The notes beneath the pieces are model-generated. The model was not told where the DNA came from, made no database searches, and saw only the letters and a list, made by a program, of their open reading frames with translations. From Nanobdellati archaeon (lineage in GTDB: Archaea; EX4484-52; GLR71), in the NCBI GenBank assembly GCA_019429005.1, contig JAHYJR010000001.1:70663-134662 (forward strand): a stretch of 64,000 nt of DNA, read 5' to 3'. A program made the translations under genes and the position numbers. Shown one piece after another: positions 1 through 64,000 of the stretch. Within the stretch, counting starts at the first letter, position 1. Each line of letters opens with the position of its first letter.

Positions 1-292
1 AAAAACCTAAATTCTTAATTTGTTTCAAAAAAAGATATAAGGCCTCATTATGTATTGTCGGTTCGCCACCTGTAATAGTAACGCCATCAATCCACTCTTT
101 ATTTTCCTTTAAAAAATCTAAAATCGCTTGCTTATCTACAAGCTCAAACTTTTTATCATTTAATACAAGTTCATGATTATGACAAAAATTACATCTAAAA
201 TTACATTTGGGTAAAAAAACAACAGAGGTCACTTTACCTTCCCAATCAATAAAAGATGTTCCAATAAAACCCGCAATACGTAATTTGCTAAT
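1..292 (-). CDS. nrdG: Anaerobic ribonucleotide reductase activating protein (partial)
   Basis: Radical SAM activase that installs the glycyl radical on NrdD. About 97 N-terminal residues are visible; the gene runs off the left edge. The CX3CX2C iron-sulfur motif is present (CNFRCNFC, near residues 29-36), followed by the glycine-rich TITGGEPT segment that contacts S-adenosylmethionine. The reading frame has a TAA upstream and no ATG, GTG or TTG before the conserved region. ATT at 292-290 is the likely start: it has a GAGGT element 8 nt upstream and overlaps the TAG stop of the preceding redoxin gene (ATTAG), as in translational coupling. It follows nrdD and the redoxin on the same strand, so the three probably work together. 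Family assignment is secure; the start codon is an inference. Confidence 0.88.
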   Translation of the reverse strand, partial: MSKLRIAGFIGTSFIDWEGKVTSVVFLPKCNFRCNFCHNHELVLNDKKFELVDKQAILDFLKENKEWIDGVTITGGEPTIHNEALYLFLKQIKNLGF

Positions 293-548
293 TTTGTATT
301 ACCTCTGACAATTGAGTTTTATCTGGTATCTGTGAACGCCAGGATATAATTTCAGAATCATCATCATCAACAACAATTGTTGTGGGTGTCCCCATAACAC
401 CATAAAAAGTTGCTTCAGCCATACCATCAACATTGTTTATGTTATATTCTTTAACAGAAACTTCACTACCTGACATAACCAATCTAACTAAATCTTTTGC
501 CGCTGGACAATTTGGACATTTGTCCTGCCAAAATATTTTTACTTCCAT
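288..548 (-). CDS. Glutaredoxin/NrdH-like redoxin
   Basis: An 86-residue thioredoxin-fold protein with an N-terminal CPNC active site (residues 11-14) and the cis-proline region GTPTT near residue 54. Small redoxins of this type reduce ribonucleotide reductase or its partners. Its place between nrdD and nrdG on the same strand supports a role in supplying electrons to the class III reductase, although class III enzymes often use formate, so the donor role is inferred. The ATG at 548 opens the protein directly with the first beta strand. The stop overlaps the start of nrdG. Confidence 0.82.
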   Translation of the reverse strand: MEVKIFWQDKCPNCPAAKDLVRLVMSGSEVSVKEYNINNVDGMAEATFYGVMGTPTTIVVDDDDSEIISWRSQIPDKTQLSEVIQN

Positions 549-693
549 ACCATAACCACCAAATCATAAAATAAAATATAAGAAAACCTAAAAATATTTA
601 GATTCATTATATATTAACATTTGCTATCCTATAATGTATACATCCCATTACACATACTAAAATATACATGTAAAAGATACAAAGATATAACAC

Positions 694-2811
694 TTATGAT
701 AAATTATAAGACCTATAACGATCCCTTAATTCTGCAAGTTTGCCTTTATTCCAATTACTTGTGGTTGACAAATATCCAGTCACTCTTGTTATACCATCAA
801 CATTTACAGAACTACAAGATTGACAACGGTCAATAAGACCGCGTACTACTTTATGACAACTCTTACAAAATGTAAACTCTGGCGAAAAAGCAATCTGTGT
901 ATTTTGTGTATTTGTAAATGTCTTCTTTACAAAACTGCCAAGTGCAGAGGGATCTGGTCTTGAATCTCCAAGCCATACATGAGTCAGTGCACCTGCATCA
1001 ATAAGTGGATGAAACATACCTTCTTGTGTAACTCTCTTTATCGGGGACATAGGAACACCAACATTAAGATATGTTGAATTTGTATAATACATCTCAGACG
1101 TTGTAAAATCACCTTTCACAACTTTTGCAACTTCATTAGGATATCTTTCACGATCAAGATGTGCAAGACGATATGCAGTTGATTCGGCGGGTGTCTGCTC
1201 AAGAGCAAAATGAAGTCCTGTCTTTTCAGAAAGTTCACGCTGTTTCTTACCCATATGTACAATAACCTTAAGACCAAATTTAATAGCTTTATTAGATTCA
1301 TGCAATTCTTCACCAAGATGAAACTGTACAAGTTCATTAAGTCCAAGCATACCCATCAAAAAAGACGCCCTTTCAAATCTATAATAAGGTTCACCATCAA
1401 GATCCATTGTAAGAATTGGAAGCGAACCTGCCGAACCTTGTGCTAATATTTTACGTATAAATTCTTTTTTCTCTATATGTGCTTGAGCCGCAAGTTCTAA
1501 ACTCTCATCAATATATTCAAATAATTTACTATCATCGCCCTTTGCAGCATAAGCTGCTCTTGGAAGATTTATTGTTACATTTTGCATTGCAGAATATCTC
1601 ATTTTCCATGGCTGTTTAGCATCTAACAAATCATTCTCATTAAGCTTAAATTGTAATCTACAACATTCACTAATTTTTGCTTCGTCACCACGATCAAAAA
1701 TAAAATAAGTATTCCCCATTTTTGAACCCACTTCACACGCAAGATCCATCATTTCCTCATGACCTTCAGTTTTGAAAAATTTATCAGTCACATGGAAATC
1801 CGGTTTTGGAAAAAAGAAAGGTCTTCCATAATTATCCCCTTTAAGATAAACTTCAAAAGCAGCTTTCATAAATGCTTGAGATTCACCAAGATACTCAGAA
1901 TAATTATTACCTGTATATTTACCACCTGGACCTATTGCTGGAACATCGCTAAAATGCTTTGGTATCTCCCAATAATAATTTGTATCTGTAAATGTAACCT
2001 GCCCCCCCCTTGATACTGCTTGCTGTGCAAACTCATAAATCATCATCTGTGCTAATTGTTTGATTCTAGATTCATCAAGACCAACAAGGAATGGTGCCAT
2101 AAATACGTTGACTGCATCCCACCCAATTGCACCTGCAAAATGTCCTTGTAACGCTGCAGCAAACTTCGTAAGATGTAATATTAAAACTTCGGGATGCTTA
2201 GCTGGACCCGCAACAGCATAATTACCACGCCCATCCATAACAAGACCAAACTTCTTCAAATACTCTACGGATTGACCAGAACAATAAGGCCTATCAATAA
2301 AATCAAGATCATGAAGATGTATCCTACCATTCTGATATGCTTTTCCAACATCCTCTGAAAAAACATTAAGAAGTGCATATTCTTTTTTAGCATGCCCTGC
2401 TAATGTCAAATTTATCGCTTCAGAATTATGATGAACATTAGAATTTTCTTTATTACTTAAAAAAAATAAATTTGTCATATCATATAAAGGCATACCCAAC
2501 CTTGTATGTAACTTACGATAATGTTCATACCCATGTTCAATTAATTTAGAATTAACTATTTCTCTAATAAGTGGTGCTGATATAAATTTAGCACCTGAAT
2601 TTTTAATAAATTTTTCTGCTTCAATTGCAATTACTTGAGCTTGATGTTTTGGCATACCCGTTTCCCGATTAAGTGCTTCTGTAATCTTTTCTTTATTCCA
2701 ATTTAAGATATCGTCACCACTTGTCCTTACAAAAAGAATATTGTCGGTAGTGTCACCAGAGCTTCCATTATTATTATTATTATTATTGTTATTTTTATTT
2801 TTGTTTACCAT
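694..2811 (-). CDS. nrdD: Anaerobic ribonucleoside-triphosphate reductase
   Basis: Oxygen-independent (class III) reductase making deoxyribonucleotides with a glycyl radical. An ATP-cone-like regulatory region lies in about the first 110 residues, then the barrel domain with a CC pair in ISECCRLQF, a zinc ribbon near the C-terminus (CKSC and CQSC) and the glycyl radical motif RVTGYLS about 27 residues from the end. The start at 2811 is chosen because AAGGTGG lies just upstream; an in-frame ATG at 2838 has no such element. The N-terminus carries a run of nine asparagines encoded by an AAT-type trinucleotide repeat, which looks like microsatellite growth and sits before the conserved domain. 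Likely co-transcribed with the redoxin and nrdG downstream. Confidence 0.95.
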   Translation of the reverse strand: MVNKNKNNNNNNNNNGSSGDTTDNILFVRTSGDDILNWNKEKITEALNRETGMPKHQAQVIAIEAEKFIKNSGAKFISAPLIREIVNSKLIEHGYEHYRKLHTRLGMPLYDMTNLFFLSNKENSNVHHNSEAINLTLAGHAKKEYALLNVFSEDVGKAYQNGRIHLHDLDFIDRPYCSGQSVEYLKKFGLVMDGRGNYAVAGPAKHPEVLILHLTKFAAALQGHFAGAIGWDAVNVFMAPFLVGLDESRIKQLAQMMIYEFAQQAVSRGGQVTFTDTNYYWEIPKHFSDVPAIGPGGKYTGNNYSEYLGESQAFMKAAFEVYLKGDNYGRPFFFPKPDFHVTDKFFKTEGHEEMMDLACEVGSKMGNTYFIFDRGDEAKISECCRLQFKLNENDLLDAKQPWKMRYSAMQNVTINLPRAAYAAKGDDSKLFEYIDESLELAAQAHIEKKEFIRKILAQGSAGSLPILTMDLDGEPYYRFERASFLMGMLGLNELVQFHLGEELHESNKAIKFGLKVIVHMGKKQRELSEKTGLHFALEQTPAESTAYRLAHLDRERYPNEVAKVVKGDFTTSEMYYTNSTYLNVGVPMSPIKRVTQEGMFHPLIDAGALTHVWLGDSRPDPSALGSFVKKTFTNTQNTQIAFSPEFTFCKSCHKVVRGLIDRCQSCSSVNVDGITRVTGYLSTTSNWNKGKLAELRDRYRSYNLS

Positions 2812-3164
2812 CAAACCACCTTGAAAAAGAATAAGCATAATTATACAGAAACATTAAAAAGTCTGTTTGTTTAAACGCAATTATAAAACAGTAGTATATC
2901 CAACACATACTATTAATTAACAGTCACTGAAACACAATAAGATCATTATTTATAAACAAATTAAAAAAAATTATTTATTTTTTAAAAAAACTATTTTTGA
3001 AAATATTTTAAAAAGAATTCAATAAGAACTTTTCAAAAAATACAACAATCTATAAACAAAATAAAATTAAAACCAAAATACATATATACGCCTAAAAACT
3101 AATACAATTTAGAACAAAGCTAAAACAGCCAATACAATCAACAAAAAATAAAGAGGGAGTTTAC
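2812..3164. other. Intergenic region, divergent promoters
   Basis: A 353-bp very AT-rich spacer between nrdD (leftward) and a membrane protein gene (rightward). It holds one inverted repeat, TAGTAT-9 nt-ATACTA at 2892-2912, about 80 bp upstream of nrdD, which could be an operator. A GAGGGAG ribosome binding site lies just before the gene at 3165. I see no RNA gene or open frame of note here. Confidence 0.4.
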
Positions 3165-3539
3165 ATGGTAAGAAAAACAATTAAAAACAATATTAAAAAA
3201 CAACATGCAGATATGATTGGAAGCACAAGTTTTATACTTGGTGTACTTATTGCAATTATCGCGGGTTTACCATTAGGTAATGTTATACCGTCTGATGCAG
3301 CAGCAATAATCCTTGTTGTATTCGGTTTAATTGTAGGAACACTAAATATAAATGATTCTGAAATCACAAAATTTTTGATAGCATCAATGGCATTCATCGT
3401 TGTTGGAACATCCCCAATAACATTATTGCCAATAATTGGTCCAACAATAGGACAAATTTTGATATATATCACATATTTTGTTGCACCTGCAACATTAATT
3501 GTTGCTCTTGAAGCAATACATGAAGTAGTAAGGTCTTAA
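3165..3539 (+). CDS. Small integral membrane protein, unknown function
   Basis: A 124-residue protein with a basic N-terminus (about 14 residues, rich in Lys) followed by four hydrophobic stretches of about 20 residues each (roughly 19-40, 45-62, 70-90 and 95-118), so probably four membrane helices. No catalytic motif is visible. The start is well supported by GAGGGAG 5-6 nt upstream. It is monocistronic: its own terminator overlaps the stop codon. I do not recognise a characterised family. Confidence 0.7.
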   Translation: MVRKTIKNNIKKQHADMIGSTSFILGVLIAIIAGLPLGNVIPSDAAAIILVVFGLIVGTLNINDSEITKFLIASMAFIVVGTSPITLLPIIGPTIGQILIYITYFVAPATLIVALEAIHEVVRS

Positions 3540-3563
3540 AGACCTTACATTTTTTATTTTTTA
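3528..3563 (+). terminator. Intrinsic-type terminator
   Basis: A perfect inverted repeat, GTAAGGTCTT and AAGACCTTAC separated by one base, overlaps the stop codon of the membrane protein gene and is followed by two T-runs (ATTTTTTATTTTTT). Confidence 0.7.
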
Positions 3564-3593
3564 AAAAAAACTAAAAACAAATTAAAACAAAAA

Positions 3594-3983
3594 TTAATTC
3601 TCAAAAAACCAAATATCATCTGAAATTATTTCGAAAACACTATTATAGATATCAACACTGCCACTAATACACACAATATCAGAAGTGTCTAAAAATAATG
3701 AAACTTCTTTTGATTTTGCAATATCTTTGAAAAAAACAACAAGAATTTTATTACTTATATTATTTATATCTGAAAAAACCGCAAAAAAATGACCATCTTT
3801 AGTTAAACTATAAGAATCAACAAAACCACAAACAGATACAAAATCACCAATAAAATCATAATCAATATCTTGTATTTCAACAAGATCTGGTTTAAATGAA
3901 GAAGAAATAAAAACGAAAATAATACCAAATGAAAAAACAAGTAGACTTAAAAAAATAACATCTTTATCTTCTAATTTATACAT
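3594..3983 (-). CDS. Membrane-anchored OB-fold-like protein
   Basis: About 129 residues: one N-terminal membrane helix (roughly residues 8-28), then a beta-rich soluble part. Its pattern of alternating strands (VSVCGFVDSY, FFAVFSDI, KILVVFF, IVCISGSVDIY) resembles a single OB-fold of the tRNA-anticodon/RPA type. The fold call is by pattern only. The ATG at 3983 lies inside the 3' end of the upstream thpR-like gene (8-bp overlap), so the two are probably translated together. A GTG at 3992 is an alternative start. Confidence 0.55.
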   Translation of the reverse strand: MYKLEDKDVIFLSLLVFSFGIIFVFISSSFKPDLVEIQDIDYDFIGDFVSVCGFVDSYSLTKDGHFFAVFSDINNISNKILVVFFKDIAKSKEVSLFLDTSDIVCISGSVDIYNSVFEIISDDIWFFEN

Positions 3984-4542
3984 AAGAATCACTTAAAAAA
4001 GAAAAACGGTTCTTTATAGAATATACTATACCAAGCGGTGTAAGTGTGCTATCTTTAAGTAAAACCTCATTCAATTTAAAGGGTTTTGATACAAAAGTAT
4101 TATAATCAGATAATGCTGTTTCTAACTTTTTAACATCACAAGATTTTTTAAAACGACCCAATGTTACATGAGGAATAAAACGAATTTCATGTGTAAATCC
4201 AAATTTTTCAAGAACAGTGCCTATAGTATTATAAATTTCTAAAAGTTTTTTATTCTCTTTTACACCAACCCATAAAACTCGCGCATCTTCAACATTAGGA
4301 AAAACGCCAACATTTTCAAGATCTAATTCTAAATCCATATATCTTTCTAATTTTGGAGTTAAAACAGAATTAATCTTTTGAATAAGGTGTTCATCTACAT
4401 TTCCAAGATATTTGAGAGTAATATGCATATTATCCGATTTTATATAATTAAAATTATCTAATCTTTCAGCCAAATCAACTTGCATATTTACAAGCCCTCT
4501 TCTAATAGCATAAGGTATATCAAAACAGAAGAAACATCTCAT
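3976..4542 (-). CDS. thpR: RNA 2',3'-cyclic phosphodiesterase (LigT/ThpR family)
   Basis: A 188-residue 2H phosphoesterase. Both catalytic HxT motifs are present: HIT at residues 40-42 in MHITLKYLG and HVT at 125-127 in PHVTLGRF. Length and spacing match the ThpR family, which hydrolyses 2',3'-cyclic phosphates at RNA ends; the cellular substrate in archaea is not settled. The gene overlaps the OB-fold membrane protein downstream and diverges from the ATPase gene at 4634 across a 91-bp promoter region. Confidence 0.9.
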   Translation of the reverse strand: MRCFFCFDIPYAIRRGLVNMQVDLAERLDNFNYIKSDNMHITLKYLGNVDEHLIQKINSVLTPKLERYMDLELDLENVGVFPNVEDARVLWVGVKENKKLLEIYNTIGTVLEKFGFTHEIRFIPHVTLGRFKKSCDVKKLETALSDYNTFVSKPFKLNEVLLKDSTLTPLGIVYSIKNRFSFLSDSYV

Positions 4543-4633
4543 AATAAGATATATCTATACATAGATTTATATTTATTCGTCATATAGAATATTAATATAA
4601 CACTTAAATTCACATGAAACACACGTGAACCTT

Positions 4634-5812
4634 ATGAAATCAATACAAAACTATGATTGGTATACTGAAATGGGATGGACCCGAAACCCCTTCTCTCTAG
4701 ATATATACCCTGAATTATTTGTTGGACACGAAAATGAAATAAAAACTATTAAAAATAGCATTAAAAACAATCAAAAATTCATATTAATCACAGGCCCAAC
4801 AGGTATTGGAAAAACAACATTTCTCAAATGGATTACCACACAATATGATACAGTCTATATTCCTAAACCACCAATAGATGAAAAAGAACTCGTTACGATA
4901 TTCAAAAATACTATATTAAAAAAAACAATAATTGAAAAAATCATAGCAAAACTAACAGGAGAACAAGATGTAAACATATACAATCTTGCAGAAATGATTA
5001 ACAAACATAAAAAGAATAAACAATTGATATTTATCGTTGATGAGGCACATGAAACTAGTTTACATGTACTTGAATGGTTACGAACCTTAACAGATCATAT
5101 TGAAAATTCAATACTTATATTATCAGGCCTTAGAAAACTTAAAACAGACAAATTAAACAATATCGAAACATTAGATACTAGGATTAACGTGAACGTGCAA
5201 TTAAGTACGTTAACTAAAAATGAAAGTGTAAAATTAGTTAAAAAACGTATCGAATCTGTGGGGGGTCAAAACATTAACCCATTCACACTCGACACAATCT
5301 CGGAAATATACACAATATGTGGTGGGTTTCCAAGAGAAACAATAAAAATCTGTAACAAATTAATATTAAATGCAATTAACACTAAATCTATGATAATAGA
5401 CAATATAGATGAAGAAAACGAAAACACACAAGAAGACAAAAAACAACTAACAGAACATACTGATAAGAATAATACAATACAAATGGTAAACAAAGAACAA
5501 CGTGAACAAAAAAGTGTATTGTACCATAAATATATGACAGATACAAATCAAATAACACGAAACAGTATAGATATGCTTACAAAAAAACAAAGGGATATTA
5601 TAAATATATTATCAAATAAACCAGCAACACCAACTAACATTATTAATATAATCAGCTTAAAGGAATATAAAACGAAAAATCATGCATTACGATCAATAAA
5701 TAATATATTACGACGTTTAGTCGATTCAGGATATATTACACGTGAACGTCAAGGTAAAGCCTATATATACAAATTGACCCCTAAAGTAAAAGTGTTTTTG
5801 ATAGATAATTAA
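4634..5812 (+). CDS. AAA ATPase with C-terminal winged helix
   Basis: About 392 residues. The N-terminal part has the GWxxNPF signature and a P-loop GPTGIGKTT (about residues 53-61), a Walker B with FIVDEAHE, and downstream sensor-type residues in the GGFPRE segment. This is the ExeA/TniB-like, Orc-related AAA group. A Lys/Glu/Gln-rich linker of about 60 residues leads to a C-terminal winged helix (roughly 315-390) that resembles MarR/ArsR-type DNA-binding domains. Its role is unknown; a DNA-linked function is inferred from the winged helix. The ATG at 4634 is preferred over a GTG at 4625. There is no ribosome binding site, and AT-rich TATA-like sequence lies at 4590-4602. Confidence 0.7.
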   Translation: MKSIQNYDWYTEMGWTRNPFSLDIYPELFVGHENEIKTIKNSIKNNQKFILITGPTGIGKTTFLKWITTQYDTVYIPKPPIDEKELVTIFKNTILKKTIIEKIIAKLTGEQDVNIYNLAEMINKHKKNKQLIFIVDEAHETSLHVLEWLRTLTDHIENSILILSGLRKLKTDKLNNIETLDTRINVNVQLSTLTKNESVKLVKKRIESVGGQNINPFTLDTISEIYTICGGFPRETIKICNKLILNAINTKSMIIDNIDEENENTQEDKKQLTEHTDKNNTIQMVNKEQREQKSVLYHKYMTDTNQITRNSIDMLTKKQRDIINILSNKPATPTNIINIISLKEYKTKNHALRSINNILRRLVDSGYITRERQGKAYIYKLTPKVKVFLIDN

Positions 5813-5851
5813 GATACAGAAATAATAGATAGTTAAAAACATAACATATAG

Positions 5852-6556
5852 ATGTTTATTATGGAATTAAACACAATAATATTAATAATTTTAACAATTT
5901 TAATGGTTGTAAGTATCTTATTTAATCAAAAATATTTTAATAAAACAGCAATAATTATCGCGTTATTATTTGGAATAATTATAACACAAACAAAGGGCTT
6001 GCGTTGGTTTTTAATATTATTCACATTCTTAATTATAAGTATACTCGCAACACATATCAATTCAAAAATAAAGGGTGTACACCATAGTTCACGTGAAACT
6101 GATAATGTATTATCAAATGGTTTAGTACCATTAATGAGTGCAATTTATTCTATTAAAAACAATGACCCTATATTTTTCTTAATATACCTTGGAAGTATAT
6201 CTGCAGCATTAGCAGACACAATTAGTTCGGAAATCGGTATGTTGTCAAAAAAAGACCCAATAATGATAACAACGCTTAAAAAAACAAAAAGTGGTGAAAA
6301 TGGAGGTATTTCTATATTAGGATTTATAGCCGCAATCACAAGTTGCACAATTTTAGCAATTATAACATACATACTATTTGATATAAATTATACAATATTT
6401 ATTGCAATAATTATCTCAGGTCTTATTGGTACGATTATTGATAGTATACTTGGAGCAACACTTGAAAATAAAAATAAAATAACAAATGGCTCTGTAAATT
6501 TCATAACAACATTATTTGGAGGTATAATACTCGTAGTAATAACATTATTACTTTAA
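5852..6556 (+). CDS. DUF92 family membrane protein (VTE6-like kinase family)
   Basis: A 234-residue polytopic membrane protein with six or so hydrophobic segments. Conserved DUF92 signatures are visible: HHSSRETDNVLSNG, DTISSEIG, SGENGGIS and DSILGATLEN. The plant member VTE6 phosphorylates phytyl phosphate with CTP; archaeal members are presumed to act on polyprenyl phosphates, which is an inference from the family. An in-frame ATG at 5861 could also be the start. It is 39 bp after the ATPase gene on the same strand. Confidence 0.8.
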   Translation: MFIMELNTIILIILTILMVVSILFNQKYFNKTAIIIALLFGIIITQTKGLRWFLILFTFLIISILATHINSKIKGVHHSSRETDNVLSNGLVPLMSAIYSIKNNDPIFFLIYLGSISAALADTISSEIGMLSKKDPIMITTLKKTKSGENGGISILGFIAAITSCTILAIITYILFDINYTIFIAIIISGLIGTIIDSILGATLENKNKITNGSVNFITTLFGGIILVVITLLL

Positions 6557-6685
6557 ACAACCAATAAAACACCAAATAAAAAGAATATTTATAAACTTTT
6601 ACGACAAATAATTATTTAAAAAAGTATAGCCTCATTTAAAAAAATAAAAAACACAAAATTACATAATCAAATTGGTGAAATAAAA

Positions 6686-6946
6686 ATGGATACATTTGTA
6701 AAAGGTAGGGAACTTATAGGAAAAACGGTTGTTTGTGAAGAAAACGGACGGAAATTTGGAATCGTTGGAGATCTTAGTTTTATAACAGACACAGGCGAAC
6801 TTTTAAATTTGTTAATTACAGAACCAACAAAACACGCATTAGAATTACAATTACAACAAGATGAAAAGGGTCGATTTTTAATCCCGTTCTCATCAGTTAA
6901 ATCAGTTAGTGATTTTGTTATAGTTACAGAAAAAGAGATATTCTAA
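6686..6946 (+). CDS. PRC-barrel domain protein
   Basis: An 86-residue protein made of one PRC-barrel: [19 protein letters not shown], the [12 protein letters not shown] segment and the closing [15 protein letters not shown] strands. Archaea carry several such stand-alone proteins, linked to RNA processing or cell division machinery; which applies here is unknown. GGTGA 7 nt before the ATG fixes the start. A TTTATAAA box near 6588-6595 would give a leader of about 70 nt. The stop overlaps the stop of radA on the other strand by three bases. Confidence 0.8.
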
Positions 6947-7941
6947 TCAGAGATATCTCCTTCTTCTTTTTTTTCTTTGAAAACACGTGGTTTTCGAGCA
7001 GCCCCAACAGCATCCCCAATACCCTCTTCAGTAATAGTATATATCGCTTCACCGTCCGGAAGATATGGACTATCTACAAGTTTTGCAACCCGCAAATTCT
7101 GTTTACTTTTTCTAAGATACAGCCTAAATGTTGATGTATGACCAACAATATGTCCCCCAATAGCCTCAGTCGGATCACCAAATAACACATTAGGTCTTGA
7201 CATAACTTGATTTGTAACAAAAATTGCCGCATTATAATTATCAGATAATTTTTGAAGATCATGCATATGCCTATTTAATTTTTGTTGACGTGCAGACAAA
7301 GTACCACGACCAACATAATCAGTTCTAAATTGAGCAGTAAGCGAATCAACTATAACAAGCCGTATATCTTTTTCTTTCATAATTGATTGTGCTTTTTCAA
7401 CCAAAATCATTTGATGATCTGAATTATATGCCCTTGCAATAAAAATATTTTCCAAAATCTTTTTTGGATCTAAACCTTTAGCAATAGCCATCTGTTCAAT
7501 TCGCTCAGGCCTAAATGTGTTTTCAGTATCAATATATAACACACGACCCTTAAGACCCCCGTCTTTAACAGGCATCTGGACATTTACAGCAAGCTGATGT
7601 GCAATCTGTGTTTTGGACGAACCAAAAGCACCATAACATTCAGTTATTGCCTGTGTTTCTAGACCTCCATTCATAAGCTCATTAAGAGTTTCAGAACCAA
7701 ATGTAATTTTACCAATCAATTTTCGTTTTTCAAGAGCTTTAAGACCTGTTTCAAAACCCATATCAAGTGCATCTCGTGCTGAATTAATTATCTTTGCCGC
7801 AACACCTTCACCAATATCCGCAATAACTGCAACATCTGACGCATTTGCTGTTGCAAGACACATAAGATCTGAATACCCTGCGTCTTCTAATTTTTCTGAA
7901 GTCTTTGGACCAATACCCGGTAAATCTTTAAGCGATTTCAT
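6943..7941 (-). CDS. radA: RadA recombinase
   Basis: Archaeal Rad51/RecA orthologue that forms filaments on single-stranded DNA and exchanges strands. It has an N-terminal helix-hairpin-helix domain ([17 protein letters not shown], residues 7-23), the ATPase core, a Walker B with LVIVDSLT (about 195-202) and loop-2/C-terminal signatures ([17 protein letters not shown]). The Walker A reads GAFGSSKTQ (104-112): the glycine normally found before the catalytic lysine is serine. The start at 7941 is set by GGGTG about 9 nt upstream; an ATG at 7953 lies almost on top of that element. It follows rpa by 22 bp and is probably co-transcribed with it. Confidence 0.96.
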
Positions 7942-7963
7942 AACACATAACACCCTATATATT

Positions 7964-8953
7964 TTATAATAATTTTTTTATTTCGTTTTCAATATTAAGC
8001 TCATCTACCCCTTTAACGAGTAACTCTAAAGTACCAGTAAATGAATTATTTTTTATTGTTCCATCTATAACAAATTCTTTCCCAATAATATCTAAAGAAG
8101 ATATAAATGTATCATAACCTTGAGATAATTTTGATTCTAACGTCAAAACATCTTGACCTATAATAAATTCTGCATCCGTCCCAAAAAAAGTTGTGTCAAT
8201 TACATTATAACCATCATCAACTACACACGAGATAATAACCTGTTTTTCAGGAACGATCATGCCATGAACATCACAAGAATCCCCAACAAGCTTTTTTCTG
8301 CATTCAGGACACATATCATACACTTGTGGTTTTTTATTAATCTCAAGAATAATGGCTTTGATATTTACTATATCATTTTCAGAAAAATTTGAAAGTGTTC
8401 CTTTCAAAGACGAAAAAGAATGAGATACTACTGAAGATAATAATGAATTTTGTTCAATTATTTTTTTATTTGTTGTTTTTTTTAAAACACCGCTACGACC
8501 GAGATTTACAGTCAATACACCCATATAATTCTCTTTAGAATATGCTTTTTTAATATCTACAATATCACCAACAACAACACCCTCTAATTTATCAATATCA
8601 TCATTCCATAAAGTCAACTCAATAACACCACTAATATCACCAACTTTTATAGTCTGTAAACGACCATTAAAACGTGCAGTATTAATAACTTTAACAGGAT
8701 ATAACTCAAAAACCTTTGCAGAAAAATTTAAAGAACTCATACCATCAAAAATATCCGAAATGTTTGTTGAAAGATCCATAGGTTTTATTAAATCACAACC
8801 CAATTCTCGACCAACAAGATGTATTGCGCCAATTCTAGACACAAGACCTGAAAATTCAGATTCGGTTTCCAAAACTTTTTTTAGAATTTCATCAATTTTT
8901 ATACCAGATACTTTTGATATTTGTGATAAAACTTTATCATTTTCTACATCCAT
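7964..8953 (-). CDS. rpa: Replication protein A-like single-stranded DNA-binding protein
   Basis: A 329-residue protein with at least two OB-folds (about 70-155 and 180-300). The second is interrupted by a zinc finger, [17 protein letters not shown] (C-x2-C and C-x2-H), typical of archaeal RPA large subunits. It protects single-stranded DNA in replication and repair and normally works with RadA, whose gene follows in the same direction. There is no ribosome binding site. TTTATAAA lies about 26 nt upstream of the ATG, so the transcript is probably leaderless. Confidence 0.88.
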
Positions 8954-8975
8954 AAATATGATTACAATTCAAACC

Positions 8976-8985
8976 TTTATAAATA
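8976..8985 (-). promoter_or_regulatory. TATA box of the rpa-radA operon
   Basis: On the minus strand TTTATAAA is centred about 26-28 nt upstream of the rpa ATG, which places the transcription start at or next to the start codon. Confidence 0.55.
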
Positions 8986-9046
8986 CTTATAATACATAAA
9001 ATACCGCTTAGGCCTATAGCTTTAAAAAAACAAAAAATGAAAAGAG

Positions 9047-11389
9047 TTAACCAAAGTAACTCAAATCATCTTCTTTACTAATTTTTGATGCTTTTACTTT
9101 TTTATCGTAATTCTCAATATCTTTAGCAGTCGCAGTTGCTTTAACCCTTTCAAAAGCTTTTTCAAAATCAACCATTTTTATCTCTTTAGCTTTAAGATTG
9201 CTTGACCTTAATGCGTTTATTGCAGCCTCCCTACAAATTGCTTCTATATCAGCACCAACATAATTCTCAGACAGTTCAACAAGCTTATTGATATCAACAT
9301 CTTTAGTAAGCGGCATTTTCTTCAAATAAATATTAAATATTGATTTTCTTGCGTCCGTATCTGGAACCGGCACATAAAGATGTCTATCAAACCGTCCAGG
9401 CCTAAGTAAACCCATATCTAATAATTCTGGTCGATTTGTTGCAGCCACAACAACAACACCCTCTAAACTTTCAAGACCATCCATCTCAGTCAAAAGCTGG
9501 TTCACCACACGATCCGCCACACCCGAATCCATGCCATGACCTCTCTTTGGTGCAATTGAATCGATTTCGTCAATAAATATTATTGATGGTGCAACTTGTT
9601 TTGCTCGCTTGAATAAATCACGTATAGCTTTTTCACTCTCACCAACATATTTATCAAAAATTTCGGGACCCTTAATTGAAATAAAATTACTCTTACTTTT
9701 TGATGCTACAGCACGAGCAAGAAGTGTCTTTCCAGTCCCAGGCAAACCATAAAGCAATATCCCTCTTGGTGGTTTTATACCCATATTCTTAAATACTTCT
9801 GGTGTTTTTAAAGGCCATTCAATCATTTCAATCAATGACTGTTTTGCATCTTTTAAACCACCCACATCATCCCACTTGACGCGGGGAATCTCAACCATAA
9901 TCTCACGCATAGCTGAAGGTTCAACAAAACGAAGTGCATTCTGAAAATCTTTCTTAATAACAGTTATCTTCTCAATTATTTTTGGATCAATCATATCATC
10001 CTTAAGATTTATATTTGGTAGATTCCGCCTAAGCGAACTCATAGCAGCCTCTTTACAAAGAGCATTCAGATCAGCCCCAACATAACCATAAGTTTCATCT
10101 GCAATTTTCTCTAAATCAACAGCATTATTTGAAACACTTTTTTGCTTATCCTCTGAAACCTCTTTTAGCTTATCTTCTGAAACACCTTTTAAAGTATCCC
10201 TTTTTGAAAGAGGCATATTCCTTGTATGTATTTGAAGAACTTCAAGTCGTCCATCTCGTGTTGGTACACCAACTTCAATCTCTCGATCAAATCTGCCACC
10301 ACGACGTAATGCAGGATCAATTGAATTTATAAGATTAGTCGCAGCAATCACAACAACTTGTCCTCTACCTTTAAGGCCATCCATTAAAGATAAAAGTTGT
10401 GCCACAACACGACGCTCAACTTCACCACTTTTTTCCCGTTTGGGTGCAAGTGCATCAATCTCATCTATAAAAATAATACTAGGTGCATTGTCTTCAGCTT
10501 CTTTAAAGATTTTTCTAACATTCTCTTCGCTTTCACCATAGAACTTACTCATAACTTCAGGTCCTGCAATTGAATAAAAACTTGCACCTGTTTCAGCGGC
10601 AACAGCTCTTGCAAGAAGTGTTTTTCCCGTTCCAGGGGGACCATATAAAAGAACACCTTTAGGTGGGTCAATACCAAGTTTTGTAAAAAGTTCAGGATGT
10701 TTAAGTGGTAATTCAATCATTTCACGAACTTTTGTAACAACCTCTTTAAGCCCACCAACATCTTCATACGTAACTGCACCAATACCCCCTTGCTCCTCAG
10801 GAAGATCAACCGGAGTACTCAATACTTTAATATCGGTCAAATCTGTAATCTTACTTATACCGGGAAAATCTGAAGAAACAACAACAAAACGAAGTTCACC
10901 AAAACCAAAACCGCCTAACATTTCATCAACATCAATACCTATAAAATCACCTAATTGTGATTTAGTACGACGTATACGATTTATTGGTACAATTATGTCA
11001 CCTTTAATAACAATACGCCCCATAAAAAGACGTTTTATATGTTCAATAGGAACTTGTGGTATATTATGTTCAGCAGGAGCAATTGTAATCTTTTTTGCTT
11101 CTTTAAGAACAAGTGGTTTTACTGTAACTTGCTCACCAATACCCGTACCTGCATTACGTCGTGTATACCCATCCATCCTGATGATATTACTAAGTCCAAC
11201 ATCTGAAGGATACGCACGAACAGCAATAGCACCTGTTAATTTTTTACCTTCAATACTAACAGGATCACCTTCACGAATATTTAATTCGCGCAATATTTTA
11301 GTATCAAACCGAACTATACCTATACCAATATCTGCTTGTGCATTTGATGGTATTTCGCCAACCCTTAATTGAACTTCTTTATCTATCAT
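9047..11389 (-). CDS. cdc48: Cdc48/VAT AAA+ ATPase
   Basis: Archaeal p97/VCP orthologue, a hexameric unfoldase that feeds proteins to the proteasome or remodels complexes. It is 780 residues, a normal length: an N-terminal double-psi barrel (1-190), D1 with GPPGTGKT at 250-257 and FIDEID near 307-312, and D2 with GLPGTGKT at 548-555 and a second FIDEID. The arginine-finger region LLRPGRFDR is intact. Between D1 and its lid is an unusual insertion of about 25 residues (398-422) built from an imperfect [17 protein letters not shown] duplication, close to the short tandem repeats seen in other genes here. The C-terminus ends in SYFG, similar to the aromatic tail of the family. Confidence 0.97.
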
Positions 11390-11561
11390 AAAATACCACG
11401 TATTAAATATAATTAATTACATAATTTTTAAAATAATTTTTAATATAAAACACTTAATTTTTAATGTTAAATATTAATTCAAACTAGTATATCTATTTTT
11501 ATTCGCCAATATATAAAAATATTGTTTATTGAAACAAAAACAGAACCGGATATAAAAAATA

Positions 11562-11573
11562 AATTATATATGG
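11562..11573 (+). promoter_or_regulatory. TATA box of the giant surface-protein gene
   Basis: AATTATATATGG is centred about 28 nt upstream of the ATG at 11595, consistent with a leaderless transcript; no ribosome binding site is seen. Confidence 0.5.
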
Positions 11574-11594
11574 ATAGATATACAAAAGTATATA

Positions 11595-14500
11595 ATGTCA
11601 CAAAAAAAAATTAAAAAAAACAAAAAAACGACATTCATGTACTTAAAAATAATATCCTTAATAATATTTATATTTCTTTTAATCCTCCCAAATACCTATG
11701 CTCAATCACCCGGACCAAAAATCCTTTTAGTTGATGATGATCATAACTTATATGATTATGACTTTAAAGAATATTATATAACAGCCTTAAGTTCTTATAA
11801 TTATGAAAACTTTACTGTAGATTCTCTAAATAATGGACCAACATATAACCAAATGAAAGATTATGATATAGTTATCTGGTTTACTGGAAAAACATCACAA
11901 CTATCTGAAATAATAACCTTGACTACTAAAGATGAAACAAATTTGATAGAGTATCTTGATAATGGAGGTAACCTTTTTATTAGCAGTTCTTTATTAGGTT
12001 TTGACCTTAAAGATAACCTACCTGATTATACTAGTATATTTTATAATAACTATTTACAAACAACATATAATTCTGTTAATACATACATATCTCTAACAAA
12101 TACAAATGATTCTGTAAGTCACAATTTAGAATTAAATTTAACACAAATACCAATAAACAATCTTCAAACTAAAATAGAATATAATCCAATAAGATATCCC
12201 AATATTAGCACCGTATATAAATCCGGCAATATTAAAGCAGCAATAAAAACAAATACAGAAACCTATAAAGTCGTGTATTTCGCATTTGGATTCGAAGCAG
12301 TTACAACATTTACAGGTGATTCAAAAACACCATCCAAATTAAGATCTGAATTAATGGTAAACATAATAAACTACTTATACACACCTGAAACAAATTCAAT
12401 CGTAATTGACCCACCAATAACTAGTGGAAATATCACAATCACTGCAAACTGTTATGATTCTGAGATATATTCAAACATAAAATCCGCAGAATATTATATT
12501 GATGATGATAAACAAAGTAATGGAAATAATATCCAATTATTCGCATCAGACGGAACTTTCAATAATTATAATGAATCAATAAATGCTACAACAAACACAA
12601 GTTCTCTAACAGGTGGTGAACACACAATATATATCCATTGTCAAGACAAAGACGGATTCTGGGGTAAATATGATAATAAAACATTCACAGTCAGTACAGA
12701 TCAACCAATAACACCACAAATAACTGTCTTAGATAATGCGAATGGATATATTAAAAGCGAAATAACACAAATAAATATTAGCAAGATAAACAATACAAAC
12801 ACATATACCGTATCATTTTCTTGTGATAATCTATTATTTAGTGATGAAAATAATTTATATAGCTCTGACAACGTTAAGGGGGGAGTTTTACAACCAATAG
12901 AAATAGATTTTCATACATTTATCATAGACACAACAGACTCTTCTATGGGTTGTAACCAAACAGATGGTTTAAAAACAATATATCTTCGTGCAAAAAGCTA
13001 TGCTGGTATAGAAAACACAACACATACAAGTGACACAACAATACTTGACCGAGTTACACCCGAATTCGTATATGTTAATGTAACAGACCCAGATACCTAT
13101 TATATGGCAGGAGATAATGTAACAATACAAACAAATCTGAGTGAACCAAATCTAATAGTAGTAGCAGACCTCTCAAAAATAAATACTAACTTTTCGTTCA
13201 CACAACAATTAAATTATATTGAAAATGGTCTATATAAATATACGACAGAAAATCTTGACGCAAACGAAATGATAGAAGGCTTAAAAATCATAAAGCTAAC
13301 AGCAACAGACCTTGCAGGAAATGTGAAAACAAATGAATCGCTTCAAATCACTATAGATAAAACAGAACCAGACACACCCACTATGACTATACTAAATTAT
13401 TTAGGATATACACTATATGAAAAACCAGAAATAACAATATCAACAATATATTCAGAAAATCCTGCAGATTATATGGCATTCTCATGTGATAATAATTACT
13501 TTACACCATGGTACCCAATCTCAACAAGTTTCAATCAATTTAATACAACAAATACAACCTATGGTTGTTCTGAAACTGATGGAAACAAAACAATCTTTAT
13601 TAAAGTAAAGGATTATGCAGGAAATATTAACGCAGAACAGAATTCAAAATCCGTCATACTTGATAGAGAAAAACCATCAATTGATTCGCAATTACCTACA
13701 AACAATTCAAATATACAAGATATAATTGAATTCAATACAAACATATCAGAGGATAATGTAATCAATATATTTACATACAATACAACAGAAAGTAACCACA
13801 TTTCTCCGCCTGCAATATACAAAAACAATACATTCGCATCATATCTATTCACACCCTCTTGGCTTGAAGAAGGTATAAATAATATAATGTTATTTATGAA
13901 TGATTTTGCAGGAAACATAAAAGAATATATTTATTCCTATAGAATCGATAACACAAACCCAATAACCACTAACAATTATACATTTACAGACTGGCGTGGC
14001 ACAAATCAAGACATCAATCTAACCTGTAATGATATTGAGGGTAGTGGTTGTAACACAACAAAATATTGTATAATAAATAACACAGACCCTCCATGCACTC
14101 CTAATACTATTGGTATGTACATTACAATAAATTGCAATCAAAATGAAGCATGCAATAAAAAGATTTATTATTATTCAACAGATCTTGCAAAAAATTATGA
14201 AACATTTAAATCAACAAACGAAATAAAAATAGATAAAAAACCACCAGTTATAACAATAAATACTCCTGAGAATGGACAAACCTATGCAGCTACAATAAAT
14301 ATACTTACCGAAATAAACGATTATGAAATTGGAGATATTTCCTATGTCAGTTATAATATAAACAATACAATAGCAAACGGAACATTAAACGAATCCTTAT
14401 CTTGGGACACAACATGGAACAGTAGTATTTACACTAATGGTACATTCAATTTAACAGTATTTGCAAACGATACATTAGGAAATAATATAACAAAATCAAT

Positions 14501-17500
14501 CATATTTTATATAGACAATAATCTACCTTCCGCAAATATTTACACACCAAATAAAATTTATACAAACAATAATAACATAACACTAAATCTTATGGCACAA
14601 AAAGAAAATGGTAATCTGAGCAATTGTTCATATTATATATATAATTTTACAGAAACTACAAACAGTTCTGAAAAAATAAATATTGAAAAAACAGAATGTA
14701 ATTTTACAGATAATATATTCATGTCATCATGGTATGATGGAAATTATACAATCAATTTTACAGCAATCGATATTTTATCAAATATTGCAACAGACAAATC
14801 TTGGTTCTATTTGGATAGAATATCACCAATTGTGGAACTTGACAATTCAATAAACAATACTTGGACAAAAAATACAATTCCAATTAATTACAATGCAACA
14901 GACTTAGTAAATATATTTGAATGTAAAATAAGATATAAAAATAATACAAATCCTTGGAGTGTATATAAAACAATAGATTGTGGTAATTATAAAACACATC
15001 ATTTTGAAACATCACAATGTCATGACAATGCTATTGCAAATTGTCAAATTGAACTTTATGTAAAAGATTTTTCAGGAAACATTGAAAATCAAAGTATTTA
15101 TATTAAAGTAGATAACAGTCCGCCAAATATCACAATTATTTCCCCTCCTGCAAACACATGGAACAATTCAAACTTTACTGTAACACACACAGAAACAGAT
15201 CCTCAAGGACAAATATGTTCATATAAAATATACGGTACTACAGCATCTAATTGGATGCCCCTAACATGTAATCAAAACATACTTGTTGATGCTGACACTT
15301 ATTGTGCTGGAACAACAAGCCTTTGTACAATATACATAAACTCTACAAATAATGCTGGTACAAGTTTATATGTAGCACGAACATATCAAATAGAAAGACA
15401 ACCTCCTGAAATTACAGAAATAACATTAGGAAAATCAATTGTAAAGGACAATAATATCCTTGAAATAAATATCAGTGGAACAGACACACATAATAATATA
15501 GATACTATATATGCAGATATCTTAAATACTACAGGACATATCGTAAATACAATACAATTCACACAAATTGATACAAATAAATATGGTGGAACTTACACAG
15601 TCTCAGGAAATGAAAACGGACTTTTTACAATAAACATAACTACGAATGATACACTTGGAAACTCAATTTATAATGATAGTAAAACATTCCTTGTTAAAAA
15701 TATAGCACCAATATCATCTAATTATTCATTTGATATTACTACAGATACAATTTACAATGACACAAGAATCATCTATAATAACACAATATTGTTCTTATTA
15801 AACCTAACAGACGCAGTTGGTGTAAATACAGCAACCATCACCTTAAAAACAGACCAATTTGAAACCAACCATACGCTCACACCACAAAATAATAATTATA
15901 TTAATGATATTTGGACAACACAAATCACAACAACACAGATTCAAGGTAAATATACTATATCTAAATTATATATTAACGACACTCTTGGAAATTCAAAAAT
16001 ATTAAATGAAACAGAAATCAACAAAAGTTTCCTTGTAGTTGTACCAAAAACAAATGTACAATTTAATACAAATGAAAAAAATGCGACAAGAAGTGGAACC
16101 ACAAACCAATTAAATCTAACAATTAATTTCAATAAAACCTTATCAAACTCAACAATAACACTTTATATACCACCAAATAACGCATCATACAATAATACAA
16201 ATCCAACATACCTAAACAATTCAAATTTTGTCTGCACCACACAATTCGGAACTTGTAACATTTATAATATTAGCACAAATGAAAACCAAACATATTACTT
16301 AATATTTAATTTCACAGGACCAATTCAAGAAATTACAATTTTAAATACAAACATTTTCTCATCAAATAAACTTCAAGATACTAATTATACTTGGTACATC
16401 AAACATAATGAAAATGAATATAATCAAATAACAAAAATAACTGCACCAAAAATAAACATAACTAATTTAACTTGCAATGATTTAGAATCCTGTCAAATTA
16501 ACCAAAATACAAACTTCAGCATTCAAACATACATCAAAAATGAATATATTTCTGAAAATTATACAGGTGATGCATATAACGTATCAGTTACATATATTCG
16601 TGACAATACCAACATAACAAAAAATATAGGCGATATAAACTCAACAATTCAAAAAAACATCAGCTTTGATGATTTTATTGAAACCCCCGGAAATTATATA
16701 ATAAATATAATTGCAAAAGATAACATAACACAAGAATACATAGATCAAAAATCATATACAATTACAATTAAAGATAAAAATGCACCAAATTGGATTTCAA
16801 CATCAATAAATAAAAATAAAGATTATATAAATAACACATTAACAATCACAACACGATTTTCAGATAATATAGGAGTTACAAATGCATTAATCACAATAAA
16901 AAAACCAGACGGAAATGAAACAAATTACACTATGATTTTATCTGGTTCTGGTTCAATACAGACCGGATATGTTTATAATAATGCTACAGCACAAATAGGT
17001 CTATACAATATTACAAGAATATATGCTAATGATGCTGAAAACAATAAAATGTCAAAAAGTGACTTAAATTTAACATTTGAGATTAAACAACTTGAAATTT
17101 ATTTAAACCTTAATGAAACAATCCTAAATGTAACAAATTCATTAAATATTGAAGCAATAATTAAAAATAACATAACAAATATTGAAACCGTATATGCTGA
17201 TATACTTAAACCGCGAGGACAAAAAGAAACAATAATATTATCACAAACATCAAGTTCGGAAAATAGTACAATTTATACAACAGATTATACAAATATCACT
17301 CAATCTGGAGATTATACAATCAATATAACTGTCAATGCTAATGGCTATGCGACAAACACAAGTGACTTCTTTGTAAATTATGGTTTTTTAAACATTATAT
17401 TCGCAGATGGTGTTGATGACACATTAATGGTACCTGTAAATAGAACATATAATCACAGTATTTATATAATACCACAAAACGGAGATCTTATTGATATTAA

Positions 17501-20066
17501 TTCAATATTATCAATTACAAATCAAAGTGTTATAAATATTACACAAAATGACATATTAAATAAATATATCGGAAACATATCCTATGAAGATTATAAAAAC
17601 GGATATCTTATTCAATGGGACTTAAATACAACAACAATTGATTTTACAAACATTTCAATAAATATAACATCGGTTTACAGCAATAAAACACAAATAATGC
17701 TTATAAATATAACAGAAGAAGATTATGAAAAACCAACAATAAACTCATTTAACTCAATAAACATAACAAATCTTTATGAAATTTTAACAATCACAGTTAA
17801 TGTAACAGATAATACAATTATAAAACAAGTTAAATCTGAAATTACCTATCCTGATAATACAACATATAATTTTACAGGTAATAAAATTAGTCCAAATCTT
17901 TATGAAATATCTTTCTCAAACACAAATCAAACTGGTAACTATTCATATAAAATATATGCAAAAGATATTGCAGACAATGAAAACGAATCTACAATTAACA
18001 AATATTTCAATGTAACAAATGAATACCATATTGATATTATAACAGATTTTGATGCTTACAATAAAGGCGAAGATGTAAATATAACAATTATAACATATAA
18101 CATAAATAATGAAAGTATATCTAATTTTAATACAACATTAAATCTCACCAAACCAGGTAACATAAATGTATCTTTAATAGATAATAAACTAGAAAAAGAA
18201 TCCGTATATTCAATTAAAACAACAGATGCACCTTTAACACTTAATCCTACATTTTTAGCATACACATTAGATGCAAATGTTTCAAAAAATGGAAATATAG
18301 GATATAATACAAAAACATTCAACGTAACAAAAAATCTTGTTACGGAATTTATATCTTTATCAGAAGGCCAATATTTTGCAACAAATTCACAAATACCAGT
18401 TAGTATGAAAATTACAAACATTAACGGTAACGAAATTTATGACGTTATTGTGTCTGCAAAATGCACTAAATGTCTCTACCCTAATATATTACTCACAAAA
18501 GTAACCTCAACTACATACTCTAATCTAGAGCAAATTATTTCGCCTGAAACATATGAAAGTTTTAGTATACTAATACGAGCAACTGATTTTTATGATAATG
18601 GATATGGTGATGAAGATACTGTCGTACTCACAACAATACCACAAACTATAATACAAAACAATAATCAGGGTGGTAGTAGTAGTAGTACAAATAATCCTGG
18701 TCTTTTAGACACATTATTTAATATGTTCTTTGATAATAAAACAGAAGAAAATTATGCAGATTTCACATTTAATCTTAAAAGAGATGAAATTAGCTTGATA
18801 CGAGGTACAGATACAACAATTATAACAACACTTGAAAACACAGGAACAATAGATCTTGAGATTACAAGTTATATCAAAAAAGATTGTTGTGAGGTCACAC
18901 TCGAAAAAACATTCAATATATCTAAAAAAAATTCAATTGATATACCAATTCAAATAGACACGACACTTAATACAACACCGGGAAATTATCTTATAACAAT
19001 TTACATGAAATCTGTAGAACTCGCTAAATCAAAAACAATTAAACTTCAAATTAATGCAAATCCAAATATTGAAAAAATATATGACATTGAATATGCTCTA
19101 CAAAATATTGAAAAAGCAATTGAATTATATAAACGTTCTGGACTTAACACTAAAACAGTAGAAACTAAATTTGAAGAAATTAAAAAAATACTTGATGACG
19201 GAAAAAATGCAATAATAACGGATGATAATGACAAATTACAATTATCTGCAAATAATGCACAAATTGAAATAATGAAACTTCGAATAGAAATTGCAAAACT
19301 TGAAACAAAATGGTTCCTTATTAAAAACAAATGGAATATCTTAGCACTAATATTTTTCATCACAATGTTATATTTGGCATCAACAAGATTTATTATACCT
19401 TATATACTTATCACAAAAGATATACATAACTTAAAATCAAAAGAATTAAGTCTTGCACGTGAACAAAAATCAACAGAAATTGAATATTTCAAAAGAGTCA
19501 TAGATAAAATAACATTTACAAGAATCATGACAACAAAACATGGTGCACTTACAGATGTAAGAACAAAAATAAAATATTTAAACGGATGTATAACAAAACT
19601 TCAACATTTTGAAACATTATCAACTGAAGAACTTGGTGAAAAATATGATTATAAAAAAATGATAAAAGAACAAAAAGAAAAAATTAATAATAAAATTAAA
19701 GAGCTAAAACAGAATATAATTGAAAACATAAATGAAAAAAGAAAACAAATAATAGAAAAAATAAACATCCTTTTGAAAAAGAAATCTTTTGATGACCCTA
19801 ATTATAATAACAATAAACAAACCAAAAAAACAGAACTTAAAACTGATACACAAACAACACAGGCACAAAAAACCGAAAATATAAAACACAATGAAACTGG
19901 TAAAAACACATCAACAAATACATTGAAAACACTCCAATTTGATATGTCTGCTACAAATTCAAAAGACGAAAATAAAAATAATGAAACCACAAAAAACGAA
20001 AATGATCTGGATTCTAAAATGAAAAATCTTGATGATATTTTCAAAAAATTTAAAAAAAATCAATAA
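11595..20066 (+). CDS. Giant cell-surface protein with Ig-like repeats
   Basis: A 2823-residue protein taking 13% of the window. A basic N-terminus and a hydrophobic segment (about residues 13-36, ending near NTYAQS) form a signal sequence. Residues 40-265 resemble the class I glutamine-amidotransferase-like ThuA/peptidase-associated fold (KILLVDDDHNLYDYDF, YDIVIWFTG, GGNLFISS). Then come more than ten beta-sandwich, Ig-like repeats, each opening with a pattern such as DKxxPxITI and closing with A.D..GN. N-x-S/T sequons are extremely dense, so heavy N-glycosylation is likely. A last beta domain, a membrane-proximal coiled coil and one membrane helix (about 2590-2615) precede a cytoplasmic Lys/Glu-rich coiled coil of about 200 residues. 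It is probably an S-layer or adhesion component; the function is inferred from architecture only. Confidence 0.85.
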   Translation: MSQKKIKKNKKTTFMYLKIISLIIFIFLLILPNTYAQSPGPKILLVDDDHNLYDYDFKEYYITALSSYNYENFTVDSLNNGPTYNQMKDYDIVIWFTGKTSQLSEIITLTTKDETNLIEYLDNGGNLFISSSLLGFDLKDNLPDYTSIFYNNYLQTTYNSVNTYISLTNTNDSVSHNLELNLTQIPINNLQTKIEYNPIRYPNISTVYKSGNIKAAIKTNTETYKVVYFAFGFEAVTTFTGDSKTPSKLRSELMVNIINYLYTPETNSIVIDPPITSGNITITANCYDSEIYSNIKSAEYYIDDDKQSNGNNIQLFASDGTFNNYNESINATTNTSSLTGGEHTIYIHCQDKDGFWGKYDNKTFTVSTDQPITPQITVLDNANGYIKSEITQINISKINNTNTYTVSFSCDNLLFSDENNLYSSDNVKGGVLQPIEIDFHTFIIDTTDSSMGCNQTDGLKTIYLRAKSYAGIENTTHTSDTTILDRVTPEFVYVNVTDPDTYYMAGDNVTIQTNLSEPNLIVVADLSKINTNFSFTQQLNYIENGLYKYTTENLDANEMIEGLKIIKLTATDLAGNVKTNESLQITIDKTEPDTPTMTILNYLGYTLYEKPEITISTIYSENPADYMAFSCDNNYFTPWYPISTSFNQFNTTNTTYGCSETDGNKTIFIKVKDYAGNINAEQNSKSVILDREKPSIDSQLPTNNSNIQDIIEFNTNISEDNVINIFTYNTTESNHISPPAIYKNNTFASYLFTPSWLEEGINNIMLFMNDFAGNIKEYIYSYRIDNTNPITTNNYTFTDWRGTNQDINLTCNDIEGSGCNTTKYCIINNTDPPCTPNTIGMYITINCNQNEACNKKIYYYSTDLAKNYETFKSTNEIKIDKKPPVITINTPENGQTYAATINILTEINDYEIGDISYVSYNINNTIANGTLNESLSWDTTWNSSIYTNGTFNLTVFANDTLGNNITKSIIFYIDNNLPSANIYTPNKIYTNNNNITLNLMAQKENGNLSNCSYYIYNFTETTNSSEKINIEKTECNFTDNIFMSSWYDGNYTINFTAIDILSNIATDKSWFYLDRISPIVELDNSINNTWTKNTIPINYNATDLVNIFECKIRYKNNTNPWSVYKTIDCGNYKTHHFETSQCHDNAIANCQIELYVKDFSGNIENQSIYIKVDNSPPNITIISPPANTWNNSNFTVTHTETDPQGQICSYKIYGTTASNWMPLTCNQNILVDADTYCAGTTSLCTIYINSTNNAGTSLYVARTYQIERQPPEITEITLGKSIVKDNNILEINISGTDTHNNIDTIYADILNTTGHIVNTIQFTQIDTNKYGGTYTVSGNENGLFTINITTNDTLGNSIYNDSKTFLVKNIAPISSNYSFDITTDTIYNDTRIIYNNTILFLLNLTDAVGVNTATITLKTDQFETNHTLTPQNNNYINDIWTTQITTTQIQGKYTISKLYINDTLGNSKILNETEINKSFLVVVPKTNVQFNTNEKNATRSGTTNQLNLTINFNKTLSNSTITLYIPPNNASYNNTNPTYLNNSNFVCTTQFGTCNIYNISTNENQTYYLIFNFTGPIQEITILNTNIFSSNKLQDTNYTWYIKHNENEYNQITKITAPKINITNLTCNDLESCQINQNTNFSIQTYIKNEYISENYTGDAYNVSVTYIRDNTNITKNIGDINSTIQKNISFDDFIETPGNYIINIIAKDNITQEYIDQKSYTITIKDKNAPNWISTSINKNKDYINNTLTITTRFSDNIGVTNALITIKKPDGNETNYTMILSGSGSIQTGYVYNNATAQIGLYNITRIYANDAENNKMSKSDLNLTFEIKQLEIYLNLNETILNVTNSLNIEAIIKNNITNIETVYADILKPRGQKETIILSQTSSSENSTIYTTDYTNITQSGDYTINITVNANGYATNTSDFFVNYGFLNIIFADGVDDTLMVPVNRTYNHSIYIIPQNGDLIDINSILSITNQSVINITQNDILNKYIGNISYEDYKNGYLIQWDLNTTTIDFTNISINITSVYSNKTQIMLINITEEDYEKPTINSFNSINITNLYEILTITVNVTDNTIIKQVKSEITYPDNTTYNFTGNKISPNLYEISFSNTNQTGNYSYKIYAKDIADNENESTINKYFNVTNEYHIDIITDFDAYNKGEDVNITIITYNINNESISNFNTTLNLTKPGNINVSLIDNKLEKESVYSIKTTDAPLTLNPTFLAYTLDANVSKNGNIGYNTKTFNVTKNLVTEFISLSEGQYFATNSQIPVSMKITNINGNEIYDVIVSAKCTKCLYPNILLTKVTSTTYSNLEQIISPETYESFSILIRATDFYDNGYGDEDTVVLTTIPQTIIQNNNQGGSSSSTNNPGLLDTLFNMFFDNKTEENYADFTFNLKRDEISLIRGTDTTIITTLENTGTIDLEITSYIKKDCCEVTLEKTFNISKKNSIDIPIQIDTTLNTTPGNYLITIYMKSVELAKSKTIKLQINANPNIEKIYDIEYALQNIEKAIELYKRSGLNTKTVETKFEEIKKILDDGKNAIITDDNDKLQLSANNAQIEIMKLRIEIAKLETKWFLIKNKWNILALIFFITMLYLASTRFIIPYILITKDIHNLKSKELSLAREQKSTEIEYFKRVIDKITFTRIMTTKHGALTDVRTKIKYLNGCITKLQHFETLSTEELGEKYDYKKMIKEQKEKINNKIKELKQNIIENINEKRKQIIEKINILLKKKSFDDPNYNNNKQTKKTELKTDTQTTQAQKTENIKHNETGKNTSTNTLKTLQFDMSATNSKDENKNNETTKNENDLDSKMKNLDDIFKKFKKNQ

Positions 20067-20187
20067 ATATATCACTTAACATAAACAAAAAAAATATGCA
20101 TAGACATATTAACAAGAAATAATAATAAATATTTTATATAGAACTTTATAAAACGGTAAATATCGAATATAATTCATAGGTCCTACA

Positions 20188-20907
20188 ATGAAACGAATAA
20201 CAACAGGTATACATGGTCTTGATGACAAAATGGAAGGTGGACTTGTTCCTGGTTCGGTCGTGCTAATTGCAGGAAAAGCTGGTACTTGTAAAACCTCATT
20301 TTGCTCTAATTATATATATGAAGGCGTTCAGCGTGGCGAAACATCTGTATATATAACAACTGAAGAAATGGAAGATGAAATTAAAAATGATCTTCTTGAA
20401 GTTTTCGGCTGGGATTTTAGAGAATTTGAAAAAACAGGTCTTGTTCATTTCCTTTCAATCAAACCAATCTTTCCTGAAAAAACACTTAATCCTGGAGATT
20501 ATGCAAAAATTACAAAATTCTATACTTATGATATAACAAAACGTATTGTAGAAGCAGTCAACACAACAAAAGCAACACGCCTTATAATTGATTCAATCTC
20601 CGTATTTGAACTATTTATTAAAGATAAATATATGGCAAAAATTGCATTAATTGGTCTTATGGAGGCTTTGAGAAAAACTGGTGTAACTACAATAGTTACA
20701 GGTGAAATACCAGAATCAAGTGAAGGTTTAAGTAAAAATGAAATTATTGAATTTCTTGCAGATGCCGTAATAAAACTTGAATTTGTTCCCGTATCTGAAG
20801 ATTACAAAAGAACCTTAACAATACGAAAAATGCGTCGTACAGATCATTCAAGTATGATACATCCATTTGAAATAACTAAAGATGGAATAAAAATAATACA
20901 AATATAA
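20188..20907 (+). CDS. KaiC-like RecA-superfamily ATPase
   Basis: A 239-residue single-domain KaiC/Rad55-type ATPase: TTGIHGLDDKMEGGL opening, a Walker A-like GKAGTCKTS (29-37), a Walker B with RLIIDSIS (131-138) and a conserved arginine-rich C-terminus (TLTIRKMRRTDHS). Such proteins in archaea are linked to motility, regulation and signalling; this one is not assigned. Cysteine replaces the glycine before the Walker A lysine, a deviation shared in kind with RadA and RadB in this window. It is 43 bp upstream of radB on the same strand, and an operon kaiC-like/radB/ipk is likely. Confidence 0.88.
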   Translation: MKRITTGIHGLDDKMEGGLVPGSVVLIAGKAGTCKTSFCSNYIYEGVQRGETSVYITTEEMEDEIKNDLLEVFGWDFREFEKTGLVHFLSIKPIFPEKTLNPGDYAKITKFYTYDITKRIVEAVNTTKATRLIIDSISVFELFIKDKYMAKIALIGLMEALRKTGVTTIVTGEIPESSEGLSKNEIIEFLADAVIKLEFVPVSEDYKRTLTIRKMRRTDHSSMIHPFEITKDGIKIIQI

Positions 20908-20950
20908 TCAAATACATTAAAATAAAAGATTTGAAGGATAAATATTCTTT

Positions 20951-21658
20951 ATGGAAAAAACCATAAAAGAAACACAAAAATTACCTTTAAGAGCAAAAGG
21001 TATCACCTTATTTTTTAACGGTGGAATTGAAAGCGGTGTTGTAACAAACATTTATGGTGTCGCAGGTTCTGCAAAAACCTCATTTTCTCTTGAAGCTGCA
21101 GTTTCATGTATACAAAATGGGAAAAAAGTTATATTTATGGATACTGAAGGTGGCTTTTCTGTTGAAAGATTTATGCAGATGACAGATAAAAAAAATCTTG
21201 AAAATATCTTACTTTTCAGACCAAAAGATTTCAAAGAACAAACAACACAAATTGAATCATTTAACTTATTATGTGATAAACAAGACATAGGTCTTATTAT
21301 TATAGATTCACTTGTTAGTTTATACAGACTTAAAAAAAATAATAAAGATTTCTCAGAAACTAATCAAGAATTAAGTAGACAACTTGCAAAATTATCTGAA
21401 ATCTCGCGAGATAAAAATATACCCATTCTTGTTACAAACCAAGTATATACCGATTTTGATACGGGTGAACTAGAGCTTGTAGGTCGTGACATTCCAAAAT
21501 ACGCAAGCAAATGCCTAGTATATCTTGAAAAAATTGGTACGGGTAAAAGAAAAATGACAATGACAAAACATAGATCTATTGCAGAAGGCGTAACATGTTC
21601 TTTTGAGATAAAAAATGAAGGACTTGTAGACATTGAAAAAAGATTCAAAATATTTTAA
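20951..21658 (+). CDS. radB: RadB recombinase paralogue
   Basis: A 235-residue RadA paralogue lacking the N-terminal helix-hairpin-helix domain, as is normal for RadB, which assists RadA and Hjc in homologous recombination. The core is recognisable from FFNGGIESGVVTNIYG, VIFMDTEGGFSVERF, a Walker B with LIIIDSLVS and VTNQVYTDF. The Walker A reads GVAGSAKTS (36-44), with alanine in place of the glycine before the lysine. It lies between the KaiC-like ATPase and ipk, 9 bp before ipk. Confidence 0.9.
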   Translation: MEKTIKETQKLPLRAKGITLFFNGGIESGVVTNIYGVAGSAKTSFSLEAAVSCIQNGKKVIFMDTEGGFSVERFMQMTDKKNLENILLFRPKDFKEQTTQIESFNLLCDKQDIGLIIIDSLVSLYRLKKNNKDFSETNQELSRQLAKLSEISRDKNIPILVTNQVYTDFDTGELELVGRDIPKYASKCLVYLEKIGTGKRKMTMTKHRSIAEGVTCSFEIKNEGLVDIEKRFKIF

Positions 21659-21667
21659 GGTGTACTT

Positions 21668-22453
21668 ATGCGAAAACTAATAATGCTAAAATTAGGAGGA
21701 TCTCTTATTACAGATAAGAACAAAGCCTATACAGTACGTATGGATGTCATAAAACGAATTGTAAAAGAAATACATAATGCAAGAAAAAAAGGTGACTTTG
21801 ATCTTATTGTTGGTCATGGAGCTGGTTCATTTGCACATCAATCTGCATCAAAATATAAAACACAACACGGTATAATCAATAACGAAAGCTATATTGGTCT
21901 TGCAAAAGTCCAGGATGATGCAGTGAAACTTAATCGAATCCTTATAACTGAATTAATTTCTGCAGGTGAAAATGCAATATCAATACAAGCCTCAAGCTGT
22001 GCAATTTGTAATAATTCAAAAATACTAAAATGGGATACTGAACCAATAAAAGCTATGCTTGACATGAAACAGATTCTTCCGGTTCCTTATGGTGATATAG
22101 GTTTAGACAAATCACAAGGCTGCTGTATTATATCAACAGAAGAAATATTAACATATCTTGCAAAACAACTAGGTTCAAACAGAATCATTCTTGCCGGAAA
22201 AGTTGATGGTGTCCTTGATGAAAAAAATAATGTAATACCTCTGATAAACAAAGAAAATATTTTAGAAATAAAACATAATATTACAGGTTCTGATGCTGTT
22301 GATGTAACAGGCGGTATGTTACAAAAAGTTGAAATTATGTTAGATGTTGCAAAAGAAGGTATTGATTCAGAAATTATAAATGGCAACAAAGAAGGTTTTA
22401 TTGAACGTGCACTTCTTGGAGAAACAAATCTTGGAACTAGAATAACAAAATAA
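21668..22453 (+). CDS. ipk: Isopentenyl phosphate kinase
   Basis: A 261-residue amino-acid-kinase-fold enzyme that phosphorylates isopentenyl phosphate to isopentenyl diphosphate in the archaeal mevalonate pathway for ether lipids. Family marks: KLGGSLITDK at residues 8-17, VGHGAGSFAH at 48-57 whose last histidine matches the catalytic histidine of characterised members, PVPYGD, and GSDAVDVTGGMLQK for nucleotide binding. GGTG 5 nt upstream sets the ATG. It is the third gene of the kaiC-like/radB operon. Confidence 0.93.
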   Translation: MRKLIMLKLGGSLITDKNKAYTVRMDVIKRIVKEIHNARKKGDFDLIVGHGAGSFAHQSASKYKTQHGIINNESYIGLAKVQDDAVKLNRILITELISAGENAISIQASSCAICNNSKILKWDTEPIKAMLDMKQILPVPYGDIGLDKSQGCCIISTEEILTYLAKQLGSNRIILAGKVDGVLDEKNNVIPLINKENILEIKHNITGSDAVDVTGGMLQKVEIMLDVAKEGIDSEIINGNKEGFIERALLGETNLGTRITK

Positions 22454-22480
22454 AAATGATTAAAAACATCATTTTTTGAC
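22453..22480. terminator. Bidirectional terminator between ipk and topA
   Basis: AAAATGAT-7 nt-ATCATTTT with A and T runs on both sides lies exactly between the convergent stops of ipk and topA and overlaps both gene ends. Confidence 0.6.
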
Positions 22481-24601
22481 TGTTTTTGATTTAATTACTG
22501 TTGCTTTTGTTGACATTTTTGGTTTTATAGCCGTTTTTGATTTAGTTACAGTCTTTGCAGTCGTTATTCTTTTACCCCAATTTGCTTTAGTTTCACATTT
22601 TGTATCAAGACACATTTTCCAAGGCTTTTTACCTTTACTTATTATCTGAACAATAGGTGTCTGACATTTCTCACAAACAGTTCCAGTCTTTTTAATCATG
22701 CCAAAACCAGGAAGTGGAAAAATATTATCACATTTTGGATAGTTACTACACCCTACAAAAGGCTTTCCTATTCTAGATTTCATCATTGTAAGATTTCCTA
22801 CTTTACACTTTGGACATTCACCCAAAATATTATCATTAATTCGTTCTTTTCGTACAGAATCAATCAAACTGTTTCCGATATCAAACTCATTTTTCTTAAA
22901 CTGTTCAAGTATTATTGTAAGTTCAGTTCTTGCAGTATCAAGAACTTTTTCGCTTTCAAGTTTATTATCACCTATAAGTTCCATATCTTTTTCAAAATGG
23001 CGTGTTAAATCTTCAGAGATTATTTTCGGACAATATTTATCAAGAGTTTCAATTACTTTTAATCCAAGATCAGTTACTTCTATTCTTTTTTCTACAAGAT
23101 ATCCTCGCTTATATAAATTATTCACAATTTCAGCTCTTGTCGCTTTTGTGCCAAGATCACGTTTTTCTAAAGCTCTTATTATTGATGCTTGATTATATCT
23201 ATTTGGTGGTTTTGTTTTATTTTCAATAAAATTAAATTTAGTAACATCAACCATATCACCAATTTTCATATCAGGAAGTGTAACTTCTTCAAGTTTCACA
23301 TAAGGTGCATATAACTCAAACCAATTAGGTTCAATTGTCCGTTTTCCAAGTACATTAAATTTATGTGTTTTTACATCAAGTACTATTGTCATTGATTCAC
23401 GTATTGCATCAATACCGAAAACAGCAAAAAATCTCTTAACAATCAAATCATAAATTTTGTGTTCACGCCCAACAAGGGATGAAGGTAATTCGCCAGTTGG
23501 ATGTATTGCTGGATGTGCCTCATCTGTCTTTGGACCCTCATTAGGTTTAAGTTTTGTTTTGAGAAGTATGTCCACAATATTAATGTAATCTTTATTTTTT
23601 GACAATTTTGAAAGTATGGATCTGAAATCAAGCTTTTCTGGTAATTTTTGTGAACTTGTTCTAGGATACGATATAACAGCCATTTCATATAATTTTTGTG
23701 CTATAGCTTGTGTGTCTTTTGGAGTTATAGCAAAAAGTTTATGTGCCTCTACCTGAAGATCTGTAAGATTAAATGGTGTTGGTACTTTTTGCTTATATTT
23801 ATTCTTCTCAATTTTTGATACTGTAGCATTATTGCCTATACAATCATTATAGATTTCTTCAGCCTTTGATTTATCCCATATTTTTTCAACCTCATACATT
23901 GCAGTAAATAATTTAGATAAAAATTCAATCTGCCAATAAGGATCTGGTATAAACGCTTTTATTTCTAATTCACGTGCAGCTAGAAATGCTAATGCAGGAC
24001 CTTGAACTCTACCAGAACTCAAAACCTTATAATTGCCTGTACTTTTTATAGCAAGCATAAGTGCTCTTGAAACATTAATACCAAAATAAAAATCTAACAT
24101 ATGCCTTGTTACTCCAGCTTCAGCACGTCCCCTATTAATATGTGGTTTTGCATTATCGTATGCATTTACAAGATCTCCTGAAGTCATTGTTGAAAATTCC
24201 ATACGTTTTGCATCTTCAACACCACAAATATATCTCAATATGTTAAAAGCTATTGTTTCGCCTTCAACATCTAAATCTGTCGCTATAACAAATTCATCTG
24301 CATCTTTTACTAATTTTTTAATTACGTTATAATACTCTTTTGTATATGCTGTTGTTTTGTTAACTTCAAACATAGGTCTCCATTCAACATCAAAAATTGG
24401 GTATGTCCAATTTGTTCCTTTTTGCTTTAATGTAAACAAATGACCAACTGCAGAAACCACAACAATTTTCTTTTTATTACGCTCAAGCTCCATATAACTA
24501 ACAGTACCTACTTTTTGAGTTTTAACAGGACCTTCAGCTATAGATACTGCAATTTTCCTAGCAGCACTTGGTTTCTCTGCAATGATTAATGTATATGACA
24601 T
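22469..24601 (-). CDS. topA: DNA topoisomerase I (type IA)
   Basis: A 710-residue archaeal type IA enzyme that relaxes negative supercoils. The Toprim domain opens with IIAEKPSAARKIA and contains DLDVEGETIA; the catalytic tyrosine is Tyr312 in VISYPRTSS. The HAAIHPT-like segment (EAHPAIHPTG) and the strand-passage region (KATRAEIVNNLYKRGY) are present. Two zinc fingers follow (CPKC/CSNYPKC and CEKC/CLDTKC), and the C-terminal 40 residues are a Lys/Thr-rich tail, plausibly a DNA-binding extension. It overlaps a bidirectional terminator at the 3' end. Confidence 0.96.
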   Translation of the reverse strand: MSYTLIIAEKPSAARKIAVSIAEGPVKTQKVGTVSYMELERNKKKIVVVSAVGHLFTLKQKGTNWTYPIFDVEWRPMFEVNKTTAYTKEYYNVIKKLVKDADEFVIATDLDVEGETIAFNILRYICGVEDAKRMEFSTMTSGDLVNAYDNAKPHINRGRAEAGVTRHMLDFYFGINVSRALMLAIKSTGNYKVLSSGRVQGPALAFLAARELEIKAFIPDPYWQIEFLSKLFTAMYEVEKIWDKSKAEEIYNDCIGNNATVSKIEKNKYKQKVPTPFNLTDLQVEAHKLFAITPKDTQAIAQKLYEMAVISYPRTSSQKLPEKLDFRSILSKLSKNKDYINIVDILLKTKLKPNEGPKTDEAHPAIHPTGELPSSLVGREHKIYDLIVKRFFAVFGIDAIRESMTIVLDVKTHKFNVLGKRTIEPNWFELYAPYVKLEEVTLPDMKIGDMVDVTKFNFIENKTKPPNRYNQASIIRALEKRDLGTKATRAEIVNNLYKRGYLVEKRIEVTDLGLKVIETLDKYCPKIISEDLTRHFEKDMELIGDNKLESEKVLDTARTELTIILEQFKKNEFDIGNSLIDSVRKERINDNILGECPKCKVGNLTMMKSRIGKPFVGCSNYPKCDNIFPLPGFGMIKKTGTVCEKCQTPIVQIISKGKKPWKMCLDTKCETKANWGKRITTAKTVTKSKTAIKPKMSTKATVIKSKTVKK

Positions 24602-24686
24602 AATATAGAAATTGTGATGTATATTATTTAAATATGCCTTAAATCTTAGAGTGTTATAATTTAAACAAAACGTTTAGATATGCATT

Positions 24687-24698
24687 TTAATATATAAG
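24687..24698 (+). promoter_or_regulatory. TATA box of the voltage-sensor-like gene
   Basis: TTAATATATAAG is centred about 28 nt upstream of the ATG at 24722, so the mRNA is probably leaderless. Confidence 0.5.
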
Positions 24699-24721
24699 GA
24701 TTACTTAATAAATAAAATATT

Positions 24722-25249
24722 ATGCACCCTCTTTTAGAAAAAATAGAACATTTTGTAGATAAAATAATACCATACTTACTTCTTATGTTGATAACAATAA
24801 CACTTTCAGAAATCTTTATCCATGAAACCGTTGTACATTATGAACATACTATACATTTGATAGACAATTTTATAATTTATACATTTATTCTAGACTTAAT
24901 ATTCAAATACAACCGTGTACGAAATATACCTAAATTCATACGAAGTTATTGGATTGATATACTTGCAGTATTTCCATTTTACCTAACTTTTAGATTTATA
25001 GAAGTCGTAACTACATCACAATTAATTGAAGAAAGTCAAAAAGCTTTACATATCGCAACTGAAAGCGAGAAAGAACTTTCAAGAACGATAAAAGAAGTAA
25101 AAGAAGTTAAACTTGCAAGTAGAGTAAGCAAAATGACAAAAGAAATTAGAATTTTAAATAGGCTGCCTAGATTAATAAAAGCTTTACATTTTTATGAAAA
25201 ACCAAACATAAAAAAGAAGGACCTTGAAATCTGGCTTTCAGTTGATTGA
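24722..25249 (+). CDS. Voltage-sensor-like membrane protein without a pore
   Basis: A 175-residue protein that resembles the S1-S4 part of voltage-gated cation channels. Two membrane segments (about 16-35 and 45-62) are followed by the S3-like YWIDILAVFPFYLTF (79-93). The S4-like IRILNRLPRLIKAL has only a few regularly spaced positive charges. An amphipathic Lys/Glu helix of about 40 residues separates S3 and S4, which is not typical of channels. No selectivity-filter or S5-S6 pore is present and the frame is complete. It may be a stand-alone sensor or regulator. The last 12 bp overlap the 3' end of serS on the other strand. Confidence 0.6.
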   Translation: MHPLLEKIEHFVDKIIPYLLLMLITITLSEIFIHETVVHYEHTIHLIDNFIIYTFILDLIFKYNRVRNIPKFIRSYWIDILAVFPFYLTFRFIEVVTTSQLIEESQKALHIATESEKELSRTIKEVKEVKLASRVSKMTKEIRILNRLPRLIKALHFYEKPNIKKKDLEIWLSVD

Positions 25250-26536
25250 TTTTTTCAAAGACTCAATCTTCTTAATACCAAACATATATGGTCTTAAAAC
25301 TTTTGGAACTTTTATAGAACCATCTTTCTGCTGAAAATTCTCAATTATTGCGACAAGTGCTCTTGTTGTTGCAATCGCTGTACTATTTAAAGTATGAATT
25401 GGTTTTGTTTCTGCCCCAGGATTATCCCATGAACGGATATTCAATCGCCTAGCCTGATATTCTGTACAATTACTACAAGATACAACCTCACGATATGTAT
25501 TTTGTACAGGCATCCACACTTCGATATCATATTTTTTTGCAGCAACCGTACCAAGATCCCCTGTACAGATATTAACAACACGATATGGTAACTCTAATTT
25601 TTTAAAAAGTTCTTCAGCATTCAAAAGTAATTCTTCATGTATTTTCCAAGAATCTTTAGGCTCGCATAAAACAACCTGTTCTACCTTATTAAATTGGTGG
25701 ACTCTAAATATCCCTTTGGTATCTTTACCGTGTGAACCTACTTCTTTTCTAAAATTTGTAGTAAACCCTGCATATTTTATTGGAAGTTCATTATTTTGAA
25801 GAATTTCATCCTTGTGCTGAGCTGTTAATGTGTGTTCTGAAGTCGCAATAAGATAAAGGTCTTCATCTTCAATCTTGTATAATACATCCTCAAAATCAGC
25901 AAGATCCGTAACACCTTCATAAGGTTCTCTCTTCATCATGAATGGGGTCTCAACCAACATAAAACCTTTATTTATCAAAGTGTCAATAGCAAAACGTGAT
26001 AATGCCATCTCCATAAGTGCTAATGGTCCTTTTAAAAAATAAAATCTAGCCCCTGAAATCTTTGAAGCACGTTCAATATCAGCAATACCTAAATCAAATA
26101 TAATATCTACATGACTTTTAGGTGTAAAATCAAATTCTCTTTTTTTCCCAACAAACTTAATAGGAACATTTTTTGAATCATCAACACCAACAGGAACTGA
26201 TTCATGCATTATATTTGGCAATCGCCTCATTATATAATCTATACGTTCTTTATATCCTGTTACAGCCTCATCAAGATTCTTTATCTTTAATGCTATATCT
26301 TTTGTTTTTTTAATATTTGAAGATACGTCTTTCTTTTCTTTTTTCAAAGATGAAATTTCAAGTGCAATAATATTTCTATCATGTTTTAATGATTCTAACT
26401 GTTTTAAAGAATCTCTCCAAGACTTATCACAAATAATTACTTCATCAAGAAGCTTTATTTTGTCTTTTGATTTTCTTTTATTAAGATCATTTCTTATGAT
26501 TTCGGGATTATTTCTTACAAGAGCTATATCAAGCAT
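25238..26536 (-). CDS. serS: Seryl-tRNA synthetase
   Basis: A 432-residue class II synthetase of the common (bacterial-type) SerS, not the rare methanogen type. An N-terminal long coiled-coil arm (about 30-105) binds the tRNA variable arm. The catalytic core holds motif 2 (TNFRKEVGSHGKDTKGIFRVHQF region) and motif 3 near the end (HTLNSTAIATTRALVAIIEN). AAGGTAGAG before the ATG is a good ribosome binding site. Confidence 0.96.
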   Translation of the reverse strand: MLDIALVRNNPEIIRNDLNKRKSKDKIKLLDEVIICDKSWRDSLKQLESLKHDRNIIALEISSLKKEKKDVSSNIKKTKDIALKIKNLDEAVTGYKERIDYIMRRLPNIMHESVPVGVDDSKNVPIKFVGKKREFDFTPKSHVDIIFDLGIADIERASKISGARFYFLKGPLALMEMALSRFAIDTLINKGFMLVETPFMMKREPYEGVTDLADFEDVLYKIEDEDLYLIATSEHTLTAQHKDEILQNNELPIKYAGFTTNFRKEVGSHGKDTKGIFRVHQFNKVEQVVLCEPKDSWKIHEELLLNAEELFKKLELPYRVVNICTGDLGTVAAKKYDIEVWMPVQNTYREVVSCSNCTEYQARRLNIRSWDNPGAETKPIHTLNSTAIATTRALVAIIENFQQKDGSIKVPKVLRPYMFGIKKIESLKKSIN

Positions 26537-26599
26537 AAATCTCTACCTTATAACATATTTGTATAATAATTTTTTATAGTTATAAGTTAAAAAATAATT

Positions 26600-27055
26600 A
26601 TGAAAGTTACAATCGAAATCACAAAAGGATCTTTCATAAAATCTAGTATTACTCCAACAAAAACAAAACTTGAATTTATATCGCCAATACCAATACCTTT
26701 CAATTATGGTTTTATTAATGATACACAATCTGGAGATTCAGAAGCTCTTGATATTATTATTTTCGGGGAAAAACTTAAAAGAGGTTCAAAACTAGATATA
26801 TCCGCATCAGGTATAATCTTATTTAAAGATAATAATGTTAAAGATTACAAAATAATTGCATCAACAGACAAAAAAAACAAAACTTATAGAAAAATTATAA
26901 CATACCTATTTTTCAAATTATATGCTACAATAAAACCTTTAATATACCTTATATTTGAACACAAACTTGCAAAAAGCAAATTCAAAGGTATTATATGGTT
27001 TAAAAATGAAATTAAAGAGGTAAAAAACTTAGAAAAAATCACATCTACCTTGTAA
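26600..27055 (+). CDS. Inorganic pyrophosphatase-like protein, degenerate active site
   Basis: A 151-residue relative of family I pyrophosphatases: it keeps the IEITKGS opening, the NYGFINDT segment and the late D...DYKIIAS pattern (DNNVKDYKIIAS). The usual KYE triad after the first strand and the following arginine are not seen (here KSSI), and the DGDPLD metal motif appears as GDSEALD, with one extra residue. Activity is therefore doubtful, or the substrate differs. A C-terminal hydrophobic segment around FFKLYATIKPLIYLIF may be the normal helix of the family. It diverges from serS and converges with tyrS, whose 3' end it overlaps by 11 bp. Confidence 0.65.
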   Translation: MKVTIEITKGSFIKSSITPTKTKLEFISPIPIPFNYGFINDTQSGDSEALDIIIFGEKLKRGSKLDISASGIILFKDNNVKDYKIIASTDKKNKTYRKIITYLFFKLYATIKPLIYLIFEHKLAKSKFKGIIWFKNEIKEVKNLEKITSTL

Positions 27056-28130
27056 TTTTCTGAGTTTTTACAATCTCATATAATTCAGCAGCTTTCTTAT
27101 TTTTTTCAAAATGTTCGCGTGCTGGACTGATTAATTCATTTAAATAAAATGCAACTGAATTTTTAAGATCTAGTGGATGTATCTTTCCATAAACAAACAA
27201 CTTTTCAAGTTCATCATAACTTAAAACTTCAAGATCACCACCAAACTTATCAGGTCTTTCAATCTTAAAAACATCATATTTTTTAAATATAATTCCTTTA
27301 GCATAATCAAGCATAGGATTATTTTCAACAACCTTTTCGGGACAATATGCATTCTTTATTTTTTTTACAATGTCTTCTTTTGAATCGTGAATATATATGC
27401 AAGTCTCAGGTTTGCTTTTACTCATTTTCATTTGAATTTGACTATCGATTACTGAATTCTCATCAAATTGTAAATTATCTATTGTTGTTGGTTTTAAACC
27501 CATAAGCATCGGATGTGATATAACAACAGGTTTCCACCAACCCAATTTAGGTCCAACTTCACGTGCAAGCATATTAATCCTTCTCTGATCTAAACCAAGC
27601 TGACAAATATCAACATCAAGCTTGAATATATCTGCACATTGCATAGCCGGATAAATTAATTGTCCTGTACTCAATGAATCTTTTTCAGTCCTACCCATTA
27701 TAGTTGTGCATCGAAGCATTCTATTGATACTTGTTTCTTTTGATATCTTCAATACACGTTCCATGTAATCCTGATCCATTATATCTTTTGCCCAAATAAG
27801 TTCAACCTTATTAAAATCAACACCGAGTGCTTTATAAACTTCTGTAAAATACAATCCAACTTTACGGATATTTTCAATATCACCACCCATCTTATTATTA
27901 AGATATGCGTGCCAATCTGCAAGAAATAGCTTAAATTTTACTCCCGCTTTCAAAAGATCTGAAATATTAAGAGCTCTTACAACAAAAGGAAGATGTGCAA
28001 CACCGGAGGGTTCAAAACCATCATAAGCTACTGGATGTTTTTTGGTTTCAAGAAGCGTTCTGAGATCGTCTTGTGTAACCGTTTCCTGTCCAATATTTTC
28101 TATAAGCTTAATTCGTGTTTCAATATCCAT
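27045..28130 (-). CDS. tyrS: Tyrosyl-tRNA synthetase
   Basis: A 361-residue class I synthetase of the archaeal/eukaryotic TyrRS type. The HIGH-like motif is in PSGVAHLP, the KMSKS loop is intact (KMSKSKPETCIYIHD) and the tyrosine pocket region (YPAMQCADIF, LGLDQRRINMLAREV) distinguishes it from TrpRS. GGTG 5 nt before the ATG sets the start. Confidence 0.94.
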   Translation of the reverse strand: MDIETRIKLIENIGQETVTQDDLRTLLETKKHPVAYDGFEPSGVAHLPFVVRALNISDLLKAGVKFKLFLADWHAYLNNKMGGDIENIRKVGLYFTEVYKALGVDFNKVELIWAKDIMDQDYMERVLKISKETSINRMLRCTTIMGRTEKDSLSTGQLIYPAMQCADIFKLDVDICQLGLDQRRINMLAREVGPKLGWWKPVVISHPMLMGLKPTTIDNLQFDENSVIDSQIQMKMSKSKPETCIYIHDSKEDIVKKIKNAYCPEKVVENNPMLDYAKGIIFKKYDVFKIERPDKFGGDLEVLSYDELEKLFVYGKIHPLDLKNSVAFYLNELISPAREHFEKNKKAAELYEIVKTQKITR

Positions 28131-28336
28131 AAAAGCACCGTTAATAGAAAATTATTCAAATAAATATATAAATTGTATTATTATAAACCACTCATAATAT
28201 ACAATATTATTTCAATTACAAAATTAAAAATCATATAAACAAAAACAAGTGCATCTTAAACATATTCAAATTTGACCCTATTTAAACAACATCTAAAAAC
28301 CAAAAACATTATATATGTATGAAATAAATTATCTTT

Positions 28337-28786
28337 ATGAATATAAATGTAATTTGCAAAAAATGCGATCATATGTTCAGATGGGATATTGACAAAACAG
28401 AAGAAAAATGTCCCTACTGTTATTCAATTCTTACTATGAAAGATATTAGAATGACACCTTTAGAGTATAAAAAATATTTACAATACATAAAAACACATAG
28501 AACTGCCTATAAAGAAACTAACAATGAACAGCTAGAAAACTCTATGCATATAACAGAAACCGCAACAAATTCAATAAATGAAACAGAAACAACTGAACCA
28601 TTAAAAGGTAAATTTATAATTAAAAAAGGTCGAACAAAATATGGTACAATCGAAATGACTGATCCCGATTACATGATACTCAAACTAAGTATATGGGCTA
28701 TGGGACCACAACAAAAATATATAATAAAACAACTTAACAAAAAGATTCATGATTTCTTAAAAGATGCTGGCTTTGATATTGATTAA
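28337..28786 (+). CDS. Zinc-ribbon protein, unknown function
   Basis: A 149-residue protein with an N-terminal zinc ribbon (CKKC at 8-11 and CPYC at 25-28), a polar Thr/Glu/Asn-rich linker (about 60-92) and a C-terminal alpha-helical domain of about 55 residues (KGRTKYGTIEMTDPDYMIL onward). No known family is recognised. A TATATATG box about 25 nt upstream suggests a leaderless transcript. Confidence 0.65.
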   Translation: MNINVICKKCDHMFRWDIDKTEEKCPYCYSILTMKDIRMTPLEYKKYLQYIKTHRTAYKETNNEQLENSMHITETATNSINETETTEPLKGKFIIKKGRTKYGTIEMTDPDYMILKLSIWAMGPQQKYIIKQLNKKIHDFLKDAGFDID

Positions 28787-28827
28787 TTAATTTCTAAAAA
28801 GATTAAAAACAAATAAGTGTATTCAAA

Positions 28828-29702
28828 ATTAAATGGTATATTTTTGCATTAGGATGTGCTTTTTTAACTTCACTTGCTGCAATTGTAGAGAAAAAAACAT
28901 TAATAAATGAGCACGCAATGGAATTTTCAACCGTTCTCGCAATATTTAATTTTATAATTGCCTTACTCTTACTAAAATTTGCAGATTTTAACATATTAAC
29001 CAATTCACTAAATTTAATCCTATTAATTTATACTGCTTCACTTCTTGGAAGTATCGCCTTTTAATGGTCGCAAAAAGCCTAAGACATATGAACATATCAG
29101 TTGTTTCGCCGTTATTAAATTTTAATCCGGCTATAGTTGCAATACTTGCATTTCTGATCCTTGGAGATAAATTGACAACAATCCAAATTAGTGGTATGGT
29201 TATACTTATGTTTGGTGCATATTTACTTGAAACAAAAAAAGGAAATAATAATTTTATACAGACTATGAAAAAACTAATAGCCTTAAAATATATACATTAT
29301 CTTGGTATTTCCTTTGTGTTTTATGGGTTCAGTTCTATTATTGATAAGTTTGTATTGGGTTTTATAACACCTATTACCTATATTGTTGTTATCCAATTTT
29401 TTATAGCGATAAATTTTGTAATAATGATATATCTTTTCCATAATCGTATGATCGGAATCAAAAAGGGTATAATGCGCGCAGGTAAATGGATTTTTATAGT
29501 TGCAATATTTACAACATCATATAGACTTCTTCAGTCACAAGCAATCTCTATGGCTTATATCAGTCTAGTTATTCCAATTAAAAAATTAAGCACCATATTT
29601 TCAACAATAATTGGTGGTGAAATGTTCCATGAAAAACATCTTCTTAAAAAAACGATTGCATGTGTTGTTATGCTCGTTGGAGTTTATCTTATAATAATTT
29701 AA
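28828..29702 (+). pseudogene. EamA-family transporter, frameshifted
   Basis: Two frames together encode an EamA/drug-metabolite transporter of normal length with about ten hydrophobic segments. The first frame (from about 28828, opening KWYIFALGCAFLTSLAAIV) stops at TAA 29062-29064 after GSIAF. The second continues at once at 29064 with MVAKSLRHMNISVVSP and runs to 29702. Insertion of a single base in CCTTTTAATGG would restore one reading frame. The first frame also lacks any ATG, GTG or TTG; ATT at 28828 is the best candidate start. Either the gene is decaying, or there is a sequencing error or recoding in the T-rich stretch. Confidence 0.75.
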
Positions 29703-29775
29703 TAACAAATTGAAAATTAATTTATACCTAAAAAATACAGCTAAAACATATAAAATTATAAAATGGAAGATACTT

Positions 29776-31092
29776 ATGGATAAAACAGCAACATTTATAG
29801 TTAAATCGGGACAATGTTCTTGGGGTAAATGCATATATTGTGGTTACGGAAAAATTGTTGGCTTAGATGCAAATATAAATAAAATAAATTCAGATATTGA
29901 TTATTTTTTTGAAAAAAATAAAGATATAACTACACTTAAAATTTTTGGCTCAGGAAGTTTTGTTGATGAAAAGCAATTTCCAAAAGAATCACAAAAATAT
30001 CTTGTAGATAAATGTCTAAAAAATAACATAAAAAACCTATTTTTTGAAAGTCGTCCGGAATTTATAACCGAAAAAAATCTAAAAATTTTCAAAAACTTAA
30101 ATTTCACTGTTGCAATAGGTCTTGAAATTGCAGACAATACAATTCTTGAAAAACTAAACAAAGGTTTCAAAATAGAAGATTACATTAAAGCAACAGAAAT
30201 TATCAAAAAATCAGGTGGTAATTCAAGAACATATCTTCTTGTAAACCCTCCCTATATTAATAATGTAGAATCTGAACTTAACAAATCTGTTGAATTTGTG
30301 CTTAAACACTCAGACACAATTGTTTTAATAAACCTATATCCTCACGCAAATGCAGATATGCTTAATTTGTATCTGGATTTAAAATGGAAACCTCTTAATA
30401 AGACCGAATTTGATAAAGTTACAAAAAAATGGAAAGATACAAATAATATTGAATTTGACTTTGAAACATTCATTTTTTCACCAAGAATACCTGAACATCT
30501 GCGAGCCGACCTTTATGGTGTAGGAGAAAAATGTCTTATGCATCCCCATTATGAAATTTGGCAAGATTATTTTAATAGATTCTATAATATACCAACTATA
30601 AAAGAATTTATTTTGTTCTTACCTTGTGCATTCAGAAAACCCTATTCAAACTCAAAAACACATAAAGATATATTAAAACAACTTATTAGACTTCCACAAT
30701 ATCCAAAAATACATCAAGTCATGGTTTCAAGTCCAGGTGTAATCCCTAGGGAATTTGAAAACAAATACCCTTTTAAATCCTATGATTGGCCAGAATGGCA
30801 GGAAACTGCTGATATTAAAAAACAATATATTGAGATTACTGCAAAACGTATTGAAGAATATCTTAAAACACACAAAGATACATACAAAAAAGTTTTCGTA
30901 TATCTTAAACCTACATCAGAAAGTTACAAAGCGGTTGAAATCGCTTGTTCAAACCTAAAAATACGACTTATAAGCTGTATAGATAAAAATACATATCAAA
31001 AAATATTGGATAAAGGAAAAGAAAAACAAATCCTTACGGATCGACTTGCTCTTGATTCGCTTTTAAAAACATTAAAAAAGGAAGCTAAATAA
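29776..31092 (+). CDS. Archaeosine synthase fusion: RaSEA radical SAM plus ArcS core
   Basis: Archaeosine (G+) at tRNA position 15 is made by ArcS, which adds lysine to preQ0, and RaSEA, a radical SAM lyase that releases the side chain. Here one 438-residue protein carries both. The RaSEA part has CX4CX2C (Cys14, Cys19, Cys22 in CSWGKCIYCGYG), the FGSGSF segment and NPPYI. The ArcS core starts near residue 283 with PCAFRKPYSNSKTH, the ArcS catalytic signature, followed by VSSPGVIPREFENKYPF and YDWPEW. No TGT-like or PUA domain is present. The ATG at 29776 has GGAAG 7 nt upstream; an in-frame TTG at 29710 is less likely. Confidence 0.85.
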   Translation: MDKTATFIVKSGQCSWGKCIYCGYGKIVGLDANINKINSDIDYFFEKNKDITTLKIFGSGSFVDEKQFPKESQKYLVDKCLKNNIKNLFFESRPEFITEKNLKIFKNLNFTVAIGLEIADNTILEKLNKGFKIEDYIKATEIIKKSGGNSRTYLLVNPPYINNVESELNKSVEFVLKHSDTIVLINLYPHANADMLNLYLDLKWKPLNKTEFDKVTKKWKDTNNIEFDFETFIFSPRIPEHLRADLYGVGEKCLMHPHYEIWQDYFNRFYNIPTIKEFILFLPCAFRKPYSNSKTHKDILKQLIRLPQYPKIHQVMVSSPGVIPREFENKYPFKSYDWPEWQETADIKKQYIEITAKRIEEYLKTHKDTYKKVFVYLKPTSESYKAVEIACSNLKIRLISCIDKNTYQKILDKGKEKQILTDRLALDSLLKTLKKEAK

Positions 31093-31100
31093 AAATTAGC
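31084..31100. terminator. Bidirectional hairpin between convergent genes
   Basis: GCTAA-7 nt-TTAGC overlaps the stop codons of both convergent genes (archaeosine enzyme and tldE), with A/T runs in the loop and flank. Confidence 0.45.
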
Positions 31101-32403
31101 CTACAATTTTCTGATCTTTAACTGATATATATGGTGTTACAACACCATCAACCTGTTTTATTACATCTGATGTTCCTACAATCTTCTTAAGAACATCATA
31201 AACATTTCCAACATACATCCCACCCTTTGTAGCTTTTCTAATTACACCTTTCTCAATTATAAAAGCATTAAGTAAAGTTAAACTAAAATCACCTGTAACT
31301 GAATTTGACATGTGTGACCCCATTACAGAATATATTATAATACCCGAATCAACACTAGCTATTAACTTATCTAAAGATTTATTTGAACTGTTAATACAAA
31401 AATTAGTTGTATTAATTGAAGGTTGTACTGTAAAATCACCTACAGCATTCCCTGTAGATTTAACATTATCTTTTTGTCCCCTGATACAATCATATAAAAA
31501 TCCTTTAAATACACCTTTTTCAATTATTTTTGTTTTTTGTCTTGGCATCCCTTCACGATCAAAAGCATATGAACCAATACCACCTGACATAAGCCCATCA
31601 TCTATAATTGAAACAGATTCAGATGCTATCATCTGACCAATTTTACCTTCTAAATAAGACCTTCCAGACTGCAAATTTTCTGCATTTATTGCGGAAATAA
31701 ATGTATTATTTAATATATCTGACACAACGGACGGATGTAATATTACAGTCTGTAATTTTGATACAACTTGCTTTTTATTCTGTGCCAATACAACTTTACT
31801 TGAAATATCTTTTACAAGATCGATTGTATCTAAACTTTTTAATTTTGTAGATTCGCTTGAACCATAAAAGACAGAATCTTTAAATGATATTTCAAAATCA
31901 GTACTACAAACAGTTTTTTTTCCTGAATGTTTTAAACCAGCTGTATTCTGTATTTTACTTAAATATGATACTAACCCTATTGAATTATTTGTAAGATAAA
32001 TCTCCTTATTATAATTTTTAATTGTATTCAACATTTCCTGAACCATATCAATAAGTGCATCATCTTCAATATCTAACACATTTTTATCAAATAAATTTTT
32101 AGGTTTAGACACAGATATTTGTTCTGGAAATGACAAAAGTTCTTGATTTGCATAAGCTGCATTTTTTATGGCATAATCAAAATATTTATTCAACTGCGAA
32201 ACATCTGTAGTGTATGCATAACCAATCTTTTGACCTACAATCACACGCATACCATACCCTGAAATAATCTTTTTTGAAATTGATGTAACTTTATCATTTT
32301 CAACTGTTAATGTCGTAGAATCTTGACTATTTGAAAATATTTCTGCTTCAACATTTAGTTTTTTTGCCGCACTTAATATTTTATCAATATTATAATCATC
32401 CAT
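31096..32403 (-). CDS. tldE: TldE/PmbA-like metalloprotease subunit
   Basis: A 435-residue member of the TldD/PmbA family lacking the HExxxH zinc motif, as in TldE (PmbA) subunits, which form a heterodimer with TldD and degrade unfolded or modified peptides inside the chamber. The family pattern is visible in GYGMRVIVGQKIGYAYTTD and GDFSLTLLNAFIIEKG. GGTGA 6 nt upstream fixes the ATG. It starts 13 bp after tldD on the same strand, so the pair is co-transcribed. Confidence 0.9.
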   Translation of the reverse strand: MDDYNIDKILSAAKKLNVEAEIFSNSQDSTTLTVENDKVTSISKKIISGYGMRVIVGQKIGYAYTTDVSQLNKYFDYAIKNAAYANQELLSFPEQISVSKPKNLFDKNVLDIEDDALIDMVQEMLNTIKNYNKEIYLTNNSIGLVSYLSKIQNTAGLKHSGKKTVCSTDFEISFKDSVFYGSSESTKLKSLDTIDLVKDISSKVVLAQNKKQVVSKLQTVILHPSVVSDILNNTFISAINAENLQSGRSYLEGKIGQMIASESVSIIDDGLMSGGIGSYAFDREGMPRQKTKIIEKGVFKGFLYDCIRGQKDNVKSTGNAVGDFTVQPSINTTNFCINSSNKSLDKLIASVDSGIIIYSVMGSHMSNSVTGDFSLTLLNAFIIEKGVIRKATKGGMYVGNVYDVLKKIVGTSDVIKQVDGVVTPYISVKDQKIVG

Positions 32404-32416
32404 AAATAATCACCAC

Positions 32417-33826
32417 TTAATCTCCGCGTCCACCTACAAGCATACTTTTTATCCTAAGATGTGGTCCTCCATTATCAACGGGAACTGATTGTCCATCTTT
32501 CCCACACATTCCTCCCATATCAACTGAACAATCATTTCCAACAGCATCAATATTTTTTAAAACTTCTAAAATATTTCCAGAAAGTGAACAATCCCGTATC
32601 ATCTTTGTCTTTTGTCCATTTTTAATTATAAACCCCCTCTCTATACCAAAAGTAAAATCTCCTGTAGACGGACTTACCTGACCACCCGTAAAACCTTGCA
32701 AATACAAACCATCCTTAACTGTAGATAACATATCATCCAAAGAATAATCACCTTTATCAAAATAAGTATTACTCATTCTTGGTATTGGCCTATAAGCAAA
32801 CGATTGTGCTCGTGCATTCCCCGTAGATTTACATCCAAATTTAGATGCAGTCTGCCTTGTATGAAGATATGAATTAAGCACACCATTTTTAATTATTTCT
32901 GTTTTTTGTGATTTTACACCTTCATCATCATATGAATAATAACCATTTTTATTTTTCAAACTGCCATTATCTATTACAGATACAAAATCAGATGCTATTT
33001 TTTTACCTAAAAATCCTTTTAAAACAGATGCATTACTTAATACTGTATCTGCTTCAGATGCATGTCCAACCGCTTCATGAGCAAAAAGTCCAGTTATATT
33101 TGGATGTAATATTACAGTCATATTTCCTGATGGTGGTAATTCTGCATCAAGAAGACTTAATGCAATTTTAGTTGTTTTTATTGCAACTGATACCGGATCT
33201 TTTAAAATTAATTTGTCAAAACCACCTAAACTTAATATTTTACCATATGATTGCTGTATATTATTTTCTTTTTTAACTATAGGTACTACTACATAATTAA
33301 CTGAAACACCATTATTTGTTATGGATGTGCCTTCAGAATTAATATATATATTTTTTGATGATTGATCCGAATATATTGATTTGACTGTCCTGACAAAAGG
33401 TGATACTTCTTTTGCAGACGAATTTGCTGTTTTAATAATATCTATTTTCTCTTTTATATCAACATCATCTGGATAAATATTTACTTTTGTTGTTAATGTA
33501 TCTTTTATAACTTTTGATTCGCTCAAAACAGATTTATCTTCAACATTTCCACGGCATCTTATTGATTTTGCAATCTTTACTGCATTCTCTGCAACAGATA
33601 AAATATCACTAATATTGTTTGATGATGCAAAACCAAAAAAACCGTTATGCAAAACACGCACAGAAAAACCCGATATTTGGCCACTATTAACTTCTTCAAT
33701 ATTTGCGTCTTTTAATCTAATTATATTTGTTCTTTTATTTTGAAACCTAAAATCTGTAAAATCCACACCTAATTTAACGCAATATTTAATAGCTTTATCT
33801 GCCAGATCATATATATTTTCATCCAT
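32417..33826 (-). CDS. tldD: TldD-like zinc metalloprotease
   Basis: The catalytic subunit of the TldD/TldE pair: about 469 residues with the HEAVGHASE zinc motif (HExxxH, near residue 245) and the family C-terminus (GDFTFGIERGFIIKNG, GGMCGKDGQSVPVDNGGP). In bacteria this complex matures microcins and degrades peptides; archaeal substrates are not known. ATG at 33826 is chosen over an upstream in-frame TTG. Confidence 0.92.
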   Translation of the reverse strand: MDENIYDLADKAIKYCVKLGVDFTDFRFQNKRTNIIRLKDANIEEVNSGQISGFSVRVLHNGFFGFASSNNISDILSVAENAVKIAKSIRCRGNVEDKSVLSESKVIKDTLTTKVNIYPDDVDIKEKIDIIKTANSSAKEVSPFVRTVKSIYSDQSSKNIYINSEGTSITNNGVSVNYVVVPIVKKENNIQQSYGKILSLGGFDKLILKDPVSVAIKTTKIALSLLDAELPPSGNMTVILHPNITGLFAHEAVGHASEADTVLSNASVLKGFLGKKIASDFVSVIDNGSLKNKNGYYSYDDEGVKSQKTEIIKNGVLNSYLHTRQTASKFGCKSTGNARAQSFAYRPIPRMSNTYFDKGDYSLDDMLSTVKDGLYLQGFTGGQVSPSTGDFTFGIERGFIIKNGQKTKMIRDCSLSGNILEVLKNIDAVGNDCSVDMGGMCGKDGQSVPVDNGGPHLRIKSMLVGGRGD

Positions 33827-33877
33827 AAGAATACACAAAATGATTAATGGATAATATATAATATATAGTTAACTATT

Positions 33878-33912
33878 TTTAAAAAATAAAAAATGCAGTA
33901 ATTAATTACTGC
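33878..33912 (-). terminator. Intrinsic-type terminator after dnaG
   Basis: A perfect 18-bp palindrome (GCAGTAATTAATTACTGC at 33895-33912) overlaps the end of dnaG and is followed on the minus strand by ATTTTTTATTTTTT, separating dnaG from tldD downstream. Confidence 0.75.
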
Positions 33913-35279
33913 AAATCTGCCATTTTAAGTATTGTTACTTTTCTACTTGATGTGCTTTTTTCAACATCCATACCTAAAAGATATTTTGTTTCCACATTTT
34001 CTGCAAGAACACAAATCTCATCATTAACAGTACCATCTATAAGAACTGCGAAGGGTTCTTCAACTTGTTTTAATGCAACACTTAATCCTTTTAATGGTAC
34101 ACGTCCAGCAAAAACCTTATTTTTACCAAAAATGCTTATAGCTTTAGAACCAACTAAATCTTCAAGCTGTTTTTTGAAAAATATTTTCATATCATTATCC
34201 AAATCACTTTTTTGAGATGTTGGTGTAAATGATGTTCTTGGCTGGCTTTTCTTATGGTCTAAAGATGAAACAGGGGTTTTTGTTAAATAAGTGTTTTTTG
34301 TTACTTTAACAGTCGTCTTATATTGTTTATTCACTGGTTCAGTCGTCTTATATTGTTTATTCACTGGTTCAGTCGTCTTATATTGTTTATTCACTGGTTC
34401 AGTACGATTATTATACTCTTTTTTCTTCTCATAAGATGACGCCTCATAACTTTTCAAAGATCTTATATCTCTCGCTTTATCTAATGTTACTTTTTCTCGT
34501 AAAGCTTTATGAATTTCTTTACAACTAAGTTCTTCAACTTCTTTACCTTCAGGTGCTCTTGCGATAAAATCAACTTCAGCAATCTGCTTTAATTCTTTAA
34601 TAATTATATCGCCACCACGATCCCCATCAAGAAATGCTGTAACTTCTTTTTCTTTTGAAATCTGTGTTATCTGTGGTGCAATTGCAGTACCGCCAATAGC
34701 AATACCATTACGTATACCACATTTCAAAAGTTTAAGTACGTCTGCACGACCTTCACAAAGAATTACTGATTCTGAAAGTGCAACATCTGGACCTGCTGGA
34801 AGTGTTTTATATTTTGTTATTTCTTGTGACCTTACACTTTCCTTAAGATCTTCACTGATTACCATTATTTCTGGTATATCTGATATAATATTTGCTAATA
34901 TAGCTCTTGCACGTTTTACAATATAATCTCTTTTCAAATATCTCATATCTTTTACAGAATCAATCCTCATTTTAGCATCACAAGGACCTATTCGTTCTAT
35001 AGTCTCAATTGTTGCTGCTATTAAAGCAGTTTCTGCACTATCTAAACTTGAAGGAATATCAATATCACCTTTTGATTTTGCTTTTAAAGAGATTATATTG
35101 ACTTCAATCCTTCCAATTCTTCCAGTCCTTTGAAGTTCCCTTAAATCGAGTTCTGCCCCTAAAAGACCTTCTGTCTGACCAAATAATGCACCGATAACAT
35201 CCGGTTTTTCTACAATACCTTCAGCCTCGAATTTAACATTTATAACATATTTTACTGATGTTTGAGCTAATTTTCCCAT
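33906..35279 (-). CDS. dnaG: Archaeal DnaG primase/exosome subunit
   Basis: A 457-residue archaeal DnaG, a Toprim protein found in the RNA exosome and reported to have primase activity. The N-terminal archaeal signature (GALFGQTEGLLGAELDLREL) is followed by Toprim residues in VILCEGRADVLKL (about 173-185) and FLDGDRGGD (216-224). A Lys/Thr/Gln-rich linker (about 280-375) carries three exact 10-residue copies of TEPVNKQYKT (293-322) from a 30-bp tandem repeat at 34314-34403. The conserved C-terminal domain follows (KAISIFGKNKVFAGRVP). GGTGA 7 nt before the ATG sets the start. Confidence 0.95.
   Translation of the reverse strand: MGKLAQTSVKYVINVKFEAEGIVEKPDVIGALFGQTEGLLGAELDLRELQRTGRIGRIEVNIISLKAKSKGDIDIPSSLDSAETALIAATIETIERIGPCDAKMRIDSVKDMRYLKRDYIVKRARAILANIISDIPEIMVISEDLKESVRSQEITKYKTLPAGPDVALSESVILCEGRADVLKLLKCGIRNGIAIGGTAIAPQITQISKEKEVTAFLDGDRGGDIIIKELKQIAEVDFIARAPEGKEVEELSCKEIHKALREKVTLDKARDIRSLKSYEASSYEKKKEYNNRTEPVNKQYKTTEPVNKQYKTTEPVNKQYKTTVKVTKNTYLTKTPVSSLDHKKSQPRTSFTPTSQKSDLDNDMKIFFKKQLEDLVGSKAISIFGKNKVFAGRVPLKGLSVALKQVEEPFAVLIDGTVNDEICVLAENVETKYLLGMDVEKSTSSRKVTILKMADLQ
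34314..34403 (-). repeat. 30-bp tandem repeat inside dnaG (3 copies)
   Basis: Three nearly identical 30-bp units encode TEPVNKQYKT three times in the linker between the Toprim and C-terminal domains; the reading frame is preserved. Confidence 0.9.
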
Positions 35280-35501
35280 AATTTATTCACCTATATTTTT
35301 CACGTTTTTCAGCAAACATATACAAGAAAATAATAAATAATAACAAAAAAGAAGAGTATACAATCAATTAAACAAACTAAAAATAAATGTTTCTATATAA
35401 AAATATTAATATTAATCTTATAAAATCGTACTCAATTGAATAAAATCATACCTTTCTTATATATCACCAATTTATTTGAAATTAATTATTGAATGTAAAT
35501 A

Positions 35502-35771
35502 TTATTGATAAACTTGCTTAAATGCAAATTTAACTTCTTCTAAAGTTGAATTATCTATTTTAATTTTTTTTTTCTTGCTTTTATAACCTGATATTATTTT
35601 AACAGGTTTTTTTAATATTTTGCTGAATTGCTTAATTATTTCTTTATTTACTTTATTTTTTTCTGGAATTTCTGTCACAAATACCTTAAATATATCATTT
35701 TCAAATTGTATTATAAATTTATTGCTATAAAGCTTAATATTTATTTCGATAATACAGCTTTTATTTAACAT
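35502..35771 (-). CDS. DUF167 (YggU-like) protein
   Basis: An 89-residue DUF167 protein, recognised from the sequence FSKILKKPVKIISGYKSKKKKI followed by a short helix. The family is widespread but its role is unknown. The gene lies about 24 nt downstream of the H/ACA RNA on the same strand, so the RNA could also be viewed as its leader. Confidence 0.72.
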   Translation of the reverse strand: MLNKSCIIEINIKLYSNKFIIQFENDIFKVFVTEIPEKNKVNKEIIKQFSKILKKPVKIISGYKSKKKKIKIDNSTLEEVKFAFKQVYQ

Positions 35772-35794
35772 AATAAATCATTTATTAATAAAAA

Positions 35795-35914
35795 TGTAGC
35801 CCACTTGTAACACAAGATATCATCATATCAATCTTGCTGACGAAAGCGGGCTTATAATGTATTAGGATGTCCTTATAATCATTGAAATTCTCAAAAAGGG
35901 ACCCATTAATACTA
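35795..35914 (-). ncRNA. H/ACA guide RNA (candidate, predicted target 23S helix 69)
   Basis: Minus-strand RNA of about 120 nt. Hairpin 1 (35912-35859) is closed by GUAUUA/UAAUAC. Hairpin 2 (35852-35798) has the archaeal H/ACA form: a 9-bp lower stem AGCCCGCUU/AAGUGGGCU, a pocket (UCGUCAG on the 5' side, UGUUAC on the 3' side), an upper stem CAAGAU/AUCUUG, an apical loop with UGAU and UGAUGA kink-type elements, then ACA at 35797-35795. The pocket lies 15 nt from ACA, the usual distance. Read antiparallel, the pocket pairs with GUAAC-U-N-UGACG, which matches the conserved helix 69 loop of archaeal 23S rRNA, so the target would be the U equivalent to E. coli 1915. A TATA box lies about 26 nt upstream of hairpin 1 and a short U-run follows ACA. 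Confidence 0.78.
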
Positions 35915-35935
35915 CATATTATTATAACAAGTAGT

Positions 35936-35947
35936 TTTATAAATATT
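35936..35947 (-). promoter_or_regulatory. TATA box of the H/ACA RNA gene
   Basis: On the minus strand AATATTTATAAA is centred about 26 nt upstream of the first base of hairpin 1, placing the start of transcription near 35914. Confidence 0.55.
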
Positions 35948-36027
35948 TGTATTACGCTACTACTTAAAAAAAGGAACATAAATGTAAAATCACAAAGATT
36001 TAAAGCACAAAAACACAATACCTAAAT

Positions 36028-36351
36028 ATGTATAAGAAAGGATATGCTTTTGAAAGGCTATTAAAACTTGAGCTTGAAGCTGACGGCTGGAAAGTTATAA
36101 GATCTGGCGGAAGTAAAAAACCAGATATGATTGCTGGAAAGAATGGTAAAATCATAATTATAGAATGTAAATCATCAAAAAATAGTAAAGTTTACATAGA
36201 TAAGGATGAATTTGATAATATACAAGTCGTTGCGAAAGCTTTCAATGCTGAATGCATATTTGCAATAAGACAAGATAGAAAAAAATGGGTTATGGTATCT
36301 TTAGACCAATTAAAAGAAAATGATAAGAGTTATGTGATTAATCTTGAATAG
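36028..36351 (+). CDS. hjc: Holliday junction resolvase Hjc
   Basis: A 107-residue archaeal resolvase that cuts four-way DNA junctions. The nuclease residues are all visible: Glu9 in FERLL, Asp33 in KKPDMIA and the Glu46-x-Lys48 pair in IIECKSS, together with the RSGGSKKPD stretch typical of Hjc. The following hydrolase gene begins with GTG immediately after its stop. Confidence 0.94.
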   Translation: MYKKGYAFERLLKLELEADGWKVIRSGGSKKPDMIAGKNGKIIIIECKSSKNSKVYIDKDEFDNIQVVAKAFNAECIFAIRQDRKKWVMVSLDQLKENDKSYVINLE

Positions 36352-37116
36352 GTGAAAAATATAGAAATAACAATTCTTGGTACAGGATCTCCTGAAGGTA
36401 TGCCTATAATGACTTGTGACTGTAAATGGTGTGAAACATCAAAAGAACGTCTTAGACCTTCTATTCTTATAAAACATAATAAACATAACATAATTTTTGA
36501 TGCAAGTCCTGATATAAGACATCAAATTATAAGAAATAAAATAAAAAATATTACTGCAATTTTTCTTACACATTATCATTTTGATCACTTTTGGGGTATA
36601 TATGATTTAGATCAATTAAATTGGGTTAATTTAAACAATTTTATAATATATCTTAATCAAGACACAGATAAACATCTAAAAAATATATCTTGGCTTAAAT
36701 TTAACACAAAAATACAAAATTTCAATGAAATTATCAAAATAAATGGATTAAATATTGAATCAATAAAAATCAAACATACATCATACCTTCAAAAATCAGG
36801 TTATATAATCAAAGAAGGTAATAAAAAAGTTGTATATATACCAGATATAGAAAATATTGAAAATAATGAATTAAATAAATGTAAAGATGCAGACATACTA
36901 ATCATAGATGGGCAATATATATTTGGAAAATATATAACAGACAATGATCACCTTGGAGGAATTGAATTAATAAATATAATAAACAAATTTGAAGCGAAAA
37001 AAGTATACCTTATAGGTTTTTCAGAACATTGGTATAAAATATCTCAAAAAGATGCAAACAAAAAACTTCAAGATAATATTAATATAGTATCAGATCAAAC
37101 AATATTAAAATTATAA
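36352..37116 (+). CDS. Metallo-beta-lactamase-fold phosphodiesterase, PhnP-like
   Basis: A 254-residue hydrolase of the PhnP subgroup: LGTGSPEGMP, a structural CDCKWC zinc cluster near the N-terminus, the catalytic THYHFDHFWG motif and later IPDIE and FSEHW segments. PhnP acts on cyclic phosphodiesters; the substrate here is unknown. The gene starts with GTG directly abutting the hjc stop, so the two form an operon. Confidence 0.8.
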   Translation: MKNIEITILGTGSPEGMPIMTCDCKWCETSKERLRPSILIKHNKHNIIFDASPDIRHQIIRNKIKNITAIFLTHYHFDHFWGIYDLDQLNWVNLNNFIIYLNQDTDKHLKNISWLKFNTKIQNFNEIIKINGLNIESIKIKHTSYLQKSGYIIKEGNKKVVYIPDIENIENNELNKCKDADILIIDGQYIFGKYITDNDHLGGIELINIINKFEAKKVYLIGFSEHWYKISQKDANKKLQDNINIVSDQTILKL

Positions 37117-37178
37117 TATAAACTAATTTTAAAAAAATAATGATAATACTAATAATAAATATAAAATTATTATAAAAA

Positions 37179-38396
37179 TCAAATCAAAAATTCCTCTTTA
37201 AGAAATGTTCTAATTTTTACAACAACTGAATCCGATACAGACATATTTAATACTCTTGTTCTTCCATGTCTTCCACGTGATATTACTTTTGTTTCAATTA
37301 TACTTAACATTTCAAGTTCGCTAATAAGATCAGATACACGCCTTGTTGTAAGTGGTTTAAGCCCAACAGATTTGCATAAATTATCATAATAACTAAAAAC
37401 ATCTCCAGTATAAATATATGGTTTACCTTCTTTTTCAAGAAGTTTTATTATACTATATAATACAACCTTTGACTGTTTTGGCTGAACTTTTACAGCTTCC
37501 ATTATATAATCAAGATTAATTTTAGATTGTGCAAAATCAACATGCTTTTCATCAACATAAAAATCTTGATCTCTTTCAGCAATTTCACCTGAAACTCTTA
37601 AAAGATTCAATGCACGTCTTGCATCACCATGTTCTTGAGCTGCAAGAGCTGCACATTTAGCTATTACACCATCACGTAAAATACCTTCACAAAATGCAAC
37701 TTTTGCCCTATCTGAAAGAATATTTTTAAGTTGTGTAGCATTATATGGTGAAAAAACAAGTTCTTCATCACAAAGAGAACTTTTTACTCTTGAATCAAGT
37801 TTTTCTGTAAATGTAAGATTATTTGATATACCAACTATTACAATATTACCTTCGTTATATTGATTCATTCTTGTAAGATTATACAAAAATTCATCTCCAA
37901 TTTTATCAACTAATGCATCAATTTCATCAAGAGTTAATATAATAATTTCCTTATGATTTTTTAGTGTATCAAAAAATATTTTATATATAGATTCTGTTGG
38001 AAGCCCTGTTGGTGGAACATGAACATCAAATAAGCTTAATATATAAGCAAGAAGTCTATATTCAGTATCAGCTACACGTTTCATCTTACAATTAACATAA
38101 AGTGTAGTAATCTCAACATTATTCAAATTAGCTATTTTTTTTAATTGATCTATAACATGTTTTGTCACAAGAGTCTTACCAGTACCAGTGATACCATAAA
38201 TAAAAACATTTGAAGGTTTATTATTTTTTAAAATTGGTGCAAGAACAGAACCAAGCTGTTTCATTTGTTCTTCTCTATATGAAACATTTTCAGGAGTATA
38301 ATTTAAACTTAAAGCATCTTTTTTTAAAAAAATATTTTTTGAATTAATATATTCTGTAAACAAGTTCTCAAGAGTTTGTTGAACCAAATTTATCAC
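37179..38396 (-). CDS. cdc6: Orc1/Cdc6 replication initiator
   Basis: A 405-residue AAA+ initiator that binds origin recognition boxes and loads MCM. Walker A GITGTGKT at 68-75, Walker B LTLDEID at 154-160, sensor 2 region with HGDARRALNLLR, and a C-terminal winged helix (about 310-400). The start codon is GTG at 38396. Origin boxes lie in its own upstream region (38426-38680), a common arrangement in archaea that allows autoregulation and origin function. Confidence 0.95.
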   Translation of the reverse strand: MINLVQQTLENLFTEYINSKNIFLKKDALSLNYTPENVSYREEQMKQLGSVLAPILKNNKPSNVFIYGITGTGKTLVTKHVIDQLKKIANLNNVEITTLYVNCKMKRVADTEYRLLAYILSLFDVHVPPTGLPTESIYKIFFDTLKNHKEIIILTLDEIDALVDKIGDEFLYNLTRMNQYNEGNIVIVGISNNLTFTEKLDSRVKSSLCDEELVFSPYNATQLKNILSDRAKVAFCEGILRDGVIAKCAALAAQEHGDARRALNLLRVSGEIAERDQDFYVDEKHVDFAQSKINLDYIMEAVKVQPKQSKVVLYSIIKLLEKEGKPYIYTGDVFSYYDNLCKSVGLKPLTTRRVSDLISELEMLSIIETKVISRGRHGRTRVLNMSVSDSVVVKIRTFLKEEFLI

Positions 38397-38972
38397 GTCA
38401 AAAATTTACTATTTTTATTGCTATAGTTCTATAGGAAATGAAGGTTTATATACATATCGCAAAAAATTATAAAAATTACACCCACACCCCTAGATTTCCT
38501 GTCGAATTATATATTAATACTAATATTACAATTAAATATAACAGTGTTATATATGTTATATATTACAATATATTATAATAATTAAATAAAAAATCAATAT
38601 AATTAATATAATAACCTTTTTAACCCAATTAATAGATTTTTGTTTAATAAAACTCCATAAGAAACTAAAGGGTGAGGGTGTTATTATTAATATTATATAA
38701 TTCAAAAATCATAATCGTCTATGTATTAAATTATTTATTTATTATATAGTTTTTTGAAAAATAATTATTAAAAAATATTATATTTTTTATAAAAAATAAT
38801 AATTTATAATTTTTAAATTATTTTTAATATTTAAATCACTTATAATCTTTATTTATAATAAATTTATAATCTTTATTTATAATAAATTTATAATCTTTAT
38901 TTATAATAAATTTATAATCTTTATTTATAATAAATTTATAATCTTTATTTATAATAAATTTATAATCTTTAT
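38397..38972. other. cdc6-linked candidate origin, intergenic region
   Basis: A 576-bp AT-rich region. It holds three origin-box-like elements (see separate entry), an almost pure A/T stretch at 38507-38650 that could unwind easily, and a 24-bp A/T tandem repeat at 38840-38981. No gene is seen. Confidence 0.6.
38426..38680. other. Origin recognition boxes flanking an AT-rich element
   Basis: Three sequences resemble the archaeal ORB consensus (TTCCA-TGGAAAC-AAGGGGT type). Plus strand at 38426-38444: TTCTATAGGAAATGAAGG, without the full G-run. Minus strand at 38480-38506: GACAGGAAATCTAGGGGTG. Plus strand at 38652-38680: CTCCATAAGAAACTAAAGGG followed by a G-rich tail. The two G-rich boxes are inverted and flank about 145 bp of nearly pure A/T, which is the classic ORB/unwinding-element layout. 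Confidence 0.62.
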
Positions 38973-38981
38973 TTATAATAT
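38840..38981. repeat. 24-bp A/T-rich tandem repeat (6 copies)
   Basis: The unit TTATAATCTTTATTTATAAT+AAAT repeats about six times almost without change and runs into the last codons of the regulator gene that ends at 38973. Confidence 0.9.
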
Positions 38982-39689
38982 TTTTTTTAATTTTAGTATA
39001 AGTGTATCTATATTTTTGATCTGTGTTATAATTATAGGTATATTTTCCATTTCAGCTATTTTTTTTGCTAACTTATCAAGTTTTTCCATATTATGTAAAA
39101 CAACAACTCCTGGTTTAAGATTAGTAACTTTCATTGCAATTAACGAGCTTCTTCCACTTTTTACACCTGTAAATATCATAGCACGTTCTGTTGTTAGACC
39201 ATAAAGTCTTATCAATTCAGATGGTGAAAGACCAACTATAGCTTTAATTGAATCAATTATAGTGTAACCATATATTTTCTTATTAATATTATCTTTACCA
39301 ACAATAATTTTACCATCTATAGTATCTATAAATTCTTTTAATGTTACAGGTCTAGGTATTTCTTTTATATCAATTATAGCATCATTTAATATATTTTTTG
39401 AATGTAGGCTTGTAAACTCATTTATTATAAGACTACCATTTTTTTCATCAATTTTAATTAAAGCATTTACAATTTTTTTAATCATTTCAATACCTGGACT
39501 TTTTCTTCTTCCACTTTCATAATCAGATATAACTGAAGGCATTACTTTCATTTCAGCAGCAAGATTTCTTTGTGATACTCTAAACATATTTCTCCATTTT
39601 TTAATTGTATTATTAGGTTTATCAGAAATTACAATTTCACCCGCCATGTTTTTTGATAACTGATCCTTTGATACATCTTGTTCATTCAT
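38973..39689 (-). CDS. Archaeal XRE-family transcription regulator
   Basis: A 238-residue regulator with an XRE helix-turn-helix at about residues 28-80 (WRNMFRVSQRNLAAEM, VMPSVISDYESGRR) and a C-terminal domain shared by archaeal regulators of this length, which includes KVTNLKPGVVVLHN. The ligand and targets are unknown. It is the neighbour of cdc6 and of the antiporter. A 6-bp inverted repeat 140 bp upstream (39830-39849) could be its operator. Confidence 0.82.
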   Translation of the reverse strand: MNEQDVSKDQLSKNMAGEIVISDKPNNTIKKWRNMFRVSQRNLAAEMKVMPSVISDYESGRRKSPGIEMIKKIVNALIKIDEKNGSLIINEFTSLHSKNILNDAIIDIKEIPRPVTLKEFIDTIDGKIIVGKDNINKKIYGYTIIDSIKAIVGLSPSELIRLYGLTTERAMIFTGVKSGRSSLIAMKVTNLKPGVVVLHNMEKLDKLAKKIAEMENIPIIITQIKNIDTLILKLKKIL

Positions 39690-40006
39690 ATTTTATCACA
39701 ACATAATTTTAATATATAATTAATTTTAGCATATAATTAATTTTAGCATATAATACAAATTTTATTATATATAATTTTAATTTTATTAAATATTACTTTG
39801 ATATGTATTTTTATATTATTTACATTTTTTGACGACTATTAAATCGTCATAATATATTATTGTAATTTTAAAATATATTGTTAAAATATATTGTTAAAAT
39901 CTATAAAGTTATAATTTATAAAATATTTTAAAATTTTAGTAAAATATAAAACACTTTAAATTTTTAGTTTAATCAACATATTAAACAATTTAGTTTAATC
40001 AACATA
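39690..40006. other. Intergenic region with inverted and direct repeats
   Basis: A 317-bp A/T-rich spacer. It contains a duplicated TAATTTTAGCATATAA unit (about 39716-39750), the palindrome TGACGA-8 nt-TCGTCA at 39830-39849, and a 26-bp direct repeat at 39963-40014 whose units each contain TTTAAT-6 nt-ATTAAA and overlap the antiporter stop codon, so they may end its transcript. No gene is seen. Confidence 0.5.
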
Positions 40007-40951
40007 TTAAACAATATAGAGTAAGTTCTGCAAAAGATATAAAATATATATAAAATACATTAAAATATATAAAACACCTTCAGAACGCGTAATATTTTTT
40101 TTCCATAAACCTATCATAAAGAACATTGATATTATAAATAAGAAAATCAAATCAATTCTAATTGATTGAAAATCAATAACAAGTGGATTTATAATTGCAG
40201 CAATACCAAGAACCCCAATTATATTGAATATATTTGTTCCAATAATATTTCCTATAGCTATTCCAAATTTACCCTTTTTTGCTGCAGCAATACTTACAGC
40301 AATTTCAGGCATACCAGTACCAGCTGCAATAATTATAGCACTTATTGTCCATTCAGATATTGACAACATTTGTGCTATATTTATGGTTGAATTAAGAAGC
40401 ATCTTACTACTTATAAACACAAAAAATAGTGTAATTATTATTATTGTTACTTCTTTTGTTTTTGATATTTCATTATTTTTTTCAACATGATTGTTTTCGA
40501 TATCATATTTAATCGTATATAATGTGTATAATACAAGAGCTAATACCATAATAATTCCAGTCAATCTATTAATTCCACCCGTTAACATAATTAGATATAA
40601 AAAAATTACAGATAATATCATAATTATACTATCTCGTTTTATAATTTTCCAGCGTTTTACAAAAAGAGGTGAGATTATAGCCGCAAGACCCATAATTATA
40701 GTTATATTAAATATATTTGATCCTACAATATCACCCATAGCTACTGCGCTATAATTATTAAATGAAGCAACTGAACTTACAACAAGTTCTGGTAATGAAG
40801 TTCCATAAGCAATCAAAGTAAGTCCTATTACTGTTCCAGAAAGACCCACAGCAGATGCAAATCTTGTCGCAGAATCTATAAGCTTACTTGATGATACAAC
40901 CAATATTGCAATACTTATAATAAGAATTATAATTTGAACATAAAGAAGCAT
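40007..40951 (-). CDS. CaCA-family sodium/calcium-type antiporter
   Basis: A 314-residue membrane protein with about ten helices and the two inverted alpha repeats of the CaCA family: AYGTSLPELVVS in the first half and AAGTGMPEIAVS in the second, each followed by GDIVGSNIFN and GNIIGTNIFN. It exchanges Ca2+ or another cation against Na+ or H+. The gene is leaderless by the evidence of a palindromic TATA box 26 nt before the ATG, in the first copy of the 17-bp array. Confidence 0.92.
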   Translation of the reverse strand: MLLYVQIIILIISIAILVVSSSKLIDSATRFASAVGLSGTVIGLTLIAYGTSLPELVVSSVASFNNYSAVAMGDIVGSNIFNITIIMGLAAIISPLFVKRWKIIKRDSIIMILSVIFLYLIMLTGGINRLTGIIMVLALVLYTLYTIKYDIENNHVEKNNEISKTKEVTIIIITLFFVFISSKMLLNSTINIAQMLSISEWTISAIIIAAGTGMPEIAVSIAAAKKGKFGIAIGNIIGTNIFNIIGVLGIAAIINPLVIDFQSIRIDLIFLFIISMFFMIGLWKKNITRSEGVLYILMYFIYILYLLQNLLYIV

Positions 40952-40970
40952 ACATATGTTTGATTTTGAT

Positions 40971-41120
40971 ATTTTATATAAATTGATATTTTATATAAAC
41001 TGATATTTTATATAAACTAATATTTTATATAAACTAATATTTTATATAAACTGATATTTTATATAAACTGATATTTTATATAAACTAATATTTTATATAA
41101 ACTGATATTTTATATAAATT
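40971..41120. repeat. 17-bp tandem array of palindromic TATA boxes (9 copies)
   Basis: Nine head-to-tail copies of ATTTTATATAAACTRAT occupy the whole space between the divergent antiporter and endoQ genes. Each copy holds the self-complementary TTTATATAAA. The first copy is centred 26 nt from the antiporter ATG on the minus strand, and the last copy is centred 27 nt from the endoQ ATG on the plus strand; both genes lack ribosome binding sites. The outer copies therefore act as TATA boxes and the inner ones may be extra TBP sites. Confidence 0.85.
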
Positions 41121-41139
41121 ATTAACTATTAATATAATT

Positions 41140-42483
41140 ATGGTTATAAATACTGACCTTCATTCTCATTCAGGTTATGCAGGTGGTGTTGGGACAATAT
41201 CACTTGAAAACATTGAAAAGACAATGACCTTAAAAGGTATAGATATATTTGGAACGGGTGATTGTCTTCATCCTAAATGGAATAAGCATCTTAAAAATAT
41301 TCTAATCGAAAAAGAAAATGGTCTTTTTTCATTGAAAAATAGTGAAACTGATAAGCGATTTCTTTTACAAACTGAAATAATAATAACTGTAGATATCAAA
41401 AATGCACGAAAAATAGTACACACCCTTATCTTTTTCCCATCATTTGAATGTGTTGATAAGGTTACAAAATGTCTTGAATCTTATGGTATGAAAAACACTG
41501 TAGGAAGACCTTTTCTTAAATGTAACAACAATATTGATGTTTCAAATAAATTAGAAAAAATATTGAATTTAGACGATTTAATTGAAATTGTTCCAGCACA
41601 TATTATGACACCTCAAGGTGTATTTGGTTCAAACAACCCAGTTTATTCAATGAAAGAATTTTACGGAAATGTTTCTGATAGGTTTAAAGCAGTAGAAACA
41701 GGTTTAAGTGCAGATCCAAACATTTTAAATATGATACCCGAGCTTGACAATATATCATTAATATCTAATAGTGATACGCATTCAGCTGCATTGAATCGTG
41801 TCGGACGTGAATTTACATCTTTTGATATTAATAAACCAAGCTATGATTCTATAATAAATTGTATTAGAAATAGAAAAATATTGAAGACGGCAGAATTTAA
41901 TCCAGAAGAAGGAAAATTTTTTCTGACAGGACACAGGGCAGGAAAAAAAGATCATAATGATTCATATTGCGTTTTTTCACCTAAAAACACACCCCCGACA
42001 AAGATATGCCCAATCTGTAATAAATCACTTACAATAGGGGTTCTTGAACAGGTAAAGAAAATATTTGATATGCAGATAAAAAATATAAATCCCGAAGACC
42101 GAACACAATTAAAGCGAGACTTTGTGAGTACGGTTCCCTTGATAGAAATAATTGCATACACGCTCGGTATAAAGACCGTATTATCACCCAAAATTAATAG
42201 TATATATCGTGACATTATAAAAACGATAGGCGACGAAAGCAAATTGTGGTTTAATTCTAAAAGTGACATTCAAAAGAGACTTTCAGGCGTAGTTGATGAT
42301 ATTTTGATTTCAAACATAATACAAGTTAAAGATGGTTGTTTTGGTTTTAGTCCACCCGGTTTTGATGGTACTTATGGCGATCTTGTAATAGGTAAAAAGA
42401 TTGATTTTAACAATATAAATACAATATTTTGTAATCCAAATCAAACAGTTAATATCGAAAATAATCAAAAAAAACTTTATTAA
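41140..42483 (+). CDS. endoQ: Endonuclease Q (PHP-family DNA repair nuclease)
   Basis: A 447-residue PHP-domain protein of the EndoQ family, which nicks DNA 5' of uracil, hypoxanthine and other damaged bases and interacts with PCNA. Marks: DLHSHSGYAGG at the start, GTGDCLHP, PAHIMTPQGVFGS, ETGLSADP and SNSDTHSAALNRVGREF. A zinc finger begins at CPICNKSL (about 290). The gene stands between the antiporter and DP1, in the replication island. Confidence 0.92.
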   Translation: MVINTDLHSHSGYAGGVGTISLENIEKTMTLKGIDIFGTGDCLHPKWNKHLKNILIEKENGLFSLKNSETDKRFLLQTEIIITVDIKNARKIVHTLIFFPSFECVDKVTKCLESYGMKNTVGRPFLKCNNNIDVSNKLEKILNLDDLIEIVPAHIMTPQGVFGSNNPVYSMKEFYGNVSDRFKAVETGLSADPNILNMIPELDNISLISNSDTHSAALNRVGREFTSFDINKPSYDSIINCIRNRKILKTAEFNPEEGKFFLTGHRAGKKDHNDSYCVFSPKNTPPTKICPICNKSLTIGVLEQVKKIFDMQIKNINPEDRTQLKRDFVSTVPLIEIIAYTLGIKTVLSPKINSIYRDIIKTIGDESKLWFNSKSDIQKRLSGVVDDILISNIIQVKDGCFGFSPPGFDGTYGDLVIGKKIDFNNINTIFCNPNQTVNIENNQKKLY

Positions 42484-42629
42484 TAAAGCATTTTTTATAT
42501 AAGGCTTTAATTACAGAAAATATTGATTTTTGAGTAATTTTAAAGAGTATTTTTTTTGTTAAATTTAAATTTTGCTTTAAATCTAACATTAAACTCTACA
42601 AATAAAAAGTTTAAATCTAAGATAATATT

Positions 42630-44402
42630 ATGGAAAGAAGTGAAATATTAAAAACCTTTACAAAAAATGGTATTATTACAGGTGCAGATTCACTTGATTA
42701 TCTTGAAAACAAAGATATAAATATAGCTATTCTCGTAACAAAAATTTTAGATACTGGAAAATTGTTTATAACACAAAAACTTCTTGAAAGCATGTTTGAT
42801 AGTGATATAGAGTTAAATCCAGATAAAACCTTAAATCCAGATAAAACCTTAAATCCAGATAAAACCTTAAATCCAGATAAAACCTTAAATCCAGATAAAA
42901 CCTTAAATCCAGATAAAACCTTAAATCCAGATAAAATTTCAAATTCCAACAAAACGTCAAATCTAGATAAAACCACGAATTCATATAAAACAGTTAATGA
43001 AACTCACGATAAAACACTTAATGAAACTCACGATAAAACACTTAATGAAACTCGCGATAAAACACCTAATAAAAGTAAAAAGTCTAACGACAACAAAGAT
43101 TCTAATGAGATTAAAAATATATTAAAACCTATAGAAGTCCACAAAACAATATCATTTATTGCAAAAGATTATGAGGGCTCTGTGAGGCTTCATGCACAGA
43201 ACGAATTTAAAGGGCATAAGAGAGATTTATCATCCTTTGTTGATTGTTTTAATAGTCGATATAATAAGATAAAGAACTTTTTTATGAAACATAGAGATCT
43301 TAGAGGTACAAGATCAATATCAAGGTTCAAATCAACAGAAAACGAAAAAGATGTTTCTATAATAGGTATAATATCTGAAATAAATTTAACCAAAAATGGT
43401 AATACATTACTCAGTGTTGAAGATCCAACAGGGATAATTGATGTTGTTATAATGAAAGATAAGAACCTTGAGGTTGATTATCTAATACGGGATGAGATTA
43501 TTGCTTTTTCAGGTTCAGTTGCTCGCGGAACCTTTTTTGCAAATTCAATTATGTTTCCAGACATTGCACCCAAAACACCATTTAATATAACAGATCCTAT
43601 AAGCAGTGTTTTTATATCTGATGTGCATATTGGAAGTAATGAATATTTAAATAAAGTAATGGACCGTTTTTTAAAATGGATAAATGATCCAACATCAGAC
43701 GCATCAAATGTAAAATATTTATGTATTGCAGGCGACCTTGTTGATGGTGTCGGGATATATCCAGGTCAGCAGAATAATCTCAAAATAAAAAACATTTATG
43801 ATCAGTATAGTGCTTTTGAAGAGCTTATTGAAAGAGTACCAGAACATATAGAAGTAGTATTATGTCCAGGAAATCATGATGCTGTAAGACAATCAGAACC
43901 ACAACCAGCCTTTGACAAATCACTTTTACCAAATCTCGTTGGATTTAAAAACGTTACACTTGTTTCAAATCCCTCTTTTTTTGAACTTCATGGATTTGAT
44001 GATAAACAAGGTGCAACAAGTTTAATGTATCATGGTTATAGTTTTAGTAAAATAATAGATGCAATACCCGCACTTCGTGTTAAAGGTATGAGGGAACCAC
44101 AACATGTAATGAAAGAGTTATTACGCAAAAGACACCTTGCACCTCTTTATAGTTCTAACATAATGTTACCTGATATTGAAGATAATCTTGTAATCAGTGC
44201 AGCACCACACATATTCCATACAGGAGATCTACATAGTTTTGCTATTGATAAATACAAAGGTGTCCATCTTTTCTCAACAAGTACCTTTCAAGGTCAAACA
44301 TCGTTTATGGACCGTGTAGGTCACCTCGCAAACCCTGGAAAAGTAACAATTTTAGATTTAAAAGAAAATAGACCATATTTTAAGGATTTTATTACTAGTT
44401 AA
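42630..44402 (+). CDS. polB: DNA polymerase D small subunit (DP1)
   Basis: A 590-residue DP1, the 3'-5' exonuclease subunit of archaeal polymerase D. An N-terminal helical domain, an OB-fold (about 245-310) and a calcineurin-like phosphoesterase are present, the last with SDVHIGS (about 330), AGDLVDG (about 369), CPGNHD (about 412), YHGYS and TGDLHSF; the metal ligands look complete. Between the N-domain and OB-fold is a repetitive linker (about 64-150): NPDKTL in about six exact copies, then NETHDKTL in three. The family linker is variable, but this tandem expansion is unusual. DP2 follows 450 bp downstream. Confidence 0.95.
   Translation: MERSEILKTFTKNGIITGADSLDYLENKDINIAILVTKILDTGKLFITQKLLESMFDSDIELNPDKTLNPDKTLNPDKTLNPDKTLNPDKTLNPDKTLNPDKISNSNKTSNLDKTTNSYKTVNETHDKTLNETHDKTLNETRDKTPNKSKKSNDNKDSNEIKNILKPIEVHKTISFIAKDYEGSVRLHAQNEFKGHKRDLSSFVDCFNSRYNKIKNFFMKHRDLRGTRSISRFKSTENEKDVSIIGIISEINLTKNGNTLLSVEDPTGIIDVVIMKDKNLEVDYLIRDEIIAFSGSVARGTFFANSIMFPDIAPKTPFNITDPISSVFISDVHIGSNEYLNKVMDRFLKWINDPTSDASNVKYLCIAGDLVDGVGIYPGQQNNLKIKNIYDQYSAFEELIERVPEHIEVVLCPGNHDAVRQSEPQPAFDKSLLPNLVGFKNVTLVSNPSFFELHGFDDKQGATSLMYHGYSFSKIIDAIPALRVKGMREPQHVMKELLRKRHLAPLYSSNIMLPDIEDNLVISAAPHIFHTGDLHSFAIDKYKGVHLFSTSTFQGQTSFMDRVGHLANPGKVTILDLKENRPYFKDFITS
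42823..43070 (+). repeat. 18-bp and 24-bp tandem repeats inside DP1
   Basis: From 42823 to about 42935 the 18-bp unit TTAAATCCAGATAAAACC repeats six to seven times (NPDKTL). From 42995 to 43070 a 24-bp unit encodes NETHDKTL three times. Both keep the frame. Confidence 0.92.
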
Positions 44403-44448
44403 AATAAAAAAGCAAATTGGAATTTTATATCCAATTATGTAGTATCAC

Positions 44449-44676
44449 TTAATCCTTTAATTCAATTGATTGTGATACATCTATCAAAGGTTTGAGTGCT
44501 TCTGTTAAGTATTTTATATTTATTGGATTACTGAATGATATTATAATATCTTTCATTCCATCATTTTTATCAAGTTCTTCGATATCAAATTCTTCAATTA
44601 TATCGATTTTCTTAATCACATCTTCCAAAACAGATTTTTTAATATTCGCCGTAAATTCAATACTTGTTACATTCAT
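44449..44676 (-). CDS. Small acidic protein, unknown function
   Basis: A 75-residue acidic alpha/beta protein (MNVTSIEFTANIKKS opening, SQSIELKD end). It resembles a short beta-alpha-beta domain but no family is recognised. GGGGG about 9 nt before the ATG at 44676 supports the start; an in-frame TTG lies upstream. It converges with DP1; an inverted repeat ATTGGA/TCCAAT at 44416-44435 lies between the two genes. Confidence 0.55.
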   Translation of the reverse strand: MNVTSIEFTANIKKSVLEDVIKKIDIIEEFDIEELDKNDGMKDIIISFSNPINIKYLTEALKPLIDVSQSIELKD

Positions 44677-44855
44677 TTTTAAAACCCCCAAAATACTGTT
44701 ATGTTAATATATCAGTATAGACGTAATGGTTGATTAAACTATTTAAACTTAAATTAGAATGACTTTATAAATGTTATAGGTGTTATCAAAATATTGTTAA
44801 TAACTTATAATATTTACTAAATAAGTATTTTTTAAGTTCTTAATTGGTGATTATT

Positions 44856-47800
44856 TTGTCAGATTCTTCAAAAATACAAGGTCCTACTATTGATAAAGGT
44901 ACAAGGCTATATTTTGACACATTAAATAATCAGATTAAAGCAGCATATAGCGTTGCAGAAAAAGCAAGAGAGCAAGGTAAAGATCCCGAAAAAAAGATAG
45001 ATATACCTATTGCAGAAGATCTTGCAGCACGTGTTGAAGGTCTTGTTTCAATGATATTTCCAGATCTTATGGGTTCAGGTCTTGCAAATGGTATACGTAA
45101 ACTTGAAACCGAATTTGGAAAAAATGATGAGCAAGTAGCACTTTATATTTCTGAACAGGTTGCAAAAGACGAATTTTGTAAGTTTGAAAGTTTAGAGAAA
45201 TCTCTTGAAGCCGGAGTTCGTGTAGGCGTGGCTTATATCACTCTTGGTGTTGTTACAGCACCACTTGAAGGGATAACAGCAGTTAAGATAATTAATAATT
45301 ATGTTTCAATTTATTATTCCGGTCCAATAAGGAGTGCGGGCGGTACAGCAAGTGCAATGTCTGTTATAATTACAGATTATGTCAGACGTAAATTAGGTAT
45401 TGGTGATTATGTATCTGAAGATATTGAACGCAAACGTTATGCCGTTGAATTAGAAGATTATTATCGTCTTGTCGGTATGCAATATCATCCACAAGATAAG
45501 GAAGTTGAGATGATAATAAAAAATGTCAAGATTTGTCTTGATGGTGATCCTACAGAAAAATATGAAGTTTCAACCCATAAAGGTTTACCTCGTGTTGCTA
45601 CAGATAAAATACGTGGCGGTATGTGTCTTGTTGTTGGTGAAGGTCTTACGTTAAAAGCTCCAAAATTATTAAAACGTATAAAAAAGATTGGTAAAAAATT
45701 TGGTCTTGAAGACTGGTTATGGCTTGAGGATTATAATAAGCTTCAAAAAGATATACATTCAGTGAAATCTAAATCTGATGAAGATGATGGACCTAAAGCT
45801 AAATACACTCCATCTACAAAATATGTAGAAAAAGTGATTGCGGGAAGACCTGTAATTGCACATCCGGGAAAACCTGGTGGTTTTAGATTACGATATGGTA
45901 GATCAAGGACAGCGGGAATTGCAGCCACATCAATACATCCTGCAACTATGCATCTTACAGAGTTTATAGCTGTTGGAACACAACTTGCAACAGAGTATCC
46001 AGGAAAAGCAACAGTATGTACACCTGTGGATACTGTTGAAGGTCCCGTTGTACTTTTGAAATCTGGTGAAGTTAAAAATATTAATACACTTGAAGAAGTT
46101 AAAGCTGAAAGAAAGTATGTAAAGACAATATTATCTTTAGGAGATATCTTGATACCTTATGGTGAATTTGTAAGTCAAGGTAAAATACTTCTTCCTTCAG
46201 CCTATTGCGAAGAATGGTGGGCACTTGAAGCAAAAAAAGCAATTGAAGATGGAAAATCTTGTGAATCTATTGAACTGTTTACCGAAAAGCCATTTATTAA
46301 ACCAGATTTTAAAGTCGCATTAGATATTTCAAAAAAACTTAATATTCCTCTACATCCTGCATATAATTATTTTTGGCATGACTTAAAAAAAGAAGAGTTA
46401 AGCCGTTTAGTTGATATGGTTTCAAATGGAATGTATCTGAAAGGCATTCTAAAAATTAAAAATGAAAATATTAAAACCGTTTTAGAACATCTATGTATCC
46501 CTCATAAAGTTGACAGAACAAAAGAAGATTCAGAAATGATTGTATTTGAAGATGCTGTTGCAGATTGTTTATATACGATTCTTGGAGAACCATCTAAAGA
46601 CAACATAAAAAAACATATAAGTCTTATTGAAGCCGAATCTGATGTGATGAATGCTTTAAACAAATTGTCTCCAATAAAAATTAAAGAAAAAGGTTTAACT
46701 AGAATTGGCATGAAAATGGGTCGTCCCGAAAAAGCTGAAAGGCGTATTATGAAAGGAAGACCACATGTACTTTTTCCTTGTGGTGAAGAAGGCGGAAGAA
46801 TGCGTAATATTATGGAAGCTTATAAGGGTGGTGTAGTCAGTGCATTTCTTCCAACATTTCGTTGTCCAAAATGTAATAAGACTGTATCATTTAGTATTTG
46901 TAATTTTTGTGGTTCAAAGACACGAGAATATCGAGTTTGTAAAACCTGTTCACGTTCAACATCTGATAAAGAACATTGTGGTACACCAACATTACGTTAT
47001 AAAAGCATGAAAGTCGATATAAAAGAGCTTGTTGATGGTGCGGTTAAAAATATAGGTATGGCTGGACTTCCAGCACTTTTTAAGGGTGTGCGTGGTTTAT
47101 CTGGCAAAGAAAAAGATTTAGAATTATTGGAAAAAGGTTTACTTCGTGTTAAATATGAACTTTTTGTGAATAAGGATGGAACTACACGTTTTGATGCAAC
47201 TGATATGCCTATGACTCATTTTAAGCCTTACGAGATAAATGCACCTATTGAGTTATTAAAAAATATTGGTTATACTGAAGATGTTTATGGAAAACCGCTT
47301 GTATCTGATAATCAGATTCTTGAGCTTAAAGTTCAAGATATAATACTCTCTGACAATCCAGCTTTCTCTGGGGCAGACTATTTTATAAAAATCTGTCAAT
47401 TTGTGGATGAAGTTCTTGTCAAGATTTATGGTTTAACGCCATATTACAATGTATCAGTTAAAAATGATCTTATAGGGCTCCTTGTTATTGGTCTAGCACC
47501 ACATACTTCAGCAGGTATAGTAGGACGAATTATTGGTTTCACACCAGCGCGTGTTTGTTATGCACATCCATTTTGGCATTCTGCAAAAAGACGAAATTGT
47601 GATGGTGATGAAGATTCTATATTACTTTTAATGGATGCGCTTCTTAATTTCTCAAGGAAATTTTTACCAACTACACGTGGTGCGGCTACAATGGATGCAC
47701 CTCTTGTTTTGACAACAAATTTGAATCCTGAGGAAGTGGATGATGAAGCATGGAATGTTGATGTAGATGCAGATTACAATCTTAATTTTTATGAAGATAC

Positions 47801-48359
47801 TTTTGAATATAAACCACCTTGGGAGATTCGTGATAAAATAAAGCTCGTTAATGATTATATCGCAAAGCCTGAAGCATACCATAGCATGTTCACACATGAC
47901 ACTACAAATATTAATGATGGCCCTTACAGATCTAAATATGTTGTTTTGGAATCTATGTCTGAGAAAATTATGGCACAATTAGATCTTGCTGTAATGATAT
48001 CTGCTGTTAATGCTTCTGATGTTGCAGAACGTGTTTTAGAAAAGCATTTTCTTAAGGATATAAAAGGTAATTTGCGAACATTTTCAAAGCAAAAAGTACG
48101 TTGTTTGTCTTGTGCTTTTAAGTTTAGGAGGATGCCTCTTATTGGAAAATGTCCAATGTGTGAAGGTAAATTGCTTTTGACTGTTCATGAAGGTACTATA
48201 CGTAAATATGTAGAACCTGCTAAATATTTGATGGATCGGTTTATTATTACACCCTATTTGATGCAACAGTTTGCTTTTCTTGAATTTGAAATAGATTCGC
48301 TTTTTGGGAAAAAGGCGCGTCAGCTGAATCTTATTAGTTTTAATAAGTCAAAAGATTAA
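44856..48359 (+). CDS. polC: DNA polymerase D large subunit (DP2)
   Basis: The catalytic subunit of polymerase D, 1167 residues, with no intein. The active-site aspartates lie in NCDGDEDS (about 916-920). Zinc modules are visible in CPKCNKTVSFSICNFCG/CKTC (about 680-720) and CLSCAFKFRR/CPMC near the C-terminus. The tail RQLNLISF fits a PCNA-interacting QxxLxxF motif. The start is probably TTG at 44856, because GGTGA lies 5 nt upstream, the usual spacing here; GTG at 44847 overlaps that element. A cluster of origin boxes begins about 180 bp after its stop. Confidence 0.96.
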   Translation: MSDSSKIQGPTIDKGTRLYFDTLNNQIKAAYSVAEKAREQGKDPEKKIDIPIAEDLAARVEGLVSMIFPDLMGSGLANGIRKLETEFGKNDEQVALYISEQVAKDEFCKFESLEKSLEAGVRVGVAYITLGVVTAPLEGITAVKIINNYVSIYYSGPIRSAGGTASAMSVIITDYVRRKLGIGDYVSEDIERKRYAVELEDYYRLVGMQYHPQDKEVEMIIKNVKICLDGDPTEKYEVSTHKGLPRVATDKIRGGMCLVVGEGLTLKAPKLLKRIKKIGKKFGLEDWLWLEDYNKLQKDIHSVKSKSDEDDGPKAKYTPSTKYVEKVIAGRPVIAHPGKPGGFRLRYGRSRTAGIAATSIHPATMHLTEFIAVGTQLATEYPGKATVCTPVDTVEGPVVLLKSGEVKNINTLEEVKAERKYVKTILSLGDILIPYGEFVSQGKILLPSAYCEEWWALEAKKAIEDGKSCESIELFTEKPFIKPDFKVALDISKKLNIPLHPAYNYFWHDLKKEELSRLVDMVSNGMYLKGILKIKNENIKTVLEHLCIPHKVDRTKEDSEMIVFEDAVADCLYTILGEPSKDNIKKHISLIEAESDVMNALNKLSPIKIKEKGLTRIGMKMGRPEKAERRIMKGRPHVLFPCGEEGGRMRNIMEAYKGGVVSAFLPTFRCPKCNKTVSFSICNFCGSKTREYRVCKTCSRSTSDKEHCGTPTLRYKSMKVDIKELVDGAVKNIGMAGLPALFKGVRGLSGKEKDLELLEKGLLRVKYELFVNKDGTTRFDATDMPMTHFKPYEINAPIELLKNIGYTEDVYGKPLVSDNQILELKVQDIILSDNPAFSGADYFIKICQFVDEVLVKIYGLTPYYNVSVKNDLIGLLVIGLAPHTSAGIVGRIIGFTPARVCYAHPFWHSAKRRNCDGDEDSILLLMDALLNFSRKFLPTTRGAATMDAPLVLTTNLNPEEVDDEAWNVDVDADYNLNFYEDTFEYKPPWEIRDKIKLVNDYIAKPEAYHSMFTHDTTNINDGPYRSKYVVLESMSEKIMAQLDLAVMISAVNASDVAERVLEKHFLKDIKGNLRTFSKQKVRCLSCAFKFRRMPLIGKCPMCEGKLLLTVHEGTIRKYVEPAKYLMDRFIITPYLMQQFAFLEFEIDSLFGKKARQLNLISFNKSKD

Positions 48360-49040
48360 ATTATATTAATTATTTTAAATTCAAAAATACTTTTTTTAAA
48401 TTTAAGTAACTTTATATTCGTCTAATAAAAGTCTATATTATCTTGCAGTTATCTTGTTTTTACTTTTCATATGAACAAGATGAACTATAAACCAAAAGTT
48501 TTATATACACTTTTTGTTTTTGTATATTCCACCTAATCATAGTTCCATAGGAACTTGTGGGGTCTGTGAAATTAACATTTTTTGTTTTTGTATATATAAT
48601 CATGTTTTTATACTCCTTTTCATACGAAATCAAGCATTTAATATTTTAAAAAGTGTTTTAAATGTGTTTTAAGCCCTTATTTTGCTTTATGAACTATCTA
48701 CCTAAAACTATATAAAGTGTTTCCATACGAAATGAAGGGGTCTGTGAATGTAACACCTTTTATTTTTTAAGTATCTCCATATGATTTAATGGGGTCTCTA
48801 TAAGAAACGAAGGTTAACTATTTTAAATTTCTGCCTCTTTTATACCTTAAACAGTAATATTTGATTGTGAAATACAAACCTATAACTATATAAGTAGTTC
48901 CATAGGAAATAGAGGGGTATGTGAAATTAACGTTTTTTTGTTTTCAAATTTAAAATCTAGTAAACATAGATATTTACATAGGAAATATAGCCCCCGTATA
49001 AATTACGAGCCGTTTTAAAGGAAATCAAGGGGTTATGAAC
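48360..49040. other. Candidate replication origin (oriC) intergenic region
   Basis: A 681-bp gene-free region between DP2 and a hydrolase gene. It holds a direct-repeat array of origin recognition boxes (separate entry), several T-rich tracts and spacer sequences of nearly pure A/T such as 48361-48420. No open frame or RNA gene is visible. Confidence 0.7.
48542..49039 (+). other. Array of origin recognition boxes (ORB)
   Basis: Repeats of the form TTCCATAGGAAATGAAGGGG followed by TCTGTGAA, all on the plus strand. Good copies start at 48542, 48720, 48774, 48897 and 49012; weaker ones lie at 48617-48635, 48795-48813 and 48974-48990. The short inverted part and the G-run match the archaeal ORB that Orc1/Cdc6 binds. 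Several copies are followed by TGTGAAATTAACnTTTTTTG, a longer conserved block that extends past the standard ORB. Confidence 0.8.
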
Positions 49041-49697
49041 TTAATATACTTCTTTTTTTAGTTCATGTAACAATGTGTTTATTTTATGTTCATTATTTTC
49101 TATTACATCGCCATGACCTGGAAGTAAAGTCTTAATTTTAATTGAAAGTAATTTTTCAATGCTATTTTTCATATCTTTTTTACTTCCACTTTCAAGGTCA
49201 ACTCGTCCATATGTTTCCGAAAAGATAGTATCTCCAGAGAACAAAATTTGTCTTTTTTCATCATATATACAGATAGACCCATCCGTATGTCCTGGTGTAT
49301 TAATTATTGTGAACTTCACATCACCAATACGTATTGAATCATTATCATGTAATTTTAACGAAATTTTTTGTTTTTTTGCTTCTTTTCCAAACATAAACGC
49401 ACCTGTTTTGAGACTATCTCCACTTTCAATACAAAATGCATCTTTTTCATGTATAAGTATTTTGGCATTTGTGAACAACACGTTTGCTGATGTATGATCA
49501 TGGTGGCAGTGTGTATTTATTATAGTTTTTATATTTTCAGGTTCAATTCCAACAGATTTAATACATTTTATTAGTCTTTCTTTATGTAAACATAATCCTG
49601 TATCGATGAGTGTATCATTATTTATTAGATATATATTGGGTTCCATACTGCCTGCATGAATGTATATTATATCTTTTGCAATTTTTTTAATTTTCAT
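49041..49697 (-). CDS. Metallo-beta-lactamase-fold hydrolase
   Basis: A 218-residue glyoxalase II-like hydrolase with the zinc motif THCHHDHTS (HxHxDH), a PGHTDGS histidine, SGDTIF for the bridging aspartate and LPGHGDV for the last histidine, so a full binuclear site. The substrate (thioester or other) cannot be told. It reads toward the origin region. Confidence 0.88.
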   Translation of the reverse strand: MKIKKIAKDIIYIHAGSMEPNIYLINNDTLIDTGLCLHKERLIKCIKSVGIEPENIKTIINTHCHHDHTSANVLFTNAKILIHEKDAFCIESGDSLKTGAFMFGKEAKKQKISLKLHDNDSIRIGDVKFTIINTPGHTDGSICIYDEKRQILFSGDTIFSETYGRVDLESGSKKDMKNSIEKLLSIKIKTLLPGHGDVIENNEHKINTLLHELKKEVY

Positions 49698-50042
49698 TTT
49701 AGCACCCAGATAACATTTTTTTTATATTTTTCATTAAAAAAGCAATTATAATTATTACTGTATTAATTACGTTATTAATTACATTATTAATTACATTATT
49801 AATTACATTATTAATTACATTATTAATTACGTTATTAATTACGTTATTAATTACGTTATTAATTACAAGTTACATTAAGTTATTAATTATCTTTTTGATT
49901 ATTTTGTTGATTCTCTTTTTGATAATCATATTAATTATCTTATTTATTACACGTTACCTTTCTTATTTGGTTTTATTAAAATAAAAATGTATTTTTACTT
50001 TTTCAACGAAAACTTTAAATACTTTGGTGTACTATTACTAAT
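49698..50042. other. Intergenic region with 12-bp satellite and promoter
   Basis: A 345-bp AT-rich spacer. From 49762 to 49866 a 12-bp unit ATTAATTACRTT repeats about nine times with A/G variation. Near the right end TTTAAATAC at about 50011-50019 sits 28 nt before the leaderless gene at 50043. Nothing else is seen. Confidence 0.6.
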
Positions 50043-50192
50043 ATGTATAAAACACTAAAAGTTACTAAACGTATACATACAAAGCTTTTATGTTTTATAT
50101 CTCAATTACAGCTCGATACGGGAGAAAGAGTAACAATGGATCATGCAATATCTATCTTGCTTAACAACAAATGTAAAGACAGCAAGAAGTAA
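50043..50192 (+). CDS. Small ribbon-helix-helix-like protein
   Basis: A 49-residue basic protein (MYKTLKVTKRIHTKLLCFIS opening, then a TGERVTMDHAISILL helix). The layout of one short beta strand and two helices, with KTLKVT at the start, fits ribbon-helix-helix DNA-binding proteins or VapB-type antitoxins. No toxin gene is adjacent. A TTTAAATA box 28 nt upstream and absence of a ribosome binding site indicate a leaderless transcript. Confidence 0.6.
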   Translation: MYKTLKVTKRIHTKLLCFISQLQLDTGERVTMDHAISILLNNKCKDSKK

Positions 50193-50300
50193 CTGGTACT
50201 TTATGTGTAATCTATACTGTTTAATTTCTTTGAACTTATCTTGATTCTTTTGTAGTCTAAATTATAATTACTAGTATTAAAAATACGAATGGTGATACTT

Positions 50301-50453
50301 ATGGATATGAATAAAATTAAAGAAATGATACAGATAGCAAAACAGAAAAATAATTTTAATGAACTTATGCGTCTTCAGAAAATTAAGGCTTTAAATAGTC
50401 CCGAATATGTAGCGCCATTTACACATAATGGTTTTATGGGAACTAAAAGATAG
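50301..50453 (+). CDS. Small protein, unknown function
   Basis: A 50-residue protein, MDMNKIKEMIQIAKQKNNFN at the start and FTHNGFMGTKR at the end, mostly one long charged helix with a polar tail. GGTGA lies 5 nt before the ATG, the strongest translation signal type in this window, so it is probably expressed. It ends 56 bp before iscS. No family is recognised. Confidence 0.5.
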   Translation: MDMNKIKEMIQIAKQKNNFNELMRLQKIKALNSPEYVAPFTHNGFMGTKR

Positions 50454-50509
50454 TGAAAGCTTTATAAATATAACACCGTTATAATATAATAATAATAATT
50501 GGTGTTTAT

Positions 50510-51721
50510 ATGATCTATCTTGACAATGCTGCTACGACACAGATTTCAGATGATGTAATCAAAGCGATGGTTCCGTATTTTTCAGAAAAGTTTGGAAATC
50601 CCTCGTCAATATATTCTTTTGGTTCTAATGTGAATAAGGTTATTGAAGAATCACGAAATATAATAGCACAGATAATTGGTGCAAATCCTAAAGAGATTAT
50701 TTTTACATCAGGCGGAACCGAATCAAATAATCTTGCAATTATTGGTATTGCACAAGAGATACACAAAAAAGATTCCAAAAAGAATCATATTATTACAACG
50801 AAAATAGAGCATCCTTCAGTTCTTAACACATTTAAACATCTTGAATCTATTGGTTTTTCTGTAGATTATCTTGATGTTGATAGTGATGGTGTAGTTGATG
50901 TTGAACAACTTAAGGATCTAGTTACTGAAAACACAATTTTTGTAAGTGTGATGCATGCAAATAATGAAATTGGTACAATTGAACCTATAGAAAAAATTGG
51001 TTCATTTTTAGCATCTTTAAAGCATCGAGTTTATTTTCATGTTGACGCAGTTCAGACTTATACAAAAGTCCCTATTGATGTAAAAAAGGCCAATATAGAT
51101 CTATTAAGTATAAGTTCACATAAGATTCACGGTCCAAAAGGTGTGGGTGCATTATTTGTAAAAAAAGGTGTTTCTCTAAAACCGTTAATGTTTGGTGGCC
51201 CTCAAGAACGTTCAATGCGCCCAGGTACAGAAAATGTATCGGGTATTTTAGGTTTTTCAAAAGCATCAGAGATTGCATTTAAAGACATGGAAAAAAATAA
51301 TAAGCACATGATTAGTTTACGCAATAAGCTTATTGACAGCATCGAAAAAAACATATCTGATGTGATACTTAATGGTGCAAAAGGCGATATGCGTCTTTCA
51401 AACAACGTGAATATATCATTTAAGTATGTTGAAGGCGAATCATTGCTTTTATATCTTGAGATGGAAGACATTTTTGTGTCTACAGCGTCAGCATGTTCAT
51501 CCAAAAAACTTGAGCCTAGCCATGTTCTCCTTGCAATTGGTCGACCGCATGAATTTGCACATGGAGCAATACGATTCACGTTAAGTAAATATACAACAAC
51601 AGAAGAAATTTCAAAGCTTCTTGATATCCTTCCACCTATTGTAAAAAAATTAAGAGATATGAGTTCAATTGATAAAGATACAGATATGACTAAATTTAAG
51701 GAGACTGATGAACATGTATAG
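50510..51721 (+). CDS. iscS: Cysteine desulfurase
   Basis: A 403-residue pyridoxal-phosphate enzyme that takes sulfur from cysteine for iron-sulfur clusters and thio-modified tRNA. The cofactor lysine is Lys205 in SSHKIHGPKG, the persulfide cysteine is Cys329 in STASACSSKK, and the substrate/cofactor residues in YLDNAATT, TSGGTESNN and HVDAVQT are present. GGTG 5 nt upstream fixes the ATG. It overlaps iscU by 14 bp, so the pair is co-translated. Confidence 0.95.
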   Translation: MIYLDNAATTQISDDVIKAMVPYFSEKFGNPSSIYSFGSNVNKVIEESRNIIAQIIGANPKEIIFTSGGTESNNLAIIGIAQEIHKKDSKKNHIITTKIEHPSVLNTFKHLESIGFSVDYLDVDSDGVVDVEQLKDLVTENTIFVSVMHANNEIGTIEPIEKIGSFLASLKHRVYFHVDAVQTYTKVPIDVKKANIDLLSISSHKIHGPKGVGALFVKKGVSLKPLMFGGPQERSMRPGTENVSGILGFSKASEIAFKDMEKNNKHMISLRNKLIDSIEKNISDVILNGAKGDMRLSNNVNISFKYVEGESLLLYLEMEDIFVSTASACSSKKLEPSHVLLAIGRPHEFAHGAIRFTLSKYTTTEEISKLLDILPPIVKKLRDMSSIDKDTDMTKFKETDEHV

Positions 51722-52088
51722 TGAAAAAGTTATGGATCATTTTAAGAATCCTCGAAATGTTGGTGAATTGAAAGATGCAGATGGTGTGGGTACTGTTGGA
51801 AATCCAATCTGTGGGGATGTTATGACAATCTACATAAAAGTGAAAGATAATATAATTTCAGATGTTAAATTTAAGACCTTTGGTTGCGCTGCAGCAATAG
51901 CAACATCATCTATAATGACAGAGATTGCAAAAGGTAAAACTCTTGAAGAAGCCGAAAAGATAACAAAAGCTGATGTCGCATCAAATCTTGATGGTTTACC
52001 ACCTCAAAAGATGCATTGTTCAAATTTATCGTCAGATGCATTACATCTTGCAATAGAAAACTATCGAAAAACTAAAGAAAAGAAATAG
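51708..52088 (+). CDS. iscU: Iron-sulfur cluster scaffold IscU
   Basis: A 126-residue scaffold on which IscS-derived sulfur and iron are assembled. The three ligand cysteines are Cys35 (GNPICGD), Cys60 (FGCAAA) and Cys104 (KMHCS), with Asp37 also conserved. GGAG lies 4 nt before the ATG at 51708 and 10 nt before a second in-frame ATG at 51714, so either may start. It overlaps iscS. Confidence 0.93.
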   Translation: MNMYSEKVMDHFKNPRNVGELKDADGVGTVGNPICGDVMTIYIKVKDNIISDVKFKTFGCAAAIATSSIMTEIAKGKTLEEAEKITKADVASNLDGLPPQKMHCSNLSSDALHLAIENYRKTKEKK

Positions 52089-52117
52089 TATAATAAAGAT
52101 TAGGGTTAAATTCAATA

Positions 52118-52180
52118 TGTGGCTATGATTACTACCGCCCAGAATGATTTCATGATTACAGGAGTAGCTGATGAGCCACA
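52118..52180 (+). ncRNA. C/D-box-like or kink-turn RNA (candidate)
   Basis: A 63-nt element in the 92-bp gap between convergent iscU and a radical SAM gene. A 7-bp terminal stem UGUGGCU/AGCCACA closes on a box C-like AUGAUUA (52125-52131) and a box D CUGA (52168-52171), the arrangement that forms a kink-turn. A second AUGAUUA (52152-52158) could be box C'. The possible guide before box D is CAGGAGUAG. CUAC and GUAG inside the element can also pair, which argues against free guides. No target is recognised. Confidence 0.4.
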
Positions 52181-53236
52181 CTAATCAACTTCTTTACCAC
52201 GTTTGTCAAGTGGTGTCAATTCCATATCAAAAGAATCTGAGGTTGGCATCTCAAGAACAACTGCTGCATTGAATCCACGTCTTGCCGCAAGTCGTGCATT
52301 ACCAATAGTTGTTTCAATCCGATTATTTTTGATATCAAACCAATCTTTTTTAAGTCCAAGTTTTTTAGTAATCATTTCTAAATCTCCAGTAATCACACCT
52401 TTTCTAATTAATCCTGTTTTTGTTACACTTTCAAATTGTTTGCATATCATTTTTGCACGTCTTTTAAGTCTTAACCAATACTGATAATCATATTTTGTTG
52501 ATGCACTACAGTAATGCACTTTAAGCGTTTTTATATTATCAAGACACCATTTAAGCACATATTCAGCCGCGTCTTCACTACCTTTTACTGCATAAAAATC
52601 ATTGTCTTTAAGTTCAAAACCTTTTTTTTCAAGATATTTAGAATTTGTATCTGAAAATTCAAGCTCATTTAAGTTTAAAAATGAAACACCTATTTTTTCA
52701 GCCTTTTTAATCATATCTGTAGTTGTTTTTTCATTTCCTGGTATGATAGGTATTTCAATACCTGTTTCAAGTCCAACATCTACTGCATTTTTAATTGCAG
52801 AAAAATCGCCTACATGATGAAATCTCAATTCATCAAGTCCTGCCAGTTTAAGGTCTTTAAGTACTTGTATATCAATTTGTTCTAGACCTGTATACATATG
52901 TATGTGGAATCTATTACCATACCTTTTTTTAAGTATAGTTATGTATTGTATGACTTTATATGCCTTTAAGAGTGGTTCTCCTCCAGTTATTCCAATACCT
53001 TTTGATTTACAGTAATCAATCTCTTCGAATATATCATCTGTTTTATCTATAGGTTTCTCGTTTATCCACATATTTTCAGTATTTTTACGTTGTTCTGAAA
53101 GTGGACAATAATAGCATGTTTTGTTGCAGATTCCTGTAACAAAAAGAACTGATTTTTTCCCATCTATACATAATATACAACCCTTTGGCATATTGTTTAT
53201 GTATTTTGAATTCGCTTTACTATCTTCAATTTTCAT
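52181..53236 (-). CDS. Radical SAM protein, COG2108 type
   Basis: A 351-residue radical SAM enzyme related to pyruvate formate-lyase activating enzymes. The cluster motif is CNKTCYYC (CX3CX2C), followed by GIGITGGEPLL. Two extra cysteines precede it (GCILC, around residues 19-23), a feature of this uncharacterised archaeal group. The second half is not a known domain. The reaction is unknown. It lies beside the iron-sulfur genes iscS-iscU but on the opposite strand. Confidence 0.78.
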   Translation of the reverse strand: MKIEDSKANSKYINNMPKGCILCIDGKKSVLFVTGICNKTCYYCPLSEQRKNTENMWINEKPIDKTDDIFEEIDYCKSKGIGITGGEPLLKAYKVIQYITILKKRYGNRFHIHMYTGLEQIDIQVLKDLKLAGLDELRFHHVGDFSAIKNAVDVGLETGIEIPIIPGNEKTTTDMIKKAEKIGVSFLNLNELEFSDTNSKYLEKKGFELKDNDFYAVKGSEDAAEYVLKWCLDNIKTLKVHYCSASTKYDYQYWLRLKRRAKMICKQFESVTKTGLIRKGVITGDLEMITKKLGLKKDWFDIKNNRIETTIGNARLAARRGFNAAVVLEMPTSDSFDMELTPLDKRGKEVD

Positions 53237-53648
53237 GTAAATGACCTTTAAAATTCAACAATTGACGTATTTTTGTTCTGATACAGTGTTTAAATCATAT
53301 AGTTTTATATAAGTAATTATTCCTTTTATTAATTGGTATAAATGTCATTAATAAATAACATAACAAAAATATTTAATCTTAATATATTAGTCATAGTTAT
53401 CATTCATAGTCTCTACAAAACATCAGTATCATATAAAAGATGTTAACGTTGGGATGATTTTTTTTACGAGGACCGACATTCTTTTTTTAATTTAAATATA
53501 TTTTGATTCCTTTTTGAATCATTTTTACGTTTTTTGTAAATACGGAAACGTTTTTAAAAATTATTTAGGTGTTGTAAATTTTTATTTATTTTTACTCACC
53601 TAATCCAGGTCAATATTTAATAAAAATATAATTAATGGTGGTATTATT
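53237..53648. other. Intergenic region with leader hairpin
   Basis: A 412-bp spacer. It holds an ACGTTT/AAACGT inverted pair near 53527-53553 and a longer hairpin at 53565-53603, TTAGGTG/CACCTAA with an inner GTAAA/TTTAC, 45 bp before the zinc-ribbon gene. A 34-residue frame at 53342 has a weak start signal and is not listed as a gene. Confidence 0.4.
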
Positions 53649-53804
53649 ATGAAAGTACAAGTGATTTGTTCAAAATGTAGTTCTCAAACAACATGGGTTT
53701 GGGGTAATCAGGTAGGTCGTTGTGAAAATTGTGACACTTTATTAAATATTAGTGAAGTTTGTTTATCAAAAGAAGCAACAGCAAAAATACTTCCAGCAGC
53801 ATGA
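53649..53804 (+). CDS. Small zinc-ribbon protein
   Basis: A 51-residue protein with two CxxC pairs (CSKC at 7-10 and CENC at 25-28) forming one zinc ribbon, with aromatic WVWG between them. GGTGG 8 nt before the ATG supports translation. Such proteins are frequent in archaea and often have no assigned role. The hairpin at 53565-53603 lies in its probable leader. Confidence 0.62.
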   Translation: MKVQVICSKCSSQTTWVWGNQVGRCENCDTLLNISEVCLSKEATAKILPAA

Positions 53805-54072
53805 GTTTTCCGTAAAATCATTTGATTTATACGCGAATTCTCTTGTTTATTTTTGCCTCTATTTTGATAGGTCGTGTTATCTCAATTTAGGTCGTCATTA
53901 ATTAAATTAAGTATATGTTCTATATTTAGTACATATTGTATCTTATTGATATGATATTAGGATTATAGATATGATATTTAAAAAATTAACTTATAATTAT
54001 AAACATATATAATCTATTAGACAAATATACAATATTGTAATTAAAGTATGTATAACTTATTTTGTGTTATTT

Positions 54073-54720
54073 ATGGATGTCTTAATTGGAACTGATGCAA
54101 AAAAACTTATATCAAAAGCCGGTTTGAAAGTTGCAAAGAGCTATCTTGCAAAAGATAATACTCAAGCCATATATTTTTCAAAAAAGATAGGTTATCCTGT
54201 TGTAATGAAAATATCATCAAAAGATATAATTCATAAAACCGAAGCAAAAGGTGTAAAAACAGATATAATGTCTGAAGATGACGCATCAAGAGCGTATGAT
54301 AATATTATTGATAACGCGTATGGTTTTAAGAAAGACGCAATTATTGATGGCGTTATGATTGAAGAGCAGGTATCTGGATATGAACTTATAATTGGCGCAA
54401 AACGAGATATGCAGTTTGGTCCTGTTGTCATGTTCGGTTTTGGTGGAATTTTTGTTGAAACTTTTAAAGATGTTACTTTTAGGGTTGTTCCTTTAGATAC
54501 AGATGATGCTTATGCTATGATGAAAGAGACTAAAGCATTCAAAATTCTAGAAGGTGTACGTGGTAAAAAGCCAGCAAACATAAAAGCGATTGCATATGTA
54601 TTAATGAAAGTTTCAAAACTTATGGAACAAAATGCAGATATTTTAGAATTAGATATAAATCCTTTAATCGTTGACGAAAATAAAGCGATTGTAGCAGATA
54701 TTCGTATTGTTAAACAATAA
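54073..54720 (+). CDS. acdB: ADP-forming acetyl-CoA synthetase, beta subunit
   Basis: A 215-residue ATP-grasp subunit that, with the alpha subunit, converts acetyl-CoA, ADP and phosphate to acetate and ATP, the main archaeal energy-yielding step from acyl-CoA. ATP-grasp marks: YPVVMKISSKDIIHKTEAKG, GYELIIGAKRD, GPVVMFGFGGI and LDINPLIVDE. An in-frame GTG lies at 54064; the ATG at 54073 is preferred. The alpha subunit is encoded separately at 57557-58912 on the other strand. Confidence 0.92.
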   Translation: MDVLIGTDAKKLISKAGLKVAKSYLAKDNTQAIYFSKKIGYPVVMKISSKDIIHKTEAKGVKTDIMSEDDASRAYDNIIDNAYGFKKDAIIDGVMIEEQVSGYELIIGAKRDMQFGPVVMFGFGGIFVETFKDVTFRVVPLDTDDAYAMMKETKAFKILEGVRGKKPANIKAIAYVLMKVSKLMEQNADILELDINPLIVDENKAIVADIRIVKQ

Positions 54721-54726
54721 TATTTA

Positions 54727-55248
54727 TTACGGTTTTTTAATTTTTTTAGTTGATATCATAAGGAATGATGGTATAAAATAAAACCACAATAAGAGATTCA
54801 TATCCACATTTAAATTGATAAATAAAATGTATATAAGTGGTATGCTTATACTATATGAAACGGGTAAGCCCTCATAATAATTGTTAGTTGTTCCTGTAAT
54901 TGCAAATCTTGCAAGTCGTAACATACCGGTCATAATAAAAATAACAAAAACACCTATTGCTAAATAATTATTAAGGCCTGCAGAAAAACCAAAAATGACT
55001 ATACTTATAAGGTAAAGCACAACATCACATAAATTATCAAATTCAACACCAAAACGACCTTCACGATTACGTTTTCTTGCAACACGACCATCTGCAAAAT
55101 CAAAAATTGTTGAAACTAATATAAATATTGTTGCTAAAATCAGTTTATTATTTAATGCTAAAAATATAGATAATATAGAAAATAAAAGCCCAAACATTGA
55201 ATAAATGTCTGGCAAGGCCATATAACTTCTAAGATCTTTATATATCAT
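54727..55248 (-). CDS. pssA: Archaetidylserine synthase (CDP-alcohol phosphatidyltransferase)
   Basis: A 173-residue polytopic membrane enzyme that joins CDP-archaeol to serine. The CDP-alcohol signature DG-x2-AR-x8-G-x3-D-x3-D is complete in DGRVARKRNREGRFGVEFD with Asp four residues later. Five or six hydrophobic segments follow. The start ATG overlaps the stop of the decarboxylase gene (ATGA), so the two are translated in sequence. Confidence 0.88.
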   Translation of the reverse strand: MIYKDLRSYMALPDIYSMFGLLFSILSIFLALNNKLILATIFILVSTIFDFADGRVARKRNREGRFGVEFDNLCDVVLYLISIVIFGFSAGLNNYLAIGVFVIFIMTGMLRLARFAITGTTNNYYEGLPVSYSISIPLIYILFINLNVDMNLLLWFYFIPSFLMISTKKIKKP

Positions 55249-55874
55249 TTTAATCTACCAATTACACTAGAACCTGCATATACTCTATCTCCTATTTTAA
55301 CCATAAGTTCGACTTTATCTTTAGGCAAAATCAAACTTACTTGTGAACCTAATCTAATAAGTCCTAATCTTTGACCAATATTAATTTTTTTACCAACTAC
55401 AGCCCAATTTTCGATTCTATTTACTATAATACCAGCGATTTGTATTATTTTAAATTTACCTATTTTTTTATTTTCAATAAGTGTTTCTGTTTTTTCGTTT
55501 AATATTCCGTTTATGAAAGATCCACTATAATCAAAATTACCAGGCACATGTTTAACATTTAATACTTTACCCTCTAATGCAGATCTTTGTATATGCACTA
55601 CAAATGGCGACATAAAAATTGAAACAATATAGCATGATGTTCCAACGTCAGAGCATAATGTTTGTATTTTTCCAACTAGGCCTTTTTTAATATTTATTTT
55701 ATCTATTTTGTCAAGGTCTAGAATCTCAAGAACTTTACCATCTGCAGGGGCAACAATAACATTTCCTGTAGGTATATCCCTTTCAGGATCCCTTAAAAAC
55801 CATTTCATAAATATTGAGAAACCGACACCTAATATGACAATCAGTTCAATAATCAGTATAAGGATGTTTGTCAA
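55245..55874 (-). CDS. asd: Archaetidylserine decarboxylase (PSD family proenzyme)
   Basis: A roughly 209-residue PSD proenzyme that makes archaetidylethanolamine. The N-terminal membrane helix (LTNILILIIELIVILGVGF) is followed by FLRDPERDIP. Self-cleavage to a pyruvoyl group would be at Gly-Ser in RLGSQVSLILP, about 33 residues from the end. The start is probably TTG at 55874, which has GGAG 9 nt upstream; a TTG at 55883 lies directly on that element. It precedes pssA with a 4-bp overlap. Confidence 0.88.
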   Translation of the reverse strand: MTNILILIIELIVILGVGFSIFMKWFLRDPERDIPTGNVIVAPADGKVLEILDLDKIDKINIKKGLVGKIQTLCSDVGTSCYIVSIFMSPFVVHIQRSALEGKVLNVKHVPGNFDYSGSFINGILNEKTETLIENKKIGKFKIIQIAGIIVNRIENWAVVGKKINIGQRLGLIRLGSQVSLILPKDKVELMVKIGDRVYAGSSVIGRLK

Positions 55875-56228
55875 ATATGTCAACTCCGCAATGTTATAAT
55901 TTTTTATATTTAGAATCTTTTTTTGTTTTTAAATTTGTATATGTTATTTATCATTTTATTTTTATTTAAATCTATACCTTTTTTTAATTATTAAATCGGA
56001 TATTAATATATACATTTCTTCTTTTATATGGTTTTAATAATTGTCTTTTAAGTATCATTTAATCTGATTTTTTATTAAGCTTATACTGATTTTACAATTC
56101 TGTTGGACTTATTATTTCTAGATCTTAACTAACGCCTTTAACAAAAACATTATAACTATTGGCAATTTTAAAGATTTCACGAACAAAGTATCATTCATAA
56201 ATATATATCTTCAAAACCAATTTATGTT
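55875..56228. other. Divergent promoter region of asd and histone
   Basis: A 354-bp AT-rich spacer. ATAAATATATAT at 56197-56208 is centred about 27 nt before the histone ATG and is its likely TATA box. I see no RNA gene or open frame. Confidence 0.5.
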
Positions 56229-56429
56229 ATGTCAGAAATACCAACCGCACCCATGGAACGACTTTTACGTAATGCGGGGGCAAAACGAGTTTCAAATGAT
56301 GCTGCAAAACATTTTGCACAGGTTCTTGAAGATATCTGTTTAGATATTGCCAAAGAAGCAGTTAAACTTTCAAAACATGCCGGAAGAAAAACAGTTAAAG
56401 CCAAAGACATAAAGCTTGCAAAACGTTAA
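56229..56429 (+). CDS. Archaeal histone
   Basis: A 66-residue histone-fold protein that dimerises and wraps DNA. The full archaeal pattern is present: [19 protein letters not shown] for the first helix and loop, a long central helix, then [15 protein letters not shown]. Nothing extra on either end. The transcript is probably leaderless, with a TATA box 27 nt upstream. Confidence 0.96.
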
Positions 56430-56467
56430 TTGCAACATTTTTTATATTTAATTATAAAATAAATATC

Positions 56468-56668
56468 ATGTTTGTTTTTATTCTAAATGACAATAAGAAA
56501 ATAAAAGTTGAACTTAATGCGGATTCAACAATACTAAAAGCTCTTGAATCCTTAGGTATAAGTCCATCTACCGTAATCACAAAAATTGATAACACCATTG
56601 TTCCTCTTGAGACAATTTTATCTGGTGACGAAACAATAAAGGTATTTAGAATAATATCAGGCGGTTAA
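56468..56668 (+). CDS. Ubiquitin-like SAMP/ThiS-family protein
   Basis: A 66-residue beta-grasp protein ending in IISGG. The C-terminal GlyGly is the mark of ThiS/MoaD/SAMP proteins that act as sulfur carriers (tRNA thiolation, cofactors) or, as SAMPs, are attached to other proteins. No E1 enzyme is in the window. It lies 38 bp after the histone gene. Confidence 0.82.
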   Translation: MFVFILNDNKKIKVELNADSTILKALESLGISPSTVITKIDNTIVPLETILSGDETIKVFRIISGG

Positions 56669-56675
56669 TTTTTAT

Positions 56676-56852
56676 TTAAACGTGTTTTGAATTATTTATT
56701 TTTTTACGTTTTATGTTTAATATTCCAATGACTGTAAATGCCAAAATGATGAGATTTAACAGATTACTAAATCGACCGACTATGGTTATAAAAAAGAGAA
56801 TTACTATAATTATAATTCCAGCCATATAGAGATATAATTGATTTTGCTTCAT
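56676..56852 (-). CDS. Small membrane protein
   Basis: A 58-residue protein with two hydrophobic segments (about 10-25 and 29-46) and a basic tail (IKRKKINNSKHV). AGGT 8 nt upstream of the ATG and the composition support expression. It converges with the SAMP/ThiS-like gene, 8 bp from its stop. No family is recognised. Confidence 0.5.
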   Translation of the reverse strand: MKQNQLYLYMAGIIIIVILFFITIVGRFSNLLNLIILAFTVIGILNIKRKKINNSKHV

Positions 56853-57059
56853 GTTATATAACCTAAATCAGTATAACCCAATTTTGTTTTATATATTTTT
56901 ATCTTTATCTAAAAAGTTTTTTAATCTGTTTTTAACATAATCAAAATATACATTTAATCCTTGAAATTATGTTATTACCCGTATTTTAAATTTATTTCAA
57001 TAGGTATTTATTAACTTTTCTGTATAATTAATACATAATTAAATATTTTTGGTGTGTTT

Positions 57060-57551
57060 ATGTTAAAAGAAAGAGAAAAAAAAGTATTTTTTGAACTTCT
57101 TAAAGATGGCAGGGTACACGATAAAGCTATGTCAAAAAAATTAGGCATAACACAACCAACCATAACGCGTATAAGACAACGTCTAGAAAAAAAAGGTTAT
57201 ATAAAAGGATATTGTGCAGTACCTGCATTTGAAAAGATTGGTATCACTCTTATGGCTATAACTCTTTTTACATGGAAAGGTACTATTGAGAACTATATTA
57301 AAGCTTCTAAGCTTGTAAAATCAACACCACAAATCATATCTGTAAGCAGTGGCGAGGGTCTTAGGGGTAAAAATGGTATGATTATTTCAGCACACCTAGA
57401 TTTCAAATCATATGAATCTTTTATAAGAAGTCTTAAAGAAAAATGTGGAAATGACGTAATAAATATTGAACAGTTTTTCTTTTCCGTAGATAATCAGTTT
57501 GTAGGTTTCAATTTTGCAAGTTCAATTATAACTGCATTATCTAAAAGTTAA
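57060..57551 (+). CDS. Lrp/AsnC-like transcription regulator
   Basis: A roughly 163-residue regulator with a winged helix (AMSKKLGITQPTITRIRQRL, about 23-42) and a C-terminal ferredoxin-like part resembling the Lrp ligand domain but less conserved. GGTG 5 nt before the ATG at 57060 sets the start over an in-frame GTG at 57054. It converges with acdA, 5 bp between stops. Targets are unknown. Confidence 0.78.
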   Translation: MLKEREKKVFFELLKDGRVHDKAMSKKLGITQPTITRIRQRLEKKGYIKGYCAVPAFEKIGITLMAITLFTWKGTIENYIKASKLVKSTPQIISVSSGEGLRGKNGMIISAHLDFKSYESFIRSLKEKCGNDVINIEQFFFSVDNQFVGFNFASSIITALSKS

Positions 57552-57556
57552 AAGAA

Positions 57557-58912
57557 TTAGTTTAAAGTCCTGTTTACTAGAATCTTTACAGCATCCATAA
57601 GTCTTGTTGGTGTAGTGTATACAGGTATATTTTCGTTTTTAATAGTTGTTGATAACCCTTTTGTATATTTACTTCCAGAGGCTCCAACAATTATAGGTTT
57701 TTTTGTTTTTTTACTTACTTCAGAAATAATATCAGTTATACTAAAATCTAATGTTGTTCCAAGTGTCCAAAGATATATTGCAACAATATCTACATTTTTA
57801 TCATTAGTAACAGCATCAATTGTTGTTTTAAATCGTCTTATGTCTGCATCACCAATCAAATCAACCGGATTATGGATTGTTGCATACTCAGGCATAACAT
57901 TTTTGATGCAATTTATCGTTGCTTTATCAAATTCTGCAATTTCAAGATCATTAGCTAATGCTGCATCTGTACACATAACTCCGAAACCACCACCATTTGT
58001 AACAATCCCAATACGTTTGCCTTTAGGTTTTTTGTTTTCAGAAAGTATATTCACATAATCAAACATATCTTCCATGTCTTTAGATTCAATTGCACCACCC
58101 TGTTTTAAGACGGATTTAAAGATTTCATAACTTCCCGCAAGGCTACCTGTGTGTGATGCTGCTGCTTTTGCACCCATATCACTTTTTCCTGCTTTAAGTA
58201 TAATTATAGGTTTATTTTTTGATATATTTTTGAGTGCATCCAGAAATTTTCTTCCATCTTTAACACCCTCAATATATGCAAGAATAATTTTGGTTTCTTT
58301 ATCCTTTGCAAAATAATTAATAATATCAGATTCATCAAGATCAATTCGGTTACCATAACTGATAAATTTACTAACTCCTAAGTTTTTATTTCCAGCAATA
58401 TCTATAAGTGTCGTTCCAACAGCACCACTTTGAGACAATATTGATATGAATCCATTTTTAGGTTTTTTCATTTTATATGCTGGTGTAAACAATGTATTTA
58501 CGCCATGAGCTGTATCCATCACACCAATACAGTTAGGGCCTATAATCCGCGTTTTTGAATTTTTAATTATTAGTTTCAGTTGATTTTCTAGTATGACACC
58601 ATTAGAATTAGTTTCCCTATAACCTGCAGTTATCATAACAACCGAAGGTATCTTTTTATCAACACAATCCTTTACTGCTTTGTTTGCGATTACTGCTGGA
58701 ACAACAATAATTGCAAGGTCAATTTTACCTTTTACATCCTTTACAGAGGCATATGCTTTAAGTCCCATAAGCATATCTTGTTTAGGGTTAATTGGATATA
58801 TTTTTCCTTTAAAACCATTTATGAAATTTGTAAGTATTGCATTACCTAACTTTTTTTTGTCTTCAGAAGCACCAATGATTGCAACACTTTCGGGCTTAAA
58901 AAAAGAATCCAT
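57557..58912 (-). CDS. acdA: ADP-forming acetyl-CoA synthetase, alpha subunit
   Basis: A 451-residue CoA-binding subunit: an N-terminal CoA-binding Rossmann domain (VAIIGASEDKKKLGN, then YPINPKQ), two succinyl-CoA-synthetase-like domains with LSQSGAVGTTLID and the phosphorylated histidine His254 in ASHTGSLAG. It pairs with the beta subunit encoded at 54073-54720. Residues for the family are all in place. Confidence 0.93.
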   Translation of the reverse strand: MDSFFKPESVAIIGASEDKKKLGNAILTNFINGFKGKIYPINPKQDMLMGLKAYASVKDVKGKIDLAIIVVPAVIANKAVKDCVDKKIPSVVMITAGYRETNSNGVILENQLKLIIKNSKTRIIGPNCIGVMDTAHGVNTLFTPAYKMKKPKNGFISILSQSGAVGTTLIDIAGNKNLGVSKFISYGNRIDLDESDIINYFAKDKETKIILAYIEGVKDGRKFLDALKNISKNKPIIILKAGKSDMGAKAAASHTGSLAGSYEIFKSVLKQGGAIESKDMEDMFDYVNILSENKKPKGKRIGIVTNGGGFGVMCTDAALANDLEIAEFDKATINCIKNVMPEYATIHNPVDLIGDADIRRFKTTIDAVTNDKNVDIVAIYLWTLGTTLDFSITDIISEVSKKTKKPIIVGASGSKYTKGLSTTIKNENIPVYTTPTRLMDAVKILVNRTLN

Positions 58913-58954
58913 ATTATAAACACCATTAGAACAAATGTTTTATTTGTATATAGA

Positions 58955-59746
58955 TTATTGGTCATCATCTATATTTATATTTTGGTTTTCTGTATCTTCT
59001 TTTTCAACACATGCTGTAAGTTTACCTCTGTTCCAGTCAATTAATATTGCCTTTTCAGCACGTTTTAAGTCTAGTTCTCCTCCTTTAAGAACAAAACCTC
59101 TTCTTTTTGCAATAGATTTTATAATCTCATCATAATTCATAGTCTCGACATTATAGAGCTCTTTTAGATTGTTTACTTTTGTTTTCATAATAATATCTAA
59201 AAGCTCTCTGGAATATATACTAATATTTTTTGTTTTTTCTTGATTGATATTACCTTTTATTGCAGATATTTTACCAGAAGGTAATACACCCGGTGTATCC
59301 CATAGAAGTATATTTTCATTCATTTTAACCCATTGCCCATATTTTGTGTATCCTGGTGTCGGTGCAACTTTGGCAGATTTTTTACCCCTAAGCGCATTGA
59401 TTATACTACTTTTTCCGGTATTTGTGTATCCAATAACAGCAACTCGAACTTTTTCTCCTTTTGACACTTCTCTTAAAACATTTTTAAGTCTTACAACGCC
59501 ATGTCTATCTTTTGATGATATAAATATGCAAGGATACTCTTCTGATATGATTGCTTTTGTCTTTTCAGTAAATTCTTTTGGAACTAAATCTGCTTTATTA
59601 AGTACAACTACTAGATTATTACCTATGCTTTTGACTGCTCTTTCAAGTCTTTCGGATCTAGATTCATACGGAACTCTAGCATCAACAACTTCAATAACAA
59701 AATCGGTTTCTCTTACAATACCGAAAACATAATTCCAAAGTCCCAT
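58955..59746 (-). CDS. Circularly permuted GTPase (YlqF/RbgA group)
   Basis: A 263-residue GTPase with motifs in permuted order: NKAD (G4) at 50-53, SSKDRHG (G5), then the P-loop GYTNTGKS (G1) at 106-113 and DTPGV (G3) at 150-154. Permuted GTPases of this group assist large-subunit ribosome assembly. The C-terminal 60 residues have no family-wide match that I can see. Confidence 0.87.
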   Translation of the reverse strand: MGLWNYVFGIVRETDFVIEVVDARVPYESRSERLERAVKSIGNNLVVVLNKADLVPKEFTEKTKAIISEEYPCIFISSKDRHGVVRLKNVLREVSKGEKVRVAVIGYTNTGKSSIINALRGKKSAKVAPTPGYTKYGQWVKMNENILLWDTPGVLPSGKISAIKGNINQEKTKNISIYSRELLDIIMKTKVNNLKELYNVETMNYDEIIKSIAKRRGFVLKGGELDLKRAEKAILIDWNRGKLTACVEKEDTENQNINIDDDQ

Positions 59747-59782
59747 TATTCTATTTAGACTAATTCCTTTAAAAAAGGTATG

Positions 59783-59920
59783 TTTTAATATATTTTTTAA
59801 TATATTTTTTAATATATTTTTTAATATATTTTTTAATATATTTTTTAATATATTTTTTAATATATTTTTTAATATATTTTTTAATATATTTTTTAATATA
59901 TTTTTTAATATATTTTTTAA
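59783..59920. repeat. 12-bp A/T tandem repeat (about 11 copies)
   Basis: TTTTAATATATT repeats almost perfectly for 138 bp between the divergent GTPase and PfkB genes. Each unit contains a TATA-like TTAATATA. Confidence 0.93.
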
Positions 59921-60027
59921 ATCGGTTTATTTTTTTTAATCATACAATAAGGTTTTATTAAATCATCTACCTAATTAATTATACTTCTGATATTCATTTT
60001 CAGTAGTTTTTGTTATTTGGTGGTTTT

Positions 60028-60957
60028 ATGATAATTTCTATTGGGAATCCCTCAATGGATAATGTGTCTCTTTTAGGTGATAGGAAACTTCAGGCAGGTG
60101 GTGCATCAATTTATTCTGCTCTTGCAGCATCTGTATTATCTAAAGTTGCAATTGTTGGGAAAATCGGACATGATTATCCACAAAATTTTTTAGTCTTATT
60201 AGAAAAGAAAGGTCTTGATATTTCACACCTTAAAACAATAAAGTGCCCATCAAAAAGTTTTGATATGATAATTGATGAAAATCTTGAAGCAACGTATCCC
60301 AAATATGAAGTAAGTATTGATTCCAAATTGAATTTTAAAGATATTCCAAAAAGTTATTTTAAAAGCCAAAATTCATTTATTATAACACAGATGTCTCCTC
60401 GCAAACAATTAAATTTTATTGAAAATATTAAGAAAAATTCACCCAAATCTCTTATTCTTGTAAATACCCATTATCCCTTTATTGAGAAATCTAAAGGTTA
60501 TTTTCCAAAGCTAATAGATTCTTGCGATATTTTTGTTATGAATGAACGTGAAGCGCAACTTTTAACAGGTGTACCACGTACAGATGTTGCAACACATATG
60601 CTTTCAAGACAATATAAAAACACACTTATTATTGTAACTTTAGGCGTGCTCGGTTCTTTTATTATAAAAAACACACAAATTCAGTTTGCACCATCAATCT
60701 ATAATGCAAATGTGAAAGATCCCACCGGGTCAGGTGATTCATTTTCAGGTGCATTTCTTGCAAGTTACACATCTGTCATGGACCCTGTGCGTTCAGCAAT
60801 TGTTGGCAATGCTATAGCATCACTTAATTCTGAGAAACGGGGGTTTGAGGCTCTTGTTAATCTAAAGTTTAAAAATATAAATTCCCTTTGGGATTTTATG
60901 CTTTTAAGATCAAAGAATATGAATAATACTCAAAAAGTTATTTTTGATTTTGTTTAA
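60028..60957 (+). CDS. PfkB-family sugar/nucleoside kinase
   Basis: A roughly 309-residue ribokinase-like kinase: GNPSMDN at the start, GGASIYSALAAS, VGKIGHDYP, NEREAQLLTG, and the catalytic DPTGSGDSFSGAF with the base aspartate. The substrate is not clear from sequence. GGTGG 4 nt upstream supports ATG at 60028; an in-frame TTG at 60010 precedes the ribosome binding site. Confidence 0.87.
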   Translation: MIISIGNPSMDNVSLLGDRKLQAGGASIYSALAASVLSKVAIVGKIGHDYPQNFLVLLEKKGLDISHLKTIKCPSKSFDMIIDENLEATYPKYEVSIDSKLNFKDIPKSYFKSQNSFIITQMSPRKQLNFIENIKKNSPKSLILVNTHYPFIEKSKGYFPKLIDSCDIFVMNEREAQLLTGVPRTDVATHMLSRQYKNTLIIVTLGVLGSFIIKNTQIQFAPSIYNANVKDPTGSGDSFSGAFLASYTSVMDPVRSAIVGNAIASLNSEKRGFEALVNLKFKNINSLWDFMLLRSKNMNNTQKVIFDFV

Positions 60958-60969
60958 GTTTTTTTGTTT

Positions 60970-61422
60970 TCAAATCAAAATAATTATTGATAATATTGTA
61001 ATATTCATCAATATTTCTGTAGTGCTTAAGGGATATACGAAATGTGCAAATTTGATATATTTTTTATGTATGTATCTAATTTTTTCATGATCTAGTAATA
61101 GATGCGACATGGTTGCTGCAAGTATAAGTGGTGCATAGTGTGGGGCTATGAAATATGTTATGCCTGATATAACAAAAAAGAATACAATACCATTCCATTC
61201 ATGTATCCAGCTCCTCTCTTCCTCAATTCCACTAATAGCATTATGGAATGTTTTCAAGAAATCTAGATTTTTGTATCTTTGGTAATATACAACTACATGA
61301 TCTAAATCAACACAAGCCGCAATAATCCCACCTAGTATAAGGTCATATATTGTTGGCACAAATCCGAAATAGCTTATTATCTTTATAGCAAGAATTCCTG
61401 CAAGAAAATGTGTTGTTGGCAT
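60970..61422 (-). CDS. YdjM/DUF457-like membrane protein
   Basis: A 150-residue membrane protein with about four helices and conserved polar residues expected for the YdjM group (THF at the start, DLDHVVVY, IHEWNG and SHLLLDHEK). The group is annotated as membrane-bound metal-dependent hydrolases but the activity is unproven. It lies 56 bp downstream of secD on the same strand. Confidence 0.72.
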   Translation of the reverse strand: MPTTHFLAGILAIKIISYFGFVPTIYDLILGGIIAACVDLDHVVVYYQRYKNLDFLKTFHNAISGIEEERSWIHEWNGIVFFFVISGITYFIAPHYAPLILAATMSHLLLDHEKIRYIHKKYIKFAHFVYPLSTTEILMNITILSIIILI

Positions 61423-61478
61423 TGGCATAAGAAAGATTTGTGGTGTGATAGTATTTATTCTTTATGATTGTAGTTAAC

Positions 61479-62918
61479 TCACACCTTTAAAAACTCAATT
61501 ATTTTTCCATATGCTGGCCTAGTTATCATTACACCTATTAACACACCAAGTATTGTTGTTACAGCAAAACCCTTCACAACACCAGCACCTACAAACATCA
61601 ACGGTACCATTGCAGCAATAGTTGTTGCAGCTGCTGTAAATATAATGAAAAATGCATTCTTAAGTCTTGTATTTAAACTTTCCATATGTCGCTGTTTTTT
61701 GTTTCCTTCATCTGTTATAACTATTTGTGCGTCTATACCAGTACCAACAGCAGCAATAATACCTGCAATAGCTGCAAGGTCTATTGTCCAATGGATCCAT
61801 GCTGCAAAACCAAGTATAATTATAACTTCACTAATTGAAGTGAAAAATATTGGTATTGCAATTCTAAAATCATGATATCTAACAAATATCAAAACACTTA
61901 CTGCAATAATTGCAAATATTATAGATAATATTGCAGTTTTAAGAAATTCAGCACCCAATGTTGGTGATATGGTATCTATCTTTTCAATACTTATTTTTGT
62001 AGGTAATGCACCCGATTCTAATATTGATTGAAGCATTTTCATTCGGTTTACTGCATCTTCTCTGTTATCTCCAGGACCACTTATAGTGATTGTACTTTGT
62101 ATGCTACCACGCAAACTTTCTGAAATTTTTAGAGAATCTGTTATAATTCCATCTAAATAAAGATCAATACCTGATGTAAGATAATTAGTTCCAATATCTA
62201 GGGGTAATTCTTTTGTAATTGCTGCAAATTTTTCTGCGGCTTCTTTTGAAAGCATTATATCAAATATAAATTTATATGAATCTGCTACAGGTTCAACTCT
62301 TGAATGTTGTGCATCTTTGAATACTTTTGTGATGTCATCTCCTGTATATACAAGTCCTGAAAGCGTGATTGTATTATCTGTATTGTTCAAGTACTTAAAT
62401 TCTATATTGTTTAAGATAATTGTATCATTAATATCGAGTTCAGTACCATCTATAATAATAATTGTACTATCATTTTTAGCTGTAATAGTATAATCTGTCG
62501 CAAAATCAAGAACACCTTCATTATCTTTTAATTTAACAAATCTATTTATTTTTGCTTCAAACATTCCTTGTTGTTCAAGTATAGATCTAATTTCAGCTTC
62601 AGTACGTCCTGCCATTTCAACTTGTATGTATTTATTTGATACTGGTATGATTTTTGTTTCTGTAAGACCTATTGCATTTACTCTAACATTTAATTTTGAT
62701 ATAATTTCGTCAAGGATTGCAGGATCATTATTTTCAGGCAAAAGAAGTGCTCTTACACCGCCTTCAAGATCTAAACCTTTATCAATATTTGTTGCAATTG
62801 TGATTTTACCATCCGTTCCTACAATATAATGTGGTCCTATAAAGAATATTGAAATTAGGAGGCTACCTATAAGTAAAAGCATTTTCCAGTTTTTGAAAAG
62901 ATCTGTTATAGTTTTCAT
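61479..62918 (-). CDS. secD: Protein-export membrane protein SecD
   Basis: A 479-residue archaeal SecD that uses ion gradients to aid protein export. One N-terminal helix, a large extracellular domain with LDLEGGVRALL (the conserved D1/D2 signature region), and five more helices in the C-terminal third (SIIFAIIAVSVLIFVRYHDF, AAVGTGIDAQIVI). The start overlaps the secF stop by 4 bp (ATGA), giving the archaeal secF-secD order. Confidence 0.95.
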   Translation of the reverse strand: MKTITDLFKNWKMLLLIGSLLISIFFIGPHYIVGTDGKITIATNIDKGLDLEGGVRALLLPENNDPAILDEIISKLNVRVNAIGLTETKIIPVSNKYIQVEMAGRTEAEIRSILEQQGMFEAKINRFVKLKDNEGVLDFATDYTITAKNDSTIIIIDGTELDINDTIILNNIEFKYLNNTDNTITLSGLVYTGDDITKVFKDAQHSRVEPVADSYKFIFDIMLSKEAAEKFAAITKELPLDIGTNYLTSGIDLYLDGIITDSLKISESLRGSIQSTITISGPGDNREDAVNRMKMLQSILESGALPTKISIEKIDTISPTLGAEFLKTAILSIIFAIIAVSVLIFVRYHDFRIAIPIFFTSISEVIIILGFAAWIHWTIDLAAIAGIIAAVGTGIDAQIVITDEGNKKQRHMESLNTRLKNAFFIIFTAAATTIAAMVPLMFVGAGVVKGFAVTTILGVLIGVMITRPAYGKIIEFLKV

Positions 62919-63886
62919 CTGTTTTTACCTTTTTTTTTCCGTAGAGTTTTACGTTTATTTTTTGTTTGTTGTTTTATGTTTTTTTTAATTGGTTGAATTT
63001 CTTTTATTTTTTCGCCAACATCATCTTTTTTATTATCTTTTTCTATATACCACCTAAGTATTCCAACATTTCCAAACCATGTTGAGATATAATCTGCAAG
63101 AAGTCCAAATATAATTACAATTGAAATCTCATCTAAAATCTGTGATGTTGAGAATATATAAAGCACAACGAATGCAACAATTGCAGCTGTTGTCATAGTA
63201 ATTCCAGTTTTCATTGATGCATTAATTCTTTCATCTAGCGTACCCTCATCAGTTCTTTTGATAAGTCGTGTTGTAAGAAGTACGTCTGTGTCAACAGAAT
63301 AACCTAAAAGCATAAGGAGTGCTGCAAGTGATGCCATACTAAGTTCAATTCCAAAAATATTCATCATAGCAATTGCAAATATTATATCAACAATAGCAGC
63401 TTGTATAATAGCAAAAGATGGTACAATTGTTTTGAATGTTAAGAATATTACAAGAGCCATCAATAATAATGCAATTATAACTGCACTAATTGCTTCTTTG
63501 AAAAATTGTGAACCAAGTGCTGCACCAACAAATTGTATACTTATCATTTCATTAGTTACATTTAATCCAGAAGTGCTAAGAAGCTCTTTTATTTTTTGCA
63601 TCTCAATATTTTTTTCAGTTTCAATAATTATAGATTGTCCTATACCGCTTGATGTTCGTACAACAACCTTATTATCAATTTCTTTAAAATTATCAGATAT
63701 TTGTTTGATTATATTTTGATCGACAGTATCAATCTCTATATTGATATGACTTCCACCTTTAAAATCAATACCCATATCAACAATAGTGCCTGTACTTGCA
63801 TAATTTATCGCAATTACACCTAAAGAGAAAATTAATAGTATTATTGCGGGAATAAGAAGAATTTTATAATTTGTTGATAATTTCAT
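62915..63886 (-). CDS. secF: Protein-export membrane protein SecF
   Basis: A 323-residue SecF: one N-terminal helix, the GIDFKGGSHINIEI periplasmic-type signature, then five helices with the family motif LGYSVDTDVLLTTRL. A basic Lys/Arg-rich C-terminal tail of about 40 residues faces the cytoplasm and may contact the ribosome or membrane (inference). GGTGA 8 nt before the ATG fixes the start. Confidence 0.95.
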   Translation of the reverse strand: MKLSTNYKILLIPAIILLIFSLGVIAINYASTGTIVDMGIDFKGGSHINIEIDTVDQNIIKQISDNFKEIDNKVVVRTSSGIGQSIIIETEKNIEMQKIKELLSTSGLNVTNEMISIQFVGAALGSQFFKEAISAVIIALLLMALVIFLTFKTIVPSFAIIQAAIVDIIFAIAMMNIFGIELSMASLAALLMLLGYSVDTDVLLTTRLIKRTDEGTLDERINASMKTGITMTTAAIVAFVVLYIFSTSQILDEISIVIIFGLLADYISTWFGNVGILRWYIEKDNKKDDVGEKIKEIQPIKKNIKQQTKNKRKTLRKKKGKNR

Positions 63887-64000
63887 TTAAAGTTTCACCA
63901 GATATAAACAGGTTATTACATGTATAATTTTTTTTAATGCGTCTTTTTAAATAATTTGTTATTTTTTTTAAAACATAGGGTTCCATTCTGTATTTTTTTT

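Follow-up and report, generated by a model that had tools for sequence, protein, structure and literature searches.

A putative two-hairpin H/ACA guide RNA in a small archaeal genome, with predicted targets in helix 69 and the A-loop of 23S rRNA

Results

Positions 35795–35914 of the window (the whole 64,000-nt stretch of DNA that was analysed, from an archaeal assembly of 1.08 Mb in 15 contigs, with the genome 93.6% complete) are read here, with high confidence, as the gene for a box H/ACA sRNA that has two hairpins and a transcript of its own. Its predicted targets are U1915 (E. coli numbering) in helix 69 and U2555 in the A-loop of 23S rRNA. Helix 69 is the decoding-bridge loop, and the A-loop holds the incoming tRNA end. 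The two guides would very probably direct the pseudouridine enzyme to both sites. Each hairpin has a lower stem, a two-sided pocket and an upper stem, and the two arms of each pocket can pair with rRNA on either side of an unpaired U-N. In both, the distance from the pocket to the ANA box falls within the 14–16 nt of H/ACA RNAs (14–15 nt for the ACA of hairpin 1, 15 nt for the AUA of hairpin 2).

Genomic setting

The guide RNA gene lies on the minus strand (the first-pass annotation of this DNA had named no strand), with presumed transcript ends at 35914 and 35795. A TATA box, TTTATAAA (35936–35943, minus strand), precedes the proposed transcript start by about 25 nt and the first stem by 31 nt, and a run of five T (35790–35794, minus strand), which is a possible terminator, follows the ACA box. 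These are the TATA box and U-run that had been taken to suggest a separate transcript. In the window and in the relatives the TATA box stands 31–32 nt from the first stem, and this conserved spacing strengthens that suggestion; transcription itself we infer.

The divergent neighbour is hjc (36028–36351, opposite in orientation to the guide RNA gene; Pfam Hjc). A divergent hjc adjoins the guide RNA gene in several families of the order examined, and the named relatives that carry it are metagenome assemblies of DPANN archaea, under the labels Nanohaloarchaea or Aenigmatarchaeota. This adjacency would suit a reading of the conserved block as the upstream region or leader of hjc, and a 14-codon ATG frame inside hairpin 2 in the window would suit a short coding sequence. 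However, the TATA box of the guide RNA is directed away from hjc, HgcG relatives occur elsewhere, and the helix covariation described below refutes both forms of the idea. The short frame is moreover rejected because indels between relatives break it. We consider these readings vanishingly improbable, and the block is treated in what follows as a guide RNA gene.

On the same strand as the guide RNA, an ORF of the DUF167/YggU family (35502–35771, minus) begins 24 bp past the ACA box, and read-through into it from the RNA promoter is possible. Elsewhere in the window, a dnaG-like (Toprim) gene contains a 30-bp unit in three perfect tandem copies (34310–34403), so that TEPVNKQYKT is repeated in a linker of the protein.

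Hairpin 1 and helix 69

Hairpin 1, the 3′ unit (35795–35852, minus strand, as are all hairpin elements below), contains every part that the first-pass annotation had described: a 9-bp lower stem, a two-sided pocket, an upper stem with a kink-type loop, and an ACA box. The lower stem is formed by AGCCCGCUU (35844–35852) and AAGUGGGCU (35798–35806) and includes one G.U pair. The 5′ guide is CGUCA (35838–35842), which pairs with UGACG, and the 3′ guide is GUUAC (35807–35811), which pairs with GUAAC. Between them, the upper stem and kink-loop (35812–35837) comprise the pairing GCAAGAU/AUCUUGU and the motif UUGA..UGAUGA, a presumed L7Ae site. The ACA box (35795–35797) follows directly after the stem. 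The pocket had been placed 15 nt from ACA; measured from the upper stem the distance is 14 nt, or 15 nt if the closing G.U is taken as open. Of 200 dinucleotide shuffles, 199 fold less well than this sequence (z = −3.3, and −3.8 when the hairpin is trimmed).

The pocket had been matched to GUAAC-U-N-UGACG, given as the helix 69 sequence of archaea, and the 23S gene of the genome itself was found to contain exactly GTAAC-T-A-TGACG. Alignment of the two arms with GUAAC-U-A-UGACG gives 5 + 5 Watson-Crick pairs and no mismatch, and the uridine left between them is position 1971 of this 23S rRNA, corresponding as claimed to E. coli 1915. When all uridines of the organism's own 16S and 23S rRNA were scanned, helix 69 was the sole site with 10/10 pairs, the runner-up having 8/10. 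An equally good target was found by 2 of 400 shuffled guides.

A DNA search located hairpin 1 in the same family and in one other family. A covariance model extended this to 22 of 151 genomes; the matches in four genomes of family f12 correspond to the 3′ hairpin (hairpin III) of the Rfam RNA HgcG/Pab40. Antisense matches of the model were removed with a stricter E-value. The resulting alignment has 25 distinct sequences and 15 pairs. The stems of relatives change in a compensatory manner, with 97.7% of cells paired and two-sided changes at 13 of the 15 pairs. The covariation score is 0.756, against 0.208 for shuffled alignments and at most 0.20 with the partners slid. The box varies between ACA and AUA in hairpin 1, as it does in hairpin 2.

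The guide also changes together with its target. It is CGUCA opposite UGACG here, GGUCA opposite UGACC in genome G114, and GGUUA opposite UAACC in the genomes that carry HgcG. Exchanging guide and helix 69 between groups produces mismatches in most combinations. The 3′ guide of G114, GUUAA, is mismatched to helix 69 at its outermost position. In the sequences compared, guide and target covary, and this is unusually clean computational evidence. The assignment of hairpin 1 as an H/ACA guide for helix 69, an ordinary case of its kind, is thus predicted from sequence and very well supported.

Hairpin 2 and the A-loop

The first-pass annotation had noted a second hairpin of unknown purpose. That description can now be replaced: the 5′ unit (35853–35912) is read as a second H/ACA guide on the basis of a covarying stem, an ANA box and pairing with the A-loop (helix 92). 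The lower stem consists of GUAUUA (35907–35912) and UAAUAC (35859–35864). The 5′ guide is AUGGGU (35901–35906), with complementarity extending to UUAAUGGGU (35901–35909), and the 3′ guide is ACAUCC (35865–35870), or AUACCC in relatives. The upper stem and kink-type loop (35871–35899) carry the motif UUGA..UGAUUA. The kink motifs of both hairpins are conserved; they were read from the sequence, and L7Ae is presumed to bind them. The box is AUA in the window (35853–35855), an ANA variant, where most relatives have ACA. It lies 15 nt past the upper stem, a feature that recurs in most members.

The block is kept in its own family and in family f6, immediately before hairpin 1. In relatives, compensatory two-sided changes occur at 7 of the 7 model pairs of the lower stem, which varies freely, whereas the guides are constant or have changed in ways that mostly keep A-loop pairing.

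The A-loop of the organism's own 23S rRNA reads GGGUGU-U-C-ACCCAUUAA, and the two arms pair with it over 6 + 6 and up to 9 + 6 positions. With AUGGGU and ACAUCC against GGGUGU-U-C-ACCCAU the match is 12/12, rising to 15/15 with the extension. In the scan of all uridines of the organism's 16S and 23S rRNA the A-loop was the best site, the next having 10/12, and none of 400 shuffled guides matched as well. Among the members of the order that were read, nearly all have the same A-loop sequence. The 3′ guides of relatives (AUACCC, ACAUCC and ACACCG) retain at least 5 of 6 pairs to the same rRNA, and the changes in the guides, mostly transitions, exchange C-G and U.G pairs.

It could be argued that only hairpin 1 guides, that hairpin 2 serves structure or stability, and that its antisense likeness to the A-loop is coincidental. 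In line with this, the arms of its pocket can pair with each other (GGGU with AUCC, or with ACCC in relatives), its box is AUA in the window, and the search of relatives did not detect it in several hairpin 1-bearing families of the order. Folded alone, hairpin 2 is only weakly stable (z = +1.4, for a tested stretch that cut off part of the lower stem). Self-pairing is, however, what one expects of a guide directed against both sides of a single hairpin, and the apparent internal stem GGGU/AYCC has the form that such a guide must take. Coincidence also fits poorly with the 15/15 complementarity, which 0 of 400 shuffles equalled, with guide changes that are mostly transitions preserving the A-loop pairs, and with a lower stem that covaries freely around constant guides. 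In L109 and L110 the internal pairing is weaker, yet five pairs to the rRNA are kept. A purely structural hairpin 2 therefore seems improbable to us.

A different proposal is that hairpin 2 is box C/D-like, with UUGA and UGAUUA serving as D′ and C′ boxes and guiding 2′-O-methylation. A D′/C′-like kink motif does exist, and a search of Rfam at a relaxed E-value gave C/D matches alone, these being weak and at chance level (snoU18, E = 4.9). At the gathering score no Rfam family matched anywhere in the window. Set against the proposal are the absence of terminal C and D boxes, complementarity to rRNA that is interrupted by two nucleotides and situated at a distance from the D′-like box, not directly upstream of it, and a lower stem that covaries as in H/ACA RNAs. 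The C/D reading is very improbable, and hairpin 2 was not classed as a C/D sRNA.

As an H/ACA guide, hairpin 2 is predicted to direct pseudouridine formation at U2555 (position 2600 of this 23S rRNA), with U2554 as the alternative. U2555 is preferred because the standard geometry leaves two nucleotides unpaired, and the canonical unpaired pair would here be U2555-C2556. For U2554 to be the target, the 3′ guide would have to leave its first A unpaired; this A is conserved, and in all members it would be paired to U2554. On the other side, the pseudouridine of yeast 25S rRNA at 2923 is equivalent to U2554 (PMC8307265, PMC9976906), and a spacing of 14 nt from the ACA box is also permitted. U2554 is on balance an unlikely target, and U2555 is retained as the predicted one.

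Both uridines are close to the tRNA: U2554 contacts C74 of the A-site tRNA, and U2555 stacks on it (PMC9976906). In the literature surveyed, the modifications described in the archaeal A-loop are methylations at 2552 and 2553 (PMC7994747, PMC2584109) and a predicted one at 2556 (PMC4644070). An archaeal guide for 2554 or 2555 was not found in this literature, the coverage of which did not extend to the main study mapping the A-loop. Hairpin 2 may be the first H/ACA guide to the 23S A-loop to be recognised in archaea, a claim that we hold tentatively, leaning slightly to doubt.

It is worth adding that a distant archaeal genome (G216) contains a similar-looking tandem at locus L112, about 1430–1580 on the minus strand (E = 0.03). 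Its first hairpin has a 9-bp stem and the arms UUGGGU and ACAACCC and ends in ACA, and is followed by a hairpin with GGUCA and GUUAG. The match to the hairpin 1 model is weak (E = 0.11); the resemblance is suggestive of the same tandem.

Machinery and proposed mechanism

The genome encodes Cbf5 (460 bits), and Nop10 and L7Ae with scores over the cut-off. Gar1 was not detected in this 93.6% complete genome with PF04410, a model that also misses Gar1 in Sulfolobus. On the basis of the sequence comparisons above, we propose that Cbf5-Nop10 would bind each hairpin and L7Ae its kink loop, and that each pocket would capture one site of 23S rRNA. Cbf5 would then isomerise the unpaired uridine held in the pocket, U1915 of helix 69 in hairpin 1 and U2555 of the A-loop in hairpin 2. 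Assembly of the RNP and both modifications are predicted steps.

RNA-guided modification of helix 69 would in this way be extended to a DPANN lineage with a genome of about 1 Mb. Hairpin 2 makes the feature a double guide, and part of its interest lies in the concrete prediction of an archaeal A-loop pseudouridine together with its guide; in eukaryotes, snR10 acts on the adjacent uridine. If the prediction is true, small archaeal genomes retain RNA-guided modification at the two loops of the large subunit that are in contact with A-site tRNA.

Comparison with known H/ACA RNAs

A guide for helix 69 is of a known kind, represented by hairpin III of HgcG/Pab40, and hairpin 1 is an additional member. 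Hairpin III of HgcG/Pab40/Pf7 (RF00064) addresses the same uridine, position 2016 in P. abyssi and 1915 in E. coli, with a similar pocket and stem and with the same 3′ guide, GUUAC. The third motif of HgcG/Pab40 guides P. abyssi position 2016 (PMC4652768), and Pab40 and Afu-4 install the equivalent modification in vitro (PMC2584109). The RNA described here was nevertheless not assigned to HgcG: it scores below the Rfam gathering score, and the two are comparable at hairpin III only. HgcG has three hairpins and 276 nt, whereas this RNA has two hairpins; the 5′ guide of HgcG is GGUUA, for UAACC, in place of CGUCA, for UGACG; and the partner hairpin has a different target. The H/ACA hairpins HP1 and HP2 of Haloferax volcanii offer a further likeness: HP2 is, as hairpin 1 is here, a helix 69 guide (positions 1915/1917), and its partner hairpin is a guide for the peptidyl transferase centre (PMC2584109).

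For hairpin 2 the nearest parallel is yeast snR10, also an H/ACA guide for the A-loop, which guides the pseudouridine at 25S 2923, beside Um2921 and Gm2922 (PMC8307265) and equivalent to E. coli 2554. Its site is one nucleotide from U2555, and it is a eukaryotic RNA with an additional role in rRNA processing; the likeness drawn here is one of function. In overall organisation, the gene resembles an H/ACA sRNA of Nanoarchaeum equitans (PMC3491384), likewise from a tiny DPANN-type genome, which has two hairpins, kink turns, its own promoter and a T-stretch. That RNA is 159 nt long, has an ACA between its hairpins, and its targets are, as reported, predicted only (PMC3491384).
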